Source of the DNA: Bacillus sp. ISL-45
Lineage (GTDB): Bacteria; Bacillota; Bacilli; Bacillales; Cytobacillaceae
DNA length: 64,000 nucleotides
Assembly: GCF_018613195.1 (NCBI RefSeq)
Contig: NZ_JAGGQQ010000006.1
Location: 117,100 to 181,099, forward strand
Reading direction: 5' to 3'
Below the pieces are notes generated by a model. It searched no databases, had not been told where the DNA came from, and saw only the letters and a list, made by a program, of their open reading frames with translations. Positions 1-64,000 of this stretch are shown here, in pieces. Position 1 is the stretch's first letter. Every line of letters starts with the position of its first letter. Position numbers and translations under genes: made by a program.

Positions 1-174
1 GCTTTCGTGGTGATCGTGCCACTTATGATCCTTATGCTTTTTGTGCTTCCAGTCAGAGCTTTCTTTCTGGTCGTAATCGCTGCTCTCTATATGCTTGAAA
101 TATTTGCGTTCTTTTTTTCTTTTGCATTTGCTGCATTTACAATTATGCTCATAATGTTCATGGTCAGTAAACAT
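1..174 (-). CDS. Lys/His-rich protein, N-terminal part only
   Basis: The minus strand holds an ATG at 174 preceded by a good ribosome site (GGAAGGAG, 8 bases upstream), and the frame stays open for 58 codons to the window edge, so the C-terminus is missing. The product has an N-terminal CKCSKC cysteine cluster followed by a stretch dominated by Lys, His, Asp and Ser. This composition recalls basic, repetitive spore coat or spore surface proteins of Bacillaceae, and coat genes lie a few kilobases away, but no family is recognised. A competing plus-strand frame over the same bases has no ribosome site and encodes only a hydrophobic shadow. The role is unknown. Confidence 0.6.
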   Translation of the reverse strand, partial: MFTDHEHYEHNCKCSKCKRKKERKYFKHIESSDYDQKESSDWKHKKHKDHKWHDHHES

Positions 175-367
175 ATCGGACTCTCCTTCCTTTTATATTA
201 ATCGATCTACTACAGCATATGGGGAAAAGCCGTTTCCGTATGGGGAAATAACTACTTAGAAAAAATTCTTATCATAAAGAGGCAGTGTGAAATTTGCTAT
301 TTGTGTATTTTAGATTCAAAATTAAAGTACAAAATAAAGTTACCGTTATTAAGTGGAGGTCTGTAAA

Positions 368-964
368 GTGTTAAAAAAAGGAATGGAGCATTATATCCAA
401 AAAAAGCTTAGTGAAAACAAAGACAGCATGGAACTTTTTCGAGAGGAAAAAGAGTATGGAATTAAACATGATTTATTCGATCAGGGCTCGGTTTCAATCA
501 TTGAGATGCCATCTGAAAACCGATTTAAAGACGCGTATATCGAAAGGGGAGATAAGGCAACAGATGAGTTTCTTGCCCGTGAAGATGAAGACTTCCTTGA
601 AGAAAAGATAAATTATTTTGATAAACATAAAAATGAATTTTTGTATGTAGAATCACAATGGTGGGAAATGGTTGGCGCTGATGCTGTATCATTTGAAAAA
701 GACGATGTATTTGGTAATTACGACGTTATGCTTGGTTTGAAGCTGCAAAAGAAACAGGATTCGAAAATCCGGCAATTTCTAAGCGAGAATCTTGCAGGTG
801 AAGGTGCCGCGTACGATTTAATCTTTGATGGAAATGAAGGGGTTTGGAGTCTTAATTTTTCTTTAAATGATCTCGAAGGATATGATGAAGAACTTACTGT
901 TGGCCAGGCTTTCGGGTTGATTTACAGCTTTTTAATGAAACTTGCTGAATCAATCGAAGTCTAA
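368..964 (+). CDS. conserved protein of unknown function, 198 aa
   Basis: The start is GTG at 368, seven bases after the ribosome site GGAGGT (355-360); the in-frame GTG at 353 would place that site inside the gene. The product is a soluble, acidic 198-residue protein with no signal peptide or membrane segment. Residues 1-60 are charged and probably helical, with a WW pair near residue 96 and a C-terminal hydrophobic helix (GLIYSFLMKLAE). I do not recognise a catalytic motif. It stands alone and is closed by a terminator, just upstream of the hut operon but separated from it by the hut promoter. It looks like a Bacillaceae conserved hypothetical, and no function is inferred. Confidence 0.75.
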   Translation: MLKKGMEHYIQKKLSENKDSMELFREEKEYGIKHDLFDQGSVSIIEMPSENRFKDAYIERGDKATDEFLAREDEDFLEEKINYFDKHKNEFLYVESQWWEMVGADAVSFEKDDVFGNYDVMLGLKLQKKQDSKIRQFLSENLAGEGAAYDLIFDGNEGVWSLNFSLNDLEGYDEELTVGQAFGLIYSFLMKLAESIEV

Positions 965-974
965 TAAAGAGATT

Positions 975-1000
975 AAAAGACGCCTTATGGCGTTTTTTTT
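975..1000 (+). terminator. Rho-independent terminator
   Basis: Stem ACGCC/GGCGT (980-984 with 989-993), extended by A/T pairs, with a TTAT loop and eight T residues. It lies 16 bases after the stop of the 198-aa gene. Confidence 0.8.
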
Positions 1001-1158
1001 AAGGTTTTCCCTTAAATTTTGCTGCTTCTCATAATTCCCACTAATGAACTATCCTTGAAATAGCCAGTTGAATCCAGAGAACGCTGCTTTCTTTTAAATA
1101 AACTCTTTAGTTTAGCAGTGTGTTACTATGCTAATATACTAAAATTTACCATATTGGG

Positions 1159-1188
1159 TTGACAGATAAGCAGTTAGCCACATAAAAT
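1159..1188 (+). promoter_or_regulatory. probable sigma-A promoter of the hut operon
   Basis: TTGACA (1159-1164) and TAAAAT (1183-1188) are separated by 18 bases, about 50 bases before the hutP start. A near-consensus housekeeping promoter is expected here because hutP is constitutively started and the operon is controlled by antitermination in B. subtilis. No clear cre box was found. Confidence 0.6.
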
Positions 1189-1236
1189 TAGGTTAGTTAT
1201 TAGTTAATAGTAAAAATTCTGAAATCGGGGTAAATA

Positions 1237-1674
1237 ATGAACCGGAATATTGGAATAGGGAAGGCAGCGATCCTGCTGGCGACCTTGTCAGAAAATGAAT
1301 TGGAATTATTGAGCCCTGCTTTAGATAACATTAGTTTTTGTCTTGGTCAGGTTGGCTCTATGAATATGCAGAAAGTCATTTCTGCAGTTGAAACGGCTGC
1401 AAAGCGAAATGGGCTTATACACTCTGGATTGTATCGCGAAACACATGCACTCTATCATGCGATCATGGAAGGGATGGAAGGGGTAACTAGAGGCCATCTT
1501 GCAATTGGCGATATGAGCAGGACAGTTGGTCTTCGGTTTGCTGTTGTCCGGGGAAAGCCTTTCTCAGCGGCTGCCGAAGGGGAATGGATTGCAGTAGCTT
1601 TTTACGGAACAATTGGAGCTCCAATAAAAGGCTCGGAGCATGAAACAGTTGGTTTAGGCATTAATCATATATAG
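1237..1674 (+). CDS. hutP: HutP, histidine-responsive RNA-binding antiterminator
   Basis: HutP binds L-histidine and Mg2+, then binds NAG-rich hut leader RNA and prevents formation of the terminator between hutP and hutH. At 145 aa the protein is about the usual HutP size (near 148-151). His70, His74 and His135 fall exactly where the metal/histidine ligands His73, His77 and His138 of B. subtilis HutP would be, with an N-terminal shift of three residues. The region [20 protein letters not shown] matches the family core. It is the first gene of hutPHUIG, and a long terminator-like stem follows directly, which fits its role. Confidence 0.95.
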
Positions 1675-1750
1675 TTTTGCATTGCCTATAGTCAAAAGTC
1701 AGAAGGAGGCGATGATGGTATAAATATGCCATTGTCGTCTCCTTTTTATA
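1671..1750 (+). promoter_or_regulatory. hut attenuator with HutP-type target
   Basis: A near-complete inverted repeat of about 20 bp pairs 1703-1722 with 1725-1744 (arms start AAGGAGGCGA and end GTCTCCTT, several G-U pairs) and is followed by a T-rich tail. Just upstream are several NAG triplets (the TAG at 1671, TAG, AAG, CAG, AAG between 1671 and 1706), the type of element HutP recognises. By analogy with B. subtilis, the stem stops transcription unless histidine-loaded HutP binds. The stem and the triplets are seen; the HutP target assignment is inferred. Confidence 0.8.
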
Positions 1751-1778
1751 TTAATTATTTCATTAGGAGGCAATTATT

Positions 1779-3302
1779 ATGGTGGTATTAACCGGGGCAT
1801 CGCTGAATCTTCAACATGTTAAGCGTGTATGCTTTGACGGAGAAGCTGTTGAAATCAGTCCGGAAAGCATGCAGAAAGTTCAAAAGAGCAGGGATGCAGT
1901 AGATAAAATTGTTAAAGAGAAGCGGACAATTTATGGCATAAATACGGGCTTTGGAAAATTCAGCGATGTAATCATTGATGAGCAGGATGTTAATGCACTC
2001 CAGCTGAACCTCATTCGTTCCCACGCTTGCGGAGTAGGAGACCCTTTCCCTGAAATTGTTTCAAGGGCCATGCTGTTGTTGCGCTTAAATGCTCTATTGA
2101 AAGGTTTTTCCGGTATAAGGCCTTTGATTGCGGAACGGCTGGCGGCATTGTTGAATAATCATATCCATCCAGTTGTTCCTCAGCAGGGATCACTCGGGGC
2201 TTCAGGTGATTTGGCACCACTTTCGCATCTTGCGCTCGTATTGATCGGAGAAGGTAAAGTCTTTTACAAGGGAAGGGTTTGCGCGACAGCAGAGGCATAT
2301 AAAGAAGAAGGTTTGAACCCGATCTCATTACATGCTAAAGAAGGGTTAGCTCTAATCAACGGCACCCAGGCTATGACCGCAATGGGTGTGGTTAACTGGA
2401 TAGAAGCGAATCAGCTGGCACTGCAGAGTGAATGGATCGCCGCTTTGACAATGGAAGGACTGGAAGGTGTAATTGATGCATTTCATCCATCAATACATGA
2501 AGCCAGGGGCTATAAACAACAGAAAGATGTTGCCGAAAGGATGCGCAGATTACTGGAAGGGAGCAAGCTTACCACAAGACAGGGAGAAAAACGAGTGCAG
2601 GATGCCTACTCGTTAAGATGCATTCCCCAGGTTCATGGTGCTTCCTGGCAGGCCCTTGATTATGTGAAAGAAAAATTAGAAATAGAAATAAATGCTGCTA
2701 CAGACAATCCGCTAATATTTGATGATGGGAATCTGGTCATTTCAGGTGGAAATTTCCACGGACAGCCAATCGCAATTGCAATGGACTTTATGAAAATTGC
2801 AGTTGCAGAATTTGCAAGTATTTCCGAGAGACGGATAGAACGTTTGGTAAACCCGCAATTAAATGATCTCCCTCCTTTTTTAAGCCCCCAGCCAGGGCTG
2901 CAATCAGGAGCAATGATTCTCCAATACAGTGCGGCGTCGCTTGTGTCAGAGAATAAAACTCTTGCCCATCCGGCTAGTGTAGATTCGATTCCTTCTTCCG
3001 CAAACCAGGAAGACCATGTCAGCATGGGGACAATCGCTTCCAGGCACGCCTACAGCATCATACAAAATGCAAGGAGAGTGCTGGCGATTGAGTGTATATG
3101 CGCACTCCAGGCTGTCCAATATCGCGGAATTGATAAAATGTCACCTCATACAAAAAGCTTTTACGAGGATGCGAGAAATATCATTCCTTCTATCACCGAG
3201 GACAGAATCTTTTCTGAGGATATCGAAAGACTTTCAGAATGGCTTAAAAAAAATAATAGACAGTGGACAGCTATAGGGCAGAGAGAATTAAATATGGTAT
3301 AA
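1779..3302 (+). CDS. hutH: histidine ammonia-lyase (histidase)
   Basis: This enzyme deaminates L-histidine to trans-urocanate and ammonia, the first step of histidine breakdown. The product has 507 aa, the family length. The Ala-Ser-Gly triad that cyclises into the MIO prosthetic group is at 141-143 ([14 protein letters not shown]). Tyr52 in [12 protein letters not shown] corresponds to the catalytic tyrosine, and the C-terminal half carries the family blocks [19 protein letters not shown] and [15 protein letters not shown] 1779 follows AGGAGG with good spacing. It lies directly after the attenuator, so expression should depend on HutP and histidine. Confidence 0.97.
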
Positions 3303-3468
3303 AAAGAGCTTCTTTTGGCAGGCCAGAAGATTCAGGAAATAAGTTGTTACTATCAAGGGAATCAATGTGATTCCAGTCATTTTTAGTTTTGGAAGCCTCT
3401 CCATGGACAAAATCATCAGTCCCATTTTAAAAGAGTAAAAATCAAATAGAATAAAGGAGTGTTTTAAC

Positions 3469-5130
3469 ATGAAAATAGAATCTTCCAAAGAGATTCGCGC
3501 AAAAAAAGGCCTGAAGCTAGAATGCAAAGGTTGGGAACAGGAAGCAGCTTTGAGAATGCTTTTCAATAACCTGGACCCTGAAGTAGCTGAAAAGCCGGAA
3601 GACTTGGTAGTCTATGGCGGAATAGGGAAGGCTGCGAGGAATTGGGAGTCATTTGAAGCGATCGTGAATACTCTGCGCCGCCTGGAAAACGATGAAACAT
3701 TGCTGATTCAATCCGGCAAACCAGTCGCGGTATTTAAAACACATAAAGCTGCTCCTAGAGTATTATTATCCAATTCAGTACTGGTGCCTAAATGGGCAAA
3801 TTGGGAACATTTCCATGAACTTGATCAAAAAGGCTTGATGATGTATGGGCAAATGACAGCAGGAAGCTGGATCTATATTGGTACACAAGGTATTTTGCAG
3901 GGAACGTTTGAAACATTCGCAGAGGCAGCCAGACAGCACTTCGGCGGCTCACTGAGAAATACGATTACATTAACAGCAGGGCTAGGAGGGATGGGTGGTG
4001 CCCAGCCGCTCGCCGTCACGATGAACGGCGGCGTATGTATCGCTGTTGAAATCGATCCTAAGCGGATCCAAAAGCGGATTGATACCCGGTATTGCGATAA
4101 AATGACGGACTCAATAGAGGAAGCGATGAGATGGGGGACGGATGCAAGGAATAAAGGAGAAGCTTTATCCATTGGACTTATTGGGAATGCAGCAGAGGTA
4201 CATTATGACTTACTTCAGCGTAATTTCAAGGTAGACATTGTTACGGACCAGACTTCTGCTCACGATCCTTTAAACGGATACATTCCGGTAGGTTATACTC
4301 TCGAGGAAGCTGAAAAGCTTAGAAAAGAAAATCCAGAAGAGTATGTTAAGCAATCTTCCCGCTCCATGACTAAGCACGTTGCCGCTATGCTGGAGTTCCA
4401 GAGGAAAGGGGCAGTCACATTTGATTACGGAAACAACATACGCCAGGTTGCCAAAGATCAAGGAGAAGAGCATGCCTTCGATTTCCCTGGATTTGTTCCT
4501 GCATTTATACGGCCGCTTTTTTGCGAAGGCAAGGGACCTTTCCGCTGGGCGGCTTTATCGGGAGACCCAGAAGATATTTACCGTACGGATCGGCTGATTA
4601 AGGACCTTTTCCCAGAGAATGAACCACTCCAGCGCTGGATTGAAATGGCTCGTGAAAAAGTGGAGTTCCAGGGGCTTCCTGCCCGCATTTGCTGGCTGGG
4701 CTACGGTGAACGAGTAAAAATGGGATTGGCAATTAATGAATTAGTCCGTAAAGGTGAGTTGAAAGCGCCCATTGTAATAGGACGTGACCATCTTGATTGT
4801 GGTTCAGTAGCCTCTCCAAACCGGGAAACAGAGGCTATGAAGGATGGGAGTGACGCGGTCGGTGACTGGGCTATCCTTAACGCTCTTATTAATGTTGCAG
4901 CTGGCGGTTCATGGATATCAGTACACCATGGCGGCGGCGTAGGAATGGGTTATTCTCTTCATGCCGGTATGGTTGTGGTGGCCGATGGGACCGACCTGGC
5001 AGAGGAAAGATTGAGAAGAGTCCTGACAACTGATCCAGGCATGGGAATCGTACGCCATGCGGACGCCGGGTACGATAAAGCGGTTGAGGTTGCAAAGGAA
5101 AAGGGCGTCGACATTCCAATGTTGAAATAA
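3469..5130 (+). CDS. hutU: urocanate hydratase (urocanase)
   Basis: Urocanase converts urocanate to imidazolone propionate using a tightly bound NAD+ as an electrophile. The 553-aa product has the family length. It shows the N-terminal block [11 protein letters not shown], the glycine-rich NAD-binding segment [13 protein letters not shown] near residue 170 and the conserved [14 protein letters not shown] segment. The C-terminal [18 protein letters not shown] block is typical of urocanases. A ribosome site (AAAGGAG) precedes ATG 3469. The 166-base gap after hutH contains no convincing terminator, so it should be co-transcribed. Confidence 0.97.
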
Positions 5131-5139
5131 AGTCATTAA

Positions 5140-7357
<2,218 letters not shown>

Positions 7358-7374
7358 AAATTAACAACAATATT

Positions 7375-7412
7375 AAAAGCCTGTAAACCTTATGATAAGT
7401 TTACAGGCTTTT
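7375..7412 (+). terminator. hut operon terminator
   Basis: A 14-bp perfect stem (7375-7388 with 7399-7412, AAAAGCCTGTAAAC and its complement) sits 17 bases after the hutG stop. The A/T ends of the stem can serve both strands, so it may also close the convergent coat cluster. Confidence 0.85.
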
Positions 7413-7417
7413 GTTCG

Positions 7418-7654
7418 TTATTTATTTTTTAACAATTGATCAAGCATGTCGGAGAGAGAAGAGTTTGGCTGAAGGTTTTCCGGAGAAAATTGTTTCTTCA
7501 ACTCATCTCTCATTTTCCCCTGGCTAATGTTTAAATTGTCCTGGAGTTTTTTGTAGTTACGCTTCTGTTCGCGCTGCCTCATCAGGTTGTCCATGAGCTG
7601 TTCATTCATCTTGCGCATTTGTTCGACCATATCTTTGCTGTTTTGATTATTCAT
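7418..7654 (-). CDS. small Gln/Asn/Lys-rich protein of the coat cluster
   Basis: This 78-aa hydrophilic, largely helical protein begins MNNQNSKDMVEQMRKMNEQL and is rich in Gln, Asn, Met, Lys and Arg, with a C-terminal SDMLDQLLKN helix. ATG 7654 has a strong ribosome site (GAAGGAGG). It is the last gene of a minus-strand cluster after two CotX-type genes and a CotW-like gene, with a 32-base gap to its upstream neighbour. The position suggests a spore coat or crust component, but that is inference from context; I recognise no family. It is convergent with hutG. Confidence 0.65.
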   Translation of the reverse strand: MNNQNSKDMVEQMRKMNEQLMDNLMRQREQKRNYKKLQDNLNISQGKMRDELKKQFSPENLQPNSSLSDMLDQLLKNK

Positions 7655-7686
7655 CCCTTAACCTCCTTCTCAACCGTTCTGCCTTA

Positions 7687-8127
7687 TTACAGAACATCCA
7701 ATTTAACGACTACAGCGATCAGGATTTGCAGAAGGGCTTGAATATTAACGGCAACGTCTGTGTCAGTGGTAGTTACTTTTACGTTCTTGGAACTTTCAAC
7801 AATCGTTTTTTGAGTGTTTCTCTGCTTATTTTTCATTACTTGTTTGATATCCTGTACTACAGCATTTCCGCGATCAGTATCCCCGATTGTAATGCTGATT
7901 ACTGCTGCAATCGCTGCCTGTAGACCTAACTGTAAGGAGACAGCAGCTTGAGTATCAGTTGTTTGTACATCTACACCCTCAGAATCCTTGATGATAATCC
8001 ATTCGAATGATTGTTGGTCAGTTTTCATGAACTGATCACCTTCTTGCAAAACCGTTGCGCCGTCATCGCATTTGTCTTTTCCTTTATCACAGTGGTCCAA
8101 TGCTCTCCACTTTTTATCTTCACTCAT
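7687..8127 (-). CDS. spore coat protein, CotX/CotV family
   Basis: The 146-aa product carries two copies of the Coat_X/V module. The first (about residues 40-90) contains FEWIIIKDSEGVDVQTTDTQ followed by a hydrophobic AAVSLQLGLQAAIAAVISITIG stretch. The second (about 105-146) contains VKVTTTDTDVAVNIQALLQ and ends KLDVL. In B. subtilis, CotV and CotX belong to the insoluble outer coat/crust made late in the mother cell. The N-terminal 35 residues are charged and poorly conserved. It is 32 bases downstream of a paralogue sharing about half its residues, evidence of local duplication. Confidence 0.9.
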   Translation of the reverse strand: MSEDKKWRALDHCDKGKDKCDDGATVLQEGDQFMKTDQQSFEWIIIKDSEGVDVQTTDTQAAVSLQLGLQAAIAAVISITIGDTDRGNAVVQDIKQVMKNKQRNTQKTIVESSKNVKVTTTDTDVAVNIQALLQILIAVVVKLDVL

Positions 8128-8159
8128 GTTAATTTCACCTCTTTTATATAAATTTTTAA

Positions 8160-8633
8160 TTACAATACGTCAAGCTTTACGACTACTGCAACCAGTACCT
8201 GAAGCAATGCCTGGATGTTGACAGCCAAGTCTGTGTCAGTAGTAGTAACGTTAATATCTTTAGAGTTTTTAATGATGATTTTTTGCTTGTTCGTTTGCTC
8301 TGAATCTAGTTTCTGGGATATCTCTTGTGCAATCTTGCGGCCCCTGTCTGTATCACCAACAGTAATGCTTACGACTAGTGCAATTGCTAATTGCAACCCT
8401 ACTTGAAGAGAAACCGCTGCCTGTGTGTCAGTTGTCTGGACACAGATATTACAAGAGTCCTTGATCCAAATCAGTTCATCAGAATCCTGCTCAATCCCTG
8501 AAAACTGAAATCCATCCTGTACTACGTCTTCATCTTCTTCTTTTTTGGACTTATGTTTCCCGTCGTCGTATTTATCGCCGTGGTAGCCATAGTCCTGAGG
8601 TTTGCCAAATTCATGGTAATTCTTGCTTGCCAT
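8160..8633 (-). CDS. spore coat protein, CotX/CotV family
   Basis: This 157-aa paralogue of the next gene also has two Coat_X/V modules. Module 1 contains LIWIKDSCNICVQTTDTQ and module 2 contains INVTTTDTDLAVNIQALL, again ending KLDVL. The first 50 residues are rich in Gly, Tyr, His, Asp and Lys (KYDDGKHKSKKEEDED), a variable surface-like region. Two cysteines inside module 1 are absent from the paralogue and could permit cross-linking, which is inference. ATG 8633 has a ribosome site (AAAAGGGAG). It is likely co-expressed with its neighbours during late sporulation. Confidence 0.9.
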   Translation of the reverse strand: MASKNYHEFGKPQDYGYHGDKYDDGKHKSKKEEDEDVVQDGFQFSGIEQDSDELIWIKDSCNICVQTTDTQAAVSLQVGLQLAIALVVSITVGDTDRGRKIAQEISQKLDSEQTNKQKIIIKNSKDINVTTTDTDLAVNIQALLQVLVAVVVKLDVL

Positions 8634-8724
8634 TTATTTCACTCCCTTTTACTTGGTATGGAATATCATATTAAGTTGCATGCTGTATAGATTGTGTGTA
8701 TTCACTAGTTGCCTAGTAATATTT

Positions 8725-8757
8725 CAAAAAAAAACGCCCTTTTTTTAAGAGCGTTTA
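8725..8757 (-). terminator. terminator after the CotW-like gene
   Basis: Read on the minus strand, AAACGCTCTT pairs with AAGGGCGTTT (one G-U pair), followed by a run of T residues. It lies between the CotW-like gene and the first CotX gene, so the two may be separate units or joined by partial read-through. Confidence 0.7.
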
Positions 8758-8765
8758 AATTAGGA

Positions 8766-8987
8766 TTACTTATCTGTACTAGAGTTCTTTTTTGAATGAT
8801 TTGAATTCAGGAAGGTATCTACCTGCTTACTTAGATCTTCTACTAACTCTCTGATTGCTTGCTTCTTATCGTCAGTTATTTGGTCTTTGACTTCTTCCGT
8901 GTTGATACCGTTTTTCTTGAATAAATCGTTTACAAGCAAGTCAATGATACTGTTTGGAATCCCGTTAGGCTTATTCTGGTCGGCCAT
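8766..8987 (-). CDS. CotW-like spore coat protein
   Basis: The 73-aa product begins MADQNKPNGIPNSIIDLLVN. Its middle (LFKKNGINTEEVKDQITDDK, then REL VEDLSK) resembles the N-terminal half of B. subtilis CotW, a hydrophilic coat/crust protein encoded between cotV and cotX. The protein is shorter than CotW and lacks its basic C-terminal tail. ATG 8987 follows a GGGAG ribosome site. The order CotW-like then CotX then CotX/V parallels the cotVWX operon, which supports the call. The family assignment is from remembered sequence similarity and is moderate. Confidence 0.65.
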   Translation of the reverse strand: MADQNKPNGIPNSIIDLLVNDLFKKNGINTEEVKDQITDDKKQAIRELVEDLSKQVDTFLNSNHSKKNSSTDK

Positions 8988-9219
8988 AATCTTCTCTCCC
9001 TTTTGTAGAATATCGTCGTTTTAGACTATGCGAATAAGTCTTAAGAAGACACAACGAAGTTTGGGGAAGAACAGCAAATATAAGCCTATTTTCCATTTAT
9101 TGTGGATTTCCATCCCGAAACGTCGGGGTTCTATATAGAGATTAAAGGGAAGGGGACCCATTTTCTTGCTATGCTATCTACAGCAATCAGGGGTACAGGG
9201 GGTTACTGAAATTCAGTTA

Positions 9220-9262
9220 AGCAAAAGGAGAAGGACCTAATGGCGGTCCTTCTCCTTTTGCT
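9220..9262. terminator. 18-bp perfect inverted repeat, probable terminator
   Basis: AGCAAAAGGAGAAGGACC (9220-9237) is perfectly complementary to 9245-9262 with a 7-base loop. It sits 38 bases past the stop of the minus-strand oxidoreductase. Neither flank has a proper T tract, so processing or attenuation is also possible. The remaining 8988-9219 shows nothing recognisable. Confidence 0.55.
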
Positions 9263-9299
9263 GAAAACCAATATGTCAATTAATGAGACGGTTTATCCT

Positions 9300-10316
9300 T
9301 TAGCTTTTAAATACATCAGAAACCATTTCGAAGGATTTCAGTCTTGCTTTATGGTCAAAAATTTGCGCATTGATAATCATTTCGTCTGCCTGGGTTTCAT
9401 CCAGGAATTGCTGAAGTTTCGTTTTAATGGTTTCGGGACTTCCAACGATTGAGGAGCCAATACGGCTGCCCAGCAGCATTTTTTCATACTCGCTCAGCTG
9501 ATCCTCCAGGTTCTTGACAGGAGGAAGCAGGGGACTTGGGTTATTCCTGAACAGGTTAAGGAACTGCTGCTGCATGGATGTTGCCAGGAACTCTGCTTCC
9601 TCATCAGTTTCGGCTGCAATCACGTTCACACCCACCATCGCGTATGGCTCTTGCAAAACATCTGAAGGCTGGAAGTTCCTTCGGTAAAGCTTTAATGCAC
9701 CAATTGTATTTTCCGGCGAAAAATGGCTGGCGAATGAAAATGGCAGCCCGAGTTGTCCCGCAAGCTGCGCACTGTAGCCACTGGAGCCTAATAGCCAGAT
9801 TGGAATGTTCAGTCCTTCACCGGGTATCGCCCTGACACTGCGATATTGCGAATCGATTTCCGGATTGAAATAGGCGCGAAGCTCATCCAATTGCTCTGGG
9901 AAGTCCTGACCATCACTTCGACGTTCGCGCCGTAGCGCATAGGCCGTCACCTGATCAGTTCCTGGAGCGCGTCCGAGTCCAAGGTCAATGCGACCCGGGA
10001 AAAGAGATTCAAGTGTTCCGAATTGTTCAGCGATAACAAGTGGGGCATGGTTAGGAAGCATGATCCCGCCTGAGCCGACTCTGATGGAAGAGGTTCCCGC
10101 TGCAACATGGCCGATTACAACCGAGGTAGCGGAGCTTGCGATGCCAGGCATATTATGGTGCTCTGCTAACCAATATCGGTTATAGCCCCATTTTTCAGCA
10201 TGCTGGGCAAGGTCAAGTGTGTTTTTGAATGCATGCGCTGCTGTGCCCCCTTCTAGAATCGGGGACAAGTCGAGCACAGAATACTTTATATCGTTTAAAC
10301 GTTTATTTTCTGTCAT
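9300..10316 (-). CDS. LLM-class flavin-dependent oxidoreductase
   Basis: This is a bacterial luciferase-like (TIM-barrel, FMN/F420-type) monooxygenase; its substrate cannot be read from sequence. It has the N-terminal LDLSP strand, the WLAEHHNM motif near residue 45, the [15 protein letters not shown] segment, [11 protein letters not shown] near 110 and [14 protein letters not shown] near 175, all hallmarks of the YceB/YtmO-like branch. I chose ATG 10316 because GAAGGAAG lies eight bases upstream; the in-frame ATG at 10334 lacks such a site. Length is 338 aa. A second member of the same family is at 22488-23480. Confidence 0.88.
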
Positions 10317-10434
10317 TTTTCCATCTTCCTTCATTTAAAAATATTAACTGCCAGGAATAGCATTTTTCCTGTTACCAGCGTTTATACAATAGTATCAATT
10401 ATCTTTCGGCAATCAAAATAAAATGTTTTGAGAA

Positions 10435-10615
10435 GGCTCTTTTCTCAAACTTTGTTGCTTTGGACTACTAAATAGGATTGTTTGACCTATTTTTCTTCAC
10501 AAAATTGAATCTTTTGGGAGAAAAGAGCAGCAAACTTAATACTGACAGCAAAATAGCCTTATATTACGTTAAAATGGGTTTTAGGTTTTTAACAACAATC
10601 TTTACGAAAACAGCC
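10435..10615 (+). mobile_element. MITE-like element, copy 1 (181 bp)
   Basis: The ends are GGCTCTTTTCTCAAACTTTG on the left and CTTTACGAAAACAGCC on the right, imperfect inverted repeats of about 25 bp. It is flanked by an exact 8-bp direct repeat TTTGAGAA (10427-10434 and 10616-10623), the mark of a transposition event. An internal GGGAGAAAAGAGC mirrors the left end. It carries no transposase. It lies between the exonuclease and oxidoreductase genes. Confidence 0.85.
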
Positions 10616-10676
10616 TTTGAGAAAAAAGGAATACGGAAATTCTGGTGAGGGAATTGGGGAGGTAGGGGGAACAAGC

Positions 10677-11411
10677 TTATCTAATCAATGATAAATATTC
10701 ATAAACCTCCCGCATGTTTTGGTAGCCTTGTTCCCGGGCTTTTTGAATATAAAAAGCCCAAAGCCTTGCTGCCATTTTTGCATCCGCAAGTGCATGGTGC
10801 CGATCTCTCACTTCAATCCCGCACTCAAGGCAGATTTGTTCCAAAGGCAGCGAATAGACTAATGGCTGGAATAATCTAATCAAAAATGAAGTATCAATTA
10901 CTCTGTGGTCAAAATTCAAGCGCAATTGTTCACTTGTACATTTCTTCATAAAGGCTTGTTCATGCTTTGCATGGTGAGCCACAAGTACTGAGGTGCCTAT
11001 GAAATTTAAAAACTCCATCAGAACCTGAGAGGTTATTGGGGCACTCCTTAGTTCCTCCTCGGTGATAGATGTCAGCTTAAGGACAGCAGGCGATACGGGG
11101 ATTTCAGGGTTGACCAAAGAGTAAAATTCCTCGTTATCAAGTATTCTGGAGCCAATTACCTTAACAGCTCCTATAGAGAGGATTCTATCGCCTTTTTCAG
11201 GATTAAAGCCAGTTGTTTCGAGGTCAAAAACGATGACTGGCAGTTCTTCCAGCGGACAGTCCAGGCTGTTTTCTTTCTTCATTTCTTTTTGCAGCTGCCT
11301 TAGAAACGACATTTGCTGTCGGTTTGCATGAGGGGGCATTCCAGCATAGATGTTCGATCCAAGCCTGCCAGTCATTTGCCGGAAAAAACGAACCATATCA
11401 TTCATTCCCAT
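10677..11411 (-). CDS. DnaQ-type 3'-5' exonuclease (DEDDh)
   Basis: This is an exonuclease of the PolC/epsilon superfamily acting on single-stranded nucleic acid ends. The DEDDh residues are visible: Asp63 and Glu65 in VFDLETTGF, an Asp in HRVIDTSFL, and the His/Asp pair in RHHALADAKMAA near the C-terminus. The first 55 residues are a positively charged extension without a recognised domain. ATG 11411 starts five bases after the stop of the nucleotidyltransferase-like gene, so the two form a tight two-gene unit. A similar pairing of exonuclease and DUF294-type protein occurs in other bacteria; its substrate is not known to me. Confidence 0.88.
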   Translation of the reverse strand: MGMNDMVRFFRQMTGRLGSNIYAGMPPHANRQQMSFLRQLQKEMKKENSLDCPLEELPVIVFDLETTGFNPEKGDRILSIGAVKVIGSRILDNEEFYSLVNPEIPVSPAVLKLTSITEEELRSAPITSQVLMEFLNFIGTSVLVAHHAKHEQAFMKKCTSEQLRLNFDHRVIDTSFLIRLFQPLVYSLPLEQICLECGIEVRDRHHALADAKMAARLWAFYIQKAREQGYQNMREVYEYLSLIR

Positions 11412-11416
11412 ATATC

Positions 11417-12385
11417 TTACATCCTCTCAAAAAGCTTTCTGACATGTTCATAAAATTGTTCACCAACTTTAAGAATGTCCTTCAATGATTTCTTTTCTCC
11501 TTTTGTGAGCTTACTGGTATTTACATAATGGCCGGAGTCATAATCTCTATGGGCTCCATGTTTTAGCCGGAAGTCAAGGAGAGCAGAGAAATTCTTGCTG
11601 TATAAAGAATTATCATGATAGGGCAGGACCTTGTCAGACACACGGCTGATACGGGAGAGTGTGGGAGTTTCTTTTATCCCTTCATAAAATGACAACAGCC
11701 TTGCTGCATTTACAAATGGTAAAAACGCTGTCTCCTTTAAATTAATGGATCCAGAAAAGGCTCCATGACTTTCTACTATCAGCTGACCAAGTACTCCGAC
11801 CCCTTTTTTCAGATACATTGTGTTATCGAGCATCCTTAATAGTAATTGCTCTCTGTTAACTTCATTAAAAGCTTTATCTTTTAAGCTGCTTAACAGGCAG
11901 GAATCCCCGTGAATAGACCTGGCATCTGCAAATATTAGTAAATAGCGGATTGATTCCCAGGTAGATTGACCAGCCCAGAGTCCTAGTTGATCCTCCCAAT
12001 CTTTCATTGATTTGCACCACAATGGATTGCTTGCCATAACAGCTCCGGGACATTTTTTATAGCCAGTGAGCTCTAATCCTCTGGAAATCTCTTTACCTAA
12101 CTGTAAAAAATAGTCCTTCGCATCATCATTGTGAGCAGTGAACACAAGTCCATGGTCCTGGTCACTCCAAATCGTTTGCTCCATTCGCCCGGCACTGCCC
12201 ATGACGAAGAATGAGAAAGGGGAAGGGGGACTCCCGTATCCTTCTGAAAAATTGCTTACTGCAGCGGAGATGACTTGGTCATAGATTAGGTCATGGAAAT
12301 GATTTAATTGTTCATTGTTAAAAGAAGCTTCCGTCAGTCCCTTGGCTTTTAATGTGTTTATATTAGAATAAATATTGAGGTTCAT
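11417..12385 (-). CDS. DUF294-type, GlnD-like putative nucleotidyltransferase
   Basis: The 322-aa protein has the nucleotidyltransferase signature MGSAGRMEQTIWSDQDHG near residue 62: the G-S-x-G-R-x-E-Q block followed by D-x-D, as in the N-terminal domain of GlnD-like and DUF294 proteins. The C-terminal half (about 190-320) matches the helical DUF294_C part. No CBS domains precede it, unlike many DUF294 proteins, so it is a short form. ATG 12385 follows AAAGGGGAA. It sits upstream of the exonuclease and 83 bases downstream of amt, separated by a terminator. A role in nucleotidylating a nitrogen or signalling protein is only a guess. Confidence 0.78.
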   Translation of the reverse strand: MNLNIYSNINTLKAKGLTEASFNNEQLNHFHDLIYDQVISAAVSNFSEGYGSPPSPFSFFVMGSAGRMEQTIWSDQDHGLVFTAHNDDAKDYFLQLGKEISRGLELTGYKKCPGAVMASNPLWCKSMKDWEDQLGLWAGQSTWESIRYLLIFADARSIHGDSCLLSSLKDKAFNEVNREQLLLRMLDNTMYLKKGVGVLGQLIVESHGAFSGSINLKETAFLPFVNAARLLSFYEGIKETPTLSRISRVSDKVLPYHDNSLYSKNFSALLDFRLKHGAHRDYDSGHYVNTSKLTKGEKKSLKDILKVGEQFYEHVRKLFERM

Positions 12386-12410
12386 AACCTGAATTCCCCT
12401 TTCGCCATCA

Positions 12411-12444
12411 TCAAAAGACGGCTGCCCACGATATGGGCCGCCGT
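12411..12444 (-). terminator. terminator after amt
   Basis: ACGGCTGCCCA (12418-12428) pairs with TGGGCCGCCGT (12434-12444) with one mismatch; the minus-strand tail is CTTTTGAT. It isolates amt from the two downstream genes. Confidence 0.75.
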
Positions 12445-12468
12445 TCGAAAGTGTTAATTTCCATTAAT

Positions 12469-13788
12469 CTAATTAACAGATGGCTGCTGTGAATTTAAAG
12501 GGACATTGGTTGTACTTTTAACATCCACAGATCCCTTAGCCGCTGCTTCCTTGTTGACTAATTCCGGATACCCATAGCTCCCATGTTCACTAATGTCCAA
12601 ACCGATGATTTCTTCCTCTTCGGTTACCCGCAAGCCCTTCATTGCGACCTTCATTATCGATAAGATGATGAAGGATACGATGAAAGCGAACGCACCTGAC
12701 GCAATTACACCTAGCGCCTGTACTCCCAGCTGTTCAAAACCGCCTCCATAAAGCAAACCCGGATTGCCAACCACGGCCAGCTCTGGTGTCGCGAAGAATC
12801 CTGTAGATAGAGTACCCCAAACACCAGCTGTTCCGTGGACTGATAGCGCGAAGATAGGATCATCTATCTTTCTGCTTTCAAAGAAACGAATACTATAGAA
12901 CACTAGGATGCCAGCGATCAGTCCAATCACAACTGCTGCCCAAGTATCAACAAAAGCACATGATGCTGTAATGGCTACAAGGCCTGCAAGTGCTCCGTTC
13001 AGCATCATTGGAACATCCGCTTTGCCAACGACAATCCACGAGATGAGCATAGCTGCAACGGTTCCAGCAGCTGCGGCAAGATTCGTGTTAAGCGCAACAA
13101 ACCCAAAGAATGCTCCATCGACAGAAACGGTGCTTCCAGCATTAAATCCAAACCAGCCAACCCATAATAACAGTACGCTCAACGCTGTGAAAACCTGATT
13201 ATGCCCTTCGATATTATTAGCAGAACCATCCTTATTGTATTTTCCAATACGAGGCTTTAGAAGAATGGTGGCAGCCAGTGCTGCCATAGCTCCCGTCAGG
13301 TGGACAACAGTTGAGCCAGCAAAATCCTGTTTTCCATGTTCAGCAAGCCAGCCGCCGCCCCAAATCCAATGGGCAATGAACGGATAAACAAAAATGGAGA
13401 ATAGGAGTGCAAAAACAAGATAGACAGATAATTTTGCCCTCTCAGCAAATCCTCCAAAGGCAATCGTTAAAGAGATCCCCGCAAATGCAAGCTGAAATAG
13501 AAAGAATACAGCACCTGAAAGTCCTAATCCCTCTACATCATAGCCTGAATAAAAAAAGTCTGAAAATCCAAGAATTGAGTTTCCTTCTCCAAAAATAAGT
13601 CCATAGCCTACAGCCCAGAAAACGATTGATGAAATACCAAATGTCAAAATTGTTTTTCCGGCAATGTGGCCGGCGTTCTTCATTCGTGTGGATCCAGTCT
13701 CAAGAAGGATGAAACCTCCAATCATCAAAATAACTAAAACCGCGGAAATCATAACCCAAAGACTATTCATTACAAATACCGTATCCAT
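12469..13788 (-). CDS. amt: ammonium transporter, Amt family
   Basis: Amt proteins form trimeric membrane channels that take up ammonium. The 439-aa product has about 11 hydrophobic segments and family blocks such as FQLAFAGISLTIAFGGFAER, AHWIWGGGWL, DFAGSTVVHLTGA and NGALAGLVAITA, including the conserved histidines of the pore (HLTGA; LSVHGTAGVWG). ATG 13788 has AAAGGAG six bases upstream; the longer frame begins inside that ribosome site. A TnrA/GlnR-like box lies about 72 bases upstream and tnrA is the next gene across the tandem repeats. No glnK/PII gene accompanies it here. Confidence 0.95.
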   Translation of the reverse strand: MDTVFVMNSLWVMISAVLVILMIGGFILLETGSTRMKNAGHIAGKTILTFGISSIVFWAVGYGLIFGEGNSILGFSDFFYSGYDVEGLGLSGAVFFLFQLAFAGISLTIAFGGFAERAKLSVYLVFALLFSIFVYPFIAHWIWGGGWLAEHGKQDFAGSTVVHLTGAMAALAATILLKPRIGKYNKDGSANNIEGHNQVFTALSVLLLWVGWFGFNAGSTVSVDGAFFGFVALNTNLAAAAGTVAAMLISWIVVGKADVPMMLNGALAGLVAITASCAFVDTWAAVVIGLIAGILVFYSIRFFESRKIDDPIFALSVHGTAGVWGTLSTGFFATPELAVVGNPGLLYGGGFEQLGVQALGVIASGAFAFIVSFIILSIMKVAMKGLRVTEEEEIIGLDISEHGSYGYPELVNKEAAAKGSVDVKSTTNVPLNSQQPSVN

Positions 13789-13859
13789 TTGTTTCTCTCC
13801 TTTCAAATTGTGAATGTAGTTTGTATTCTCGCATGTATTTTTTTAACAATCTACAATCG

Positions 13860-13876
13860 CGTAAGGAAACCTAACA
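13860..13876 (-). promoter_or_regulatory. TnrA/GlnR-like box upstream of amt
   Basis: On the minus strand it reads TGTTA-N7-TTACG, one mismatch from the TnrA/GlnR consensus TGTNA-N7-TNACA. A possible -10 (TACAAA) lies about 50 bases downstream towards amt, roughly the distance used by TnrA-activated promoters. Confidence 0.55.
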
Positions 13877-13890
13877 TGATTTTTAGTAAA

Positions 13891-14073
13891 GGCTCTTTTC
13901 TCAAACTTTGTTGCTATTGACTACAAAATAGGATTGAATGACCTATTTTTCCTCACGAAGTAGAGTTTTTTGTGAGAAAAGAGCATCTCAACTTAATACC
14001 GACCTGCAAAGTGGCTTTATATTACGTTAAAATCGGCTTTAGGATTTTAACAACAATCTTTACGAAAACAGCC
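13891..14073 (+). mobile_element. MITE-like element, copy 2 (183 bp, tandem)
   Basis: It has the family ends and exact 8-bp flanks TTAGTAAA (13883-13890 and 14074-14081). The left-end sequence GCTCTTTTCTCA recurs inverted at 13973-13984, giving a 94-bp subunit that could fold as a hairpin. A 60-codon frame inside it is not supported by a ribosome site. Confidence 0.88.
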
Positions 14074-14081
14074 TTAGTAAA

Positions 14082-14264
14082 GGCTCTTTTCTCAAACTTT
14101 GTTACTATTGACTACAAAATAGGATTGAATGACCTATTTTTCCTCGTAAAGTAGACTTTTTTGTGAGAAAAGAGCATCTCAACTTAATACCGACACGCAA
14201 AATGGCTTTATATTACGTTAAAATCGGCTTTAGGATTTTAACAACAATCTTTACGAAAACAGCC
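14082..14264 (+). mobile_element. MITE-like element, copy 3 (183 bp, tandem)
   Basis: It differs from copy 2 at about eight positions, with the differences clustered near 14143-14155 and 14192-14200. It shares the central TTAGTAAA repeat with copy 2 and has another TTAGTAAA after it (14265-14272). Its right flank lies just downstream of tnrA. Confidence 0.88.
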
Positions 14265-14306
14265 TTAGTAAAAAAAGAAAACCTCCCGAATTGGAGGTTT
14301 TATAGT

Positions 14307-14630
14307 TTAATATTTTCGAACGCCGAAACGGGCATTCAATTGACCCTGAATCATTTTCTTATGAGCTTCTTCATCAGTCCGTTTCTTTTCCCGGATCATT
14401 TCCTGTCGAATTTCGTATGTCTGGACACCATCTTCAATCTTATTGGCAATCTCGACTAATTGTTCAACATCAGCAAAAGAATACCTCCTGCTGCCGCCAG
14501 GGGTCCGGTCCGGGAAGATCAGCTTCCTTTCTTCGTAATAACGGATCTGCCGCTCTGAAAGTCCAGTTAATTCTTTTACAATACCTATCGTGATTACTTT
14601 TTTATCTTTATAGGAAGATTCATTTGCCAA
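14307..14630 (-). CDS. tnrA: TnrA, global nitrogen regulator (MerR family)
   Basis: TnrA activates and represses nitrogen genes when glutamine is scarce and is inhibited by feedback-inhibited glutamine synthetase. The 107-aa product matches B. subtilis TnrA (110 aa) nearly end to end: the [19 protein letters not shown] helix-turn-helix, the MerR signature [16 protein letters not shown], and [19 protein letters not shown]. The short C-terminal tail ([12 protein letters not shown]) is the glutamine synthetase-sensing region and separates it from the longer GlnR. The start is TTG 14630 after GGTGA. A perfect TnrA box lies about 37-53 bases upstream, suggesting autoregulation. Confidence 0.92.
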
Positions 14631-14666
14631 CCTGATTCACCACGTTTCAATTGTTAATTTATTTTA

Positions 14667-14683
14667 TGTTATATTTTCTCACA
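14667..14683 (-). promoter_or_regulatory. TnrA/GlnR box upstream of tnrA
   Basis: TGTTA-N7-TCACA is an exact fit to the palindromic consensus TGTNA-N7-TNACA. Its position before tnrA fits the known autoregulation of tnrA in B. subtilis. Confidence 0.75.
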
Positions 14684-14718
14684 TGAACACTATACTTGGC
14701 AAAGATTATCATTAAATA

Positions 14719-14871
14719 TCATTTATTAAGCCCGTTACAGATATTTTGAAGTTCTGTGATTGTCATTTTTTTCAAGTTTTCTTCTGTTTCGTCAGTAATT
14801 CCTGATGTAAGCAAGTGGCGGATATAATGGTCCTTGAGCTTTTCAATTGCAGAACGTAAATGAAATGACAT
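14719..14871 (-). CDS. FbpA-like small basic protein, 50 aa
   Basis: ATG 14871 follows GGAGGCGA. The 50-residue product starts MSFHLRSAIEKLKDHYIRHL and ends with a MTITELQNICNGLNK helix. The layout, an N-terminal LRxAIEK helix, a short linker and a TxTELxxI helix, resembles the Fur-regulated basic protein A family (FbpA, PF13076), whose B. subtilis member helps the iron-sparing small RNA response. No convincing Fur box was found upstream, so an iron role is uncertain. The gene begins 11 bases after the stop of another small gene whose end contains its ribosome site, so they form a pair. Confidence 0.65.
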   Translation of the reverse strand: MSFHLRSAIEKLKDHYIRHLLTSGITDETEENLKKMTITELQNICNGLNK

Positions 14872-14882
14872 TTTATCGCCTC

Positions 14883-15026
14883 CTAATAAATACCATTTTG
14901 TGCTGCTCTCAACAAATCCTGAGCATGATTTCCTTGTCGTTCCAATAACTCTTCGAATAATTCATCCCGAAATGTATCGATCAGGATAATTAAGTAAGCC
15001 AAATCCAAATCACTTGGTTGGTCCAT
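14883..15026 (-). CDS. small acidic protein of unknown function, 47 aa
   Basis: ATG 15026 follows AGAGGA. The product starts MDQPSDLDLAYLIILIDTFR and continues with an acidic helix (DELFEELLERQ) and a short polar tail. Its stop codon overlaps the ribosome site of the FbpA-like gene, so the two are very probably translated from one message. I do not recognise a family. Upstream is a divergent intergenic region shared with the DDAH-like gene. Confidence 0.55.
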   Translation of the reverse strand: MDQPSDLDLAYLIILIDTFRDELFEELLERQGNHAQDLLRAAQNGIY

Positions 15027-15096
15027 CTTTGTTCCTCTTTTCCATACCTTAATTTTTTTCTATCATAAAGGCGTTTTTAAAAGTAGTCAGTAAATG

Positions 15097-15113
15097 TGTT
15101 AGAAATTCTCACC
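15097..15113 (+). promoter_or_regulatory. TnrA/GlnR-like box upstream of the DDAH-like gene
   Basis: TGTTA-N7-TCACC is one mismatch from the consensus. A TATAAT (15161-15166) follows 47 bases later and the ATG is at 15193. The spacing is a little longer than at typical TnrA-activated promoters, so the assignment is tentative. Confidence 0.45.
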
Positions 15114-15192
15114 AGATTTTTTGGCTGATGACTAATGAATGAGTAAAAATAAGGTAAACCTATAATGATTTGTCCATAAGGAGGAATAAAAG

Positions 15193-16059
15193 ATGGAACA
15201 GAATATGCAGCCGGAAAATAGAGGGTATGTCATAAATGAATATGATGTACTTAAAAAGGTCATTCTTTGCCAGCCGCAGTATATGACAATCCGTGATGTG
15301 ATAAATGAAACCCAGAAACACTTCAAGGATGAGGGCATACATATAGAAGTTGCCTTGGAACAGCACAGTGAATTTGTGAATACATTGAAAAATTTCGGAG
15401 TGGAGGTCATCCTGCTTCCATACCATAAAAAATACCCTGAGCAAGTATTCACTAGGGATATCGGTTTTACAATCGGCCAGACCATTTTTGTTGCTGACAT
15501 GGCGAGTGATGTCCGCAAGGGAGAAGAAGATGTCCTGAAACAGTGGCTCGAAGATGAGGAAATATCTTATTACAATTTGTTAGGTGACCAGATCGAGGGC
15601 GGAGATGTTGTCATTGACCAGGACACAGTGTATGTAGGGTTAAGCAATCGCACCAATCAGCAAGCAGCAGATCATTTACAAGGTTTGCTGCCGCAGTTAA
15701 ACGTGCGAGCCATTCCATTTAAAGCAGAGTATCTGCACCTGGATTGTGTCTTCAATGTCGTATCACCGGAAGTTGCACTGATCTACCGCCCGGCATTGAC
15801 AGAGGAAGATATTAAATTATTCAGTTCGCGCTATGATTTAATTGACGTTAGCGAGGAGGAACAATTCACTCTAGGGACTAATGTACTTTGTATAGGAAAT
15901 AAAAGAATCCTAAGTCTGCCAGTAAATAAAGATGTGAATGAACAACTCAGAAGTAAGGGATTTGAAGTAATTGAAGTCGATATCACAGAAATTATTAAAT
16001 CAGGCGGGTCATTCCGCTGCTGTACACTTCCGATTTTGCGCGAGAAAGGTGTACATTAA
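15193..16059 (+). CDS. amidinotransferase/DDAH-family hydrolase
   Basis: The 288-aa protein belongs to the guanidino-group modifying superfamily (arginine deiminase, dimethylarginine dimethylaminohydrolase). Catalytic motifs are visible: FTRDIGF near residue 90, EGGDV near 135, the HLDC histidine near 180 and the C-terminal nucleophile cysteine in GGSFRCCTLPI. It probably hydrolyses an amidino compound to release an amine or ammonia in the cytosol; the exact substrate is unknown (B. subtilis YkgA is of this type). ATG 15193 has AAGGAGG. A TnrA/GlnR-like box upstream and the neighbouring tnrA-amt suggest nitrogen scavenging. Confidence 0.88.
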   Translation: MEQNMQPENRGYVINEYDVLKKVILCQPQYMTIRDVINETQKHFKDEGIHIEVALEQHSEFVNTLKNFGVEVILLPYHKKYPEQVFTRDIGFTIGQTIFVADMASDVRKGEEDVLKQWLEDEEISYYNLLGDQIEGGDVVIDQDTVYVGLSNRTNQQAADHLQGLLPQLNVRAIPFKAEYLHLDCVFNVVSPEVALIYRPALTEEDIKLFSSRYDLIDVSEEEQFTLGTNVLCIGNKRILSLPVNKDVNEQLRSKGFEVIEVDITEIIKSGGSFRCCTLPILREKGVH

Positions 16060-16072
16060 TACCTGATGGAAT

Positions 16073-16103
16073 GAGCGGGAGACGATCGTCCTCTCGCTTT
16101 TTT
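16073..16103 (+). terminator. terminator after the DDAH-like gene
   Basis: GCGGGAGACG pairs with CGTCCTCTCGC (one G-U pair and one bulge), followed by T6. The next MITE copy begins immediately after the T tract. Confidence 0.75.
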
Positions 16104-16107
16104 ATTT

Positions 16108-16291
16108 GGCTCTTTTCTCAAACTTTGTTGCTATTGACTACAAAATAGGATTGTATTACCTAAGTTTCTTTACAAAATTAAGGCTTATTATGAGAAAAGA
16201 GCTTGCAAACTTAGTACCGACATACAAAAAGACTTTACATCACGTTAAAATCGGCTTTAGGATTTTAACAACAGTCTTTACGAAAACAGCC
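16108..16291 (+). mobile_element. MITE-like element, copy 4 (184 bp)
   Basis: Family ends are present. The 8-bp flanks are TTTTATTT (16100-16107) and TTTCATTT (16292-16299), identical at 7 of 8 positions. The element inserted into or next to the T tract of the preceding terminator. The internal TGAGAAAAGAGC mirror of the left end is conserved. Confidence 0.85.
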
Positions 16292-16299
16292 TTTCATTT

Positions 16300-16467
16300 T
16301 AAAGGATACAAGGCCAACTTCAGACAGCTTTGCAGAGAACCAGCGAAAACATGTCCGAACATGGAGCAACCTAGTGTAAGGACAGCATGAAACCAGCTAA
16401 ATCCCTGACCGGACTTGTGTTTTTATACAGTTTAAATAATAGTTTACTGTTAAATATCAGTTTTTGA
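16300..16467 (+). other. intergenic stretch, unassigned
   Basis: Between copy 4 and the symporter promoter lie about 145 bases of higher GC with short inverted pieces (CATGTCCGAACATG at about 16349-16362). Glycine, T-box, purine and lysine riboswitch cores were looked for by eye and not found. Confidence 0.3.
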
Positions 16468-16496
16468 TTGTCCTTTAGCCTAAATTATCTTATAAT
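16468..16496 (+). promoter_or_regulatory. probable sigma-A promoter of the AGCS gene
   Basis: TTGTCC (16468-16473) and a perfect TATAAT (16491-16496) are 17 bases apart, about 40 bases before the TTG start. Confidence 0.5.
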
Positions 16497-16536
16497 TCAA
16501 AATAGCAAGAAATCAAATTTGTAAAGGGGGATTCAT

Positions 16537-17997
16537 TTGGAAGCTTTTGTTTCTTGGCTCAATGGGATTTTGTGGAGCAACCCGGTCATTTACATCATTT
16601 TGGGAATCGGCTTGCTTTTCTCAATCCTGACACGTTTTCTGCAAGTTAGACTTCTGAAAGACATGGTTAAACTAATGTTCACAGGAAGAAGTTCCGATGC
16701 TGGTGTTTCATCTTTTCAGGCCTTATCTATCGCTTTATCTGGCAGGGTCGGAACAGGTAATATCGCAGGTACTGCCACGGCTATTGCAATGGGTGGTCCT
16801 GGTGCTGTTTTCTGGATGTGGACGATTGCGTTTATCGGGGCAGGAAGTGCATTCGTAGAATCAACTTTAGCCCAGATCTACAAAGTTAAGCAAGATGGTC
16901 TCTACCGAGGCGGCCCGGCATACTACATCGAAAAAGGTCTTGGAATCAAATGGTTCGCGATTGTATTTGCCATAGCTGCTTTGCTGGCAATGTCTCTGCT
17001 AATGCCGGGAATTCAGTCGAACTCGATTGCACTTGGTCTTGAAAACGCTTTTGGTGTAAGCAAGACAGTGACGGGTTTTATCGTAATCGCACTTTTAGCA
17101 CTAATCATTTTCGGAGGCGTCAAAAGGATTGCAACAGTTGCCCAATATACTGTTCCATTTATGGCTGTTGGATATATCCTTGTGGCCCTTGTCATTATCG
17201 GCATGAATATCTCTGAGGTTCCTGCAGTTTTCTCCTTGATTTTCAAAAGCGCATTCGGTGCTGACTCAATGTTTGGCGGTATTCTTGGCAGCGCAATTGC
17301 ATGGGGGGTAAAACGAGGTATCTACTCCAATGAAGCAGGACAGGGTACTGGTCCGCACGCAGCCGCTGCTGCAGAGGTTTCACACCCGGCGAAACAGGGT
17401 CTGGTCCAGGCGTTCTCTGTTTACATTGATACTTTATTTGTTTGTTCCGCTACAGCATTCATGATTCTGTTCACAGGAATGTTCAACACGGTTGGGGCTG
17501 ACGGTGCATTCATTGTCGAGAACCTTAAGGGTGTTGAAGCAGGTCCAGGCTATACACAGGCTGCCGTTGATGCGGTTCTTCCAGGATTCGGGGCGGAATT
17601 TGTTGCTGTGGCATTGTTCTTCTTCGCATTCACAACAATCATGGCCTACTATTACATGGCTGAAACAAACATTGCCTATCTCCTTAGAGGAAGAGATGGA
17701 AAAGTGCCTATGTTTATCCTTAAGGTTGTTATTCTGGCTGCAACCTTCTATGGTGCGGTCAAGGAAGCGGCTCTTGCATGGGCGCTGGGAGATGCAGGTT
17801 TGGGATTAATGGTGTGGCTCAACCTCATAGCCATTGTCCTGCTAGCGAAGCCGGCATTGATTGCTTTGAAGGATTATGAGGAACAGAAAAAGCAAGGCCT
17901 CGATCCAGTCTTCAATTCAAAAAAGCTAGGCATTAAAAATGCTGAGTACTGGGAAGAAGAATATTCCTTCAATCATGATAAAGAAAAAGTATCATAA
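16537..17997 (+). CDS. alanine/glycine:cation symporter (AGCS family)
   Basis: The 486-aa integral membrane protein imports alanine or glycine with Na+ or H+. Family signatures are clear: SFQALSIALSGRVGTGNIAG near residue 65, GGPGAVFWMWTIAFIGAGS, the YRGGPAYYIEKGLG block, and SNEAGQGTGPHAAAAAEVSHP near 265. About ten or eleven hydrophobic helices follow, and it ends in a charged cytoplasmic tail. The start is TTG 16537 after AAAGGGGG. It stands alone between a promoter and a terminator. A paralogue is encoded at 46618-48051 on the other strand. Which amino acid each prefers cannot be told. Confidence 0.93.
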   Translation: MEAFVSWLNGILWSNPVIYIILGIGLLFSILTRFLQVRLLKDMVKLMFTGRSSDAGVSSFQALSIALSGRVGTGNIAGTATAIAMGGPGAVFWMWTIAFIGAGSAFVESTLAQIYKVKQDGLYRGGPAYYIEKGLGIKWFAIVFAIAALLAMSLLMPGIQSNSIALGLENAFGVSKTVTGFIVIALLALIIFGGVKRIATVAQYTVPFMAVGYILVALVIIGMNISEVPAVFSLIFKSAFGADSMFGGILGSAIAWGVKRGIYSNEAGQGTGPHAAAAAEVSHPAKQGLVQAFSVYIDTLFVCSATAFMILFTGMFNTVGADGAFIVENLKGVEAGPGYTQAAVDAVLPGFGAEFVAVALFFFAFTTIMAYYYMAETNIAYLLRGRDGKVPMFILKVVILAATFYGAVKEAALAWALGDAGLGLMVWLNLIAIVLLAKPALIALKDYEEQKKQGLDPVFNSKKLGIKNAEYWEEEYSFNHDKEKVS

Positions 17998-18012
17998 TAT
18001 TGTCATATCGGA

Positions 18013-18042
18013 AGAGCTGCCTCTTATGGGCAGCTCTTTTTC
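18013..18042 (+). terminator. terminator after the AGCS gene
   Basis: AGAGCTGCC pairs perfectly with GGCAGCTCT (18013-18021 with 18029-18037), followed by a T run. Confidence 0.88.
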
Positions 18043-18120
18043 AATACTAATCCAGTTTATTTATATTGTTTTGGTGGAATGGGAAGGATGATAGTATTAA
18101 GGTTGTTGCGGGGGAATATC

Positions 18121-19032
18121 ATGAAAATGTTGTGCATTGACGGTGGCGGCGTAAGAGGTGTTTTTCCGATTGCCATCCTGCAAGCGATAGAAGAAGAGTA
18201 TGAAACGCCTGTAGGTGATCTGTTTGACATTATATCAGGGACCAGCACCGGAGCCATCATTGCTGCATCCGCAGCGTTGAACACATCAATGCAAGAGGTG
18301 ATGGAAAGGTACGAAACCTATGGAGAAAAAATCTTTGAAAGAAAGTCAAAGGTCGGACTTTTCAAAAGTGTCTATAGTGACAGGTATCTGCGGCGGCTGT
18401 TAAAGCAGGCCTTCAAGGATCTATCACTGAAGGATATCGAAAAACCTTTACTGATTCCTGCTGTGGATATTACTCACGGAAAACCCTATATCCATCGAAC
18501 GGACTTCGGTTATTCGTCAGAGAATGAATTATCGATAAAATTATGGGATGCCGTTTTATCGTCCTGTTCAGCACCCATTTATTTCCCCCCAAACAATGTG
18601 AACAATCAGTATTTATCTATCGACGGAGGATTATGGGCTAATAACCCTTCACTGGTTTGTATAACAGAAGCCTTGCATCATTTTAAAACGGACTTAAGTG
18701 ATATCCGGATACTGTCCATTGGCACAGGCCAGCAGAATATTGATTTCACAATAGAAGAGGATCGATACTGGGGAATCCGTCAGTGGCTCCCATTCCAGCT
18801 ACCATCCTTGAAGGTCATGCCAAAGCTTTTGGATCTGGCTATGGATCTTTCTTCTGAATCAGTTTCCTATCATTCCAGACTATTGCTGCGTGAAAATTAC
18901 CTCCGCTTAAATACGGCTTTAACGGAGGAAATCCCGTTTGACGATTTTACTTATATGTCTCAATTAAAGGAATTGGGACGGCAAGTGTTCGACGGACACA
19001 AGAAACAGATTGCCGCATTCTTAAATGAATAG
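18121..19032 (+). CDS. patatin-like phospholipase
   Basis: The 303-aa protein has the patatin fold elements in order: the oxyanion loop DGGGVRG (residues 6-12), the nucleophile elbow GTSTG near residue 40, and the catalytic Asp in DGGLWANNP near 178. Such enzymes cleave acyl groups from phospholipids or other lipids. I chose ATG 18121 (MKMLCIDGGG) because GGGGGA lies just upstream; the ATG at 18079 has no site. There is no signal peptide, so it is cytosolic. It resembles the stand-alone patatins of Bacillus; no cyclic-nucleotide synthase gene is near it, so a CBASS role is not supported. Confidence 0.88.
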   Translation: MKMLCIDGGGVRGVFPIAILQAIEEEYETPVGDLFDIISGTSTGAIIAASAALNTSMQEVMERYETYGEKIFERKSKVGLFKSVYSDRYLRRLLKQAFKDLSLKDIEKPLLIPAVDITHGKPYIHRTDFGYSSENELSIKLWDAVLSSCSAPIYFPPNNVNNQYLSIDGGLWANNPSLVCITEALHHFKTDLSDIRILSIGTGQQNIDFTIEEDRYWGIRQWLPFQLPSLKVMPKLLDLAMDLSSESVSYHSRLLLRENYLRLNTALTEEIPFDDFTYMSQLKELGRQVFDGHKKQIAAFLNE

Positions 19033-19133
19033 TTGATGATACTTTCTGTTTAGATTACTCTTAAAATGGAATATTGAAACGATCGATTAGAAATACTATT
19101 CGGTGCAGAAGGACAGAAAAGGGAGGAATTAGA

Positions 19134-19403
19134 TTGGAAAAGATTGAAATAGGCGAAGTATTCACAATCAGTGACGAGAATGATGTAGAACAGGAGGTCG
19201 AGGTGATCGCTACGGTCACGATTGAAGGATCTGATTACGCAGCAGTAAGCTTTGTAGAAGATCTTCAAACCGAGACGGACGAAGATATTGACATCTTTTT
19301 CTTGAAGGTGGATGAAGACGGAGACTTTGGGGCAATTGAATCTGATGAGGAATTTGAAAAGGTGTCTTCCGCATTTGATGAAATGATGAATGAAGAAGAA
19401 TAA
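19134..19403 (+). CDS. DUF1292 family protein (YrzB-like)
   Basis: The 89-aa, very acidic protein begins MEKIEIGEVFTISDENDVEQ. It has the DUF1292 pattern: a short beta-rich core (VEVIATVTIEGSDYAAVSF), the DIDIFFLKV strand, and an acidic tail (EEFEKVSSAFDEMM). Function is unknown in the family. The start is TTG 19134, eight bases after GGGAGG (19121-19126); the earlier in-frame ATG at 19074 has no ribosome site. It is monocistronic and ends at a terminator. B. subtilis YrzB lies in a different neighbourhood (near yrrK), so the context gives no clue. Confidence 0.8.
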   Translation: MEKIEIGEVFTISDENDVEQEVEVIATVTIEGSDYAAVSFVEDLQTETDEDIDIFFLKVDEDGDFGAIESDEEFEKVSSAFDEMMNEEE

Positions 19404-19409
19404 TGAACA

Positions 19410-19438
19410 GGAGGGAGGTTAAGCCTCGCTCCTTTTTT
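19410..19438 (+). terminator. terminator after the DUF1292 gene
   Basis: GGAG-G-GAGG pairs with CCTC-G-CTCC with one central mismatch, followed by T6. Confidence 0.8.
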
Positions 19439-19538
19439 GGTATTATAAATAGGAGTAAAAAGCTTTATTGGTAAAAAATCTGTAAACAGAAGGAAATCAA
19501 ACGATTTTGTCGAAATGTTCTTAAAGGAGTTGATTCAA

Positions 19539-19808
19539 TTGGATAGCGTCGTCCTTGTTACTTTTAAAATTAAGGGAATTCCGATTCCTATTAAAATAGC
19601 ATCTACTACCGAACCAAGCAGGGAGCAAATACTTAAGAAAATTTCGGATTTGGCCAAGGGATATGACCTATCAGGCGAGATCCAATTCAAGAAGCTCCTT
19701 AAGGAAAACGGCCATAAAATGTATATATATGAAATTGGCGACAGGAAATGCATGGTACTGGTAGAAAGGCTTGAGAAAATAAAAGAGTTTGAAGAAATCG
19801 GCTCCTAG
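19539..19808 (+). CDS. small protein of unknown function, 89 aa
   Basis: The start is TTG 19539, eight bases after AAAGGAG (19523-19529); the ATG at 19515 would sit upstream of that site. The product is mixed alpha/beta: two strands (VVLVTFKIKGIPIPIKIAST), a helix (REQILKKISDLAKGYDL), then KMYIYEIGDRKCMVLVERL and a charged C-terminus. It has no membrane segment or recognised motif. It lies alone between the DUF1292 gene and the convergent chitinase-like gene. No clear terminator follows. No function is inferred. Confidence 0.6.
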   Translation: MDSVVLVTFKIKGIPIPIKIASTTEPSREQILKKISDLAKGYDLSGEIQFKKLLKENGHKMYIYEIGDRKCMVLVERLEKIKEFEEIGS

Positions 19809-19978
19809 CACTTCAGCAGCTAAAAGAGAGGCTACCCTCACCTATTTGAGCCTTAGTAAAAGGAGTTACTTTTTATTATCTCTCTCCTAAACAGTTTCGC
19901 TTTCATTATGAACGGTATTTCTCAAGAATTGAAAAAAGAATGTTTATCACTGGAACTGAACTGGACAACTGAATCTGC

Positions 19979-20007
19979 AAAAAAAAGGGAAGCCCATAAC
20001 GGCTTCC
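19979..20007 (-). terminator. terminator after the GH18 gene
   Basis: GGAAGCC pairs with GGCTTCC (19988-19994 with 20001-20007); the minus-strand tail is a run of T residues. Confidence 0.85.
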
Positions 20008-20011
20008 TTCA

Positions 20012-21160
20012 CTATTTCCTGGTATAGTACCGAGGATCTTCCTGTGTTTTTAATTCACCTGCGATTAAAGCCGTGGCACTGTGATCCCCTTTAGCATCAA
20101 GACCTGCTTCCCATACCATCAAGCCTCCCAGCTGTTGGGAGAGGGCAAGAGTTGTTTTCTTTTTCAAAGTGGGATGGCCATTATAATGGTATGTTGTCCC
20201 ATTCATTTCGACCTGGTCATTTCCGGCATTAGCAGGGTGATGTTGGATAAGAGCTTCGTATGAGACCTGTTTGATCGAAGGATCCTCAGGCTGTGCATAT
20301 AGCGGCACACCCAGGACAAGTTTCTCCCTCGAAAATCCATGCTTGTCAAAAAGGGCTGTCCAATAGGCTACTATATTAGCAGAATAAGAGTAAGGTGATA
20401 AATTCGCAGCGTTATATTCTCCATCCCATTGGCCATCATAAGCCATCAAATTGACATGATCAAAGTACTTGAACATGGAAGGCTCAAAAACGACAGAGTG
20501 AATTTCAGTCCCTGTGACACTATGCACCTTGGCGTTTACCGCGATCGAAAGTTCTTTCCCATTTGGTTTCAGCTGTTCACTTAATTCCTTTGCGAAGTAA
20601 GCTAGATAGCGGGCATCTTCTGAAGAGCTAGGATGCTCAAAATCAATATCGACTCCATCAAGCTTTTCTTTTTCTGTAAAACTTACAAGCTCGCGAACTA
20701 GTCTTTTTCTTGATTCAGAGTTGGAAATGGCCGCCTTGAAATAATCATAGGATTCTCCGCCATTAATGTGGTACCAGCCGCCGATTGCCAGCATAACCTT
20801 CGTATCGTACTTTTGCGCATTAGCAACAACCGCCCTTAAATTTTTAACGGAATAATCGCCATTCATTAACAGGCTTCCATCCTTGTTTGGATGCGCAAAC
20901 GAAAAAACAACATGTGTCAGATTTTTATAATCGATGTCTTCAGGCTTCCTGAAATCCTGAACATATCCAATCAAAACCTTTGCTTCTCGCTCTTTCAGTT
21001 GTGGTTCTTTTTTAACTCCAGGTAGTTTGGTTGAATGTGCAGCTTCAGCACTGATTGCGATCGTTTTGATTTTTTGTGTATTTGAATATAATGTTCCAGT
21101 TATAAAACCGCCCATGAAGGTGAGTAAAACAATCATCATAGGCAGGAAACGTTTTTTCAT
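20012..21160 (-). CDS. glycoside hydrolase family 18 protein, membrane-anchored or secreted
   Basis: Residues 5-24 form a hydrophobic N-terminal anchor or signal. The GH18 TIM-barrel follows: IGYVQDF near 65, HVVFSFAHP near 85, the SxGG-like strand MLAIGGWY at 123-130, and the catalytic DGVDIDFE with acid Glu175. LMAYDG and the C-terminal LGGLMVWEAGLD complete the fold. Such enzymes cleave chitin or other GlcNAc-containing glycans, or act on spore or cell-wall muramyl material. No chitin-binding or LysM domain is attached, so cell-wall remodelling is as likely as chitin use. ATG 21160 has a ribosome site (AGGAGG). Confidence 0.9.
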   Translation of the reverse strand: MKKRFLPMMIVLLTFMGGFITGTLYSNTQKIKTIAISAEAAHSTKLPGVKKEPQLKEREAKVLIGYVQDFRKPEDIDYKNLTHVVFSFAHPNKDGSLLMNGDYSVKNLRAVVANAQKYDTKVMLAIGGWYHINGGESYDYFKAAISNSESRKRLVRELVSFTEKEKLDGVDIDFEHPSSSEDARYLAYFAKELSEQLKPNGKELSIAVNAKVHSVTGTEIHSVVFEPSMFKYFDHVNLMAYDGQWDGEYNAANLSPYSYSANIVAYWTALFDKHGFSREKLVLGVPLYAQPEDPSIKQVSYEALIQHHPANAGNDQVEMNGTTYHYNGHPTLKKKTTLALSQQLGGLMVWEAGLDAKGDHSATALIAGELKTQEDPRYYTRK

Positions 21161-21313
21161 AAGGTATCCTCCTGTGTTTTATCAACCTCAAAATTGTAAC
21201 AGAGAATACACCTTTATAGCTGTGGAAATATCAGCCTGTATATGATGGCGATAGATTAATAAACGAGTTTCAGGGAATATAATGAATATACTTAAATGAT
21301 AGGAGCGGAATGT

Positions 21314-22105
21314 ATGGACACAAAGGTAGTAAGGGTTGGGAGTACGGAAATGAGTTTTATTGATGAAGGCAAAGGAAATCCAATTCTTCTCATACATGGA
21401 TTTGCCGGCAGCAAGCACTATTGGGATAAAATCATTCCTCAAGTCGCCAACGAGTACCGGGTGATTGCACTTGATCTGCCTGGACACGGGGAGTCAGGCA
21501 TGTCAAAAAACAACTATTCAATTGAGGACATGGCCGGGACAATTAAAGAATTACTTGATCAAATAGGGTTGGATAAAGTGACCATGTTCGGTCATTCACT
21601 CGGCGGTTATATCACCCTGGCATTTGCAGAGTTATATCCTCAGCATTTAAACGGCTATTCTTTAGTACATTCGACGGCTAATCCGGATTCCGATGATGCA
21701 AAGGAAGCTAGAGAAGCAAATGCAAAGAAGATTCAGGAAGAGGGAGCGGAACCATTTATCGAAGGACTTTCCAGAAAGCTATTTTCTCCTGAAAATACTG
21801 TAGAAAATTCAACGGAAATCGAAGAGACTGTGAAAATTGGCATGAATACAATAGCGGAAGGCCTTGTCAGCGCATTGATCGCCATGAAAAATAGGCCAGA
21901 TAGGAATCATGTGTTGGAAGACACTGAACTGCCTGTTCTTTTGGTTGCAGGCGAAAAGGATCAGATTATTCCTGCTGAAAAAACATTTACTGTAACGAAA
22001 CCGAATATCGAAAAGCAAATCATTGAAGGTGCCGGCCATATGAGCATGTACGAACAGCCGGAAGAACTTGTCAAGGTAATGAAGGATTTTCTCTCAAAAA
22101 TATAA
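21314..22105 (+). CDS. alpha/beta hydrolase
   Basis: The 263-aa alpha/beta-hydrolase has the oxyanion block LLIHGFAGS near residue 27, LDLPGHGES near 54, the nucleophile Ser95 in FGHSLGGY, an acid in GEKDQIIP and the catalytic His in GAGHMSMYEQPEEL. The family includes esterases, peptidases and C-C hydrolases, so the substrate is open. ATG 21314 lies after AGGAG; the ATG at 21296 precedes that site. It is divergent from the GH18 gene and ends at a strong terminator. Confidence 0.88.
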   Translation: MDTKVVRVGSTEMSFIDEGKGNPILLIHGFAGSKHYWDKIIPQVANEYRVIALDLPGHGESGMSKNNYSIEDMAGTIKELLDQIGLDKVTMFGHSLGGYITLAFAELYPQHLNGYSLVHSTANPDSDDAKEAREANAKKIQEEGAEPFIEGLSRKLFSPENTVENSTEIEETVKIGMNTIAEGLVSALIAMKNRPDRNHVLEDTELPVLLVAGEKDQIIPAEKTFTVTKPNIEKQIIEGAGHMSMYEQPEELVKVMKDFLSKI

Positions 22106-22116
22106 CGGTCCAAGGC

Positions 22117-22145
22117 AGCCTGTCCGCGTAGGGCAGGCTTTTTTA
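22117..22145 (+). terminator. terminator after the alpha/beta hydrolase
   Basis: AGCCTG pairs with CAGGCT with inner CC/GG pairs, followed by T6. Confidence 0.8.
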
Positions 22146-22199
22146 TTTATCTTTCAGGGATGATAAAATATATTCAGCAAGTGTAAAGGAGTGAATGTT

Positions 22200-22484
22200 T
22201 TGGGGGATAGAATAGTTTTAGATGGCCATCCCATCTTGGTCAAAAGTTTAGAAATGGGAAATCAAGGCGGACTCAAGCGAATTGCAGTGGAATTTTCCGT
22301 TACAAGCGAAGACTATCATGATGTCACCACATTATTATATAAAGGAGAATTTGATGTGCAGGTTCCTGCGCGAGATGCAGCCTTTAGAGGAAAAATCGTC
22401 GAGTACTCGACCTCTGTTACGAATTTATATAAAAGCGGGCAGGTCGGTACCTTTAAATTAGCCTTATTGGAAATAAAGGAGTAA
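22200..22484 (+). CDS. DUF3219 family protein
   Basis: The 94-aa protein starts MGDRIVLDGHPILVKSLEMG and continues as beta-rich segments (IAVEFSVTSEDYHDV, GEFDVQVPARDAAFRGKIV, VGTFKLALLEI). This is the pattern of the small Bacillus DUF3219 (YkvR-like) proteins of unknown function. The start is TTG 22200, eight bases after AAAGGAG; the GTG at 22191 overlaps that site. Its stop is two bases before the ATG of the flavin oxidoreductase, and the next ribosome site lies within its last codons, so the two are co-transcribed and probably translationally coupled. Confidence 0.75.
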   Translation: MGDRIVLDGHPILVKSLEMGNQGGLKRIAVEFSVTSEDYHDVTTLLYKGEFDVQVPARDAAFRGKIVEYSTSVTNLYKSGQVGTFKLALLEIKE

Positions 22485-22487
22485 GCC

Positions 22488-23480
22488 ATGAAGTTAAGTA
22501 TACTTGACCAGGCACCGATTTCGGCGAATCAGATGGCCAGAGCTGCATTGGAGCAATCCGTTTTGCTTGCACAGACTGCCGAGAAATTAGGGTATACACG
22601 TTACTGGATCGCTGAGCACCATAATATACCTGGTTTGGCATGTCCAGCACCTGAGGTCATGCTGCCCTATATCGGGGCAAGGACAAGCAAGATTCGAATA
22701 GGTTCTGGCGCTGTATTGCTTCCACACTACAAACCGTATAAAGTGGCGGAGCTTTATAATTTGCTTGCAACATTGTTCCCAGGCCGGATTGATATCGGAA
22801 TCGGCCGTGCTCCAGGAGGATCTGCAGAAGTAACAAATGCTTTATCAGACAACTTCCTGCAAAATGTTTGGAAACTGCCTGAATCATTGAAGGACTTGCT
22901 TCATTTTATTAATGACAATCATCCGGAAGACAGTGAACTTGCTAAAATTACAGCCGCACCCTTACCAGAAGTCCCTCCTGAACCCTGGCTTCTCGGCACG
23001 AGTAAAAAAAGCGCGAGGCTCGCGGCTGAGTACGGAATGGCTTATGCGTTTGGTTTATTTATGAGCGACAAGGACCCACAAGACATTTTGCAAGGATATT
23101 ATAATTCCTTCAAGCCAGGAAGCACAAAATCTCCGCATACCATTTTGACTGTTTCGGCCATATGTGCTGAAACCACTGAACAAGCGGAAGAAATTGCATT
23201 AAGCTCGCTTATATGGAACATCCAGCAGGGAAAAGGAGAAGGTTTATCTGGTGTACCTTCTATGGAAGCCGCAAAGGAATACAAGCTTACTGGAGAGGAT
23301 TATCAAACTGTAGAAAAAATGAAGCGAAAAATGATTATAGGGAATCCAATGCAAGTAAAAGAGAGATTGCTTGATTTGCATCAGAAGTATAACGCTGATG
23401 AAATAATGGTCCTGACTATCACATATTCACCAGAGGACCGCATAAAATCCTATGAACTAATTGGGGGTGAAATGCTTTAG
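22488..23480 (+). CDS. LLM-class flavin-dependent oxidoreductase
   Basis: This is the second luciferase-like monooxygenase of the window (330 aa). Family blocks are LSILDQAPIS at the N-terminus, YWIAEHHNIPG near 45, IRIGSGAVLLPHYKPYK near 75, GRIDIGIGRAPGG near 105 and PWLLGTSKKSARLAAEYG near 165. It shares these with the gene at 9300-10316 but the two are clearly diverged. Substrate is unknown; the YwcH/YtmO types are usual comparators. ATG 22488 has AAAGGAG. It forms a two-gene unit with the DUF3219 gene and is followed by a terminator. Confidence 0.88.
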   Translation: MKLSILDQAPISANQMARAALEQSVLLAQTAEKLGYTRYWIAEHHNIPGLACPAPEVMLPYIGARTSKIRIGSGAVLLPHYKPYKVAELYNLLATLFPGRIDIGIGRAPGGSAEVTNALSDNFLQNVWKLPESLKDLLHFINDNHPEDSELAKITAAPLPEVPPEPWLLGTSKKSARLAAEYGMAYAFGLFMSDKDPQDILQGYYNSFKPGSTKSPHTILTVSAICAETTEQAEEIALSSLIWNIQQGKGEGLSGVPSMEAAKEYKLTGEDYQTVEKMKRKMIIGNPMQVKERLLDLHQKYNADEIMVLTITYSPEDRIKSYELIGGEML

Positions 23481-23497
23481 CGGCGAGTGGACATTTC

Positions 23498-23530
23498 GTG
23501 TTTCAATAACCCGTATTGAGACACTTTTTT
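23498..23530 (+). terminator. terminator after the flavin oxidoreductase
   Basis: GTGTTTCAATA pairs with TATTGAGACAC (one G-U pair), followed by T6. Confidence 0.82.
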
Positions 23531-23713
23531 CATTCTGGTATTCTGTTTCGTGCTCCAAGAGTGCCTATTTGGACATGAACACTTTAGTTCCACCGTATAC
23601 TAACCTCTTAACAAATCTTCCATTTAAGGTATAATATTATCTGTGAGAAGATGCTGCAGCATTTATCTAAATAATTGCGGCTATCTGATATAAGTTGAAA
23701 GAGAGTGGAATTT

Positions 23714-24430
23714 ATGGGTCGTAAATGGAACAACATTAAAGAGAAGAAAGCGTCCAAGGATGCAAATACAAGCAGGGTTTATTCAAAATTCGCGCTTGAG
23801 ATTTATGTTGCAGCCAGACAAGGTGAACCAAATCCAGAATCCAACCAGGCGCTGAAATTCGTCCTCGAAAGAGCGAAGACATATAATGTACCAAGAGTCA
23901 TTATTGACCGTGCAATCGATAAAGCCAAGGGCGGAGCCGAAGAAAATTATCAGGAGCTTCGATACGAAGGGTTTGGCCCTAATGGATCCATGGTGATCGT
24001 TGATGCACTTACAAACAACGTAAACCGTACTGCTTCCAATGTGCGAGCTGCTTTTGGTAAGAACGGCGGGAACATGGGAGTAGCTGGATCCGTATCTTAT
24101 ATGTTCGACAAAACTGCAGTAATCGGATTTGAAGGAAAGTCTGCTGATGAGGCATTGGAAATATTGATGGAAGCGGATGTTGATGCACGCGATATCCTTG
24201 AAGAAGATGAATCCATCATTATTTATGGTGAGCCTGACCAATTCCACGCAATCCAGGAGGCATTCAGGAATGCCGGTATCTCAGACTTTACTGTAGCTGA
24301 ACTTACCATGCTGCCTCAGAATGAAGTGGCTCTGGACCCAGATTCGCAGGAACAATTCGAAAAGCTCGTTGATGCGCTGGAAGATTTAGAGGATGTACAG
24401 CAGGTATATCATAATGTTGATTTAGTATAA
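23714..24430 (+). CDS. YebC/PmpR family protein
   Basis: The 238-aa product starts [20 protein letters not shown], the signature N-terminus of the YebC/PmpR family, followed by three domains with the [23 protein letters not shown] core and GSVSYMFDK. Family members were described as DNA-binding regulators, and more recent work links them to relief of ribosome stalling at difficult (for example proline-rich) sequences. Bacillaceae often carry two paralogues (YrbC and YeeI); this one is closer in length and start to YeeI. ATG 23714 follows GAGAGTGG. It is monocistronic. Confidence 0.93.
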
Positions 24431-24438
24431 TTAAACGT

Positions 24439-24479
24439 AAAAAACAAACCCATCAAAATTGAATGGGTTTGTTTTTTTT
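24439..24479 (+). terminator. terminator after yebC-like gene
   Basis: AAACAAACCCAT pairs perfectly with ATGGGTTTGTTT, followed by a T8 tract. It could also act on the convergent Mpo1-like gene. Confidence 0.9.
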
Positions 24480-24487
24480 GAAAAAAT

Positions 24488-24814
24488 TTAACCTGCCAAT
24501 TTATGTTTGTCCAGTTCCTTGTCCAGTTTACCTAATAAGATTAACCTGTACATGCGGAAATCTGCACGGAGTGACCAGACGGGGTGCCCGAATGTGGCTG
24601 GCTTGTTGCCTTCGATAAAGAAATGGCTGAACCATGCGAACGCGTAAGCAGTGACTGGAGCCAACAATATTAACCAGAAGTTAAACGTAATGAGAGCAGC
24701 GATCAAAAATACGAAAACGAAACTTGTACCAACAAAATGCCATCCTCTTGTTGAACGTTTACTATGCTGCGATAAATAGAAAGGCCAGAACTCTTCATAA
24801 TCTTTAAACTCCAT
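24488..24814 (-). CDS. Mpo1/DUF962 family membrane protein
   Basis: The 108-aa protein has two hydrophobic segments (about 28-45 and 48-62) and the DUF962 blocks: FYLSQHSKRSTRGWHFVGT near residue 13, WFSHFFIEGNKPATFGHPVW near 62. The histidines and the NKPATF motif are those of the yeast Mpo1/YGL010w family, Fe2+ dioxygenases that alpha-oxidise 2-hydroxy fatty acids; bacterial members are uncharacterised. ATG 24814 lies six bases after AGGAGG. It is monocistronic and convergent with the YebC-like gene. Confidence 0.82.
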   Translation of the reverse strand: MEFKDYEEFWPFYLSQHSKRSTRGWHFVGTSFVFVFLIAALITFNFWLILLAPVTAYAFAWFSHFFIEGNKPATFGHPVWSLRADFRMYRLILLGKLDKELDKHKLAG

Positions 24815-24936
24815 TGTCAACCTCCTAATATTATTTACTAAATATAGTTCTATGTGATGCTAAAAATTCCTCTAATTTTCAAGAATACAGATTTCTTGCG
24901 GGAAGAAAGGGTAAATTAATAAAGGCTCTTTAGGAA

Positions 24937-25119
24937 GGCTGTTATCGTAAAGTTTGTTGTTAAAATCCTAAAGCCGATTTAAACGTAATATAAAGCTATT
25001 TAGCAGGTCAGCATTAAGTTTTCATCCTCATTTCTCCTTATTAAGTCAACTTTGCAAAGAAACATAGTTCATTCAATCCTATTTTGCGTTCAATAGCAAC
25101 AAAGTTTGAGAAAAGAGCC
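24937..25119 (-). mobile_element. MITE-like element, copy 5 (183 bp, inverted)
   Basis: It lies in reverse orientation: GGCTGTTATCG at the left and TTTGAGAAAAGAGCC at the right. Flanks are TTTAGGAA (24929-24936) and TTTCGGAA (25120-25127), 7 of 8 identical. The internal mirror of the end is eroded. It occupies the gap between the Mpo1-like and erythromycin esterase genes. Confidence 0.85.
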
Positions 25120-25239
25120 TTTCGGAAACGTTGTTCTTTCCCTGCCAAATAGATTTTTACGGTTATTCAGAGCGCTATTCAATGCACGAGGGAAAAAATC
25201 CGAGACAATAATTGGCTTTTAAAATATTGGAGGTGCACC

Positions 25240-26481
25240 ATGGCTTCAAAAGGCGATCTAGTCCAATCCATTAAAAATCATGCAGTAAGATTTGATACAT
25301 ATGATGACCTCGACGCAATTGTAGAAGCTGCTGCAGAAAAACAGTATGTGATGCTGGGAGAGGCTTCTCACGGAACATCCGAATTCTATACCATCAGGGC
25401 AGAAATCAGTAAAAGATTGATTGAAGACCATGGGTTTTCTTTTATTGCTGTAGAAGGTGACTGGCCATCGTGTTTCACTGTGAATCAATATATTAAAGGG
25501 TTTAGTGACACCGACTCTCATACAGCACTTAAAGATTTCGGCCGCTGGCCCTCATGGATGTGGGCAAATGAAGAAATACTTGAACTTGTAAGATGGTTAA
25601 AGAACTATAATGAGTCAGCAGAAAAAGCAGTTGGTTTCTACGGTCTGGATGTTTACAGTCTGTGGGAGTCAATGGAAGAAATCATCCGGCAGCTTGAAAA
25701 AATTTCGCCAGGTGATGTCGAGTCGGCGAAACAAGCTTTTTCCTGCTTCGAACCCTTTGATCGACGGGGGGAGACTTATGCAATTTCATCAGCATATTAT
25801 GGGGAAAATTGTACAGAGGAAGTTATAAAGGTTCTGATTGACCTTCAGAAAAAGCGGAAGAGTTACCCTAAAGGGCAGGAGGGTGACTTGAATTTGGAGG
25901 TTAACAGCCTTGTCATGCTAGACGCTGAACGTTACTACCGGGCAATGGCCAAAGGCGGTGCAGAGGATTGGAACATCCGTGATACCCACATGGTGAGCGC
26001 TCTTGAAAAAGTCGTGCATGCCCATGGAGAAGGTGCCAAAGCAATCATATGGGAGCACAATACCCATATTGGAGATGCAAGGGCAACAGATATGGCGGAT
26101 GAAGGCATGATAAATGTTGGACAAATTCTAAGGGAAAAATATGGCCAGGGTGTTTACGCAATTGGTTTTGGCACACACCATGGCACAGTGATTGCTTCTG
26201 ACCAGTGGGGTGGTTCTGTCGATGTAATGGACGTTCCGGAGGCCCAGAATGGAAGCTGGGAGGATGCTTTGCACCAGGCAGGGGCATTCGATAAATATAT
26301 CTTATTCAGCCAGGAAAACGAAAGGGATTTTGATCGTGTGTTGGGTCATCGGGCAATAGGAGTTGTCTATGATCCAAAACTCGAACATTTAGGGAACTAT
26401 GTTCCATCTTATATTGCCAGAAGATATGATGCCTTTATTTTTATCGATGAAACCAGAGCCTTATCACCAATATTCTTATGA
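25240..26481 (+). CDS. erythromycin esterase family protein
   Basis: The 413-aa protein matches the erythromycin esterase/EreA-like fold: LGEASHGTSEFYTIRAEIS near residue 40 carries the Glu-His pair of the active site, followed by AVEGDWPSCFTVNQYI, FGRWPSWMWAN and WEHNTHIGDARATDM near 275 with a second His. True Ere enzymes hydrolyse the macrolide lactone; most chromosomal relatives in Bacillus are of unknown substrate and are not proven resistance genes. ATG 25240 follows GGAGGTG. It stands alone between MITE copy 5 and a bidirectional terminator. Confidence 0.88.
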   Translation: MASKGDLVQSIKNHAVRFDTYDDLDAIVEAAAEKQYVMLGEASHGTSEFYTIRAEISKRLIEDHGFSFIAVEGDWPSCFTVNQYIKGFSDTDSHTALKDFGRWPSWMWANEEILELVRWLKNYNESAEKAVGFYGLDVYSLWESMEEIIRQLEKISPGDVESAKQAFSCFEPFDRRGETYAISSAYYGENCTEEVIKVLIDLQKKRKSYPKGQEGDLNLEVNSLVMLDAERYYRAMAKGGAEDWNIRDTHMVSALEKVVHAHGEGAKAIIWEHNTHIGDARATDMADEGMINVGQILREKYGQGVYAIGFGTHHGTVIASDQWGGSVDVMDVPEAQNGSWEDALHQAGAFDKYILFSQENERDFDRVLGHRAIGVVYDPKLEHLGNYVPSYIARRYDAFIFIDETRALSPIFL

Positions 26482-26486
26482 ACCTA

Positions 26487-26513
26487 AAAACGTCCCTTAA
26501 AATGGGACGTTTT
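26487..26513. terminator. bidirectional terminator
   Basis: AAAACGTCCC pairs perfectly with GGGACGTTTT between the convergent esterase and alcohol dehydrogenase genes. Confidence 0.8.
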
Positions 26514-26524
26514 GTGTGTAAGCT

Positions 26525-27661
26525 TTACGGCTTCAGGACAACTTTAATGCAGCCGTCCGTCCTGGTGTCAAAAATTTGATAACCGTGTTTCGCTTGATCT
26601 AGAGGAAGAACATGAGTGATGACATCGCTTAGATCCATTTTCCCATTAGAAATAATATCATAAAGGTAGGACATATAAGGGATTACCGGTGCCTGGCCCA
26701 TCTTGAGATCCACGTTTCTCTGGAAAATGTCGCCTAGAGGAAAAGCATTATATCTGCCTCCATAGACACCGGTGATTTGGATTGTACCAGCCTTGCGGAC
26801 AGCCTGGGAGGCTATGACAAGACCGCCCATCGCACCACCATGCAGCTTCAAGCCAGTAGCCAGGTATTCAAGCGGAGACATTTTTCCGCTCATACCCGTG
26901 CAATCAATGACAATATCAGCTCCGCCTTTGGTGATCTCCTTCAGGTATTCGCCGGTATTCTGGTGTTCCTCTATGTTAACTTTTTCAACTTTATTTGTCT
27001 TTTTTGCATGCTCTAAACGGTAGTTCAAATGATCAACAGCTATTACTCTCTTCGCTCCTTTAAACCAGGCGAATTTTTGCGCGAGCAAACCCACCGGACC
27101 GCAGCCTAAAACCACCACTGTGTCGCCTGATTTGACACCTGCATGGTCAACGCTCCACAATGCTGTTGCTGCAGCATCTGCCAAAAGTACAAGTTTTTCA
27201 TCCTCAACTTCACAATCCTCGGGGATTTTAAAAGGAGTGAAATTCCCGTAAGGAACACGCATATATTCAGCCTGGCCGCCAGCGTAACCGCCCGTTGTTT
27301 CCGAGTAGCCAAAGAAACCTCCCATTTCTCCATGTGGATTGGAATTATCACACTGTGAAGTGATGTCATTTTTACAATACCAGCATTCTCCGCAGCTGAC
27401 ATTGAAAGGAATGATCACTCTGTCGCCTTTCTTTAGCTTGTTCACACCAGGTCCAACTTCTTCGACTACACCCATTGGTTCGTGCCCAATTACGTAGTCT
27501 GTAGGCAAATTCGGGATCATTTGATGCAAAAGGTGCAAATCAGACCCGCAAATAGCCGAAGCTGTTACTTTTATGATGATGTCATCTGAATTCTTTATTT
27601 CAGGATCTTTTACATTCTTGACCTGTATATTTTTGCTCCCTTGATACGTAACGGCTTTCAT
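26525..27661 (-). CDS. adhB: zinc-dependent alcohol dehydrogenase (AdhB-like)
   Basis: This medium-chain NAD(P)-dependent dehydrogenase of 378 aa has the catalytic zinc Cys in SAICGSDLH, GHEPMGVVEEVG, and the structural zinc cysteines in CGECWYCKNDITSQC. The Rossmann motif VVLGCGPVGLLAQ and the long insertion typical of the formaldehyde-dehydrogenase-like branch follow. ATG 27661 lies ten bases after GGAGG; the ATG at 27670 is too close to the site. It is flanked upstream by CotF- and YraG-like genes, the same association as the B. subtilis yraG-yraF-adhB-yraE-yraD group, which suggests expression in sporulation. Confidence 0.88.
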   Translation of the reverse strand: MKAVTYQGSKNIQVKNVKDPEIKNSDDIIIKVTASAICGSDLHLLHQMIPNLPTDYVIGHEPMGVVEEVGPGVNKLKKGDRVIIPFNVSCGECWYCKNDITSQCDNSNPHGEMGGFFGYSETTGGYAGGQAEYMRVPYGNFTPFKIPEDCEVEDEKLVLLADAAATALWSVDHAGVKSGDTVVVLGCGPVGLLAQKFAWFKGAKRVIAVDHLNYRLEHAKKTNKVEKVNIEEHQNTGEYLKEITKGGADIVIDCTGMSGKMSPLEYLATGLKLHGGAMGGLVIASQAVRKAGTIQITGVYGGRYNAFPLGDIFQRNVDLKMGQAPVIPYMSYLYDIISNGKMDLSDVITHVLPLDQAKHGYQIFDTRTDGCIKVVLKP

Positions 27662-27677
27662 AATAGACATTCCTCCT

Positions 27678-28040
27678 TTATTTATCTGGTGTCGCGAACA
27701 TTCCAAGCCGATCCGTGTCAATTGGGAATAGATCCATCTCTCCGATACTTACTGCCATGTCCGCAGATTTTAAATCCAATTCCACTTGCTTTCCAACATC
27801 ATGGGGGTACAGCCAACCCTTCTTCATCATCAAATCGGAAACTTCAGCGTGAAGGTCAATCGCTTGTTCCATTTGATTGTATAGGGATTTCCTAAGCTCT
27901 CCATTGGCTGTTTCAGTGATGGCAATACCGTAAGTGTGTATACCAGTTTTGATCCAGAGGAGAAAGTCCAGCGCAAATGATGCATCGGCCATCTCGGGCA
28001 TGTGCTCAGCACCCTGGGGATCAAGGTAATCCATTTCCAT
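27678..28040 (-). CDS. CotF-family spore coat protein
   Basis: The 120-aa product carries the ferritin-like CotF helices: MADASFALDFLLWIKTGIHT, YGIAITETANGELRKSLYNQ, AIDLHAEVSDLMMKKGWLYPH. The C-terminus (about 95-120) is an extra Asp/Met tail not seen in the plus-strand paralogue. CotF-like YraD/YraE/YraF proteins of B. subtilis are spore-associated. Its start codon overlaps the stop of the preceding YraG-like gene by one base, and adhB follows after 16 bases, so the three form one operon. Confidence 0.85.
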   Translation of the reverse strand: MEMDYLDPQGAEHMPEMADASFALDFLLWIKTGIHTYGIAITETANGELRKSLYNQMEQAIDLHAEVSDLMMKKGWLYPHDVGKQVELDLKSADMAVSIGEMDLFPIDTDRLGMFATPDK

Positions 28041-28267
28041 CAGACTTCACCTTCCTTCAATGGTTTTGTTCTAGCACCTTTATAAAATACTTTCAATTCA
28101 TCAATTGCTGCGATCGACTGTTGGACATCTTTTTCCATCAATGCTTTCAGGTCGTTATCAAAACAGAGACCCTGCATCAATTTTGATTTAAGGACACTGA
28201 TTGTTTTAAAATTCAATATTTCATGAGCTTCCATCGTTTCATGGAAGGCAAGTGTTTCTTTCTCCAT
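28040..28267 (-). CDS. YraG-like spore coat-associated protein
   Basis: The 75-aa all-helical protein starts MEKETLAFHETMEAHEILNF and continues FKTISVLKSKLMQGLCFDND with a second helix (SIAAIDELKVFY). The HExxE-HEILxFKT pattern matches small YraG-like partners of CotF proteins, corresponding to the N-terminal helices of that family. ATG 28267 follows TGGAGGTGA. It is the first gene of the minus-strand operon YraG-like, CotF-like, adhB, and is divergent from a second YraG-like gene at 28395. Confidence 0.78.
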   Translation of the reverse strand: MEKETLAFHETMEAHEILNFKTISVLKSKLMQGLCFDNDLKALMEKDVQQSIAAIDELKVFYKGARTKPLKEGEV

Positions 28268-28394
28268 AAATTCACCTCCAATAAGAACATATTTAATTTT
28301 CCAATTATGGAGGGTGTTTATACAGAATGTCAGAATAATGGAATGTATTAATGGAAATATAACAGGGAGAGCTTAGAAATAGGAGAGATTGCTT

Positions 28395-28604
28395 ATGACG
28401 AAATATTTAGGTATACATGAGACCCTTGAATTGCTGGAGGTTATGACGTTCAAAAGTGTCACATTAACAAAAGCAACAGCTATGGGCTTGCTTGTTAAGG
28501 ACTTAAGGCTAAAAGAAATCTTAACCGATGAAGTGGTGGCATCAACCGCACATATCAATCGGATGAAGGAGCTTTTGACCAAGAAGGAGGAGAATCGGGC
28601 ATGA
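28395..28604 (+). CDS. YraG-like spore coat-associated protein
   Basis: This 69-aa paralogue of the divergent gene begins MTKYLGIHETLELLEVMTFK and continues SVTLTKATAMGLLVKDLRLK, then STAHINRMKELL. ATG 28395 is six bases after AGGAGA; the in-frame TTG at 28389 overlaps the spacing region. It overlaps the next CotF-like gene by four bases (ATGA), showing translational coupling. The divergent arrangement of two YraG/CotF pairs around 28268-28394 suggests duplication by inversion. Confidence 0.78.
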   Translation: MTKYLGIHETLELLEVMTFKSVTLTKATAMGLLVKDLRLKEILTDEVVASTAHINRMKELLTKKEENRA

Positions 28605-28897
28605 CGAACATCTTGCACAATCTGGCGGGCATGGCAGGGATGACAGACCAGGTAATCGCAACAGATTATTTAATTTCCATTAAGTCAGGGATCCGAAACC
28701 TTTCATTCGCAATAACGGAAACTGCCACACCCGAATTAAGGGAGGCATTTCGAGAACAGCTGAGGGCGGCAGTAGAAGCTCATGAAAACATTTCAGAGTA
28801 TATGATTGAAATGGGATTTTACCACCCGCATAATCTTGGAGAACAAATCAGAGTGGATTTGGATACTGCTGATACCGCTTTGAACCTAGCGGATTAA
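28601..28897 (+). CDS. CotF-family spore coat protein
   Basis: The 98-aa product shows the CotF helices: MTDQVIATDYLISIKSGIRN, LSFAITETATPELREAFREQ, AAVEAHENISEYMIEMGFYH. It resembles the minus-strand CotF paralogue but lacks its C-terminal tail. It is read from an ATGA overlap with the YraG-like gene and ends at a terminator. It is likely produced in late sporulation and bound in the coat, by analogy with YraD/YraF of B. subtilis. Confidence 0.85.
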   Translation: MTNILHNLAGMAGMTDQVIATDYLISIKSGIRNLSFAITETATPELREAFREQLRAAVEAHENISEYMIEMGFYHPHNLGEQIRVDLDTADTALNLAD

Positions 28898-28902
28898 ACT
28901 GT

Positions 28903-28930
28903 AAAGACTGCATACGCAGTCTCTTTTTAT
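28903..28930 (+). terminator. terminator after the CotF gene
   Basis: AGACTGC pairs with GCAGTCT around a 4-base loop, followed by a CTTTTT tail. Confidence 0.8.
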
Positions 28931-29051
28931 ACGGAATTTTTGTAACAAATTTCGTTTGTAGTTGTCCAACTGCAGTGCTTTTAAACCCGTTAAGTTTAAT
29001 CCGCTTGTTTTACAGGAATAGACTGATATATTGGAATTGCAGGTGGGACAC

Positions 29052-30128
29052 ATGGTAGATACTTTTATTAGGGACATTTCTCGCGGGGATATTATCAGAC
29101 TTGCTGTATTTTTAGTGATCATTATAGTAGGAAATTGGCTAATAAAAAGGGTTGCTAAGGTTTCGGCTGCACAAGATTCGAGATTTATCCAAAGATCTCT
29201 GCCGATAATCGATTCGCTTGCGGACTGGCTAACTTTTTATGGGATTATCATTTTACTCCTATTAACCTTCTCAGAGAATGAATGGTTATTTGAACCGCTA
29301 TATACCCATGGGGAAGTAAAGGTGACAATCTTGCTGATTGTCATAGCCTTCCTGATCGTTTCGCTGGCACACAGGCTAGTTAAGCTTTTCAATAAGTATA
29401 TTTTATCCTCGATCTACGATTACTACGGAGTGGATAGAGGATTGGGCTACACTTTCAACCAAATCATATACTATACTGTTATGTTTGCCGCACTGGCTGT
29501 AAGTCTGACCAGTGTCGGGATCAACCTGACTGCGATAGGAGCCGTTTTTGGAGTTCTTGGCATTGGTATTGGTTTTGGCATGAGGAATGTTGCTGGTAAC
29601 TTTGTATCGGGTATCATTATTTTGTTTGAAAGACCAATTGAGGTAGGGGAAATCATTGAGATCAATGATAAGGTCGGACGGGTAGAAAATATCCGCTTAA
29701 GATCTACAATTATCCGTACTGCAAAGGAAGGGACTTTGATTGTTCCTAACCAGTATTTTATCGAACAGATCGTCAAGAACCGAACCAGCGCAAGAATGAT
29801 GGCTCAGGTAAAGGTGAGTGTCGCTTTTGGAACAGATACCCATATGGTGCAGGCACTGCTTGAACAAGCGGTAGACGAAATTAAGGAAAATGAGGAGGGC
29901 ATCCTTGATTCTCCGGAACCTGATATCCGTTTTATTGATTTCCACAGCAAGGCAATGGAGTTCCTGATCGAAATTCCGGTCGTTAACTTTGAAATTAAAG
30001 AGAAAATCGAAAGTAAATTGAGACATATGGTAGCAGCGATTTTTGTCGATAAAAATATTCAGCTGCCAGCAATAACCTTCCAAATGAGTGATAAAACTAA
30101 CCATTTCACATCAGAAGAAGCAGAATAA
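29052..30128 (+). CDS. mechanosensitive channel, MscS family
   Basis: The 358-aa protein has about four hydrophobic segments, ending with the pore helix LTAIGAVFGVLGIGIGFGMR near residue 170 and the family block NVAGNFVSGIIILFERPIEVGE. The beta domain VGRVENIRLRSTIIRTAKEG and an alpha/beta C-terminal domain follow. Such channels open on membrane tension and release solutes during hypo-osmotic shock. ATG 29052 follows AGGTGGGAC; the TTG at 29031 has no site. It is monocistronic with a strong terminator. Confidence 0.92.
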   Translation: MVDTFIRDISRGDIIRLAVFLVIIIVGNWLIKRVAKVSAAQDSRFIQRSLPIIDSLADWLTFYGIIILLLLTFSENEWLFEPLYTHGEVKVTILLIVIAFLIVSLAHRLVKLFNKYILSSIYDYYGVDRGLGYTFNQIIYYTVMFAALAVSLTSVGINLTAIGAVFGVLGIGIGFGMRNVAGNFVSGIIILFERPIEVGEIIEINDKVGRVENIRLRSTIIRTAKEGTLIVPNQYFIEQIVKNRTSARMMAQVKVSVAFGTDTHMVQALLEQAVDEIKENEEGILDSPEPDIRFIDFHSKAMEFLIEIPVVNFEIKEKIESKLRHMVAAIFVDKNIQLPAITFQMSDKTNHFTSEEAE

Positions 30129-30130
30129 GA

Positions 30131-30167
30131 AAAAGGAGAGTTTACCAGCATGGCAAACTCTCTTTTT
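30131..30167. terminator. terminator between MscS and YhfK genes
   Basis: AAAAGGAGAGTTT pairs with AAACTCTCTTTTT (one G-U pair), with a T tail on both strands. The genes are convergent. Confidence 0.85.
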
Positions 30168-30175
30168 GATGCTGA

Positions 30176-30820
30176 TTAAATGTTTTTAAGAGCATCAACA
30201 ATATCAGTTTCTCCAGAAATTAAATCAAAAGATTTCTTGAATGTATTTTTCGCTTTTAAGCATGCCAATACGGTTTTTGCTACATCAACTCTTGGAATCG
30301 AGCCCGTTTTCAGGTTCTCAGCAACCTCAATTTTACCCGTACCTGCTTCGTTCAGTAACCCGCCAGGCCTGATGATTGTATAATTCAGGCTGCTCTGCAA
30401 TAAAGCGCGATCCGCATAGTGTTTTGCGACATAATAAGGCTTAATGGCTTCAGACCAATTCTCTCTTTTGTGTGCTTGCAGGGCACTGACCATTATGAAC
30501 CGGTCAATCCCAGCCTGTTCTGCAGCCTCCACCGTTTTCACAGCGCCGTCAAGATCCACTAACAGAGTTTTATCCAAACCTGTATGTCCTCCTGAACCTG
30601 CCGCGAACACAATGGCATCGCAGCCTTTTGCTGCAGATGCGATGTCTTCAACGGTACCTTCAAGGCTTGCGATTACAGTTTCAACACCTTTTTCTTCAAA
30701 CTCCGGAGTTTGTTCCGGTTTTCTCAGCATCGCTCTTACATCATGTTCGCTGCTTTCTTTAAGCAGATCAACGAGTTGTTTGCCAATCTGTCCATTTGCA
30801 CCTACGACAAGTACTTTCAT
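30176..30820 (-). CDS. yhfK: NAD(P)-binding SDR-like protein (YhfK)
   Basis: The 214-aa atypical short-chain dehydrogenase of the NmrA-like type has the dinucleotide motif VVGANGQIGKQL at residues 4-15, VFAAGSGGHTGLDKTLLVDL near 70, and the YxxxK-like PYYVAKHYADRAL near 130. It matches B. subtilis YhfK (214 aa) along its length. It probably binds NADP; its substrate is unknown. ATG 30820 follows GGAGGTTATCTG. It is monocistronic. Confidence 0.9.
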   Translation of the reverse strand: MKVLVVGANGQIGKQLVDLLKESSEHDVRAMLRKPEQTPEFEEKGVETVIASLEGTVEDIASAAKGCDAIVFAAGSGGHTGLDKTLLVDLDGAVKTVEAAEQAGIDRFIMVSALQAHKRENWSEAIKPYYVAKHYADRALLQSSLNYTIIRPGGLLNEAGTGKIEVAENLKTGSIPRVDVAKTVLACLKAKNTFKKSFDLISGETDIVDALKNI

Positions 30821-31024
30821 CAGATAACCTCCTTGAAAATTCTTAGGTCATACAAAATAAAACTCTGGTTCACATTAAGGTTTGTATAACGCACATGTAT
30901 ATAATCTACCCTTTATTTACTATTGTAAAAGGTATGAATTGAACTATTAAATCCAATTAGGTATGGATTATATGAAATGGGGAAAATAAAGAGAAACTTT
31001 TTATTCTTATTGGAGGGGGACAGG

Positions 31025-32395
31025 ATGGTGAATTACAGTGGACTAATAGAGAAACAAAGACAGTTTTTTTTCAGTGGAAAAACAAAGGAAATTCCATTCA
31101 GGCTTGAGGCTCTGAGATTATTAAGAAGCTTGATCAAATCCCATGAACAGGAACTGATGGATGCCTTAAAGGCGGACTTGAATAAGACTGAGTTTGATTC
31201 ATACCTAACCGAGATAGGAATAGTACTTGAGGAGTTGCGGTTTACCATAAAGCATGTCCGCAAATGGGCAAAGCCAAGAAAAGTAAAATCTACTCTGACT
31301 TTGTTAGGGTCTAAAAGCTATATTTATCCCGAACCGTATGGAGTAGCTCTTGTCATTGCTCCATGGAACTATCCTTTCCAACTGGCGGTAGCCCCTTTAA
31401 TTGGAGCTATCGCTGCCGGGAACTGTGCCATCTTAAAGCCTTCAGAGCTTACTCCCCGTACCTCCGGGGTCCTCGCGAAGCTCATTCATGATAATTTTCC
31501 TGAGGAATATCTGGCTGTTGTTGAAGGTGGAGTGGAAACCAGCCAGGGACTTTTAAGAGAGAAACTGGATTATATCTTCTTTACAGGAAGTGTTCCGGTG
31601 GGAAAGATCATAATGGAAGCGGCAGCTAAGAAACTTACTCCCGTTACCCTTGAATTAGGAGGTAAAAGTCCATGCATTGTACACCATGATGCCCATTTAA
31701 AGTTTGCAGCAAAGAGAGTTGCATGGGGCAAGTTCATGAATGCAGGACAAACCTGTGTTGCTCCGGACTATCTTTATATCCATAGAAGTGTAAAAGATGA
31801 ATTTTTAAAGCTGTTAAAAGAATCAGTAGAGGAATTATACTCATTGGATGCGATTTCAAGCGGAAACTTTACGAAAATTGTAAGTGAGCGGCATTTTAAC
31901 AGACTAACGGGTTTCCTCGATAATGGTGACACATTCTTTGGCGGAAGAACAAATGAAGAAAAGCTTTCAATAGAGCCTACCGTTCTAACCAATATCAATT
32001 GGGAAGATGAAGTGATGGAGGACGAAATTTTCGGTCCGATTCTTCCTGTCCTGGAATACGATGATTTGTCTGATATGATAACGAGAATCAATGCTCGGCC
32101 AAAGCCGCTTGCACTCTATATCTTCTCTGAAAGTGAACAGGTCCAGAAAATGATTCTTGAACATATATCCTTTGGCGGTGGATGCATCAATGATACCGTC
32201 TACCACTTAAGCTCACCGTACCTGCCATTTGGCGGTGTAGGTGAAAGCGGTATCGGGGCTTATCATGGGCAGGGCAGCTTCGATGTATTTTCACATGAAA
32301 AAAGCATATTGAAGCAAACCACTCGCTTCGATCTTCCATTCCGGTATCCTAATACCAAGAATGCGCTAAAGAAAGTGAAGCTGTTTATTAAATAG
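31025..32395 (+). CDS. ywdH: aldehyde dehydrogenase (YwdH-like)
   Basis: This class 3-type aldehyde dehydrogenase of 456 aa is the same length as B. subtilis YwdH. It oxidises aldehydes to acids with NAD(P). The catalytic Cys244 is in GQTCVAPDY and the general base Glu210 in TLELGGKSP; the substrate-tunnel block VIAPWNYPFQLAVAPL and the FTGSVPVGK motif are present. The short C-terminus ends FKTKN-like without a membrane anchor. ATG 31025 lies after GGAGGGGG; the earlier ATG at 30977 precedes that site. A DUF5370 gene follows after 35 bases. Confidence 0.9.
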   Translation: MVNYSGLIEKQRQFFFSGKTKEIPFRLEALRLLRSLIKSHEQELMDALKADLNKTEFDSYLTEIGIVLEELRFTIKHVRKWAKPRKVKSTLTLLGSKSYIYPEPYGVALVIAPWNYPFQLAVAPLIGAIAAGNCAILKPSELTPRTSGVLAKLIHDNFPEEYLAVVEGGVETSQGLLREKLDYIFFTGSVPVGKIIMEAAAKKLTPVTLELGGKSPCIVHHDAHLKFAAKRVAWGKFMNAGQTCVAPDYLYIHRSVKDEFLKLLKESVEELYSLDAISSGNFTKIVSERHFNRLTGFLDNGDTFFGGRTNEEKLSIEPTVLTNINWEDEVMEDEIFGPILPVLEYDDLSDMITRINARPKPLALYIFSESEQVQKMILEHISFGGGCINDTVYHLSSPYLPFGGVGESGIGAYHGQGSFDVFSHEKSILKQTTRFDLPFRYPNTKNALKKVKLFIK

Positions 32396-32430
32396 GCATG
32401 GATTTGCAAATTGTAAGGAGGATGGAACAC

Positions 32431-32625
32431 ATGGGTGCAGTAGAACGCAGCGGTTATATTTTCGAACCGGAATACAGTGTGATTAACCAGGATGGAGCAA
32501 TTCATGTATATCATAAAGGGGAATTCATCGAAGAGCTGAGATTTTCCTTCCAAGGCGAAGCTCCTGATCCCAGTCTTACTGAGCGACTAATCGACCAATA
32601 CTGTGAAAAGCATGGAATTGACTAA
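32431..32625 (+). CDS. DUF5370 family protein (YbxH-like)
   Basis: The 64-aa protein MGAVERSGYIFEPEYSVINQ... is the small Bacillus protein now listed as DUF5370 (YbxH-like). It contains DGAIHVYHKGEFIEELRFSF and ends with a helix before EKHGID. Function is unknown; YbxH is expressed in sporulation or stationary phase in B. subtilis, to my knowledge. ATG 32431 is nine bases after AAGGAGG; the ATG at 32422 is too close to that site. It is probably co-transcribed with the aldehyde dehydrogenase gene and is closed by a strong terminator. Confidence 0.8.
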   Translation: MGAVERSGYIFEPEYSVINQDGAIHVYHKGEFIEELRFSFQGEAPDPSLTERLIDQYCEKHGID

Positions 32626-32646
32626 TGGGTTTTACTCACTGTGAAC

Positions 32647-32683
32647 AAAAAACAGCTGCTCCGAAAAAGAGCAGCTGTTTTTA
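32647..32683. terminator. terminator
   Basis: AAACAGCTGCTC pairs perfectly with GAGCAGCTGTTT, with T-rich tails on both strands between convergent genes. Confidence 0.9.
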
Positions 32684-32711
32684 TTTTCAGCATATAAGAA
32701 AGAAAATTAAC

Positions 32712-33953
32712 TTATGCAGTAACATTCTCGTCTATTTCAACCTCTTCTAAAGTTTCCCCTTCAGAGCGGGCAACATAGACGGCGCAGGCAGCATCACCGG
32801 TAATGTTCACAGCGGTTCTGCACATGTCAAGGAGACGGTCAACCCCCAGCACTAAAGCTATAGCTTCAACAGGCAAGCCTACTGAAGTTAATACCATAGA
32901 CAGCATGATCAATCCCACTCCAGGGACGCCTGCTGTTCCGATACTTGCCAGTGTCGCAGTCAATATGACGGTCAATAATTGTCCCAGTCCCAGTTCGGCT
33001 CCATAAACCTGAGCAATGAAGATGGTAGCAACCCCTTGCATTATGGCTGTTCCATCCATATTGATCGTGGCTCCCAGCGGCTGCACGAAACCACTGACAC
33101 TTTTGGAAACTTTGAGATTATTTTGCAGTGTTTTCATCGAAATAGGAAGGGTAGCAGCACTGCTAGAAGTACTGAATGCAACAATCATAGCTGGTGAGAA
33201 TTCTTTGATGAATTTAATTGGATTCAGTTTTCCAAGCAAAGATACCGCTGACCCATAGGTGATAACAAGGTGAAGCAGCAGGACGAAAAGAACCACGAAC
33301 ATATATTTACCCATTGCTGCGATTGCCTCCAGTCCCTGGCTGCCGATTGCCGTTGCAATCAAACCGAAAGCGCCGTATGGAGCGAACTTCATGATCGCCT
33401 GAACTAAATACATTAGTACTTCATTGGCCTGTTCGACCAGTTTAATCAATCCAGCTGCTTTTTCACCGACTCTTGCTATACCAAAGCCAATGATAATTGA
33501 AAATGCAATCACCTGGAGCATTGAACCCTCGACCATGGCTCCAAGAGGATTGGCAGGAATAATATTCAATAATGTTTCAATAACCGGCGGTGCCTCAGCA
33601 GCTTCAAAGCTTGCGCCCTCCAATTGGAAGCTGCCTGAACCTGGTTGAACCAGAAGTGCCATTCCAATCGCCAGAACTAATGCAATTGCGGTAGTAATCA
33701 GGAAAAAAGAAATCGTCTTGCCGCCGATCCTGCCGAGCTTCTTAGGATCACTAATTCCCGCAGTTCCTAGTATAAGAGAAACGATTACAATAGGGACGAC
33801 AAGCATTTTAATCAAATTGACAAAGATTTTTCCAAGAGGGACAAATACATAACTATTGACTGTTTCGAACACTTCAGGCAACGCCAAGTTAAAAATAAGA
33901 CCGACAATAATACCCAATCCCATACCATAAAGGATTTTGCGCGTGAGTGACAT
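32712..33953 (-). CDS. dicarboxylate/amino acid:cation symporter (DAACS family)
   Basis: The 413-aa transporter is of the GltP/GltT type. It has about eight hydrophobic helices, the serine-rich hairpin FSTSSSAATLPISM near residue 265, the NMDGTAIMQGVATIFIAQ transmembrane helix 7 motif near 300, and the C-terminal DRLLDMCRTAVNITGDA substrate block. It imports glutamate, aspartate or C4-dicarboxylates with Na+ or H+; the exact substrate is not evident. ATG 33953 follows AGGAGG. A good cre-like site just upstream suggests carbon catabolite control by CcpA. Confidence 0.92.
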   Translation of the reverse strand: MSLTRKILYGMGLGIIVGLIFNLALPEVFETVNSYVFVPLGKIFVNLIKMLVVPIVIVSLILGTAGISDPKKLGRIGGKTISFFLITTAIALVLAIGMALLVQPGSGSFQLEGASFEAAEAPPVIETLLNIIPANPLGAMVEGSMLQVIAFSIIIGFGIARVGEKAAGLIKLVEQANEVLMYLVQAIMKFAPYGAFGLIATAIGSQGLEAIAAMGKYMFVVLFVLLLHLVITYGSAVSLLGKLNPIKFIKEFSPAMIVAFSTSSSAATLPISMKTLQNNLKVSKSVSGFVQPLGATINMDGTAIMQGVATIFIAQVYGAELGLGQLLTVILTATLASIGTAGVPGVGLIMLSMVLTSVGLPVEAIALVLGVDRLLDMCRTAVNITGDAACAVYVARSEGETLEEVEIDENVTA

Positions 33954-33983
33954 TTCATCTCCTCCTAATAAAAAATAATAATA

Positions 33984-34001
33984 AATGAAAGCGCTTACTA
34001 A
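33984..34001 (-). promoter_or_regulatory. cre-like site (CcpA) upstream of the DAACS gene
   Basis: TGAAAGCGCTTACT fits the cre consensus TGNAARCGNWWWCA except for the last base. It lies about 30 bases before the start codon, where CcpA binding would block transcription. Confidence 0.6.
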
Positions 34002-34166
34002 AATAACTGATAATTATAAATATTTTGTTACACTTAAAGTATGACTATTTTCGCTTGAAAAGACAATATGTTTTCTGAATATTTTAAAAACATATGTTGT
34101 GAATGAGAGTGAGGTATATCTATGTTATATTTTAGTTAACTTTTCTTTTGAAGGCAGTGATATAGA

Positions 34167-34736
34167 GTGGATGCTCAAGGTAAATGGAATCGAAAATACA
34201 TGGATAGGTTAATAGACGGGAAGCCTCCGGAACCGAATAGAAGGCTGCTAAGGATGGCTGCTTATTTGAAAGGCGGGACAGCAATAGACTTTGCCTCAGG
34301 ACTGGGAGGCAATAGCATTTATCTGTCAGAACTAGGCTATGACATGACTGCAGTTGATATTTCCGACGTTGCTATAAACTATGTACAAGCGGAAGCAGCC
34401 AGACGAGGGTTGAATATTACGGCTAAAGTAACTGATCTCACAAAAGAAAGATCCTTTTTAAAAGACCATAAGCATGATTTAGCGGTAATGACCTATTATC
34501 TGGACCGTTCTGTATTTCCACTACTAAAACAAGTTATCAAGGATAATGGATATTTATTCTTCGAAACGTTTTACAAACATAAAACTGCAAATAACGGGCA
34601 TATTTCGAGTCAATACAAGCTGGAATCGAATGAGCTGCTGAAAGAATTAGGAGATTGGAAGATTCTCTTTTTTGAGGAAGATGAACAGGAAGGACGACAG
34701 ACAATTTTTTGCCAGAAAAAGAATGAATTCCAATAG
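34167..34736 (+). CDS. class I SAM-dependent methyltransferase (TehB-like)
   Basis: The 189-aa protein has the SAM-binding motif AIDFASGLGGNSIYLSELGY near residues 39-58 and the acidic motif II AVDISDVAINY. It resembles the TehB/UbiE-like small methyltransferases often tied to tellurite or thiol methylation. The start is GTG 34167 (ribosome site AAGGCAGTGA); no ATG with a better site exists. The methylated substrate is unknown. It is convergent with the MFS gene and both share a terminator. Confidence 0.83.
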   Translation: MDAQGKWNRKYMDRLIDGKPPEPNRRLLRMAAYLKGGTAIDFASGLGGNSIYLSELGYDMTAVDISDVAINYVQAEAARRGLNITAKVTDLTKERSFLKDHKHDLAVMTYYLDRSVFPLLKQVIKDNGYLFFETFYKHKTANNGHISSQYKLESNELLKELGDWKILFFEEDEQEGRQTIFCQKKNEFQ

Positions 34737-34769
34737 AATTTAAGGTTAACCCCTGCTGATCTATGAAAG

Positions 34770-34800
34770 AAGCAGAAACAGTAAGGACCTGTTTCTGCTT
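34770..34800. terminator. inverted repeat, probable terminator
   Basis: AAGCAGAAACAG pairs perfectly with CTGTTTCTGCTT between two convergent genes; the T tracts are weak. Confidence 0.65.
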
Positions 34801-34814
34801 TAGAAAGACTAACT

Positions 34815-36041
34815 TTATATAGATTCTGCTATCACTTTACGTTCGAATTTTAAAGCTACAAACAGGAAGGAGAAGGCGGCAATCACCCGGAACAGTGATA
34901 TCAGATTCATCGCCGCATTCATTCCAAAACCATTAAGGAGCAGGACACCCATCTGCGGGGCAATAAACCCGACGATCGAAAGCAGGAAGTTATAATTGGC
35001 AATATAATTCGTTCGGTCTGTCTCTGGAGAAGCTTTAAGGAGCTGGTTGAACAACAGCAGATTGGTTCCAGAAACAAACAAGCCAATCCACAGATTAATC
35101 ATTGTCAGGTAGACGAGATTTGTTGAAAGCATCGTCAAAGCAGGAGCAGTTGCCATACCGGCTGCTGCAATAAATAAAACGAAGCTGTTTCCCCGGCGGT
35201 CTGCAGCATTCGCCCACCATTTTATACTGATGATTTGCGCCAGCTGGTTTGTGACAGAAAACAGGCTCAGCCACAATGCAGTGGCATTTGCCTCTTTGAT
35301 CTGATAAATACTGAACAGGGACCAGGCCATCTGCGCGGAAAAGCCGAACAATAAGGCAGAAATAACGAATGCTAAGAACGGCTTATGCTTATATACTGCG
35401 AGCGAAAGCTTCTTGCTTTTCTCGTCTGTAACTTTTTCATTCATAGGCCTTTCAGGTTCCTTGTGTTTAAAAAGATAATATATCTCAAACACTGCAAATA
35501 AAAATGCAGCAATGAATAATAATTGGTAAGGAAAAGCGTTATCTTTATCAAATTGCTGCAGGAATACTCCAGTACTAAATGTGACAGCCATTGCTGCTAT
35601 CGTGTTGTATCGGTTACGGGAGCTAAAAAATTCCCCTCTGCGTTTTTCAGGAACCAAATCCCCAATCATTGACTGCCATGACAAACCAGATAAGGCACCA
35701 GGAAAGTTTAGCAGTGCAATCAGGATCACCAGTGCCCATGCTGCATAAGGACTTCCAAGGAAGGGAACGAATAGGATCAAGCTGAATATTAAACGGGTGA
35801 GCAACGTTGAAATTACAGCAAAATTCTTTTTGCTCTGCACTCGATTAAGCCAAATAGCTCCCGGAATCAATGCAAGCATGCCTATTATGGAAGGCAGGGA
35901 GACAATCAAGCCGATTTGCTGGTTGGTTGCTCCCAGAACTCCAATTGCAAACAAAGGGATATAACCGTTAACCATGTTAGTAGCTGCAGTTGAAGCAAGC
36001 CCGCTATAGATGCTCAACTTCTCATTTTCATTAAATTTCAA
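34815..36041 (-). CDS. MFS transporter
   Basis: The 408-aa protein has about twelve hydrophobic helices and a central charged loop (about 195-225, KHKEPERPMNEKVTDEKSKK). The segment GDLVPEKRRGEFFSSRNRYN after helix 4 is the family loop. The N-terminal helix (AATNMVNGYIPLFAIGVLG) and the overall pattern suggest a YfkF/drug or metabolite efflux-like major facilitator. The start is TTG 36041 with AGGAG upstream; its substrate cannot be read. It is monocistronic. Confidence 0.85.
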   Translation of the reverse strand: MKFNENEKLSIYSGLASTAATNMVNGYIPLFAIGVLGATNQQIGLIVSLPSIIGMLALIPGAIWLNRVQSKKNFAVISTLLTRLIFSLILFVPFLGSPYAAWALVILIALLNFPGALSGLSWQSMIGDLVPEKRRGEFFSSRNRYNTIAAMAVTFSTGVFLQQFDKDNAFPYQLLFIAAFLFAVFEIYYLFKHKEPERPMNEKVTDEKSKKLSLAVYKHKPFLAFVISALLFGFSAQMAWSLFSIYQIKEANATALWLSLFSVTNQLAQIISIKWWANAADRRGNSFVLFIAAAGMATAPALTMLSTNLVYLTMINLWIGLFVSGTNLLLFNQLLKASPETDRTNYIANYNFLLSIVGFIAPQMGVLLLNGFGMNAAMNLISLFRVIAAFSFLFVALKFERKVIAESI

Positions 36042-36219
36042 TCCTTATTTTTCTCCTCTCAAATAAATTGCACGAATTGGATTGTACGATTTTGCTTCTC
36101 GATTGGCAATAGAAGCAGATAAAAACGGTACATTAAGCATACCTTCTCAATAAAGAACAGAGAGTTTCCTGCCCTATCTTTTCTAAAAGGATTCGCCGAT
36201 CGTTTTACTCGTACCACAA

Positions 36220-36249
36220 AAAAAGAATGCCTTCGAAAGCATTCTTTTT
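36220..36249 (-). terminator. terminator after the YkoN-like gene
   Basis: AAAAAGAATGC pairs perfectly with GCATTCTTTTT, with a T tail on the minus strand. Confidence 0.85.
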
Positions 36250-36253
36250 CACT

Positions 36254-37345
36254 TTAGAAAAATCTTTTCAGAACTGCGTCTAAATTCTCGATCCGTCTTG
36301 AATAGCTTGAAAGCTGTATGTGGAACTCTTTCAAGTCCTTTTCACTTGTTAGGAAGCTCAATACAGCCTCTTCAATACCAGCAATAGGGGCTTTCATAGC
36401 GAGTTTCTCCTCAAGCAGGAACTTTTCGTTTTGCTCCTCGGGACCTGGAAGTGATTCAAGCAAGAACAAAGGAATTTCTTTGCGGAGGCATTCACTGACA
36501 GTAATACCCCCAGGCTTGGTTAAGGCTGCATCAATCCGGTCGTATAATTCATTCATTTCCTCTCTATCTGCAATATAAGAGACCGGGATGATGCGCGGAT
36601 TTTGAAGCTTTTCTATTTTCCAGAACAGCTTATTATTTTTTCCACATAACACATAATAATTTAATTCAGGAGCATGTCCCAGCTGTTTAACAATATTTCC
36701 AATTTGCCCTACGCCCATATTCCCCCCAGCCACTAACACGTTAAAAAGTTTTTTGTTTTTATTTTCCGTTATTTTCTTTTTATCTGTGATTTTCGGATGA
36801 ACAGGGATTCCTGTAACAACAATCTTACTTTGAGGGACTCCGTTTCGTTCAAGAAATTGCTTAATTGTGTTACTGCCAGCAAAATGCAAATCAATATTCC
36901 TTAGTCCCCAAACGGAGTTGATAAAGAAATCCGTATAAGCGTTAATTACAGGTATAGGAAAATGATGCTGCTGCTTCAATACATTTAAAAGATATGAAGG
37001 GAGGCAATGTGTGCAGATAATAAGATCGGGATCTTCCGCATTGATAAGCCTCTTCATACTTCCCAAGAACATAAATTCGTATAATATATACCGTTTCTCT
37101 TCCTCATAGTTTTTACATGCATTTTGGCGGTACAGCCAGCTATAAAACGAAGGACTTAGTTTCAATGCCTTTAAATAAATATTGGTAGAAATGCTTTCCG
37201 CTATACGGGAGGTATAATGGAAAATGTCTATTTTCCTGACCTCTATTGTCCGATCTATTTCTTTGAAACAGTAACTTAATGTATCAGCTGCCTGGTGATG
37301 TCCCGAAGGCATTTGTAAAAACGGCAATATAAGAATTTTTGTCAT
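36254..37345 (-). CDS. glycosyltransferase, MGDG synthase-like (YkoN-like)
   Basis: The 363-aa GT-B type protein has an MGDG_synth N-terminal domain starting ILILPFLQMPSGHHQAADTL, with the GHHxAA acceptor-lipid motif. ICTHCLPSYLLN and the Glyco_tran_28 C-terminal donor domain with ALTKPGGITVSECLRKEIPL near residue 285 follow. It should transfer a sugar from a nucleotide sugar to a lipid acceptor at the membrane. B. subtilis ykoN lies beside ykoP and ykoQ; here the YkoP- and YkoQ-like genes are also adjacent but divergent. ATG 37345 is the only reasonable start. Confidence 0.85.
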   Translation of the reverse strand: MTKILILPFLQMPSGHHQAADTLSYCFKEIDRTIEVRKIDIFHYTSRIAESISTNIYLKALKLSPSFYSWLYRQNACKNYEEEKRYILYEFMFLGSMKRLINAEDPDLIICTHCLPSYLLNVLKQQHHFPIPVINAYTDFFINSVWGLRNIDLHFAGSNTIKQFLERNGVPQSKIVVTGIPVHPKITDKKKITENKNKKLFNVLVAGGNMGVGQIGNIVKQLGHAPELNYYVLCGKNNKLFWKIEKLQNPRIIPVSYIADREEMNELYDRIDAALTKPGGITVSECLRKEIPLFLLESLPGPEEQNEKFLLEEKLAMKAPIAGIEEAVLSFLTSEKDLKEFHIQLSSYSRRIENLDAVLKRFF

Positions 37346-37489
37346 CTATTCTCAAAACCCTTTTTTTCATACTATTCGCTTCCATCTCCAAATCCATTCC
37401 AGAATGTTTAATCCTTTCATTACCATTTCTAAAAAATAGGCAATTTAACCAACCTATAATTGTACGAATGGAAAGGAGCTAGGATAGAA

Positions 37490-38050
37490 ATGGTAAGATC
37501 AATTTTTATATCTATGTGGAGCTGGATAGATCCTTTATACTTCTGGTTTACCCGGCTGCAATATATATGTCCTGAAAGTAAAGATAAAGGCATGTTCAGG
37601 GTTCGTCTAACGCGATACAAAGGAAAGGAAGTTATTTTGTCAGATGGAATAAAAATTCGCAAAAATGATCTTCTGCTTAAAATCCATTTACATAATGTCA
37701 GGATTTTTAAAGATGTTGCCAGGATAAAAAATGACGTTTCTAGGGGAAGATTTGTTTTTCGCGGTGTGATGGAATCTATGCCGCTTTTGAGTGATTACAT
37801 CCTAAATCATCCGGAAAATTCAAACATAAAAGGAATTATAGGTATTACCCTTATCAATAAAGGTTTTAAGCCACTCGGCTTTGAGTGTATCCAGCCGGAT
37901 AGCAAAATTTATGCAAGGTTTAAACAATTAATGCAAACTCCAATCTGGCTGCTTTCGAATTCACATCCGCTTTCTGGCAAAAAAGGAATACAATGTCCGG
38001 TATACTTAATGATGTCAAAAGAAAAGCTGTTAGAAAAATATAAAAGATAG
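37490..38050 (+). CDS. ykoP: YkoP-like protein of unknown function
   Basis: The 186-aa protein matches B. subtilis YkoP in size and blocks: SWIDPLYFWFTRLQYICPES at the N-terminus, FRVRLTRYKGKEVILSDGIK, NDLLLKIHLHNVRIFKD and GIIGITLINKGFKPLGFECI. It has one weak N-terminal hydrophobic segment and is otherwise basic. Function is unknown; the linkage to a YkoN-like glycosyltransferase and a YkoQ-like phosphoesterase suggests envelope lipid or polymer metabolism. ATG 37490 follows AAAGGAG; the ATG at 37460 precedes it. A YkoQ-like gene follows after 69 bases. Confidence 0.85.
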   Translation: MVRSIFISMWSWIDPLYFWFTRLQYICPESKDKGMFRVRLTRYKGKEVILSDGIKIRKNDLLLKIHLHNVRIFKDVARIKNDVSRGRFVFRGVMESMPLLSDYILNHPENSNIKGIIGITLINKGFKPLGFECIQPDSKIYARFKQLMQTPIWLLSNSHPLSGKKGIQCPVYLMMSKEKLLEKYKR

Positions 38051-38119
38051 TATTTCCTTCAACTCCCTCTAGCCCTTTCTCCTCATCCTTACTATACTGG
38101 ATAGGAGGGAGGGGAGACT

Positions 38120-38929
38120 ATGGTCCTGTTTTTGATTTTTTCAGCTTTAATTGGAGTGGTATTTTTCTTCGCAAACAGAAACACCAAGAAGGTCGAAATT
38201 AATACGATTTCTGTATCCAGACCTAATATCGAAGTTTCATCAAACAACTTGAAAATTCTCCACCTATCTGACCTGCATCTTGAAAATATCTCTGTAAATC
38301 CAAATGAGTTATATAATATAGTTTCGGGACAGCCTGTGGATCTTATTGCCCTTACGGGAGATTTTCTCGACCGTAAAAGGAGCATTCCAAAGCTTAGAGG
38401 TTATCTAGAAGTATTAAATAAGCTGAATCCCAAGTATGGTATGTATGCAGTATTCGGCAACCACGATTATGTTTTAAAGGGGAAGAACTTTGAAGCTTTG
38501 AAAAGGACACTTGAGGATAATGGGTGTCAGACACTACAAAATGAGCACATTACCATTAAAGTAAATGGGGAGAAGTTGAATATCATAGGTATTGATAATT
38601 ACAGTACTCATCATAGTGATGTTCATAAGGCATATCTCAATGTGCCTGAAGGATACAACCTTGTTTTGACCCATGATCCTAATGTCGTACTTGAGATGGA
38701 AGAAATCCACTTTGATTATTTATTATCCGGGCATTTCCATGGCGGTCAAATCCATTGGCCGAAGCCTTACCATCTGATCAAAATGGGCAAGCTAGTCCGT
38801 ATGAAAATGGTCAAAGGCCTGCATTACCATGGAGGGAAGCCGTTTTATATCAGTGAAGGGCTTGGCCAAACAGGGGTCAATATCCGTATTGGAAGCCGTC
38901 CAGAAATAACTTTCCATGAATTATCGTAA
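38120..38929 (+). CDS. metallophosphoesterase (YkoQ-like)
   Basis: The 269-aa calcineurin-like phosphoesterase has an N-terminal membrane helix (residues 2-17). Metal-binding motifs are in order: LSDLHLENI near residue 49, TGDFLDR near 80, FGNHDY near 115, THDPNV near 190 and SGHFHGGQIHWP near 210. YkoQ/YaeI-type enzymes may hydrolyse lipid phosphates at the membrane. ATG 38120 lies after GGAGGGGAGAC. It is probably co-transcribed with the YkoP-like gene and is closed by a strong terminator. Confidence 0.9.
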   Translation: MVLFLIFSALIGVVFFFANRNTKKVEINTISVSRPNIEVSSNNLKILHLSDLHLENISVNPNELYNIVSGQPVDLIALTGDFLDRKRSIPKLRGYLEVLNKLNPKYGMYAVFGNHDYVLKGKNFEALKRTLEDNGCQTLQNEHITIKVNGEKLNIIGIDNYSTHHSDVHKAYLNVPEGYNLVLTHDPNVVLEMEEIHFDYLLSGHFHGGQIHWPKPYHLIKMGKLVRMKMVKGLHYHGGKPFYISEGLGQTGVNIRIGSRPEITFHELS

Positions 38930-38935
38930 AAGATG

Positions 38936-38969
38936 AAAGCTTGCCATCCGTACTATGGCAAGCTTTTTT
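38936..38969 (+). terminator. terminator after the metallophosphoesterase
   Basis: AAAGCTTGCCAT pairs perfectly with ATGGCAAGCTTT, followed by T6. Confidence 0.9.
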
Positions 38970-38993
38970 CTGTTTCGTTACCTCAGCTAAAAG

Positions 38994-39149
38994 CTAACTA
39001 GGATCAACTTCGTCAAGGGAAAGTGAATATACATTAGTAAACTCTCCTTTTTCTTTCTCCTCTTTTGAAGCGTCCATATCCAGTTCCTCTTGATCATCCA
39101 TTCCGGGAGCAATGGTCGGTTCTTTCATATTTTCTTGTTTCTTTTTCAC
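38994..39149 (-). CDS. small acidic protein, 51 aa
   Basis: GTG 39149 lies nine bases after GGAGGT on the minus strand. The frame encodes 51 residues starting MKKKQENMKEPTIAPGMDDQ, with an acidic middle (EELDMDASKEEKEKGE) and the tail VYSLSLDEVDPS. The gene is too short for routine gene finding, but the ribosome site and composition (soluble, acidic, disordered) support it. I recognise no family; many spore-formers carry short acidic proteins of this kind. It lies alone between the YkoQ-like gene and the nucleoside hydrolase gene. Confidence 0.6.
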   Translation of the reverse strand: MKKKQENMKEPTIAPGMDDQEELDMDASKEEKEKGEFTNVYSLSLDEVDPS

Positions 39150-39303
39150 GAATTCGTTACCTCCATCAATAAGATCATGCCAATATAGTTTGTGTGAAAT
39201 AAAGAGATATTATTAGCCAATCGGTAAATACTGAAAATCACTGAATGAATGGACCCAGGGGTTTCATATAATATGACTATGACCAAACGGGAGAGGGATG
39301 CAT

Positions 39304-40263
39304 ATGTATAATATACTTTTGTTTACCGATTCAGGTGTCGATGACTCACTTGCACTGATGTACGCACTTTTACGCCCAGAATTAAATGTTGTTGGTGTTG
39401 TAACCGGATATGGAAATATCACGAAAGAACAGGCAATAAATAACACAGCCTATTTATTGCAGCTGGGGGGAAGAGAGGATATACCGATCATCGCAGGTGC
39501 CTCTGGTCCTTTATCAGGGGAGTTAGCCACTTTTTATCCTGAAATTCATGGTCCAGAGGGGCTTGGTCCCATCAGGCCGCCCGAGGACCTTGGGGAAGTT
39601 AAGGTATATGATATTAATAAAATTCTTGATATTGTGAATCAGTACTCCGATAATCTAGTAATCGTTGGTGTTGGAAGGCAGACCGAGCTGGCCATACCCT
39701 TCATACTTTATGGCACGGAAGCTTTTAAAACGGTCAATGCCGTGTATATCATGGGAGGAGCTTTCCTCGTTCCAGGTAACGTCACAGCGGAAGCCGAGGC
39801 AAACTTTTATGCTGATCCAATCGCTGCAAATCAAGTGCTGGAAAAGGCAAGGAATGTATTCTTGCATCCGCTGAACATTACCAATAAAGCAATCATTCCT
39901 CCTGCAGTGATCGATTATCTTGCTCAAAACAGCCAGTCTCCTTTTAAGGATCTGATAAAACCTGTTTATGATTATTACTTTGAAGCTTATAAAAAGAATG
40001 TTCCTGGCATTACCGGGGCACCACTTCATGATGTCATCACATTAAGCGCTCTTGTTAACAAGAACATGGTAAAATATTTGCCAAGGCGGGTCACTATTGA
40101 ACTGTTTGGACGGGCAAGGGGTAAAAGCATTGCTGATTTTAGGCCGAAACCTGAGCCGGAGCCGGAAGAGAATTTAGATTGGATCGGCATGGAAGCCGAT
40201 ATCCCTGCCTTTATAGAGGATTTCACCCTGACATTTATGGGAACGACCACAACTAAAAGCTAA
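39304..40263 (+). CDS. nucleoside hydrolase (IUNH family)
   Basis: This enzyme cleaves the N-glycosidic bond of nucleosides to base and ribose. The 319-aa product keeps the Ca2+ ligands of the family at the N-terminus (FTDSGVDD, Asp9, Asp13, Asp14), although Pro of the DPGxDD motif is Ser. VVGVVTGYGNITKEQAINNT near residue 30, the NFYADPIAAN loop near 180 and the PLHDVITL motif near 240 are also present. I favour ATG 39304 because GGGAGAGGG needs that spacing; ATG 39298 directly abuts the site. It is monocistronic. Confidence 0.88.
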   Translation: MYNILLFTDSGVDDSLALMYALLRPELNVVGVVTGYGNITKEQAINNTAYLLQLGGREDIPIIAGASGPLSGELATFYPEIHGPEGLGPIRPPEDLGEVKVYDINKILDIVNQYSDNLVIVGVGRQTELAIPFILYGTEAFKTVNAVYIMGGAFLVPGNVTAEAEANFYADPIAANQVLEKARNVFLHPLNITNKAIIPPAVIDYLAQNSQSPFKDLIKPVYDYYFEAYKKNVPGITGAPLHDVITLSALVNKNMVKYLPRRVTIELFGRARGKSIADFRPKPEPEPEENLDWIGMEADIPAFIEDFTLTFMGTTTTKS

Positions 40264-40329
40264 AAATGAAGTCACGGCAAATCAATGTAACGAGTTCTCT
40301 TTTGGAGTGCAAACGCGAAATTACTATTC

Positions 40330-40376
40330 AAATAGCAAGTTAAATTGTTTACGATTTAGCATGCTATTTTTTATTG
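40330..40376 (+). terminator. probable terminator after the nucleoside hydrolase
   Basis: AAATAGCA pairs with TGCTATTT, with an inner TTAAAT/ATTTA pairing, followed by a T-rich tail. Confidence 0.6.
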
Positions 40377-40594
40377 GTATAGAACGTTTATGACCAATTT
40401 TATTTGATAATCAATACTTTACTTAGCAAACCAATTAGTAAAGTGAGAATGAATATTCTCATGGTGTAAGTTTATATGCAAAACGCTTGTTCATACTTCG
40501 TTAAATTTGATAGGAATGGCAAATTTCCAAATGTAAAATAGATGCACCAGGAGAAAGAAGTTCCGGTCCTTAGATAAGAAAACAGCGAAAGTAA

Positions 40595-40785
40595 AATAAG
40601 CGGAGGTTTTCCGGTTATATTCAGAATCAAGCATGTTTTTGGCTGAATAAGCGGAGTATTTCCGGTTATGCCAAGCAATATCAACCAATTTAATGTATTT
40701 CGAGTAAATAGACGGAATTTCTCCGTCTATTTAGCCTATTTTCAATGCAATTTACTTATTAAGCGGAATTTTTCCGACTATTTAT
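40595..40785. repeat. four spaced short palindromes (AAGCGGA...TCCGNTTAT type)
   Basis: Four imperfect 20-25 bp palindromes occur every 50-60 bases: about 40595-40619, 40646-40670, 40706-40732 and 40756-40785. All share a core CGGA-N4/7-TCCG flanked by A/T (for example AATAGACGG...CCGTCTATT, the most perfect). The arms covary (AAGCGGA/TCCGGTTA, AGACGGA/TCCGTCTA). The rest of the 40377-40860 gap holds no gene I can support. Confidence 0.65.
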
Positions 40786-40863
40786 CAGATCCGGTATTTC
40801 TTTGAAAACTCCCCAAAATGTAATTCCAATTATAACGACTTTGAATTATAAAATTCAGAAGTT

Positions 40864-40903
40864 AAAAAGCATGATGATTTAATTGCTAATCACCATGCTT
40901 TTT
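40864..40903 (-). terminator. terminator after the MFS gene
   Basis: AAAAAGCATGATGATT pairs with AATCACCATGCTTTTT with a single mismatch; the T tract is within the stem ends. Confidence 0.75.
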
Positions 40904-40987
40904 CTACATTACTTGTACTGTTATTTATGATTTCGCACTCCCAAAGAAAATCCAGATCTTTGCCGGGAGTTCTTTTCGATCACTGGT

Positions 40988-42208
40988 CTATATACTTTGC
41001 TTGATCTCATGCAGTTTATTTTGTTTACCACTTGAATAAATCATCACTAATATGCTTGTGGTTATTAAGATTCCATGGAAAACCCAGACCATTTTTGCCA
41101 GTGTGAGGGCTTCGAGAAGAAGAGGGGCAATCACAAAACCAAGTGCAAAGCCTAATGATTTTAACAGCATGCCAACTCCAAATATTCTTCCTCTTATGTA
41201 ATTTTCCGTTTTCTGGAGGATTGTGGCGTGCAGAGTCGTAAAACAGGCATCAAAGACGCCGGTAAAAAAGGCAAACAGCAGGACAATCCAAACATTCTTG
41301 TTTGACAAAAAGATAATAAATCCAGTTGACATCATAACCGCTGCAAGAAAATATGTACGATACAAGTTGTGGCCCTGCAGAAATTTCAATCTTGGCAACA
41401 GAAGGGTGGCCAACACAGAGCCAACTCCCCAGATACCCCAGATCAGTCCATAAATCAAGCTTTGTTTGCTCGAATCAATTGAGTCTGCCAGCAAAGGAAT
41501 ACCTAGATTGTGAGAGGCACCTGCAAATGATCCCACGAGGAAAACAATATTTACGTACAATAACATCGGCACAGAAAGGATGAAAGAATATACTTCTTTT
41601 AAATCCTTACCAATCTGGATAACCTTTTGTTTAACTCCATTCGTTATCAAACCTGGTTGAGCTGGATTAGATGTTTCCCACTTAATTTTGATCAGTACTG
41701 CTGCAGATATTAGATAAGTAGCAGCATCGATAATCAGGGTAACCTGGTAACCAAGAAAATCCGTGATCACTCCTGCACCAATGAACCCAAAAACCAGGCT
41801 GATCGATGTCAATCTCGAGATCAGAGCATTGGTCTCTAATACCTTATCCTGGCCAAAGATTTGCGGTATTTCCGCACTGTAGCTGACAGCAAAAAAGCTG
41901 CTCGTCAACCCTATCAAGAAGCAGACGATCAGGATCATGACTGGATCAGGAAAGGGGATCAAGCTCAGGATGATGAATGCCCTAAAAACATCGGTCCATA
42001 TCATGATTTTCCTACGGTCAAAACGATCTGCGAGAACACCTGAAAATAAGCTGGATAAAACTCCGCCCAATGTCCGGAATGCCATGGTAGCAGCAAGCCA
42101 GGCAGGACTTCCTGTTGCCATATACATCAAAACATTGATTGCGATTAAATCCATAAAGGTTCCAAGGTCGGAAAATGCTTTTACATAAAGAAAAACTTTG
42201 CGGTTCAT
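40988..42208 (-). CDS. MFS transporter
   Basis: The 406-aa protein has about twelve hydrophobic helices. The loop 2-3 motif SGVLADRFDRRKIMIWTDVF near residue 55 is the classic major facilitator signature, and FTGVFDACFTTLHATILQKT near 315 fits the MFS_3 (enterobactin exporter or macrolide efflux-like) branch. ATG 42208 lies after AGGGAGATCCT; the ATG at 42226 precedes that site. Its substrate is unknown. It is monocistronic with a terminator after it. Confidence 0.87.
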   Translation of the reverse strand: MNRKVFLYVKAFSDLGTFMDLIAINVLMYMATGSPAWLAATMAFRTLGGVLSSLFSGVLADRFDRRKIMIWTDVFRAFIILSLIPFPDPVMILIVCFLIGLTSSFFAVSYSAEIPQIFGQDKVLETNALISRLTSISLVFGFIGAGVITDFLGYQVTLIIDAATYLISAAVLIKIKWETSNPAQPGLITNGVKQKVIQIGKDLKEVYSFILSVPMLLYVNIVFLVGSFAGASHNLGIPLLADSIDSSKQSLIYGLIWGIWGVGSVLATLLLPRLKFLQGHNLYRTYFLAAVMMSTGFIIFLSNKNVWIVLLFAFFTGVFDACFTTLHATILQKTENYIRGRIFGVGMLLKSLGFALGFVIAPLLLEALTLAKMVWVFHGILITTSILVMIYSSGKQNKLHEIKQSI

Positions 42209-42369
42209 AGGATCTCCCTTAATCATGAAGTTTAGTTATTCTGTTATATTTTAAAGATTTTAAATTTACTTCGCAATACGAAATTTCAGTTTTTTGCTAT
42301 AATAGAATAAATTTCTTCATTGAAAGGGAGAAACTCCCTGGCCAACGGGGAGCTCTTTTTATTTTGCAA

Positions 42370-42605
42370 TTACCACCATGACCTGCCATACCAGGGGCGA
42401 CAACCGAAACCATACCATGGACGGCGGCCAAATCCGTACCACGGTCTGCGGCCGTACCAGTACCCAGGTCGGCCATAACCATACCACGGACCGCAAAATC
42501 CATACCGCCATAAAATGCAGGTGCAGCAGCAAGGAATAATAACGGAATAATCCTTTCATCATTCTGATGATCTTGCCTGTGAAAATAAGTTTGAGGATAA
42601 TTCAT
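42370..42605 (-). pseudogene. Tyr/Gly/Trp-rich small protein gene with a frameshift
   Basis: ATG 42605 follows AGGAGG and encodes MNYPQTYFHRQDHQNDERII, then PLLFLAAAPAFYGG. At this point the frame that makes sense shifts: the next frame reads YGFCGPWYGYGRPGYWYG followed by PWYGFG repeats and ends RSWW at a TAA (42370-42372). In the starting frame the downstream part is a repeat-free shadow. The span is 236 bases, one short of an intact 78-codon gene, so a single base is missing near the GGCGG at about 42503-42508. It may be a mutation, an assembly error or a recoding event. The intact form would be a small surface or spore-associated protein. Confidence 0.7.
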
Positions 42606-42739
42606 TGAGCAACCTCCTATATTTTATTCAATATAGGATATGTGACTAAAAATTTGATGGCATAAAAATAAAAAAATAGACAGTTGCCCATGCTTCTAAG
42701 AGAATGGAACACTATAAAATCAAAGGAGGAACACAAAAC

Positions 42740-43303
42740 ATGATTCAATTAATCAATCAAACTGTCATGCATAGTTATCCAGGAATGGTCGCACTGGTTA
42801 CAGTGTCTCATAAGGAAGAAAATAATATAATGGCTGCTGGCTGGCATTCATATATATCATATGATCCGCCAATTTATGGAGCAGCTATTGGCCGTGAGCG
42901 ATATACTTATCAACTGGTAAAATCAGCAGGGAAATTTGCCATTAATTTTGTGCCTTTTGAATATTCAAATCTTATTCAGCAAGCAGGCGTGTATTCAGGT
43001 TCGAAAATCAACAAATTTGATATGGCGAACATCAGTGTTGACCACGGGTCAGCTACAAACTCACCGATACTGCGTGATGCTTATATTGCGTATGAGTGTG
43101 AAGTTATCGATCGGAATACATACGGAGACCATGACTGGTTTGTGGCAAACATCGTGGGTTTTTACCGGGATGATGATAAATTTCTTGCTAACGGATTGCC
43201 AGATTTCGAAAAGCTTTCAATTCCGCTATACATAGGGAGGTCAACTTATACAAAAGTTGATAAAGATAATCATTTTATTTCCCACCCGGTAAAAGAAATA
43301 TAA
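42740..43303 (+). CDS. flavin reductase-like protein (flavoredoxin type)
   Basis: The 187-aa FMN-binding split-barrel protein shows AGWHSYISYDPPIYGAAIGR near residue 34, FAINFVPFEYSN near 70, and IAYECEVIDRNTYGDHDWFV near 110. It probably binds FMN and acts as a flavin reductase or flavoredoxin. ATG 42740 lies after AAAGGAGGA. It is monocistronic with a strong terminator. The neighbouring Cys-rich and ferric reductase-like genes suggest metal or redox physiology, but they are on separate transcripts. Confidence 0.87.
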   Translation: MIQLINQTVMHSYPGMVALVTVSHKEENNIMAAGWHSYISYDPPIYGAAIGRERYTYQLVKSAGKFAINFVPFEYSNLIQQAGVYSGSKINKFDMANISVDHGSATNSPILRDAYIAYECEVIDRNTYGDHDWFVANIVGFYRDDDKFLANGLPDFEKLSIPLYIGRSTYTKVDKDNHFISHPVKEI

Positions 43304-43330
43304 TTGAAATAAGTAAGCTGATGATTCAAA

Positions 43331-43366
43331 AAGAGAAAAGCTGAATTAGAAAACAGCTTTTCTCTT
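43331..43366. terminator. terminator
   Basis: AAGAGAAAAGCTG pairs perfectly with CAGCTTTTCTCTT between convergent genes. Confidence 0.8.
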
Positions 43367-43393
43367 ATACTATATTAAATGCGTGTCTTTTAG

Positions 43394-43777
43394 TTATCCC
43401 GCGAACATCCTGCAAGCCTGTGCACAATGAAAACAAATTTCGGCACATTGCTGGGACATCATGTCAGGGAATTTTGCACATTCATTTCCGCAATTTTCAC
43501 AGATAGCAGCACAAATATGGGCTAATATCCTTGCATGGCAGCTGTTTCGTGCAAGGTATTTGGCCATGATTGTACATATATCCGCACAATCCCTCAATAA
43601 CTGGATTTGCAGATCTCTTCGATTATCATGGTGTGCACAAATTAGGTGCGTGACCATATGCTCGCATGTTGCTTCACAAAGCTGGACCATTGCCAGCAAC
43701 GAATCGTGGCCTCCCATCACGCCTGCGACAGATGCTTTTTGATTATCCATATGACTTCCCGATTGAATAGGATTCAT
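43394..43777 (-). CDS. Cys-rich four-helix copper-storage-like protein (DUF326)
   Basis: The 127-aa product carries a four-helix bundle pattern with cysteines every 3-4 or 7 residues: LCEATCEHMVTHLICAHHDN, LLRDCADICTIMAK, SCHARILAHICAAICENCGN, CAKFPDMMSQQCAEICFHCA. About 13 Cys face the bundle core, as in the Csp copper-storage and DUF326 families, which hold many Cu(I) ions. ATG 43777 lies seven bases after AAAGGAGG; the ATG at 43783 is too close. There is no signal peptide, so it would be cytosolic like Csp3. It is divergent from the ferric reductase-like gene. Confidence 0.85.
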   Translation of the reverse strand: MNPIQSGSHMDNQKASVAGVMGGHDSLLAMVQLCEATCEHMVTHLICAHHDNRRDLQIQLLRDCADICTIMAKYLARNSCHARILAHICAAICENCGNECAKFPDMMSQQCAEICFHCAQACRMFAG

Positions 43778-43942
43778 ATCCATACCTCCTTTTTCTATAC
43801 GGTTCATGTATATGGAAGAACTATCAAAACTGTGCTCCTTTACATTCTGCAAAAACCAGTGGGGCAATGGGGCGCATATAGATACAAATCCAAGCGAAGC
43901 AGTGATGGATAACCATTAAATTTTTTTAAGAAGGGGAATGGG

Positions 43943-44599
43943 ATGGGAAACATAAAGAAACATTTATTTGTTTCATTTCTGGCATTTTTATTGAGTTTAA
44001 TATTTTATTATAGCCGATCTGGCTGGAATACAATGCATTCCTTGAACAGAGCATTTGCGGATGTGGCCTTATTATATCTGATTATTACGATGATTCTGGG
44101 TCCGCTAAGCAAATTTCATCCTGTTTTTCACCGTTTTTTATCCTGGAGAAGAGAGCTGGGAATATGGTGCGCAATAATGGTATTATTTCATCTTTATATC
44201 CTTTTCAAAGGGTGGTTTTACTGGGAGCCAATTAGATTAATTATCGGAGTTAATCAGGTAACAGGCCAGCTTGATTTTGATCCTGGCTTTACACTTGCCA
44301 ATCTAATTGGGTTTGTCAGCTTGTTCTATCTGCTTTTGCTTAGCCTGGTATCAAATAATCGCTCTGTCAAGATATTAGGGGATAAAGGGTGGGAGCACCT
44401 TCAAAGACAAAGTGGCACTCTGTTCGTGTTGGTTATATTGCACACCACTTTCTTTCTGTTCTTTTTTCGATTCGGGCAGTATAACTGGTTACAAAAGCCA
44501 TTTCTTGTTATTATTGCAGCTATATTTATATTGAAATGGGCCGCATTTATACTAACTGTAAAAAGGAATCGACCTAAAAACGGCAGAGAAAAAAATTAA
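43943..44599 (+). CDS. ferric reductase-like transmembrane protein
   Basis: The 218-aa integral membrane protein has about six hydrophobic helices. Its WRRELGIWCAIMVLFHLYIL segment and the later LFVLVILHTTFFLFFF segment place histidines as in the haem-ligating helices of the ferric reductase/MsrQ-type domain (PF01794). No FAD or NADPH domain follows, so a partner would supply electrons, as in MsrP-MsrQ. GGGGAATGGG precedes ATG 43943. It is divergent from the copper-storage-like gene, with about 165 bases between the two start codons. Confidence 0.8.
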   Translation: MGNIKKHLFVSFLAFLLSLIFYYSRSGWNTMHSLNRAFADVALLYLIITMILGPLSKFHPVFHRFLSWRRELGIWCAIMVLFHLYILFKGWFYWEPIRLIIGVNQVTGQLDFDPGFTLANLIGFVSLFYLLLLSLVSNNRSVKILGDKGWEHLQRQSGTLFVLVILHTTFFLFFFRFGQYNWLQKPFLVIIAAIFILKWAAFILTVKRNRPKNGREKN

Positions 44600-44660
44600 T
44601 TAAGTAAAAAGTTCATAGGCCAGTGACCGGAATCAAACTAATCAAGCATTAAAGCCAAAC

Positions 44661-44705
44661 AACGTTAAGCCATCACTTGTAGATGAGTGCAGGTGGCTTA
44701 ACGTT
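44661..44705. repeat. 12-bp inverted repeat
   Basis: AACGTTAAGCCA (44661-44672) is exactly complementary to TGGCTTAACGTT (44694-44705), with further partial pairing in the 21-base loop. No T tract follows, so it is not a typical terminator. Confidence 0.6.
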
Positions 44706-44793
44706 CATGAGCATAACTCATAATTTGGTCGTTGTTTGCAATTGAAAAAACGGGAGGAGGGTTGGCTCGGCCGTTTCTATAAAAATCATTTTA

Positions 44794-44825
<32 letters not shown>

Positions 44826-44845
44826 CATAAAATCATTATAGTATT

Positions 44846-44880
44846 GTCTCACTAACTAAGTATACTTAAACTAGTGAGAC
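44846..44880. repeat. 35-bp interrupted palindrome
   Basis: GTCTCACTA and TAGTGAGAC are perfect outer arms around an inner palindrome TAAGTATACTTA, with short AC/AAC spacers. No T tract follows. The arrangement suggests a protein-binding site rather than a terminator. Confidence 0.6.
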
Positions 44881-45182
44881 GCAATCGAAAATTCACCTGG
44901 ATTCTCATGATATTAATTTGTTTCTGCTTAAAATAATGACTTCTAATTTAATTAAATTTTTTTTGGTTAGTTCAAGTCTATTGCTTCAGTTCATTCCAGT
45001 TTGCATCTGGGTCTTATTAGAAAAAACTTCTTATATCTCGTTTCGCGCCAGAAGTTTTCCATTCGCTTTATTTATGGTATTAATCATACTGTTAACTGTC
45101 TCTATCCTCTTTAACAATTTCCCTTAGTTTACATAATATTATTATGTACCTTCTTTTCCGGTTCATGCATGCTGTATTTAAA

Positions 45183-45207
45183 AAAGCACAGGTCTCATGC
45201 CTGTGCT
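45183..45207 (-). terminator. terminator overlapping the staygreen-like gene end
   Basis: AAGCACAGG pairs with CCTGTGCTT and the minus-strand tail is T6. The stop codon of the gene lies inside the hairpin. Confidence 0.85.
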
Positions 45208-45686
45208 TCTGGTGTTCTTTCTTTATTCGCTTTGTTAAGATACGTTCTAGGCGTACCATAGCAGCGGATTTGATTAAATTCTGGATAGATCGATGAAAAC
45301 TGTACGTAAATTGGCGCATCAAGCAGCCATGGATAATATGTGAAAAAGCTTCTATCTCCATAAATCATCGCAGTCAATGCTAAATCCAATTCTTTCTTGA
45401 AAATCATGTATCGGATTCTGGACATATTCAAATCGTATTCGCCGTTGCTGATATAAACCTTTCCATACAGTAAGTATTCACCGTTGAGTGTCACCCAGTC
45501 GGCCAGTACTTCATCGCGCATTTCATAATTGATGGCCTGGTAGTCATAGACATTCCCGATGGCAAGAAATAATTCTCCAGTAAGGTCAGAATGAGTAAAA
45601 GTATATTTCCTGCTGTCTATAGGCACAAAAGCAGTTGCTGGTGGAATAAAGGTAACTTTCAGTCGTTCTGGCTTGAATTTGCTCAC
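45195..45686 (-). CDS. staygreen family protein
   Basis: The 163-aa protein has the staygreen core: FKPERLKVTFIPPATAFVPI at the N-terminus, RKYTFTHSDLTGELFLAIGN near residue 27, then YEMRDEVLADWV and PIYVQFSSIYPEFN. Plant staygreen proteins dechelate magnesium from chlorophyll; Bacillus homologues lack chlorophyll and have no assigned substrate. I chose GTG 45686 because GGAAGGAGCC lies seven bases upstream and the family usually starts just before FxPExL. The longer frame from 45758 adds 24 residues with no support. Confidence 0.82.
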   Translation of the reverse strand: MSKFKPERLKVTFIPPATAFVPIDSRKYTFTHSDLTGELFLAIGNVYDYQAINYEMRDEVLADWVTLNGEYLLYGKVYISNGEYDLNMSRIRYMIFKKELDLALTAMIYGDRSFFTYYPWLLDAPIYVQFSSIYPEFNQIRCYGTPRTYLNKANKERTPEAQA

Positions 45687-45767
45687 GTCAGAAGGCTCCT
45701 TCCTGATAAAAGAATCCTTTTCCGATAGCTTATGCCAGTTGTGGGAATTACGTGACAATCGCCTATT

Positions 45768-46526
45768 TTATTGAGCTTTCAGGGGTTTGACTTCAGCACT
45801 TAATAATTCCCATTTTCCGTTTTCATATAACCAGGAAGATTCAAGATTGGCGATTCCATCAGCATTATACGCTCCATTTATCCGCTGGCTCCCTTTTAAT
45901 CCGTAAAGGCCATTTTTGACCTTCTCTGTCTCTAATAATCCGAATGGAAGAACCATTAGTTCTGCCGGTTCATTTAATTTTCCATCCTGATATAGCCCGA
46001 GCCTTTCATAATCATCTTTCCTGTCGCTTAAGTCAAAGCTGTACGACTGGCCTGTTTCCTCAATCGTAATGGAAGCCTTGTATCCATCCTCAAATTGACT
46101 GCTGACTGCCAAAGGTTCTGGCACAGTGAGATTGGTAACTTGGAAATCCCTTAAACTATATAAGTAATAATTCGAAAGACCTCCGCTTCCTCCCGTAGGA
46201 ACACTGATAAATATGTCTTTTACAGAATCGTGATTCAAATCTTTATATATAGCAGCAGGATCGTAGCCACCCTCTAGATCGATCTTATAGATTTCTCCAT
46301 TGGAGGCTCTGATTTTCAGGAAAATATTATTGAGATATTGAGCCCCTTCTTCATAAGGCACGCCTTTCACATAAATCAAATCTTTCTTCCCATCGCCCGT
46401 AACATCCACTTTTCCCTCTGATATTGTCACCGTTTTCTCACTGGATTCCCCTGCGTATACGCCGGTGAAGGCGGTTAACGACATAAAAAAGAATGCGCCA
46501 AACGTGATTAATAGTTCCCTTTTCAT
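45768..46526 (-). CDS. secreted protein with FG-GAP/VCBS-like repeats
   Basis: The 252-aa product has a signal peptide (residues 1-25, MKRELLITFGAFFFMSLTAF then an AGE cleavage region). Two Ca-binding-like loops are visible: KVDVTGDGKKDLIYVKG near residue 40 and YKDLNHDSVKDIFISVPTGG near 92, as in FG-GAP/VCBS beta-propeller repeats. The C-terminal 100 residues are beta-rich with no motif. No enzyme activity is evident. ATG 46526 is preceded by a weak site (CGGGGTGA). It is followed by the staygreen-like gene, whose chosen start lies 82 bases beyond its stop. Confidence 0.65.
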   Translation of the reverse strand: MKRELLITFGAFFFMSLTAFTGVYAGESSEKTVTISEGKVDVTGDGKKDLIYVKGVPYEEGAQYLNNIFLKIRASNGEIYKIDLEGGYDPAAIYKDLNHDSVKDIFISVPTGGSGGLSNYYLYSLRDFQVTNLTVPEPLAVSSQFEDGYKASITIEETGQSYSFDLSDRKDDYERLGLYQDGKLNEPAELMVLPFGLLETEKVKNGLYGLKGSQRINGAYNADGIANLESSWLYENGKWELLSAEVKPLKAQ

Positions 46527-46577
46527 TTTAAATCACCCCGTTGAAGTTATCTTCTCCAGAAATGGTAAAAAAATGCA

Positions 46578-46610
46578 TAAAAAACCCCTCTGACCGAATC
46601 AGAAGGGTTA
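46578..46610 (-). terminator. terminator after the second AGCS gene
   Basis: AACCCTTCTGA pairs with TCAGAGGGGTT on the minus strand (one G-U pair), followed by T6. Confidence 0.8.
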
Positions 46611-46617
46611 GTTACTA

Positions 46618-48051
46618 TTACTTATTTTTGGACTCTACAGCCTTTTGATAATCCCAGGACTCTATTCCTGTCAAACCATCAATTGAATCAGCATAGAAAA
46701 CTGGATCTTTTCCTTGTTTTCGCTGTTCCCTGTAATCCTTTAATGCTGCCATAGCAATCTTCGCTAGCAAGGTTATGGCTATAAGATTGATCAATGCCAT
46801 GATACCCATGAAGAGATCTGCCAAATTCCAGACGATGGCTAGCTCGGCAATTGAACCGAACAAAACCATTCCTATAACAGCAAGACGGTAAATAAAGAGA
46901 GCAGTAGGGCTTTTCTTGATGAATTCAATATTCGTTTCACCATAATAGTAATTTCCAATAATGGAGGTGAATGCAAAAAGGAAAATAGCTCCGCCGACGA
47001 ACGCTGGTGCCCATGAACCGACATGAGCTGTCAGAGCTGCTTGAGTTAACTGTATTCCATCCAAATCAGGGTTCGTATATTCGCCCGACATAATGATGAT
47101 AAAGGCTGTTGCCGTACAAATCAGTAAAGTATCCGTAAATACACCTAATGTTTGGATTAGGCCTTGTTTTACTGGATGGGTTACAGCCGCAGTAGCAGCT
47201 GCATTTGGTGCACTTCCCATCCCGGCCTCGTTGGAGAATAGTCCTCTCTTGATTCCCATCATAACCGCTGCTCCCATTCCACCGCCTACTACTTCCTGCA
47301 GGCCGAATGCGTTCTTGACGATCAGTGAGAGCATTGCAGGGATTTCTGTGAAATTCATGATCACAATGATCAATGCAAGGATTAAATATAACACTGCCAT
47401 GATTGGCACGATAATTTGAGAGACAAAAGCGATCCTTTTAATTCCGCCAAAAATGACCGCCGCAGTCATAACAGCCAAAATGACTCCCATCCAAAAGCGA
47501 TCGAATCCAAACGCCTGGTCAAAGGCAAGGGAAATGGTGTTGGATTGTACAGAACTAAACACCAAGCCAAAAGTAAAGACAATAATTATAGCAAATAAGA
47601 TACCCAGCCATCTCTTATTTAACCCTCGTTCCATATAATAAGCTGGACCGCCGCGATATTCTGCCTCGTCTTTATCTTTAACCTTATAAATTTGGGCTAG
47701 AGTACTTTCGATAAAGCTTGATGCTGCTCCTATTAACGCAATGATCCACATCCAAAAGACGGCTCCTGGCCCTCCGGCAGAGATGGCTGTCGCAACTCCA
47801 GCCAGGTTCCCTGTACCAACCCTTGAAGCTAAGCTGACTGTAAATGCCTGAAATGATGACCTGCCCCGTTTCCCTTCAGAAGATACAGTGGCTGGATCTT
47901 TAAGTACCTTGATCATTTCAGGGAAGTATTTGAATTGAACAAATCTGGTTCTGAACGTAAAATATGTACCCAATACAACCAGTACAGCAATTAATACATA
48001 GCTCCACATATAATTGTTTAATTCGGATATAATGTTGTTGAAAATCTCCAT
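46618..48051 (-). CDS. alanine/glycine:cation symporter (AGCS family)
   Basis: This 477-aa paralogue of the 16537-17997 protein has the same signatures: SFQAFTVSLASRVGTGNLAG near residue 65, GGPGAVFWMWIIALIGAAS, YRGGPAYYMERGLN, and SNEAGMGSAPNAAATAAVTH near 270. The C-terminal tail is charged and shorter. Na+ or H+-coupled uptake of alanine or glycine is expected. ATG 48051 follows AAGGAG. It is monocistronic; its two differences from the paralogue in the SNEAG block (Met-Gly-Ser for Gln-Gly-Thr) may reflect a different substrate, but that is speculation. Confidence 0.93.
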   Translation of the reverse strand: MEIFNNIISELNNYMWSYVLIAVLVVLGTYFTFRTRFVQFKYFPEMIKVLKDPATVSSEGKRGRSSFQAFTVSLASRVGTGNLAGVATAISAGGPGAVFWMWIIALIGAASSFIESTLAQIYKVKDKDEAEYRGGPAYYMERGLNKRWLGILFAIIIVFTFGLVFSSVQSNTISLAFDQAFGFDRFWMGVILAVMTAAVIFGGIKRIAFVSQIIVPIMAVLYLILALIIVIMNFTEIPAMLSLIVKNAFGLQEVVGGGMGAAVMMGIKRGLFSNEAGMGSAPNAAATAAVTHPVKQGLIQTLGVFTDTLLICTATAFIIIMSGEYTNPDLDGIQLTQAALTAHVGSWAPAFVGGAIFLFAFTSIIGNYYYGETNIEFIKKSPTALFIYRLAVIGMVLFGSIAELAIVWNLADLFMGIMALINLIAITLLAKIAMAALKDYREQRKQGKDPVFYADSIDGLTGIESWDYQKAVESKNK

Positions 48052-48210
48052 AAAAAACTCCTTTATTATGTATTAGACAAAGATATTTTAGTATAGTTTT
48101 TAATGTACCAAAATTGTAATCGCTTTACAATGGTACTTCACTCCCATTATCAGATTTGCCTCCGAAAGACAGGAAGCTACCTACCTATTACCCTGATTAT
48201 TGGATTAAAA

Positions 48211-48244
48211 ACAAAAAACACAGCAAATACACTGTGTTTTTTGT
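48211..48244 (-). terminator. terminator after parC
   Basis: ACAAAAAACACAG pairs perfectly with CTGTGTTTTTTGT, with a T-rich minus-strand tail. Confidence 0.85.
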
Positions 48245-48255
48245 TGGAACTGGTA

Positions 48256-50697
48256 TTATTGCGAGCCTTTTGCTTGTTCATTCTCACTTTTCCAGATACC
48301 TGTAAGCTTTCCAGTTTCACTATCATCCACAAGGAAGGATCCATTTGTATATCGATCGCTGAACCTTAATTCTGTAGCTTTCACTGAAACAATTTGCTGT
48401 TTTTCTGACTGGAAGAATAATTCTTCATCGTCCTGGACTGCCTCCACACCAATAATACGGTGAGGGTTTGCTTTCAATTCACGCAGCATGACAACACCGC
48501 GTTTAGCCCTGGAAGTCTTCTCGAACTCAGACATCTTCATTTTTTTAACGGCACCACGCTGCGTAGCTATGACGATGGAATGGCTGCGATTGTTGTCAAT
48601 AGTTTTCCCGCCGACAACATAATCCCCATCCTTCAGGTTCATCCCCTTTACTCCAGCTGCCCTGACTCCAATTGGACTAATTTCTTCTTCGCTGAACCAC
48701 AGACCATAACCGAGATGTGATGCAAGGAATAAATCCTTCTCACCATTGGTTACATGTACATCGATGACACGGTCGTCACCTTTTACATTGATTGCGGTTA
48801 GCGGCTTGGAGTAACGCTGGGCTTTATAAAGGTTTAATTCAGATTTCTTTACCATGCCATTCCTGGTCACAAATACAAAGAAAGAATTCTGTTCGAAATC
48901 CGTGACAGGGACAGCCTTTATGATTTCTTCATCCCGGTCTAACGGCACAAGGTTTGCAACATGCTGGCCAAGGTCTTTCCAGCGGATGTCAGGAAGTTCA
49001 TGGACAGGCAAGTATAGGTAGCTGCCTTTATTTGTGAACAACAGCAGGACATCCTTTGTATTCATATTCAACTGTGATAAAAGCCTATCCGTGTCCTTCA
49101 TCGCAAAATCCTGCCCATTGGAGGCGGCATATGATCTTTGGCTGGTTCGTTTAACGTATCCATCCTTCGTCACAGTAACGATGACATCCTCGCTTGCAAT
49201 CAGTACTTCAAGGTTAATCTTGATTTCCTCAATCTCTTCCTCGATTTTTGTTCTGCGCTCATCAGAGAACCGCTTTTTGACATCCTTCAGTTCCTTTTTG
49301 ATGACAGATAATAGCTTTTTCTCACTGCCGAGTATCGCGGTAAGCTCCTCTACTTTCTTGGCAAGCTCCTCTGCCTCGGCTTGAAGGGCAGTAATATCGG
49401 TATTCGTCAGGCGGTATAATTGCAAGGATACAATTGCTTCAGCCTGTACTTCAGTGAATTCAAATTTCTTAATCAAATTATCTTTGGCGTCACGCTTATC
49501 CTTTGAAGCACGGATTGTTGCGATCACCTGGTCGAGGATAGATAAAGCTTTCATAAGCCCTTCAACGATATGCTCTCGGTCACGAGCTTTTTGAAGGTCA
49601 TATTGGGAACGCTTTGTCACAACATCCTTCTGGTGGTCAATATAAGCATCAATCAATTCGGCAAGTCCCATCAATACAGGTCTTTTCTTGTTGATGGCAA
49701 CCATATTGAAATTATAGGTAATCTGCAAATCGCTGTTCTTATACAGGTAATTCAAAACACCATTTGCATCAGCTTCTTTTTTCAGCTCAATTACGACACG
49801 GAGCCCTGTGCGGTCGGTTTCATCACGCACTTCCGAAATGCCTTCCACTTTACGGTCAAGCCGGAATTCATCAATCCGTTTGACTAGATTGGCTTTATTG
49901 ATTTCATAAGGAATTTCTGTGATGACAATCTGCTGTTTGCCGCCGCGGATGTCTTCGATTTCGGCTTTACCGCGAACGATGACCTTTCCTTTACCGGTTT
50001 TATAGGCTTTAGTGATTCCCTCAACACCCTGGATGATTCCTCCTGTGGGGAAATCCGGAGCTTTAATGACTTTCATCAAATCTTCCACAGTGCACGCAGG
50101 ATTGTCCATCCTCATGATGACCCCATCAATCACTTCCGCCAGGTTATGAGGAGGAATATCTGTCGCATAACCGGCGGATATCCCGGTAGAACCATTGACT
50201 AGCAAGTTTGGGAACATCGCAGGGAGTACCGTAGGCTCACTTGATGTGTCATCAAAGTTCGGGATGAATTCGACTGTTCTTTTCTCGATATCCCTTAACA
50301 GTTCACCCGCAATGGCAGACAATCTTGCTTCTGTATAACGCATCGCAGCTGGAGGGTCACCGTCTATGCTTCCGTTGTTACCATGCATTTCGACAAGATA
50401 GTTCCGCACTTTCCAATCCTGGCTCATACGGACCATGGCTTCATATACAGAGGAATCACCGTGCGGATGGTAGTTACCAATTACGTTACCGACTGTCTTG
50501 GCTGATTTCCGGAAGCCTTTCTCACTTGTGTTTCCTTCCACGTGCATAGCATACAAAATCCTGCGTTGAACAGGTTTGAGCCCGTCCCTCGCATCAGGAA
50601 GTGCACGTTCCTGGATAATATATTTACTATAACGGCCGAAACGGTCGCCTAATACATCTTCTAATGGGAGGTCACGAAATTTTTCAACTGAACTCAT
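48256..50697 (-). CDS. parC: DNA topoisomerase IV subunit A
   Basis: ParC is the DNA breakage-reunion subunit of topoisomerase IV and decatenates sister chromosomes. The 813-aa product has [20 protein letters not shown] near residue 31 and the catalytic Tyr121 in [11 protein letters not shown]. The GyrA-box type beta-pinwheel C-terminus lacks the full GyrA box, which separates ParC from GyrA. The quinolone-determining residues corresponding to GrlA Ser80 and Glu84 are Ser82 and Glu86 in [10 protein letters not shown], the sensitive form. ATG 50697 overlaps the parE stop by four bases. Confidence 0.96.
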
Positions 50698-52673
50698 TCG
50701 CCAGCAACCTCCTCTGTAACTGAGATATTTTCATTTTCAAGGATGTTTCCATCTTCCTCCAGGCCGAACGCTACATTGGATTCTATCCACTTCCTGCGTG
50801 GTTCCACCTTATCCCCCATAAGGGTTGTCACTCTTCGCTCCGCTCTAGCTGCATCGTCAATTCTAACCCGGATCAATGTCCTTGTCTCAGGATCCATCGT
50901 GGTTTCCCAGAGCTGATCGGCGTTCATTTCCCCGAGACCCTTATAACGCTGGATAATATAGCCTTTACCGACCTTCTTCATCGCGTCCTTCAGCTCTTCG
51001 TCGCTCCAGGCATATTCGATGACTTCTTTTTTGCCTGTTCCCTTGCTGACTTTATATAGCGGCGGCAGGGCAATGAATACCTTACCGGCTTCAATCAGCG
51101 GCTTCATATATCGGTAAAAGAATGTCAGCAACAGCACCTGGATATGGGCACCGTCGGTATCGGCATCCGTCATGATGACTATTTTGTCATAGTTGATGTC
51201 TTCTACATTGAAGTCAGAACCTACTCCGGCACCAATGGCATGGATAATCGTATTGATTTCTTCATTTTTGAAGATGTCCTGAAGTTTTGCTTTTTCGGTA
51301 TTAATTACTTTACCCCGCAATGGAAGCACAGCCTGGAATTTCCTGTCGCGGCCTTGTTTGGCAGAACCACCAGCGGAATCACCCTCTACCAGGTAAAGTT
51401 CATTTTTCGCAGGGTTCTTGGATTGTGCTGGCGTCAGTTTGCCAGACAACACCGCATCTGATCTCTTTCTCTTCTTCCCGCTTCTTGCATCCTCGCGCGC
51501 TTTTCGGGCAGCTTCACGCGCCTGATAAGCTTTGATGGACTTTCGAATCAGTAATGTACTGAAATCAGGATTTTCCTCAAGGAAATATGATAAGTGTTCA
51601 GAAACGACAGAATCAACCGCGGATCTGGCTTCACTTGTTCCCAGTTTCCCCTTTGTCTGGCCTTCAAATTGCAGCAGCTCTTCAGGAATGCGCACGGAAA
51701 CAATGCCCGCCAACCCTTCCCGAATGTCAGCGCCTTCAAGGTTCTTGTCCTTCTCCTTAAGCAACCCAACCTTGCGGGCATACTCATTGAATACCCTCGT
51801 CATCGCCGTTTTGGCACCTGCTTCATGTGTACCGCCATCTTTTGTCCGGACATTGTTGACGAATGAGAGCACATTCTCAGAGTACCCATCGTTAAATTGG
51901 AAGGCAAACTCAACTTCTATTTTGCTGTACTCACCTTCAAAACTGACAACTGGATGCATCACATCTTTTTCTTCGTTCAAATATTCTACGAATGCCTGTA
52001 TTCCAGTCTCATAATGAAAAACATCCTTAGCATCATTACGCTCATCGATTAACTCTATTTTAAGTCCTTTTAACAAAAAGGCAGACTCTCTAAGACGTTC
52101 AGAGAGGGTATCATAGTTATAAGTTAACGTAGAGAAAATTTCCGGGTCAGGCTTAAAGTGGATTGTCGTTCCTGATTGGTTGGTTTTTCCGATCTTTTCA
52201 AGGGTTGTCACTGGTTTTCCGCCATTTTCAAAACGCTGCTCATAGATGAAACCATCACGCTTGATGGTTACAACCAGCCATTCTGATAATGCATTTACAA
52301 CGGATGCACCTACACCATGAAGGCCGCCGCTCGTTTTATATCCACCCTGACCAAACTTTCCGCCTGCGTGCAGGACAGTAAGGATGACCTCTGGAGTTGG
52401 TTTGCCTAGCTTATGCATCCCCGTTGGCATGCCTCGGCCTTTATCCTGGACACTGATGGAATTATCTTTATGGATTTTGACGATGATTTGATTACCGTAG
52501 CCGCCAAGTGCTTCGTCTACAGAGTTATCAACGATTTCGTAAACGAGGTGATGAAGTCCCCGTGTATCCGTGCTGCCGATATACATACCCGGCCTTTTGC
52601 GTACCGCTTCAAGGCCTTCAAGCACCTGTATGGCATCATCATTATAATCAAAAGCTTGCTGATTTCTTGCCAC
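50694..52673 (-). CDS. parE: DNA topoisomerase IV subunit B
   Basis: ParE supplies the ATPase (GHKL) and TOPRIM parts of topoisomerase IV. The 659-aa product has [20 protein letters not shown] and the [11 protein letters not shown]-box near residue 45, the [16 protein letters not shown]-box near 115, [20 protein letters not shown] near 425 and the metal block [11 protein letters not shown] near 500. I chose GTG 52673 (MARNQQAF), seven bases after AAAGGGG; this matches the usual N-terminus, whereas the ATG at 52679 overlaps the site and the frame from 52706 is an unsupported extension. It is co-transcribed with parC. Confidence 0.96.
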
Positions 52674-52763
52674 AAACATACCCCTTTCATTTCTAGCAAT
52701 CAACATTGACGGTTTTTATGTATAGTGTCAATGAATTCGTTAAGTATTCGTCTTTTTTTATAA

Positions 52764-52932
52764 GGCTTTTTCGTATTGATAGTTGCTTTTCGTAGAAAAT
52801 GTCTATTCCAGCGCGTATTTTAGCTTCGAAACTGTATTCTTGGTTTCTAAAATGAAGAAAGACATTAGACTCATACAAACCCATAAACCCGTTTTCTTTA
52901 GCTTGTAAAACAACACGTTTACGAAAAGAGCC
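52764..52932. mobile_element. degenerate MITE-like element upstream of parE
   Basis: The left end GGCTTTTTCGTATTGATAGT and the right end CGTTTACGAAAAGAGCC match the family ends as inverted repeats, but the interior is unrelated and no 8-bp duplication remains. It lies in the parE leader region, 90 bases from the start codon. From 52933 to 53281 nothing further is recognised. Confidence 0.55.
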
Positions 52933-53281
52933 ATTGAAAAAGTAGTAAGGTTCTTATCTCCTTTTTCAGAATCAGAACAATTGTTCTCTTAGTTATTTTA
53001 CCATAAGAATGGCGTCTATGCTTAATTGTAGCGATTAATTGGGATTTGGCAAACGGATTTCAAGAATTAATTGGAATTTTGTCATAAAAAATCGGTTATT
53101 TGGGGACTTATGTGAAGCTTTCATGTCATTTTTTTGCTGTTAAATTCGATTCCATAGAGAAGTAAACCTCTTTCACCCTTCCACTTTCACCGGCCATTTA
53201 AACTCCCAGAGATTTCCGCCGTTAATTTTTCAATTGTACTGCAACATAAGAACAAATACATTTTACGGAGGCCTTTTATTT

Positions 53282-54676
53282 ATGAGAAGAGCGAAGGTGT
53301 TCATTCTTGGATCGTCATTCATCCTTCTTCTCGCCCTTACTGCAGGCGGGGTGTTCAGGAGTGATGATGATCAAACAGGACATGGAGCACGAACCCATTC
53401 CTCGGGACAGCAAAGTATGTTGACACGGTCTATGGCAAAGGTTAATAACGTGAAGATAGGTGAGGAAATCAAGCATCAACTTGACACTCAAGAAGAAGTC
53501 ACACTAATTTTTCATAATAAAAAGGATACAAGCCATTATTATGACCATGAAGCCACAGTTGACTTTGTTAACGAACCCAGTGTTGAGGAATTAGACCAAA
53601 TTACACGCGATATTAAAGGCTGGGTCATCAAGCATCTAAACTCAATTTATATTTTCAGGTCAACGGTGATGGAAACGCCGGAAATGATCGATTACTTTAA
53701 TCAGAGAAAAAATATAGAATATGCTGAACCCAATTTTATCTTGATGCAAAATGAAGTGAACGGTCCCAATGACCTGCTCTACCAGGAAAATTATCAATGG
53801 AATTTGCCAGTCATAGGTACTGAGCAAGGATGGAAGGTAACCCGCGGAAATGAAGATATTGAAATAGCGATTGTCGATACAGGTGTTGATTTGGACCATC
53901 CCGATTTAAGGAACCGCCTTGTTAAAGGCTATAACGTGATTGATGAAAAATCTGAACCGGATGATGACAACGGGCATGGAACCCATGTAGCGGGAATCAT
54001 TGCTTCGGAAACGGACAATAACGAAGGTGTGGCGGGCATGACATGGTTCAGCAAAATCATGCCGATAAAAGCAATGGGCGCAAAAGGCTATGGCACAACC
54101 TTCGATATCGCAAAAGGGATCGTCTGGGCGGTCGACCATGGTGCCGATGTCATCAATCTTAGCCTTGGCAATTACCAGCCTTCAAGGGTTCTCGAAGAAT
54201 CTGTACGTTATGCCTATAAGAAAAATGTGGTCATGGTTTCTGCAGCTGGCAATGATGGTTCAGACCAGCCGACCTACCCTTCTGCATATCCTGAAGTATT
54301 GAGTGTTTCTGCAGTAGACTATAATGGGAACAGAGCAAGCTTTTCAAACTTCGGGGATTATATTGATATTGCCGCTCCGGGTGTGTATATTCCCAGCACG
54401 TATTTTAACCAGCAATATGCTGCCCTTTCCGGGACCTCAATGGCCGCACCGCATGTCGCTGGCCTTGCTGCTTTAATTAAATCTGCCAACCCTGACTTAA
54501 GCAGTTCTCAAGTGATTAGGATCATAAAGAATTCCGCGATCGATCTGGGGGAGCAAGGGAAAGATAGTAACTATGGAAATGGCTTAATTGATGTTAATTC
54601 AGCACTGCAGGAAGCAGGCAGAGAAAAGCCAAGCCTTCGCAAACAGGAGAAGTCGTTATTTGACTGGCTCAGATAA
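53282..54676 (+). CDS. secreted subtilisin-like serine protease (S8)
   Basis: The 464-aa preproprotein starts MRRAKVFILGSSFILLLALT, a signal peptide of about 25 residues, followed by a propeptide to about residue 160 with an I9-like fold ending AEPNFIL. The catalytic triad is Asp199 (IVDTGVDLDHP), His232 (NGHGTHVAG) and Ser386 (LSGTSMAAPHVAGL), with oxyanion Asn324. The mature domain is about 290 residues. It resembles thermitase/fervidolysin-type extracellular proteases. ATG 53282 lies after GGAGG; the TTG at 53234 lies before the site. It is convergent with helD. Confidence 0.94.
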   Translation: MRRAKVFILGSSFILLLALTAGGVFRSDDDQTGHGARTHSSGQQSMLTRSMAKVNNVKIGEEIKHQLDTQEEVTLIFHNKKDTSHYYDHEATVDFVNEPSVEELDQITRDIKGWVIKHLNSIYIFRSTVMETPEMIDYFNQRKNIEYAEPNFILMQNEVNGPNDLLYQENYQWNLPVIGTEQGWKVTRGNEDIEIAIVDTGVDLDHPDLRNRLVKGYNVIDEKSEPDDDNGHGTHVAGIIASETDNNEGVAGMTWFSKIMPIKAMGAKGYGTTFDIAKGIVWAVDHGADVINLSLGNYQPSRVLEESVRYAYKKNVVMVSAAGNDGSDQPTYPSAYPEVLSVSAVDYNGNRASFSNFGDYIDIAAPGVYIPSTYFNQQYAALSGTSMAAPHVAGLAALIKSANPDLSSSQVIRIIKNSAIDLGEQGKDSNYGNGLIDVNSALQEAGREKPSLRKQEKSLFDWLR

Positions 54677-54692
54677 TGCTTAATCTGTAAAA

Positions 54693-54726
54693 CAACAAGC
54701 CGCCATTGATTTTTGGCGGCTTGTTG
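54693..54726. terminator. bidirectional terminator
   Basis: CAACAAGCCGCCA pairs perfectly with TGGCGGCTTGTTG between the convergent protease and helD genes. Confidence 0.85.
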
Positions 54727-54729
54727 CTG

Positions 54730-57057
54730 TCAGACGAGATTATATAGTTGTTCATCAACCTGTTCAAGAAGCGGACTAAGCCTTCCTTTAGAAAGGACAT
54801 ACAGCTCATGCATTGCCCTTGTGCAGGCGGTATATAACAATTTCCTTTCTTCAGCTCTTGTGTAGGACGATGAATCGTAAATGATCACCGCGTCGAATTC
54901 AATCCCTTTAGCCAGGTATGTCGGTACAACATTGACACCATTTTCAAACGTCAATGTCCCTTTTTCGATCAATCTCGCATTATACGCTTTTTTGACTTCC
55001 TCGAAAGCTGCTTTGCTTTCTCTGGCAGTTTTGCAAATAACCGCGATATTTTTATGTCCTGTTTTCTGCAAATCGGAAATAATTTCATTTGTCATCAAAA
55101 TATGATCGCTGTCTTCACGGCTTTGAACGATAACCGGCTTTGGTCCTGTTCGATTGAAAGGCTCAATCAAATCTCCTCCCTCGATCAATTGGCAGGTAAA
55201 CTCTACAATTTGTTTCGTTGACCGGTATGTCTTCGTAAGCCTGTAAAGTTCCTTTTCCCCAAATTCAAGGGCTGATTCCGCAAGAATAGTGGGGGCGCCT
55301 GTTGGTCCCGAGTAAATTGCCTGGTTAATATCCCCTAGCAAAGTCATCTTGCTGTATGGAAACAGCATTTTAATATAGGCAAATTGGAAAGGGGTATAAT
55401 CCTGGGCTTCATCAATGAATACGTGGCGTATCGAAGTATTCGATTTCCTTCCTTCAATCAAGTCTTGAAGGTACAGAAAAGGAGTCGCGTCCTCATATGC
55501 TATATATCTGTTTTCCAAGTTACTTATGGCTTGTTCACAAGACACAGTCCAATTTTTAGGCATTGAGTCAGTTTTTAGCTGATCATCCTTGAAGAAATTC
55601 ATGTAAACGGCTCTGATATTAATGAATTTTAATCTTCTAACCGCATTGAACAATGGCTTAAAACGTCTTTTAACTACCATTTCCGATAGCCACTGCTGCT
55701 CACGATCATAATCATGGAAGGTATCATCAGCTCCTCCCTGTTTTTGCTGACTTTGTTTGAAGGCCTCCAGATAATCTTCCTTTTCAAGGAATTGAATCTC
55801 TTTTTCAACCCATTCCTGGGACAATTCTGCTTTTGCTTTTTTCTTTAGTTCCTTTAACAGCCATTCCTTCACAAGCTGAACTCTATTTGGAATTGAAATA
55901 TTGCTGTCGAGTGAGTCATAGTAAGCCGCTATGTCCTTCTTTGATATGATCGACCGTTTATTTAACCCTAAACTCTTAAAAACAAGAGTCTCCCTGGCAA
56001 GTTTCGCGGCGTACTGATCCAATAATTCTTTAAATTCCAAACTCGCCTTAAAACGGATGCTTTCAATCCTGTCTAAATAACTTTCATTTTTTTCTGCTTC
56101 AAGCAGAAACTCCATCTGCTCAAAAGAATCTTCCAGTTGATAGTCTGAGCTAAAACGAGTTGAAAGATATTCCTGGAAGGTGGCCTGCTGCATATTTTCC
56201 TCGCCAAGCTCGGGCAAAACCGTTGCAACATAGCTATTGAAAAGTGGATTTGGTGAGAATAACATGATATTTTCTGATGTAATGATATTCCTGTACTTGT
56301 ATAGTAAATAAGCGACACGCTGCATGGCTGCAGAAGTTTTGCCGCTTCCGGCCACACCCTGTACGACCACAAGGCTGCTGGAGTCATTGCGGATGATTTG
56401 GTTTTGTTCCTTCTGGATGGTAGCCACAATGGTTTTCATCTGGGAATCGGCATTGTTGCCCAGGACTTCCTGAAGCATTTCATCACCAATTGTTACCCCG
56501 GTTTCAAACATTGCTTTAATTTTGCCGCCTTTAATAACGAACTGGCGTTTTATCTCCATTGATCCTTCAATTATATCTGTTTCTGTTTTATATTGTGCCG
56601 GACCGGGGGAGTAGTCGTAATAAAGACCCGAAATTGGCGCTCTCCAGTCATAAATCAGGAAATTTTCTTCCTTTTCATCCATAAGAGTTGCAATCCCTAA
56701 GTAAATTCTATCAGTTTCGTTTTCCCCATCTTCTTTAAAATCCACTCTGCCGAAGTAAGGAGAAAACCTTAGGCGGGATAATGTTTGCAGCTGCTTGATC
56801 ATTTGTGATTGTGTTCGCTCACGTTCTGATAAAAGAGCGGCCTGCTGCTTGATGCTCGTGAAGGTTTCCGCTACGTCATCAGCTTCATCAAAGTTAACCG
56901 TAACATCCTCCCAGAAGGTTTTTCTGATTTGAAGAGCATCTGAGCCTACATCACTTGAACTTTCATTCCATTTTTCTGCTTTTTTATCAATTTCCTCAAT
57001 GATTGAATCGACACGTTCCTGTTCCATTTCTAAATCTTTAAGCTGCTTTTCTTCCAC
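54730..57057 (-). CDS. helD: HelD, RNA polymerase recycling ATPase
   Basis: HelD is a UvrD/Rep-like superfamily 1 ATPase that binds RNA polymerase and clears stalled or post-termination complexes. The 775-aa product has the family length (774 in B. subtilis), the N-terminal coiled-coil arm, FLIYDWRAPISGLYYDYSPG, the Walker A block GVAGSGKTSAAMQRVAYLLY near residue 230 and a late DEAQD Walker B (IDEAQDYTPFQFAYI). GTG 57057 has GGGAGTGA upstream. The N-terminal arm plus RNA polymerase-binding features separate it from a DNA-repair UvrD. Confidence 0.93.
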   Translation of the reverse strand: MEEKQLKDLEMEQERVDSIIEEIDKKAEKWNESSSDVGSDALQIRKTFWEDVTVNFDEADDVAETFTSIKQQAALLSERERTQSQMIKQLQTLSRLRFSPYFGRVDFKEDGENETDRIYLGIATLMDEKEENFLIYDWRAPISGLYYDYSPGPAQYKTETDIIEGSMEIKRQFVIKGGKIKAMFETGVTIGDEMLQEVLGNNADSQMKTIVATIQKEQNQIIRNDSSSLVVVQGVAGSGKTSAAMQRVAYLLYKYRNIITSENIMLFSPNPLFNSYVATVLPELGEENMQQATFQEYLSTRFSSDYQLEDSFEQMEFLLEAEKNESYLDRIESIRFKASLEFKELLDQYAAKLARETLVFKSLGLNKRSIISKKDIAAYYDSLDSNISIPNRVQLVKEWLLKELKKKAKAELSQEWVEKEIQFLEKEDYLEAFKQSQQKQGGADDTFHDYDREQQWLSEMVVKRRFKPLFNAVRRLKFINIRAVYMNFFKDDQLKTDSMPKNWTVSCEQAISNLENRYIAYEDATPFLYLQDLIEGRKSNTSIRHVFIDEAQDYTPFQFAYIKMLFPYSKMTLLGDINQAIYSGPTGAPTILAESALEFGEKELYRLTKTYRSTKQIVEFTCQLIEGGDLIEPFNRTGPKPVIVQSREDSDHILMTNEIISDLQKTGHKNIAVICKTARESKAAFEEVKKAYNARLIEKGTLTFENGVNVVPTYLAKGIEFDAVIIYDSSSYTRAEERKLLYTACTRAMHELYVLSKGRLSPLLEQVDEQLYNLV

Positions 57058-57292
57058 AAAAAATCACTCCCAAACTCAAAGCTCTTATACTTGACTGCCT
57101 CTTCATTTTGTGTTATTGTTATGTTAGAATCTTCATGCATGTAACACTTTACCTAAATACTGCCAACTTTCATTTTACTATGTACATATCTCTATTACAA
57201 ATATCTAATACCTAAAACCACCTTAAGGGTGCTTTTTTATTTTTTACATTAGTTTTAATTATATTTATTCTATTACCAACCTTTTTAAACAT

Positions 57293-57330
57293 AAAAACCG
57301 CGATGCTGATTTTGCTGCACGCGGTTTTTT
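57293..57330 (-). terminator. terminator after the glycerate kinase
   Basis: AAAAACCGCG pairs with CGCGGTTTTT, with inner TGC/GCA pairs. Earlier in the 57058-57292 gap a short CACC/GGGTG hairpin with a T tail (57219-57246) reads like a weak terminator, but no gene for it to serve was found. Confidence 0.8.
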
Positions 57331-57350
57331 CATGTTTTTTTATTAATCGT

Positions 57351-58484
57351 TTATTTGCTTAGTTTGATTACGGATGCAATATTTGCTGCAATTCTTTCGA
57401 CATATGTGTGAGCGTTTTTAAATGCGTCATCCAAAGTAATGACACCTGGTACTATGCTGAACACAGCGTCGATCCCATGCTCGTGGACAACCTGACTGTC
57501 CGAGGCTACATTCCCTGCGATGGCAATGACAGGTACATTATGTCGTTTCGCTGTCTTGGCAACGCCAATAGGAGTTTTCCCGAAAATTGTCTGTCCATCA
57601 ATCTTGCCCTCACCAGTAATGACAAAATCGGCATCTAGTAAGTGGGTTTCTAGATTGGCAGCTTCAAGTACAATGTCCACTCCTCTTTTTAACTCGGCTG
57701 ACAGGAATGCCATCAACCCGCCACCAAGTCCCCCTGCTGCTCCGGCGCCGGAAACATGTTCGATATCCTTGCCAAGGTCTGTAAGGATAATTTCAGCGAA
57801 ATGGCGGAGGTTGTTGTCCAATACTTCAACCATTTCAGGGATTGCTCCTTTTTGCGGTCCGAATATATGCGAGGCGCCTCTTAAGCCTGTTAACGGATTA
57901 TCTACATCGCAGGCAACATCAATCATTACTGTTTCCAGCCGTTTATCTATTCCATCCATGTTAACTGAGGCAAGAGAATCTAAAGCTCCTCCACCCTCGC
58001 CAATTTCATTTCCACCGGAATCCAGAAGCATGATCCCTAGGGCTCTTGCCATGCCGGCACCTCCATCATTAGTGGCACTCCCGCCGATTCCAATGATGAT
58101 ATGTTCAACACCATGATCCAGAGCCGCAGCAATCAATTCGCCTGTTCCCCGAGTGGTAGTAACCAGCGGGTTTCGTTCTCCGGGAGGTACAAGATGGAGT
58201 CCTGAGGCCGCGGCCATCTCTATGACCGCGGTCTTTTCGTCGCCGGATATACCAAAAAAGGCATCAACCGGAGTACCGAGCGGCCCTGTTACTGTTTTCG
58301 TGATTATTTTCCCGCCAGTGGCATCAACAAGGGATTGAACAGTTCCTTCGCCTCCGTCTGCCATCGGTACTTTTACGAAATTTGCTTCAGGAAGGATGTT
58401 TTTCATTCCATTTTCGATCGCTGTAGCTGCTTCAAGCGCTGTAAGGCTCTCTTTAAAAGAATCTGGTGCAATTACAATTTTCAT
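57351..58484 (-). CDS. glxK: glycerate kinase
   Basis: The 377-aa protein is a type II (GlxK/GarK) glycerate kinase, phosphorylating D-glycerate. Its N-terminus MKIVIAPDSFKESLTALEAA, KVPMADGGEGTVQSLVDATG near residue 43, GIGGSATNDGGAGMARALG near 127 and the C-terminal ITGEGKIDGQTIFGKTP near 285 match the family. ATG 58484 follows GAGGAGAAACGAGC; the in-frame start at 58520 lacks a site. It is the last gene of the glycerate operon after the GntP permease and the CdaR regulator. Confidence 0.92.
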   Translation of the reverse strand: MKIVIAPDSFKESLTALEAATAIENGMKNILPEANFVKVPMADGGEGTVQSLVDATGGKIITKTVTGPLGTPVDAFFGISGDEKTAVIEMAAASGLHLVPPGERNPLVTTTRGTGELIAAALDHGVEHIIIGIGGSATNDGGAGMARALGIMLLDSGGNEIGEGGGALDSLASVNMDGIDKRLETVMIDVACDVDNPLTGLRGASHIFGPQKGAIPEMVEVLDNNLRHFAEIILTDLGKDIEHVSGAGAAGGLGGGLMAFLSAELKRGVDIVLEAANLETHLLDADFVITGEGKIDGQTIFGKTPIGVAKTAKRHNVPVIAIAGNVASDSQVVHEHGIDAVFSIVPGVITLDDAFKNAHTYVERIAANIASVIKLSK

Positions 58485-58571
58485 GCTCGTTTCTCCTCTC
58501 ATAGTATACCCGAGTATCAATCCATTGAAATGAAAGGTCCGGACTTAGAAAAAATCCAGACCGCTTTTTAT

Positions 58572-59840
58572 TTATCCGAAAAACTTGAAGATACCAAAGA
58601 TTAGCGTCGATACGATCGCAAGAGTTAAACCGACTGCTGTTTCGTAAGGAATCAATTTTAGACGCTCTTTAATCTCCATGTTGACACTTCCGCCTGTTGC
58701 GTGGAAAAAGCTTCCGTGTGGCAGGTGGTCAAGTACGGTGGCGCCAGCGTGAACCATGGCAGCACCGGCTAAAGCAGTGACACCCATTTCCAAAATGGTT
58801 GTTCCGAATACCTGGGAAGCAACTGCTGTTCCCGCAGTTGTCGAAGCAGTAGCAGCGGACATGAAAATACCGGATACTGGAGCTAGGACGAATGCTGGAA
58901 GACCAAGTGCATCCAGGCTGTTAATCAAAACGTCCTTTAACCCTGAATTAGCGATGATTCCCGCAAGTGTACCTGTACCAAGGAGCATAATAGCTACACC
59001 AGACATTTTACCGAGACCTGCAACCGCATAGTCATTGATATGCCTGATTCGGCCCATTGCAAGTGCTCCGGCGATCCCCCCTGCTGGCAGGGCGATCATA
59101 GGATCGATGTTAATATCAAACAAAGGTCTTAGTGCAAGCAGAATGATTGTTACTAATGGTGCGACAATCGCTGGGACAACTGCCGGAAGTATCCCTTTAA
59201 CGGTTGTTTCACTTTCTTGAGCTGTAACCATAGCACCTTTATTAACTAGCTTCTTTGCTAAAATATACGTAACGGTCAATCCGAAAACAGCTGGAATGAT
59301 TCCAGCAGCCATCACAGATGTCAATGGGATTTGGAACGCATCCGCTGCAGCTATTGCATTCGGATTCGGTGACATAATATTCCCAGCCTTACCGCCGCCA
59401 ATCATCGCAAGCAGGATAGCTGTTTTGGAAATACCTGCTTTATTGGCGATTGCCAATGCGATTGGCGCAACAGTGATAACTGCAACATCAACGAATACCC
59501 CAACAGTAGTCAAAATCATTGTCGCGATGGCCAGGGCAAGCAACGCTCGTGTCTCCCCGACCTTCTTAACAATTGTTTCAGCGATTACGGCAGCAGCACC
59601 TGATTCGATCAGGACGCCTGCAAGCACACCGGCAGCCAGAATTCTTAATACTGCAGGTATAATCCCCTTCGCCCCTTCCATCATCAGGGCAACTGTGTTC
59701 GTGACATCAACTCCGCCTACAAGGCCACCGATCAGAGCACCGGCGATCATTCCATATGCTGGTGAAACTTTCTTTAAAATAAGGAAAATAGCTACTACTA
59801 GTGCTACAATAGCGCCGAAAGCGCTTACTTGAATATCCAC
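58572..59840 (-). CDS. GntP family permease, probably glycerate uptake
   Basis: The 422-aa protein has about twelve hydrophobic helices of the GntP (gluconate:H+ symporter) family: KKVSPAYGMIAGALIGGLVG, IETIVKKVGETRALLALAIA-like helices, and the MIGGGKAGNIMSPNPNAIAA loop near residue 155. I chose GTG 59840 because AGAGGAGGA lies just upstream; the longer frame from 59975 has none and would overlap the regulator gene. Its place between a sugar-acid regulator and a glycerate kinase suggests glycerate import. A cre-like site lies just upstream. Confidence 0.88.
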   Translation of the reverse strand: MDIQVSAFGAIVALVVAIFLILKKVSPAYGMIAGALIGGLVGGVDVTNTVALMMEGAKGIIPAVLRILAAGVLAGVLIESGAAAVIAETIVKKVGETRALLALAIATMILTTVGVFVDVAVITVAPIALAIANKAGISKTAILLAMIGGGKAGNIMSPNPNAIAAADAFQIPLTSVMAAGIIPAVFGLTVTYILAKKLVNKGAMVTAQESETTVKGILPAVVPAIVAPLVTIILLALRPLFDINIDPMIALPAGGIAGALAMGRIRHINDYAVAGLGKMSGVAIMLLGTGTLAGIIANSGLKDVLINSLDALGLPAFVLAPVSGIFMSAATASTTAGTAVASQVFGTTILEMGVTALAGAAMVHAGATVLDHLPHGSFFHATGGSVNMEIKERLKLIPYETAVGLTLAIVSTLIFGIFKFFG

Positions 59841-59873
59841 GGTGATTCCTCCTCTAAACTTTTTCGTAACCCA

Positions 59874-59891
59874 ATTGTAAGCGCTGTCTAT
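59874..59891 (-). promoter_or_regulatory. cre-like site upstream of the GntP permease
   Basis: TGTAAGCGCTGTCT partly fits the cre consensus (TGNAARCG core intact; G in the W run and T at the last position). It lies about 35 bases before the permease start. Confidence 0.45.
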
Positions 59892-59961
59892 TCTTATTAC
59901 ATTAGTCAAACCATCAAAAAAAGACCTGTAATAGAACAGATCTTTTGTGCAATTGCACAAT

Positions 59962-61074
59962 TCATTCCAGCTCATTATTAAGAAACGACAAATACAGGTG
60001 AAGCAGGTCAGTCGTTTTGCGTGGGTCCTTACCTGTTATTTCTGTGATTTTATCAAGACGGTATCGAAGCGTGTTCCTGTGAACAAATAGTTTCTGTGAA
60101 GCCTTATTCATGTCGCCGTTTGTTTCGATAAGTGCTCTTAAAGATTCAGTCAGCTCACCCTTTACATCCTTTTCTTTCAAATTTTCATAAAACGGCTGCA
60201 AATCTTCCGTCAGCCCTTTTTTAGCAGCACTTAAAAGAAATACAGGGAGGTAATAATCCTCATAAAAGTAAATGTCATGCTGGGAGCTCAATTTCAACCC
60301 TGAATTCAGTGTGAGGACTGCCTGCCAGTAGGACGCTTTTACCCCTGACAATCCTTCACGGTATTGACCAACCCCGATTTTCACCTGTATATTATCATTC
60401 TTTCTTAAACCATTAAGCCATGTTTCTGTTATGGTTCTTATGAATAGATCTATGTCGTTGCGAGGAACCACTTTTAAAACAACGATCCTATCGTGCTGCA
60501 TCAATAATAAATCATCTTTTTGCAGTCGGTTTTTTAAATAGCCAAATGTTTTCTTTCTGTCAGGAGTCATGATGACGATAGCTGTCCTCGCTAATTCAAT
60601 ATCAATACCCAGACGCATAGCTCTTTCAAGAAAGAGCGAGTCATGTTTGCCTTCAGAATGGATGATTTGGCTGACAAGCTCCTCCTTCAGCCTTTCATCC
60701 CATTGGATCTCATTCATCAAAACCGCTTGCTGAAGACTTAGCTCAGCAGCGATGCGAACAAGTTCTCCGTAACTTCTTATTTCATCCGGGGAGCCAGTTA
60801 TACCAATAACACCCATGATTTTGCTATCAAAAAAGATGGGTAGGTTTATTCCAGGGCGCACTCCATGGAGCCTTTTAGCCTCCTCTTCGGTTATTTCAAA
60901 ACCAGTTCCTTGTTTGATTACGATGACTGCGCCCTCATGGACGTCATCTATGCGGTTTGGGTCGCCTGATCCAATAATCACGCCCCGGTTATCCATTATA
61001 TTGATATTTTTCCCGATGATCCCCATTGTCCTGTCTACAATTTCTTGAGCCAGCTCTTTGTTTAAAAACTCCAT
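59962..61074 (-). CDS. CdaR-family sugar diacid regulator
   Basis: The 370-aa protein has the N-terminal diacid_rec domain (EFLNKELAQEIVDRTMGIIG, then RGVIIGSGDPNRIDDVHEGA) and the C-terminal PucR-type helix-turn-helix MNKASQKLFVHRNTLRYRLD near residue 333. CdaR/YsfB-type regulators respond to glycerate or related acids and activate permease and kinase genes. ATG 61074 has GGGGA upstream. It is the first gene of the operon and probably controls the two genes after it, which is inferred from family and order. Confidence 0.88.
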   Translation of the reverse strand: MEFLNKELAQEIVDRTMGIIGKNINIMDNRGVIIGSGDPNRIDDVHEGAVIVIKQGTGFEITEEEAKRLHGVRPGINLPIFFDSKIMGVIGITGSPDEIRSYGELVRIAAELSLQQAVLMNEIQWDERLKEELVSQIIHSEGKHDSLFLERAMRLGIDIELARTAIVIMTPDRKKTFGYLKNRLQKDDLLLMQHDRIVVLKVVPRNDIDLFIRTITETWLNGLRKNDNIQVKIGVGQYREGLSGVKASYWQAVLTLNSGLKLSSQHDIYFYEDYYLPVFLLSAAKKGLTEDLQPFYENLKEKDVKGELTESLRALIETNGDMNKASQKLFVHRNTLRYRLDKITEITGKDPRKTTDLLHLYLSFLNNELE

Positions 61075-61146
61075 GTCAAAATCCCCGCCTTGCGAAAGCT
61101 ATACTGTCTTTTATTATGGCTGATAATTTGCCGAAACAAAAGTAAA

Positions 61147-61170
61147 GCGTGAGAACATAAGTCCTCACGC
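61147..61170 (-). terminator. terminator after the CoA-binding protein gene
   Basis: GCGTGAG pairs with CTCACGC, followed on the minus strand by a T-rich stretch. Confidence 0.7.
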
Positions 61171-61175
61171 GCATG

Positions 61176-61589
61176 TTATTTCGTTAAAGCGTGTTCTACC
61201 TTGATGCACCTGTCCATGATCACGGTATACCCTTTTTCTTTTAGGAAGTTATAGGCCTCTTCGTTCTCTAGACCAAGCTGTGCCCAGAATATCTCAGCAT
61301 CGATTTCGGCAAATTCTTTCGCAACCTCCATCAAGTATTCCGAACGGCGGAACACATTGACAATATCTACATGCCCGTCGATTTCTTTAAGTGTTTTAAC
61401 AGCTTTCACGCCAAGAACCTCGTCAACAGTAGGATTGACAGGGATGATTTCAAAGCCTGCTGCCTGCATTGCCTGTGACACCATATAGGAAGTCCGCTGC
61501 GGATTATCGCTCAATCCGACAACTGCAATCCTTTTTGCCTTCTTAAGGATTTGGCCTATTTCTTCGCGGCTTGGATTTTTAATTGCCAT
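61176..61589 (-). CDS. CoA-binding protein (YccU-like)
   Basis: The 137-aa protein is a stand-alone CoA-binding Rossmann domain of the YccU type: KRIAVVGLSDNPQRTSYMVS near residue 19, IIPVNPTVDEVLGVKAVKTL near 48, and IDAEIFWAQLGLENEEAYNF near 97 with the conserved DRCIKVEH tail. Related domains in succinyl-CoA synthetases bind CoA; free-standing members have no assigned reaction. ATG 61589 follows AGGAGTGAT. It is monocistronic, between the glycerate regulator and MITE copy 7. Confidence 0.9.
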   Translation of the reverse strand: MAIKNPSREEIGQILKKAKRIAVVGLSDNPQRTSYMVSQAMQAAGFEIIPVNPTVDEVLGVKAVKTLKEIDGHVDIVNVFRRSEYLMEVAKEFAEIDAEIFWAQLGLENEEAYNFLKEKGYTVIMDRCIKVEHALTK

Positions 61590-61692
61590 ATTATATCACT
61601 CCTAAGGATTAATTTGACCCTAACATTTATTTTATCGTACTATTCTGCAGTCTCAAATCAACTTGCCTAAGAATCCCATTCTCTTTTTCTTA

Positions 61693-61813
61693 GGCTCTTT
61701 TCGTAAACTTTGTTGCTTTCTCTAATAAAAGTTAAAATCGGCTACGGATTTCTAATGATATGGAGCGGCAGGGAAGTTTTATACGAAAAGCTGCATTCAA
61801 TGCGAAAACAGCC
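61693..61813 (+). mobile_element. MITE-like element, copy 7 (121 bp, short form)
   Basis: The ends match (GGCTCTTTTCGTAAACTTTG left, GCGAAAACAGCC right), and part of the family core (GTTAAAATCGGCT) is present. Flanks are TTTTCTTA (61685-61692) and TTTTCTTG (61814-61821), 7 of 8 identical. Its right end is part of the coding sequence of the NCS2 permease. Confidence 0.8.
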
Positions 61814-63089
61814 TTTTCTTGTGAAGTGTGAATTGATCCACGGCAACAGCAATCAACGTGCCTAGGATTAAACCATTATTAAGAATTGAAACAAGGACAG
61901 GCGGAATATTGCGGAAAGCCTCGTCCGGAATGAACATTGCCCCTACTCCGGCCAGAAGGGAGGTTCCAATAACGACCCTTATCTTTTGTTTATCGTTCTC
62001 ACGATCAAATTCCGAGAATGCGATCCCGGTCATATTTACAAATATAACAAAAGTAACGGAGTAACCGACGGGAGCTGGAAGCGCCGCGAATAAATACATC
62101 ACATGAGGCAGCATACTGGCAAGGACGATCAACAATGAACTTATGATAAAAGGCAGGGTTCTTGTGATACCGGTAGCAGAAATAAATCCTGCTGCTCCAG
62201 AGATTGGAACAGACCCAATCGCCGAGAACACTCCTCCAAGCAGCTGATTGATTCCTGCTGTATAACCGCTGGCCCGGTACCGGAAATCCTTAATGTCTGA
62301 CCCCATATCTTTTAAAACTTGTCCGGTAACCCTTATGCTAGCTAACATATTGGTAATCAACAGGAACGTTATAAAAATAGAAGTCACAATTAAACCGGAA
62401 TCGAAAACAGGCTTCCCGAATGCGAAAACTTCCGGAAGTGCGATTGCTGCTCCATCGTATCGTTCGTTTGCTTTTCCCAGGTCAAAAATTTCAAAAAGCG
62501 CCCAGCCAGCGGCCAGGCTGATTAAAATGGCATACCGACTGACCCACTTCATATGATGCCTTGTCAGATAGAATGTAATCCCAAACAGAATTAAGCTGAA
62601 GAACGCAATCGGAAGGCTGACTTCAGTATTTCCGCCATCTAGTCCTGCCATTCCATTCAGGAAGGATCCGCTGAGCTGAATGACAAGCAATAGTAAGTAT
62701 ATCCCGCTGACTACAGGTGTGAATAACACTGCCAGTCTATCGATAAGTTTGAATAAACTTAATAGGAAGAATACAATACCGCTGATGATCATGGCTCCTT
62801 CTAAAGCCTGCAAGGTTTCAATTCTGGATGAAAAAAGTGTCGTACTCAATCCTGCATATATGGTAAAAACACCCCACCATAGTCCCGCAGGACCCTCATT
62901 AATTGGCATACGATGTCCGAACAAGGCCTGCAGCAGACTCGAAATGCCTAATACAAACATCGTCCTTTGAACCAGTCCGGTCGTCTCTAAATCATTCAAT
63001 TGGAATAAATCAGCGATCGCAATTGGTGCAACGATTGAACCAGCAATGATAAACGCCATCCACTGTATGGCTGATAATATTGTCTTCAT
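61797..63089 (-). CDS. NCS2-family purine/xanthine/uracil permease
   Basis: The 430-aa protein has about twelve hydrophobic helices of the nucleobase:cation symporter-2 family: SIVAPIAIADLFQLND near the start, GLWWGVFTIYAGLSTTLFSS near 70, the FSAIGSVPISGAAGFISATG block near residue 285 and NMTGIAFSEFDREND near 350. It imports a nucleobase, probably uracil or xanthine. Its last five residues (RLFSH) and TGA stop lie wholly or mostly within MITE copy 7, so the original C-terminus was replaced. No purine riboswitch core was seen upstream. ATG 63089 is preceded by GGAGATTTTAGG. Confidence 0.9.
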   Translation of the reverse strand: MKTILSAIQWMAFIIAGSIVAPIAIADLFQLNDLETTGLVQRTMFVLGISSLLQALFGHRMPINEGPAGLWWGVFTIYAGLSTTLFSSRIETLQALEGAMIISGIVFFLLSLFKLIDRLAVLFTPVVSGIYLLLLVIQLSGSFLNGMAGLDGGNTEVSLPIAFFSLILFGITFYLTRHHMKWVSRYAILISLAAGWALFEIFDLGKANERYDGAAIALPEVFAFGKPVFDSGLIVTSIFITFLLITNMLASIRVTGQVLKDMGSDIKDFRYRASGYTAGINQLLGGVFSAIGSVPISGAAGFISATGITRTLPFIISSLLIVLASMLPHVMYLFAALPAPVGYSVTFVIFVNMTGIAFSEFDRENDKQKIRVVIGTSLLAGVGAMFIPDEAFRNIPPVLVSILNNGLILGTLIAVAVDQFTLHKKRLFSH

Positions 63090-63250
63090 CCTAAAATCTC
63101 CATCTTCTTGCTGTAATAGATTATAGTTCAGATATTCTGATATTCCACTCAGGTATTTATCCTGATTCTATAATTGAAGTCCATTTTCCTTCGCCTTTAA
63201 TCATATCGTACTTAAGGTTACTGTAAATGAGAATGAATTTTTTTAGTAAA

Positions 63251-63406
63251 GGCTGTTTTCGTAAAGATTGCGTGATCAAAAGCCATTTTGTAGTACGAAT
63301 TAAGTGTGCAAGTTCTTTTCTCATCATTAGCTTTAATTTTTTGAAGAAACATAGGTCATTCAATCTTATTTTGTAGTCAATAGCAACAAAGTTTGAGAAA
63401 AGAGCC
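63251..63406 (-). mobile_element. MITE-like element, copy 6 (156 bp, inverted, internal deletion)
   Basis: It has GGCTGTTTTCGTAAAGATTG at the left and TTTGAGAAAAGAGCC at the right, with about 27 bases of the usual interior missing. It is preceded by TTAGTAAA, the same octamer as the tandem copies, but followed by AACATAAA, so the target duplication is not conserved. A 90-codon frame across it is not supported as a gene. Confidence 0.75.
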
Positions 63407-63411
63407 AACAT

Positions 63412-63441
63412 AAAAAAGGGCATCCACATGGGGTGCCCTTT
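63412..63441 (-). terminator. terminator after the phospholipase D-like gene
   Basis: AAAGGGCA pairs perfectly with TGCCCTTT, with a T6 tail on the minus strand. Confidence 0.85.
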
Positions 63442-63444
63442 ATG

Positions 63445-64000
63445 TTAATAGCTAGTAAACCATAATATTCTTTGAATCCAATAGATTATATATTTAAATG
63501 GCGTCATCTTGTCCTTATTTTCTTCATAATCCAGTGTATACTTTGCCCGTTCGTTATTCCAGATTCTATTGAAATACTGGTCAATATCTTTGATGACTTG
63601 ACTGTCAGAGTCCGCTGTAACCTTAATGTTGGTTTCAAGATTTAAATCATCGAGATTCCGTCGTGTAAAGTTGGCGGACCCTCCGAGTATCACACTGTTA
63701 TTTCCTCGGTCAAAATAAATCAATTTAGTATGATATTGCTCCTGGCCAGCATTGTACCATTTAATCTTGATATTTTCGCTGCCAAATTCCATTATTTCTT
63801 CTGATACCGGAATGTTGGGCAAACCTGATTTCTGGTTGCCAAATGCATTGGTATTAGGATCAAGTATAATATTGATTTTCGCTCCCCGATCGGCGGCCTT
63901 GTCCATCTCGTCGATGACTTTCCTCTCGGCAAGGTAGAACATACCTATCCAAATATGATCGCCTTTTCCCGTATTTTTCAACTCGTTCAGGAGATGCTTG
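63445..64000 (-). CDS. phospholipase D-like protein, C-terminal part
   Basis: The open frame runs to the window edge, so the N-terminus is missing; the TTG at 63981 is an internal codon. The visible ~184 residues include the second HKD motif HTKLIYFDRGNNSVILGGSA, then NFTRRNLDDLNLETNIKVTA, typical of phospholipase D and cardiolipin synthase-like enzymes. The first HKD motif should lie outside the window. The C-terminal YIIYWIQRILWFTSY helix could touch the membrane. It may act on phospholipids or nucleic acid; family alone does not decide. Confidence 0.8.
   Translation of the reverse strand, partial: KHLLNELKNTGKGDHIWIGMFYLAERKVIDEMDKAADRGAKINIILDPNTNAFGNQKSGLPNIPVSEEIMEFGSENIKIKWYNAGQEQYHTKLIYFDRGNNSVILGGSANFTRRNLDDLNLETNIKVTADSDSQVIKDIDQYFNRIWNNERAKYTLDYEENKDKMTPFKYIIYWIQRILWFTSY

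Follow-up and report, generated by a model that had tools for sequence, protein, structure and literature searches.

The stretch analysed here (the window) comprises 64,000 nucleotides of the genome of Bacillus sp. ISL-45. At positions 10435..10615 of its forward strand lies a 181 bp element that is devoid of a transposase open reading frame (ORF) and is flanked on the left (10427..10434) and on the right (10616..10623) by exact 8 bp copies of the word TTTGAGAA. The left terminal inverted repeat (10435..10458, + strand) starts with GGCTCTTTTCTC and is kept in other genera and families. The right terminal inverted repeat (10591..10615, + strand) ends with CGAAAACAGCC, and its 25 bp are identical to the right end of L117, an IS1595-family element of Bacillus sp. 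OV166 (own flanks 5/8) that agrees with the consensus of the present family over 25/25 bp. Two further features lie within the element, both on the + strand: an internal inverted copy of the left end, GAGAAAAGAGC (10518..10528), and a dyad close to the right end (10568..10593; family consensus GTTAAAATC/GATTTTAAC), which shows compensatory changes among relatives and from which the reference copy deviates at the inner pairs. The inverted ends, the exact TTTGAGAA flanks and the absence of a transposase ORF from the 182 bp element agree with the first-pass annotation of this DNA, which had interpreted the element as a miniature inverted-repeat transposable element (MITE).

Eight related elements had been listed in the window. 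Six of them do form one family of about 183 bp, whereas those at 61693 and 52764 match it at the ends and not in the interior, and are therefore regarded as other elements with related ends. Besides the reference copy, the family comprises two tandem copies (13891..14073 and 14082..14264, both + strand), which are 96% identical and have TTAGTAAA on both sides, one TTAGTAAA being common to both; a copy at 16108..16291 (+ strand) that by eye lies in the T-tail of a terminator-like hairpin; a copy at 24937..25119 (− strand); and a 156 bp copy with an internal deletion and 4/8 matching flanks (63251..63406, − strand). The element at 61693..61813 (+ strand, 121 bp) contains a GTTAAAATCGG stretch despite its different interior, and that at 52764..52932 (+ strand, 169 bp), with IS1595-like ends, is an older insertion. 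Seven of the eight flanking bases match at 16108 and 24937 in the extracted copies and at 61693 in the sequence itself (TTTTCTTA / TTTTCTTG), as had been claimed. Two local arrangements were also observed. The tandem pair (13883-14272), with its one common 8 bp word, has a denser counterpart in an array on contig 22 (G000:C22:96659-97171), and a minus-strand ORF (61797-63089) takes its last codons and stop from the insertion at 61693-61813, so that it ends inside that element.

The genome (4.6 Mb in 27 contigs) carries more than 100 copies of the element. A BLAST search with the window copy gave at least 46 matches (40 of 172 candidates scored) and a model of the right half at least 124 (150 of 3184 candidates scored), while left-end 20-mers with up to three mismatches occur 151 times versus 0 for a reversed control. 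Sixty copies were extracted from the window and 72 loci, 51 of which are 180–187 bp long. The 8 bp duplications are exact in 39/60 copies and match in at least seven of eight positions in 49/60, versus 1.6% exact for re-paired flanks, a comparison with a small bias because ends could be moved by up to two bases toward a duplication and the shuffle did not include that choice. Chance matching of the flanking 8-mers, which would have spoken against transposition, is thus contradicted. The 39 exact duplications begin with T in 33 cases and end with A in 35.

Empty orthologous sites, the other expectation of a transposition reading, were found in related species of the genus. The comparison covered the sites at 10435, 13891/14082, 16108, 52764, 61693 and 63251. 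The 10435 site is empty in 10/10 genomes aligned across it, with a single target word (mostly TTTGAGAT or similar), and by coordinates in G002. The tandem pair 13891/14082 is absent from 19/20 relatives (19/19 of those aligned), the twentieth having no alignment there. Conservation of the flanks is poor at 16108; four relatives cover this site without the element and four are not aligned across it. In 6/6 related genomes the 61693 site is empty by alignment, and the 63251 site is likewise empty in 6/6 (two by alignment, four by coordinates). The 52764 element is present in 2/6 related genomes and absent from 4/6. The duplications and the empty sites together uphold transposition with an 8 bp duplication, and the short length, terminal inverted repeats, lack of a transposase and high copy number complete the characteristics of a MITE. 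Since the element has transposed in this manner and has no transposase of its own, mobilisation in trans, as already suggested, is the natural inference.

Insertion sites show a preference for the T-tails of terminator-like hairpins. Duplications matching at 7/8 or better mark 49 sites in the own genome, a set that includes tandem neighbours and is not fully independent, and 25 of these sites have a terminator-like hairpin with a T-run. The controls were drawn from the same loci as TT....AA sites in non-coding DNA, with coding judged by ORF length only. Sites within 0–10 nt of a hairpin number 18/49 in the own genome versus 23/314 controls (p 2e-7) and 8/37 versus 56/725 controls (p 0.009) for copies fetched from the wider family of hosts. 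For IS1595 elements the corresponding figures are 8/38 versus 33/411 (p 0.015); any nearby terminator-like hairpin is found in 9/38 versus 59/411, which is not significant (p 0.15). With controls of this kind, the terminator bias does not separate targeting from survival after selection. Orientation relative to terminators shows no clear bias (10 toward the left end, 15 toward the right end).

The interior of the element is conserved in other genera and families, which is new relative to the first-pass annotation. In an alignment of 47 rows three regions are kept, namely the first 24 bp on the left, a block of about 20 bp in the interior that starts with GAGAAAAGAGC, and the last 49 bp, whereas the two spacers between them vary; the mean identity in ten-base windows is 0.82–0.98 in the kept blocks and 0.60–0.78 in the spacers. 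The last block contains the dyad GTTAAAATC(loop)GATTTTAAC with arms of 9 bp. Few own-genome copies enter the alignments (4 of the 60 in alignment A2 and 3 in A4). Alignment A4 takes in 15 rows of 170–190 bp from 30 fetched regions, short and unclear forms being left out, and two of its first 37 rows were dropped (one near-duplicate and one of 168 bp).

Covariation was counted raw, not corrected for a tree. Among 41 sequences five pairs are changed on both sides, in 21 cells; among 53 sequences, four other families being added, there are six such pairs in 34 cells, and 0/500 shuffles reach the observed value in either set. Slid controls (53 sequences) reach no more than 5 pairs and 14 cells. 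Further pair types do not stand out in number, as 112/500 shuffles reach the observed count. In 16/53 sequences the left helix is broken at its innermost pair. In the right dyad, 98.5% of cells are paired, with 18 double changes; of its nine pairs, four have changed in both bases and a fifth by wobble, in several genera. The changes are G–C replacements and A–T flips, including U–A to A–U in eight sequences with no broken intermediate. Wobble counts are 8 G–T versus 9 A–C, without strand bias. Short forms of 139–145 bp exist, two of them with exact duplications (L283 and L285), and some short copies appear to have common flanks and so may be deletions after insertion. In L248 and L249 most of the left loop is missing and the left end is a near-perfect palindrome. 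The existence of such forms indicates that the left loop is dispensable, and they fit a folding of the left end on its inner copy. The same palindromic left end after loop loss is seen throughout the forms of ~110–115 bp (L248, L249, L278, L279, L282 and L286).

The symmetric changes need not reflect hairpins. Both covarying dyads might instead be binding sites of dimeric proteins, given that the internal block repeats a transposase end in inverted form, that symmetric changes could track an altered protein specificity and that the wobble counts are balanced. Base pairing is nevertheless the simpler fit to the right dyad, with its double-changed pairs and its wobble in several genera, and we regard the protein-site reading as doubtful, although it deserves consideration.

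It is improbable that the core is cargo serving the host, either as a structured RNA or as a site bound by a regulator, with the MITE as its means of spread. The dyad does covary, and terminator tails harbour many of the insertions, which read-through from upstream genes could transcribe there. However, no aligned relative has the element at 10435, at the tandem pair, at 16108 or at 63251, the balanced wobble counts show no strand bias, and the fold z-score is −1.5 on the + strand and −3.4 on the − strand. Nor does any Rfam family correspond to it: 0 matches at the gathering score were obtained for the window and four relatives.

The element is widespread among related hosts. When 193 genomes of the GTDB family were compared with the window copy, 106 gave a match at E 1e-3 and 47, from seven genera, at E 1e-10 or better; the figure of 47/193 is used here because scores near E 1e-3 may rest on the ends alone, as within the genus in G010, G018 and G019. 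Forty regions were fetched from the family (35 from outside the genus). The ends are present in 38 of them, with duplications exact in 23 and 7/8 in nine more. The element is 179–185 bp long in 36 of these 38 copies, a length distribution biased by the choice of mostly full-length matches. Across the order, the right-half model matches at least 17/397 genomes, nine of them outside the family, in six other families; with ten candidates per genome and stricter filters, this is a lower bound. Twelve regions from outside the family have exact duplications in five cases (L295, L298, L299, L302 and L305), 7/8 in four, and flanks matching in 5 or 6 of 8 positions in the remaining three; the right dyad is absent from two of the twelve (L303 and L306). 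Short and unclear forms aside, the length is similar in these other families.

Copies group by genus. In the 53-row alignment, in which the host group is the genus or, for rows outside the GTDB family, the family, and no host tree is used, the nearest row belongs to the same host group for 45/50 rows, versus a mean of 9 and a maximum of 18 in 1000 label shuffles. Within genus g18 there are several subfamilies of the element, one of them close to g23. The grouping fits long residence in host lineages, and some transfer between hosts, including between families, may have occurred. A search of 50,697 phage records at E 1e-5 gave no match, and one exact 32 bp pattern was absent from viral contigs. 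Plasmids yielded a single record, Priestia filamentosa plasmid p5, on which a diverged copy (67%; L307, CP136440.1:57445-57609) lies between genes; such a plasmid is a possible carrier between genera.

A search for insertion sequences with matching ends, as the first-pass annotation had recommended, led to the IS1595 family. In the window genome itself no IS1595 transposase was found, whether by Pfam model PF12762 or by protein search, and the 182 bp element carries no transposase gene with a DDE domain, the mark of an autonomous IS1595 element. IS1595-family genes are found in 5/21 genomes of the genus. The broken genes of G003 and G013 have ends like those of the MITE within ~1 kb, with 2 and 6 mismatches in 24. 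Three open copies in G011 have other ends beyond GGCTCT (GGCTCTGTTAA...), and the broken copy of G012 has a right end of this same other type. Two open genes in G017, one of which is truncated at the end of its contig, have no MITE-like ends in the fetched stretch. No intact transposase with MITE ends was found among the 21 genus genomes.

More distant relatives were collected with a 120-aa piece of the G003 gene, which gave 240 relatives; the best 80 of these 240 loci were taken. By title they are mainly from Bacillales, the exceptions being one Lacticigenium, one Chryseobacterium and one Pseudomonas record. The Chryseobacterium title seems to be wrong: JAGGQZ010000013.1 (L098 / L087), titled Chryseobacterium sp. 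ISL-80, agrees in length with a contig of G013, a genome of the window's genus, overlaps it in position and thus belongs to G013 as well. At 38/80 loci both ends could be located together with a duplication of 7/8 or better (36 exact), with the same TT....AA bias as in the MITE. The right ends of these 38 elements differ from the MITE consensus at 1–4 of 23 positions, 14 of them at one. The transposases of three IS1595 loci score 211–215 bits against the IS1595 model (cut-off 75). IS1595 elements thus have the same ends, the same duplication length and the same target, so that the ends of the MITE are IS1595-family ends, with GG termini and 8 bp duplications. The inner blocks, in contrast, occur at none of the 80 loci by pattern search or by model search, and no partner carrying the core was therefore identified among them. 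Inside the IS1595 elements, end-like 10-mers are scattered and occur in 11/38.

Bacterial MITEs are usually viewed as debris of one insertion sequence, with the ends being what matters. Read in this way, the element would simply be what an internal deletion left of an IS1595 element, with functionless filler as its interior, spread by descent or transfer. Its ends are indeed equal to IS1595 ends, its spacers vary, its length is not strict (139–145 and ~110 bp forms) and an IS1595-type MITE is already known (PMC3852290). This origin is nonetheless quite improbable as a full account, because filler does not explain inner blocks that are missing from every IS1595 locus collected, blocks better kept than the spacers over 47 rows, compensatory changes in both helices or a length about equal in other families.

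The first-pass annotation had put forward mobilisation by an ISL3-family transposase as a reasonable hypothesis. ISL3 elements produce 8 bp duplications and start with a GGCTCTT-like sequence, features that fit the MITE, and the N-terminal half of the IS1595-locus transposase bears a weak similarity to ISL3 (20.7 bits, cut-off 180). No gene matching the ISL3 transposase model (PF01610) is present in the window genome, however, and in the genus PF01610 occurs at four places in 3/21 genomes, three without MITE-like ends and the fourth, which is truncated at the end of its contig, with one weak match (7/24 mismatches). An assignment as an ISL3-family derivative is not supported, as these four loci, the truncated one included, do not have the ends of the MITE apart from that weak match. 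With IS1595 elements matching over 23–25 bp, mobilisation by an ISL3 transposase is very improbable indeed.

We consider it highly probable that the element belongs to a family of ~182 bp non-autonomous transposons that is mobilised in trans by the IS1595 family and forms a long-lived lineage of its own with a conserved inner core. Its nature as a MITE with IS1595-family ends is well supported, and its breadth, its grouping by host and the covariation support the view that it is an independent lineage which has kept its core. DDE transposases of the IS1595 family would recognise the ~25 bp ends and move the element in trans, with insertion into AT-rich targets (TT....AA) through an 8 bp stagger. 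Present in several families of the order, the lineage would be one in its own right and not the recent internal-deletion product of one insertion sequence. Two parts would make up the core: the inverted left-end copy and the dyad that adjoins the right end, the latter probably folding as a hairpin. As the species do not have the compared insertion sites in common, a use by the host at fixed positions would hardly explain why the core is kept. Daughters arise only from mobile copies, and we infer from this that the core may act in cis in transposition, copies that lose it presumably leaving fewer daughters. The partner seems to be lost from the window genome at present or to lie in an assembly gap.

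Several known systems resemble this MITE in part. Members of the IS1595 family, relatives of IS1016/Merlin, share its ends, GG termini, 8 bp duplications and AT-rich target, and Bacillales members have these very ends; the MITE differs in having no gene and in its inner blocks. The IS1595 family is described as having 8 bp duplications, and its Merlin relatives as having terminal GG (PMC8101967). The ISHwa6-related MITE of Haloquadratum walsbyi is likewise of IS1595 type and of similar size (165 bp), with 25 bp inverted repeats and 8 bp repeats (PMC3852290); as far as it can be compared by its description, it is archaeal and has seven copies, unlike the Bacillus element with its more than 100 copies in one genome, several host families and kept core. 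Correia/NEMIS elements of Neisseria are described as having two size classes that differ by an inner segment, with an inner motif of possible function (PMC2229807); size classes and such a motif are the likeness, while the ends and 8 bp duplication of IS1595 type set the Bacillus MITE apart from that description. MITEAba12 of the Moraxellaceae is reported to be spread over many species of a family and to have the ends of a named insertion sequence, with a centre that is the most variable part and ends that are the least (PMC6382973), in contrast to the two covarying inner blocks kept here. The main text of a review of prokaryotic MITEs contains neither of the words IS1595 and Bacillus (PMC10969869). 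No published name for the family was known when the element was first annotated, and none was found among the matches listed in the open-access full-text literature.

A widespread repeat for which no name was found is now tied to IS1595. Several families have retained its covarying inner core while the compared insertion sites turn over, and this raises a defined and testable question, namely the role of the 26-nt dyad beside the end in transposition in trans. The terminator-tail bias may explain how so many copies are tolerated. By analogy with eukaryotic SINEs, we tentatively suggest that the element could be an ancient self-standing lineage that has outlived single IS1595 partners while the families of the order diverged; it might owe this to a structured core through which it outdoes the insertion sequence itself as a substrate, and to landing with little harm in terminator tails. 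The inverted end copy could fold against the terminus in such a substrate, with the covarying hairpin beside the right end. As a minor observation, a second gene that lies between transposase and right end in the IS1595 elements varies from element to element (L092, L132, L133 and others); by eye, those of L092, L132 and L133 look unrelated to one another, being acetyltransferase-like, SAP-like and lipoprotein-like.
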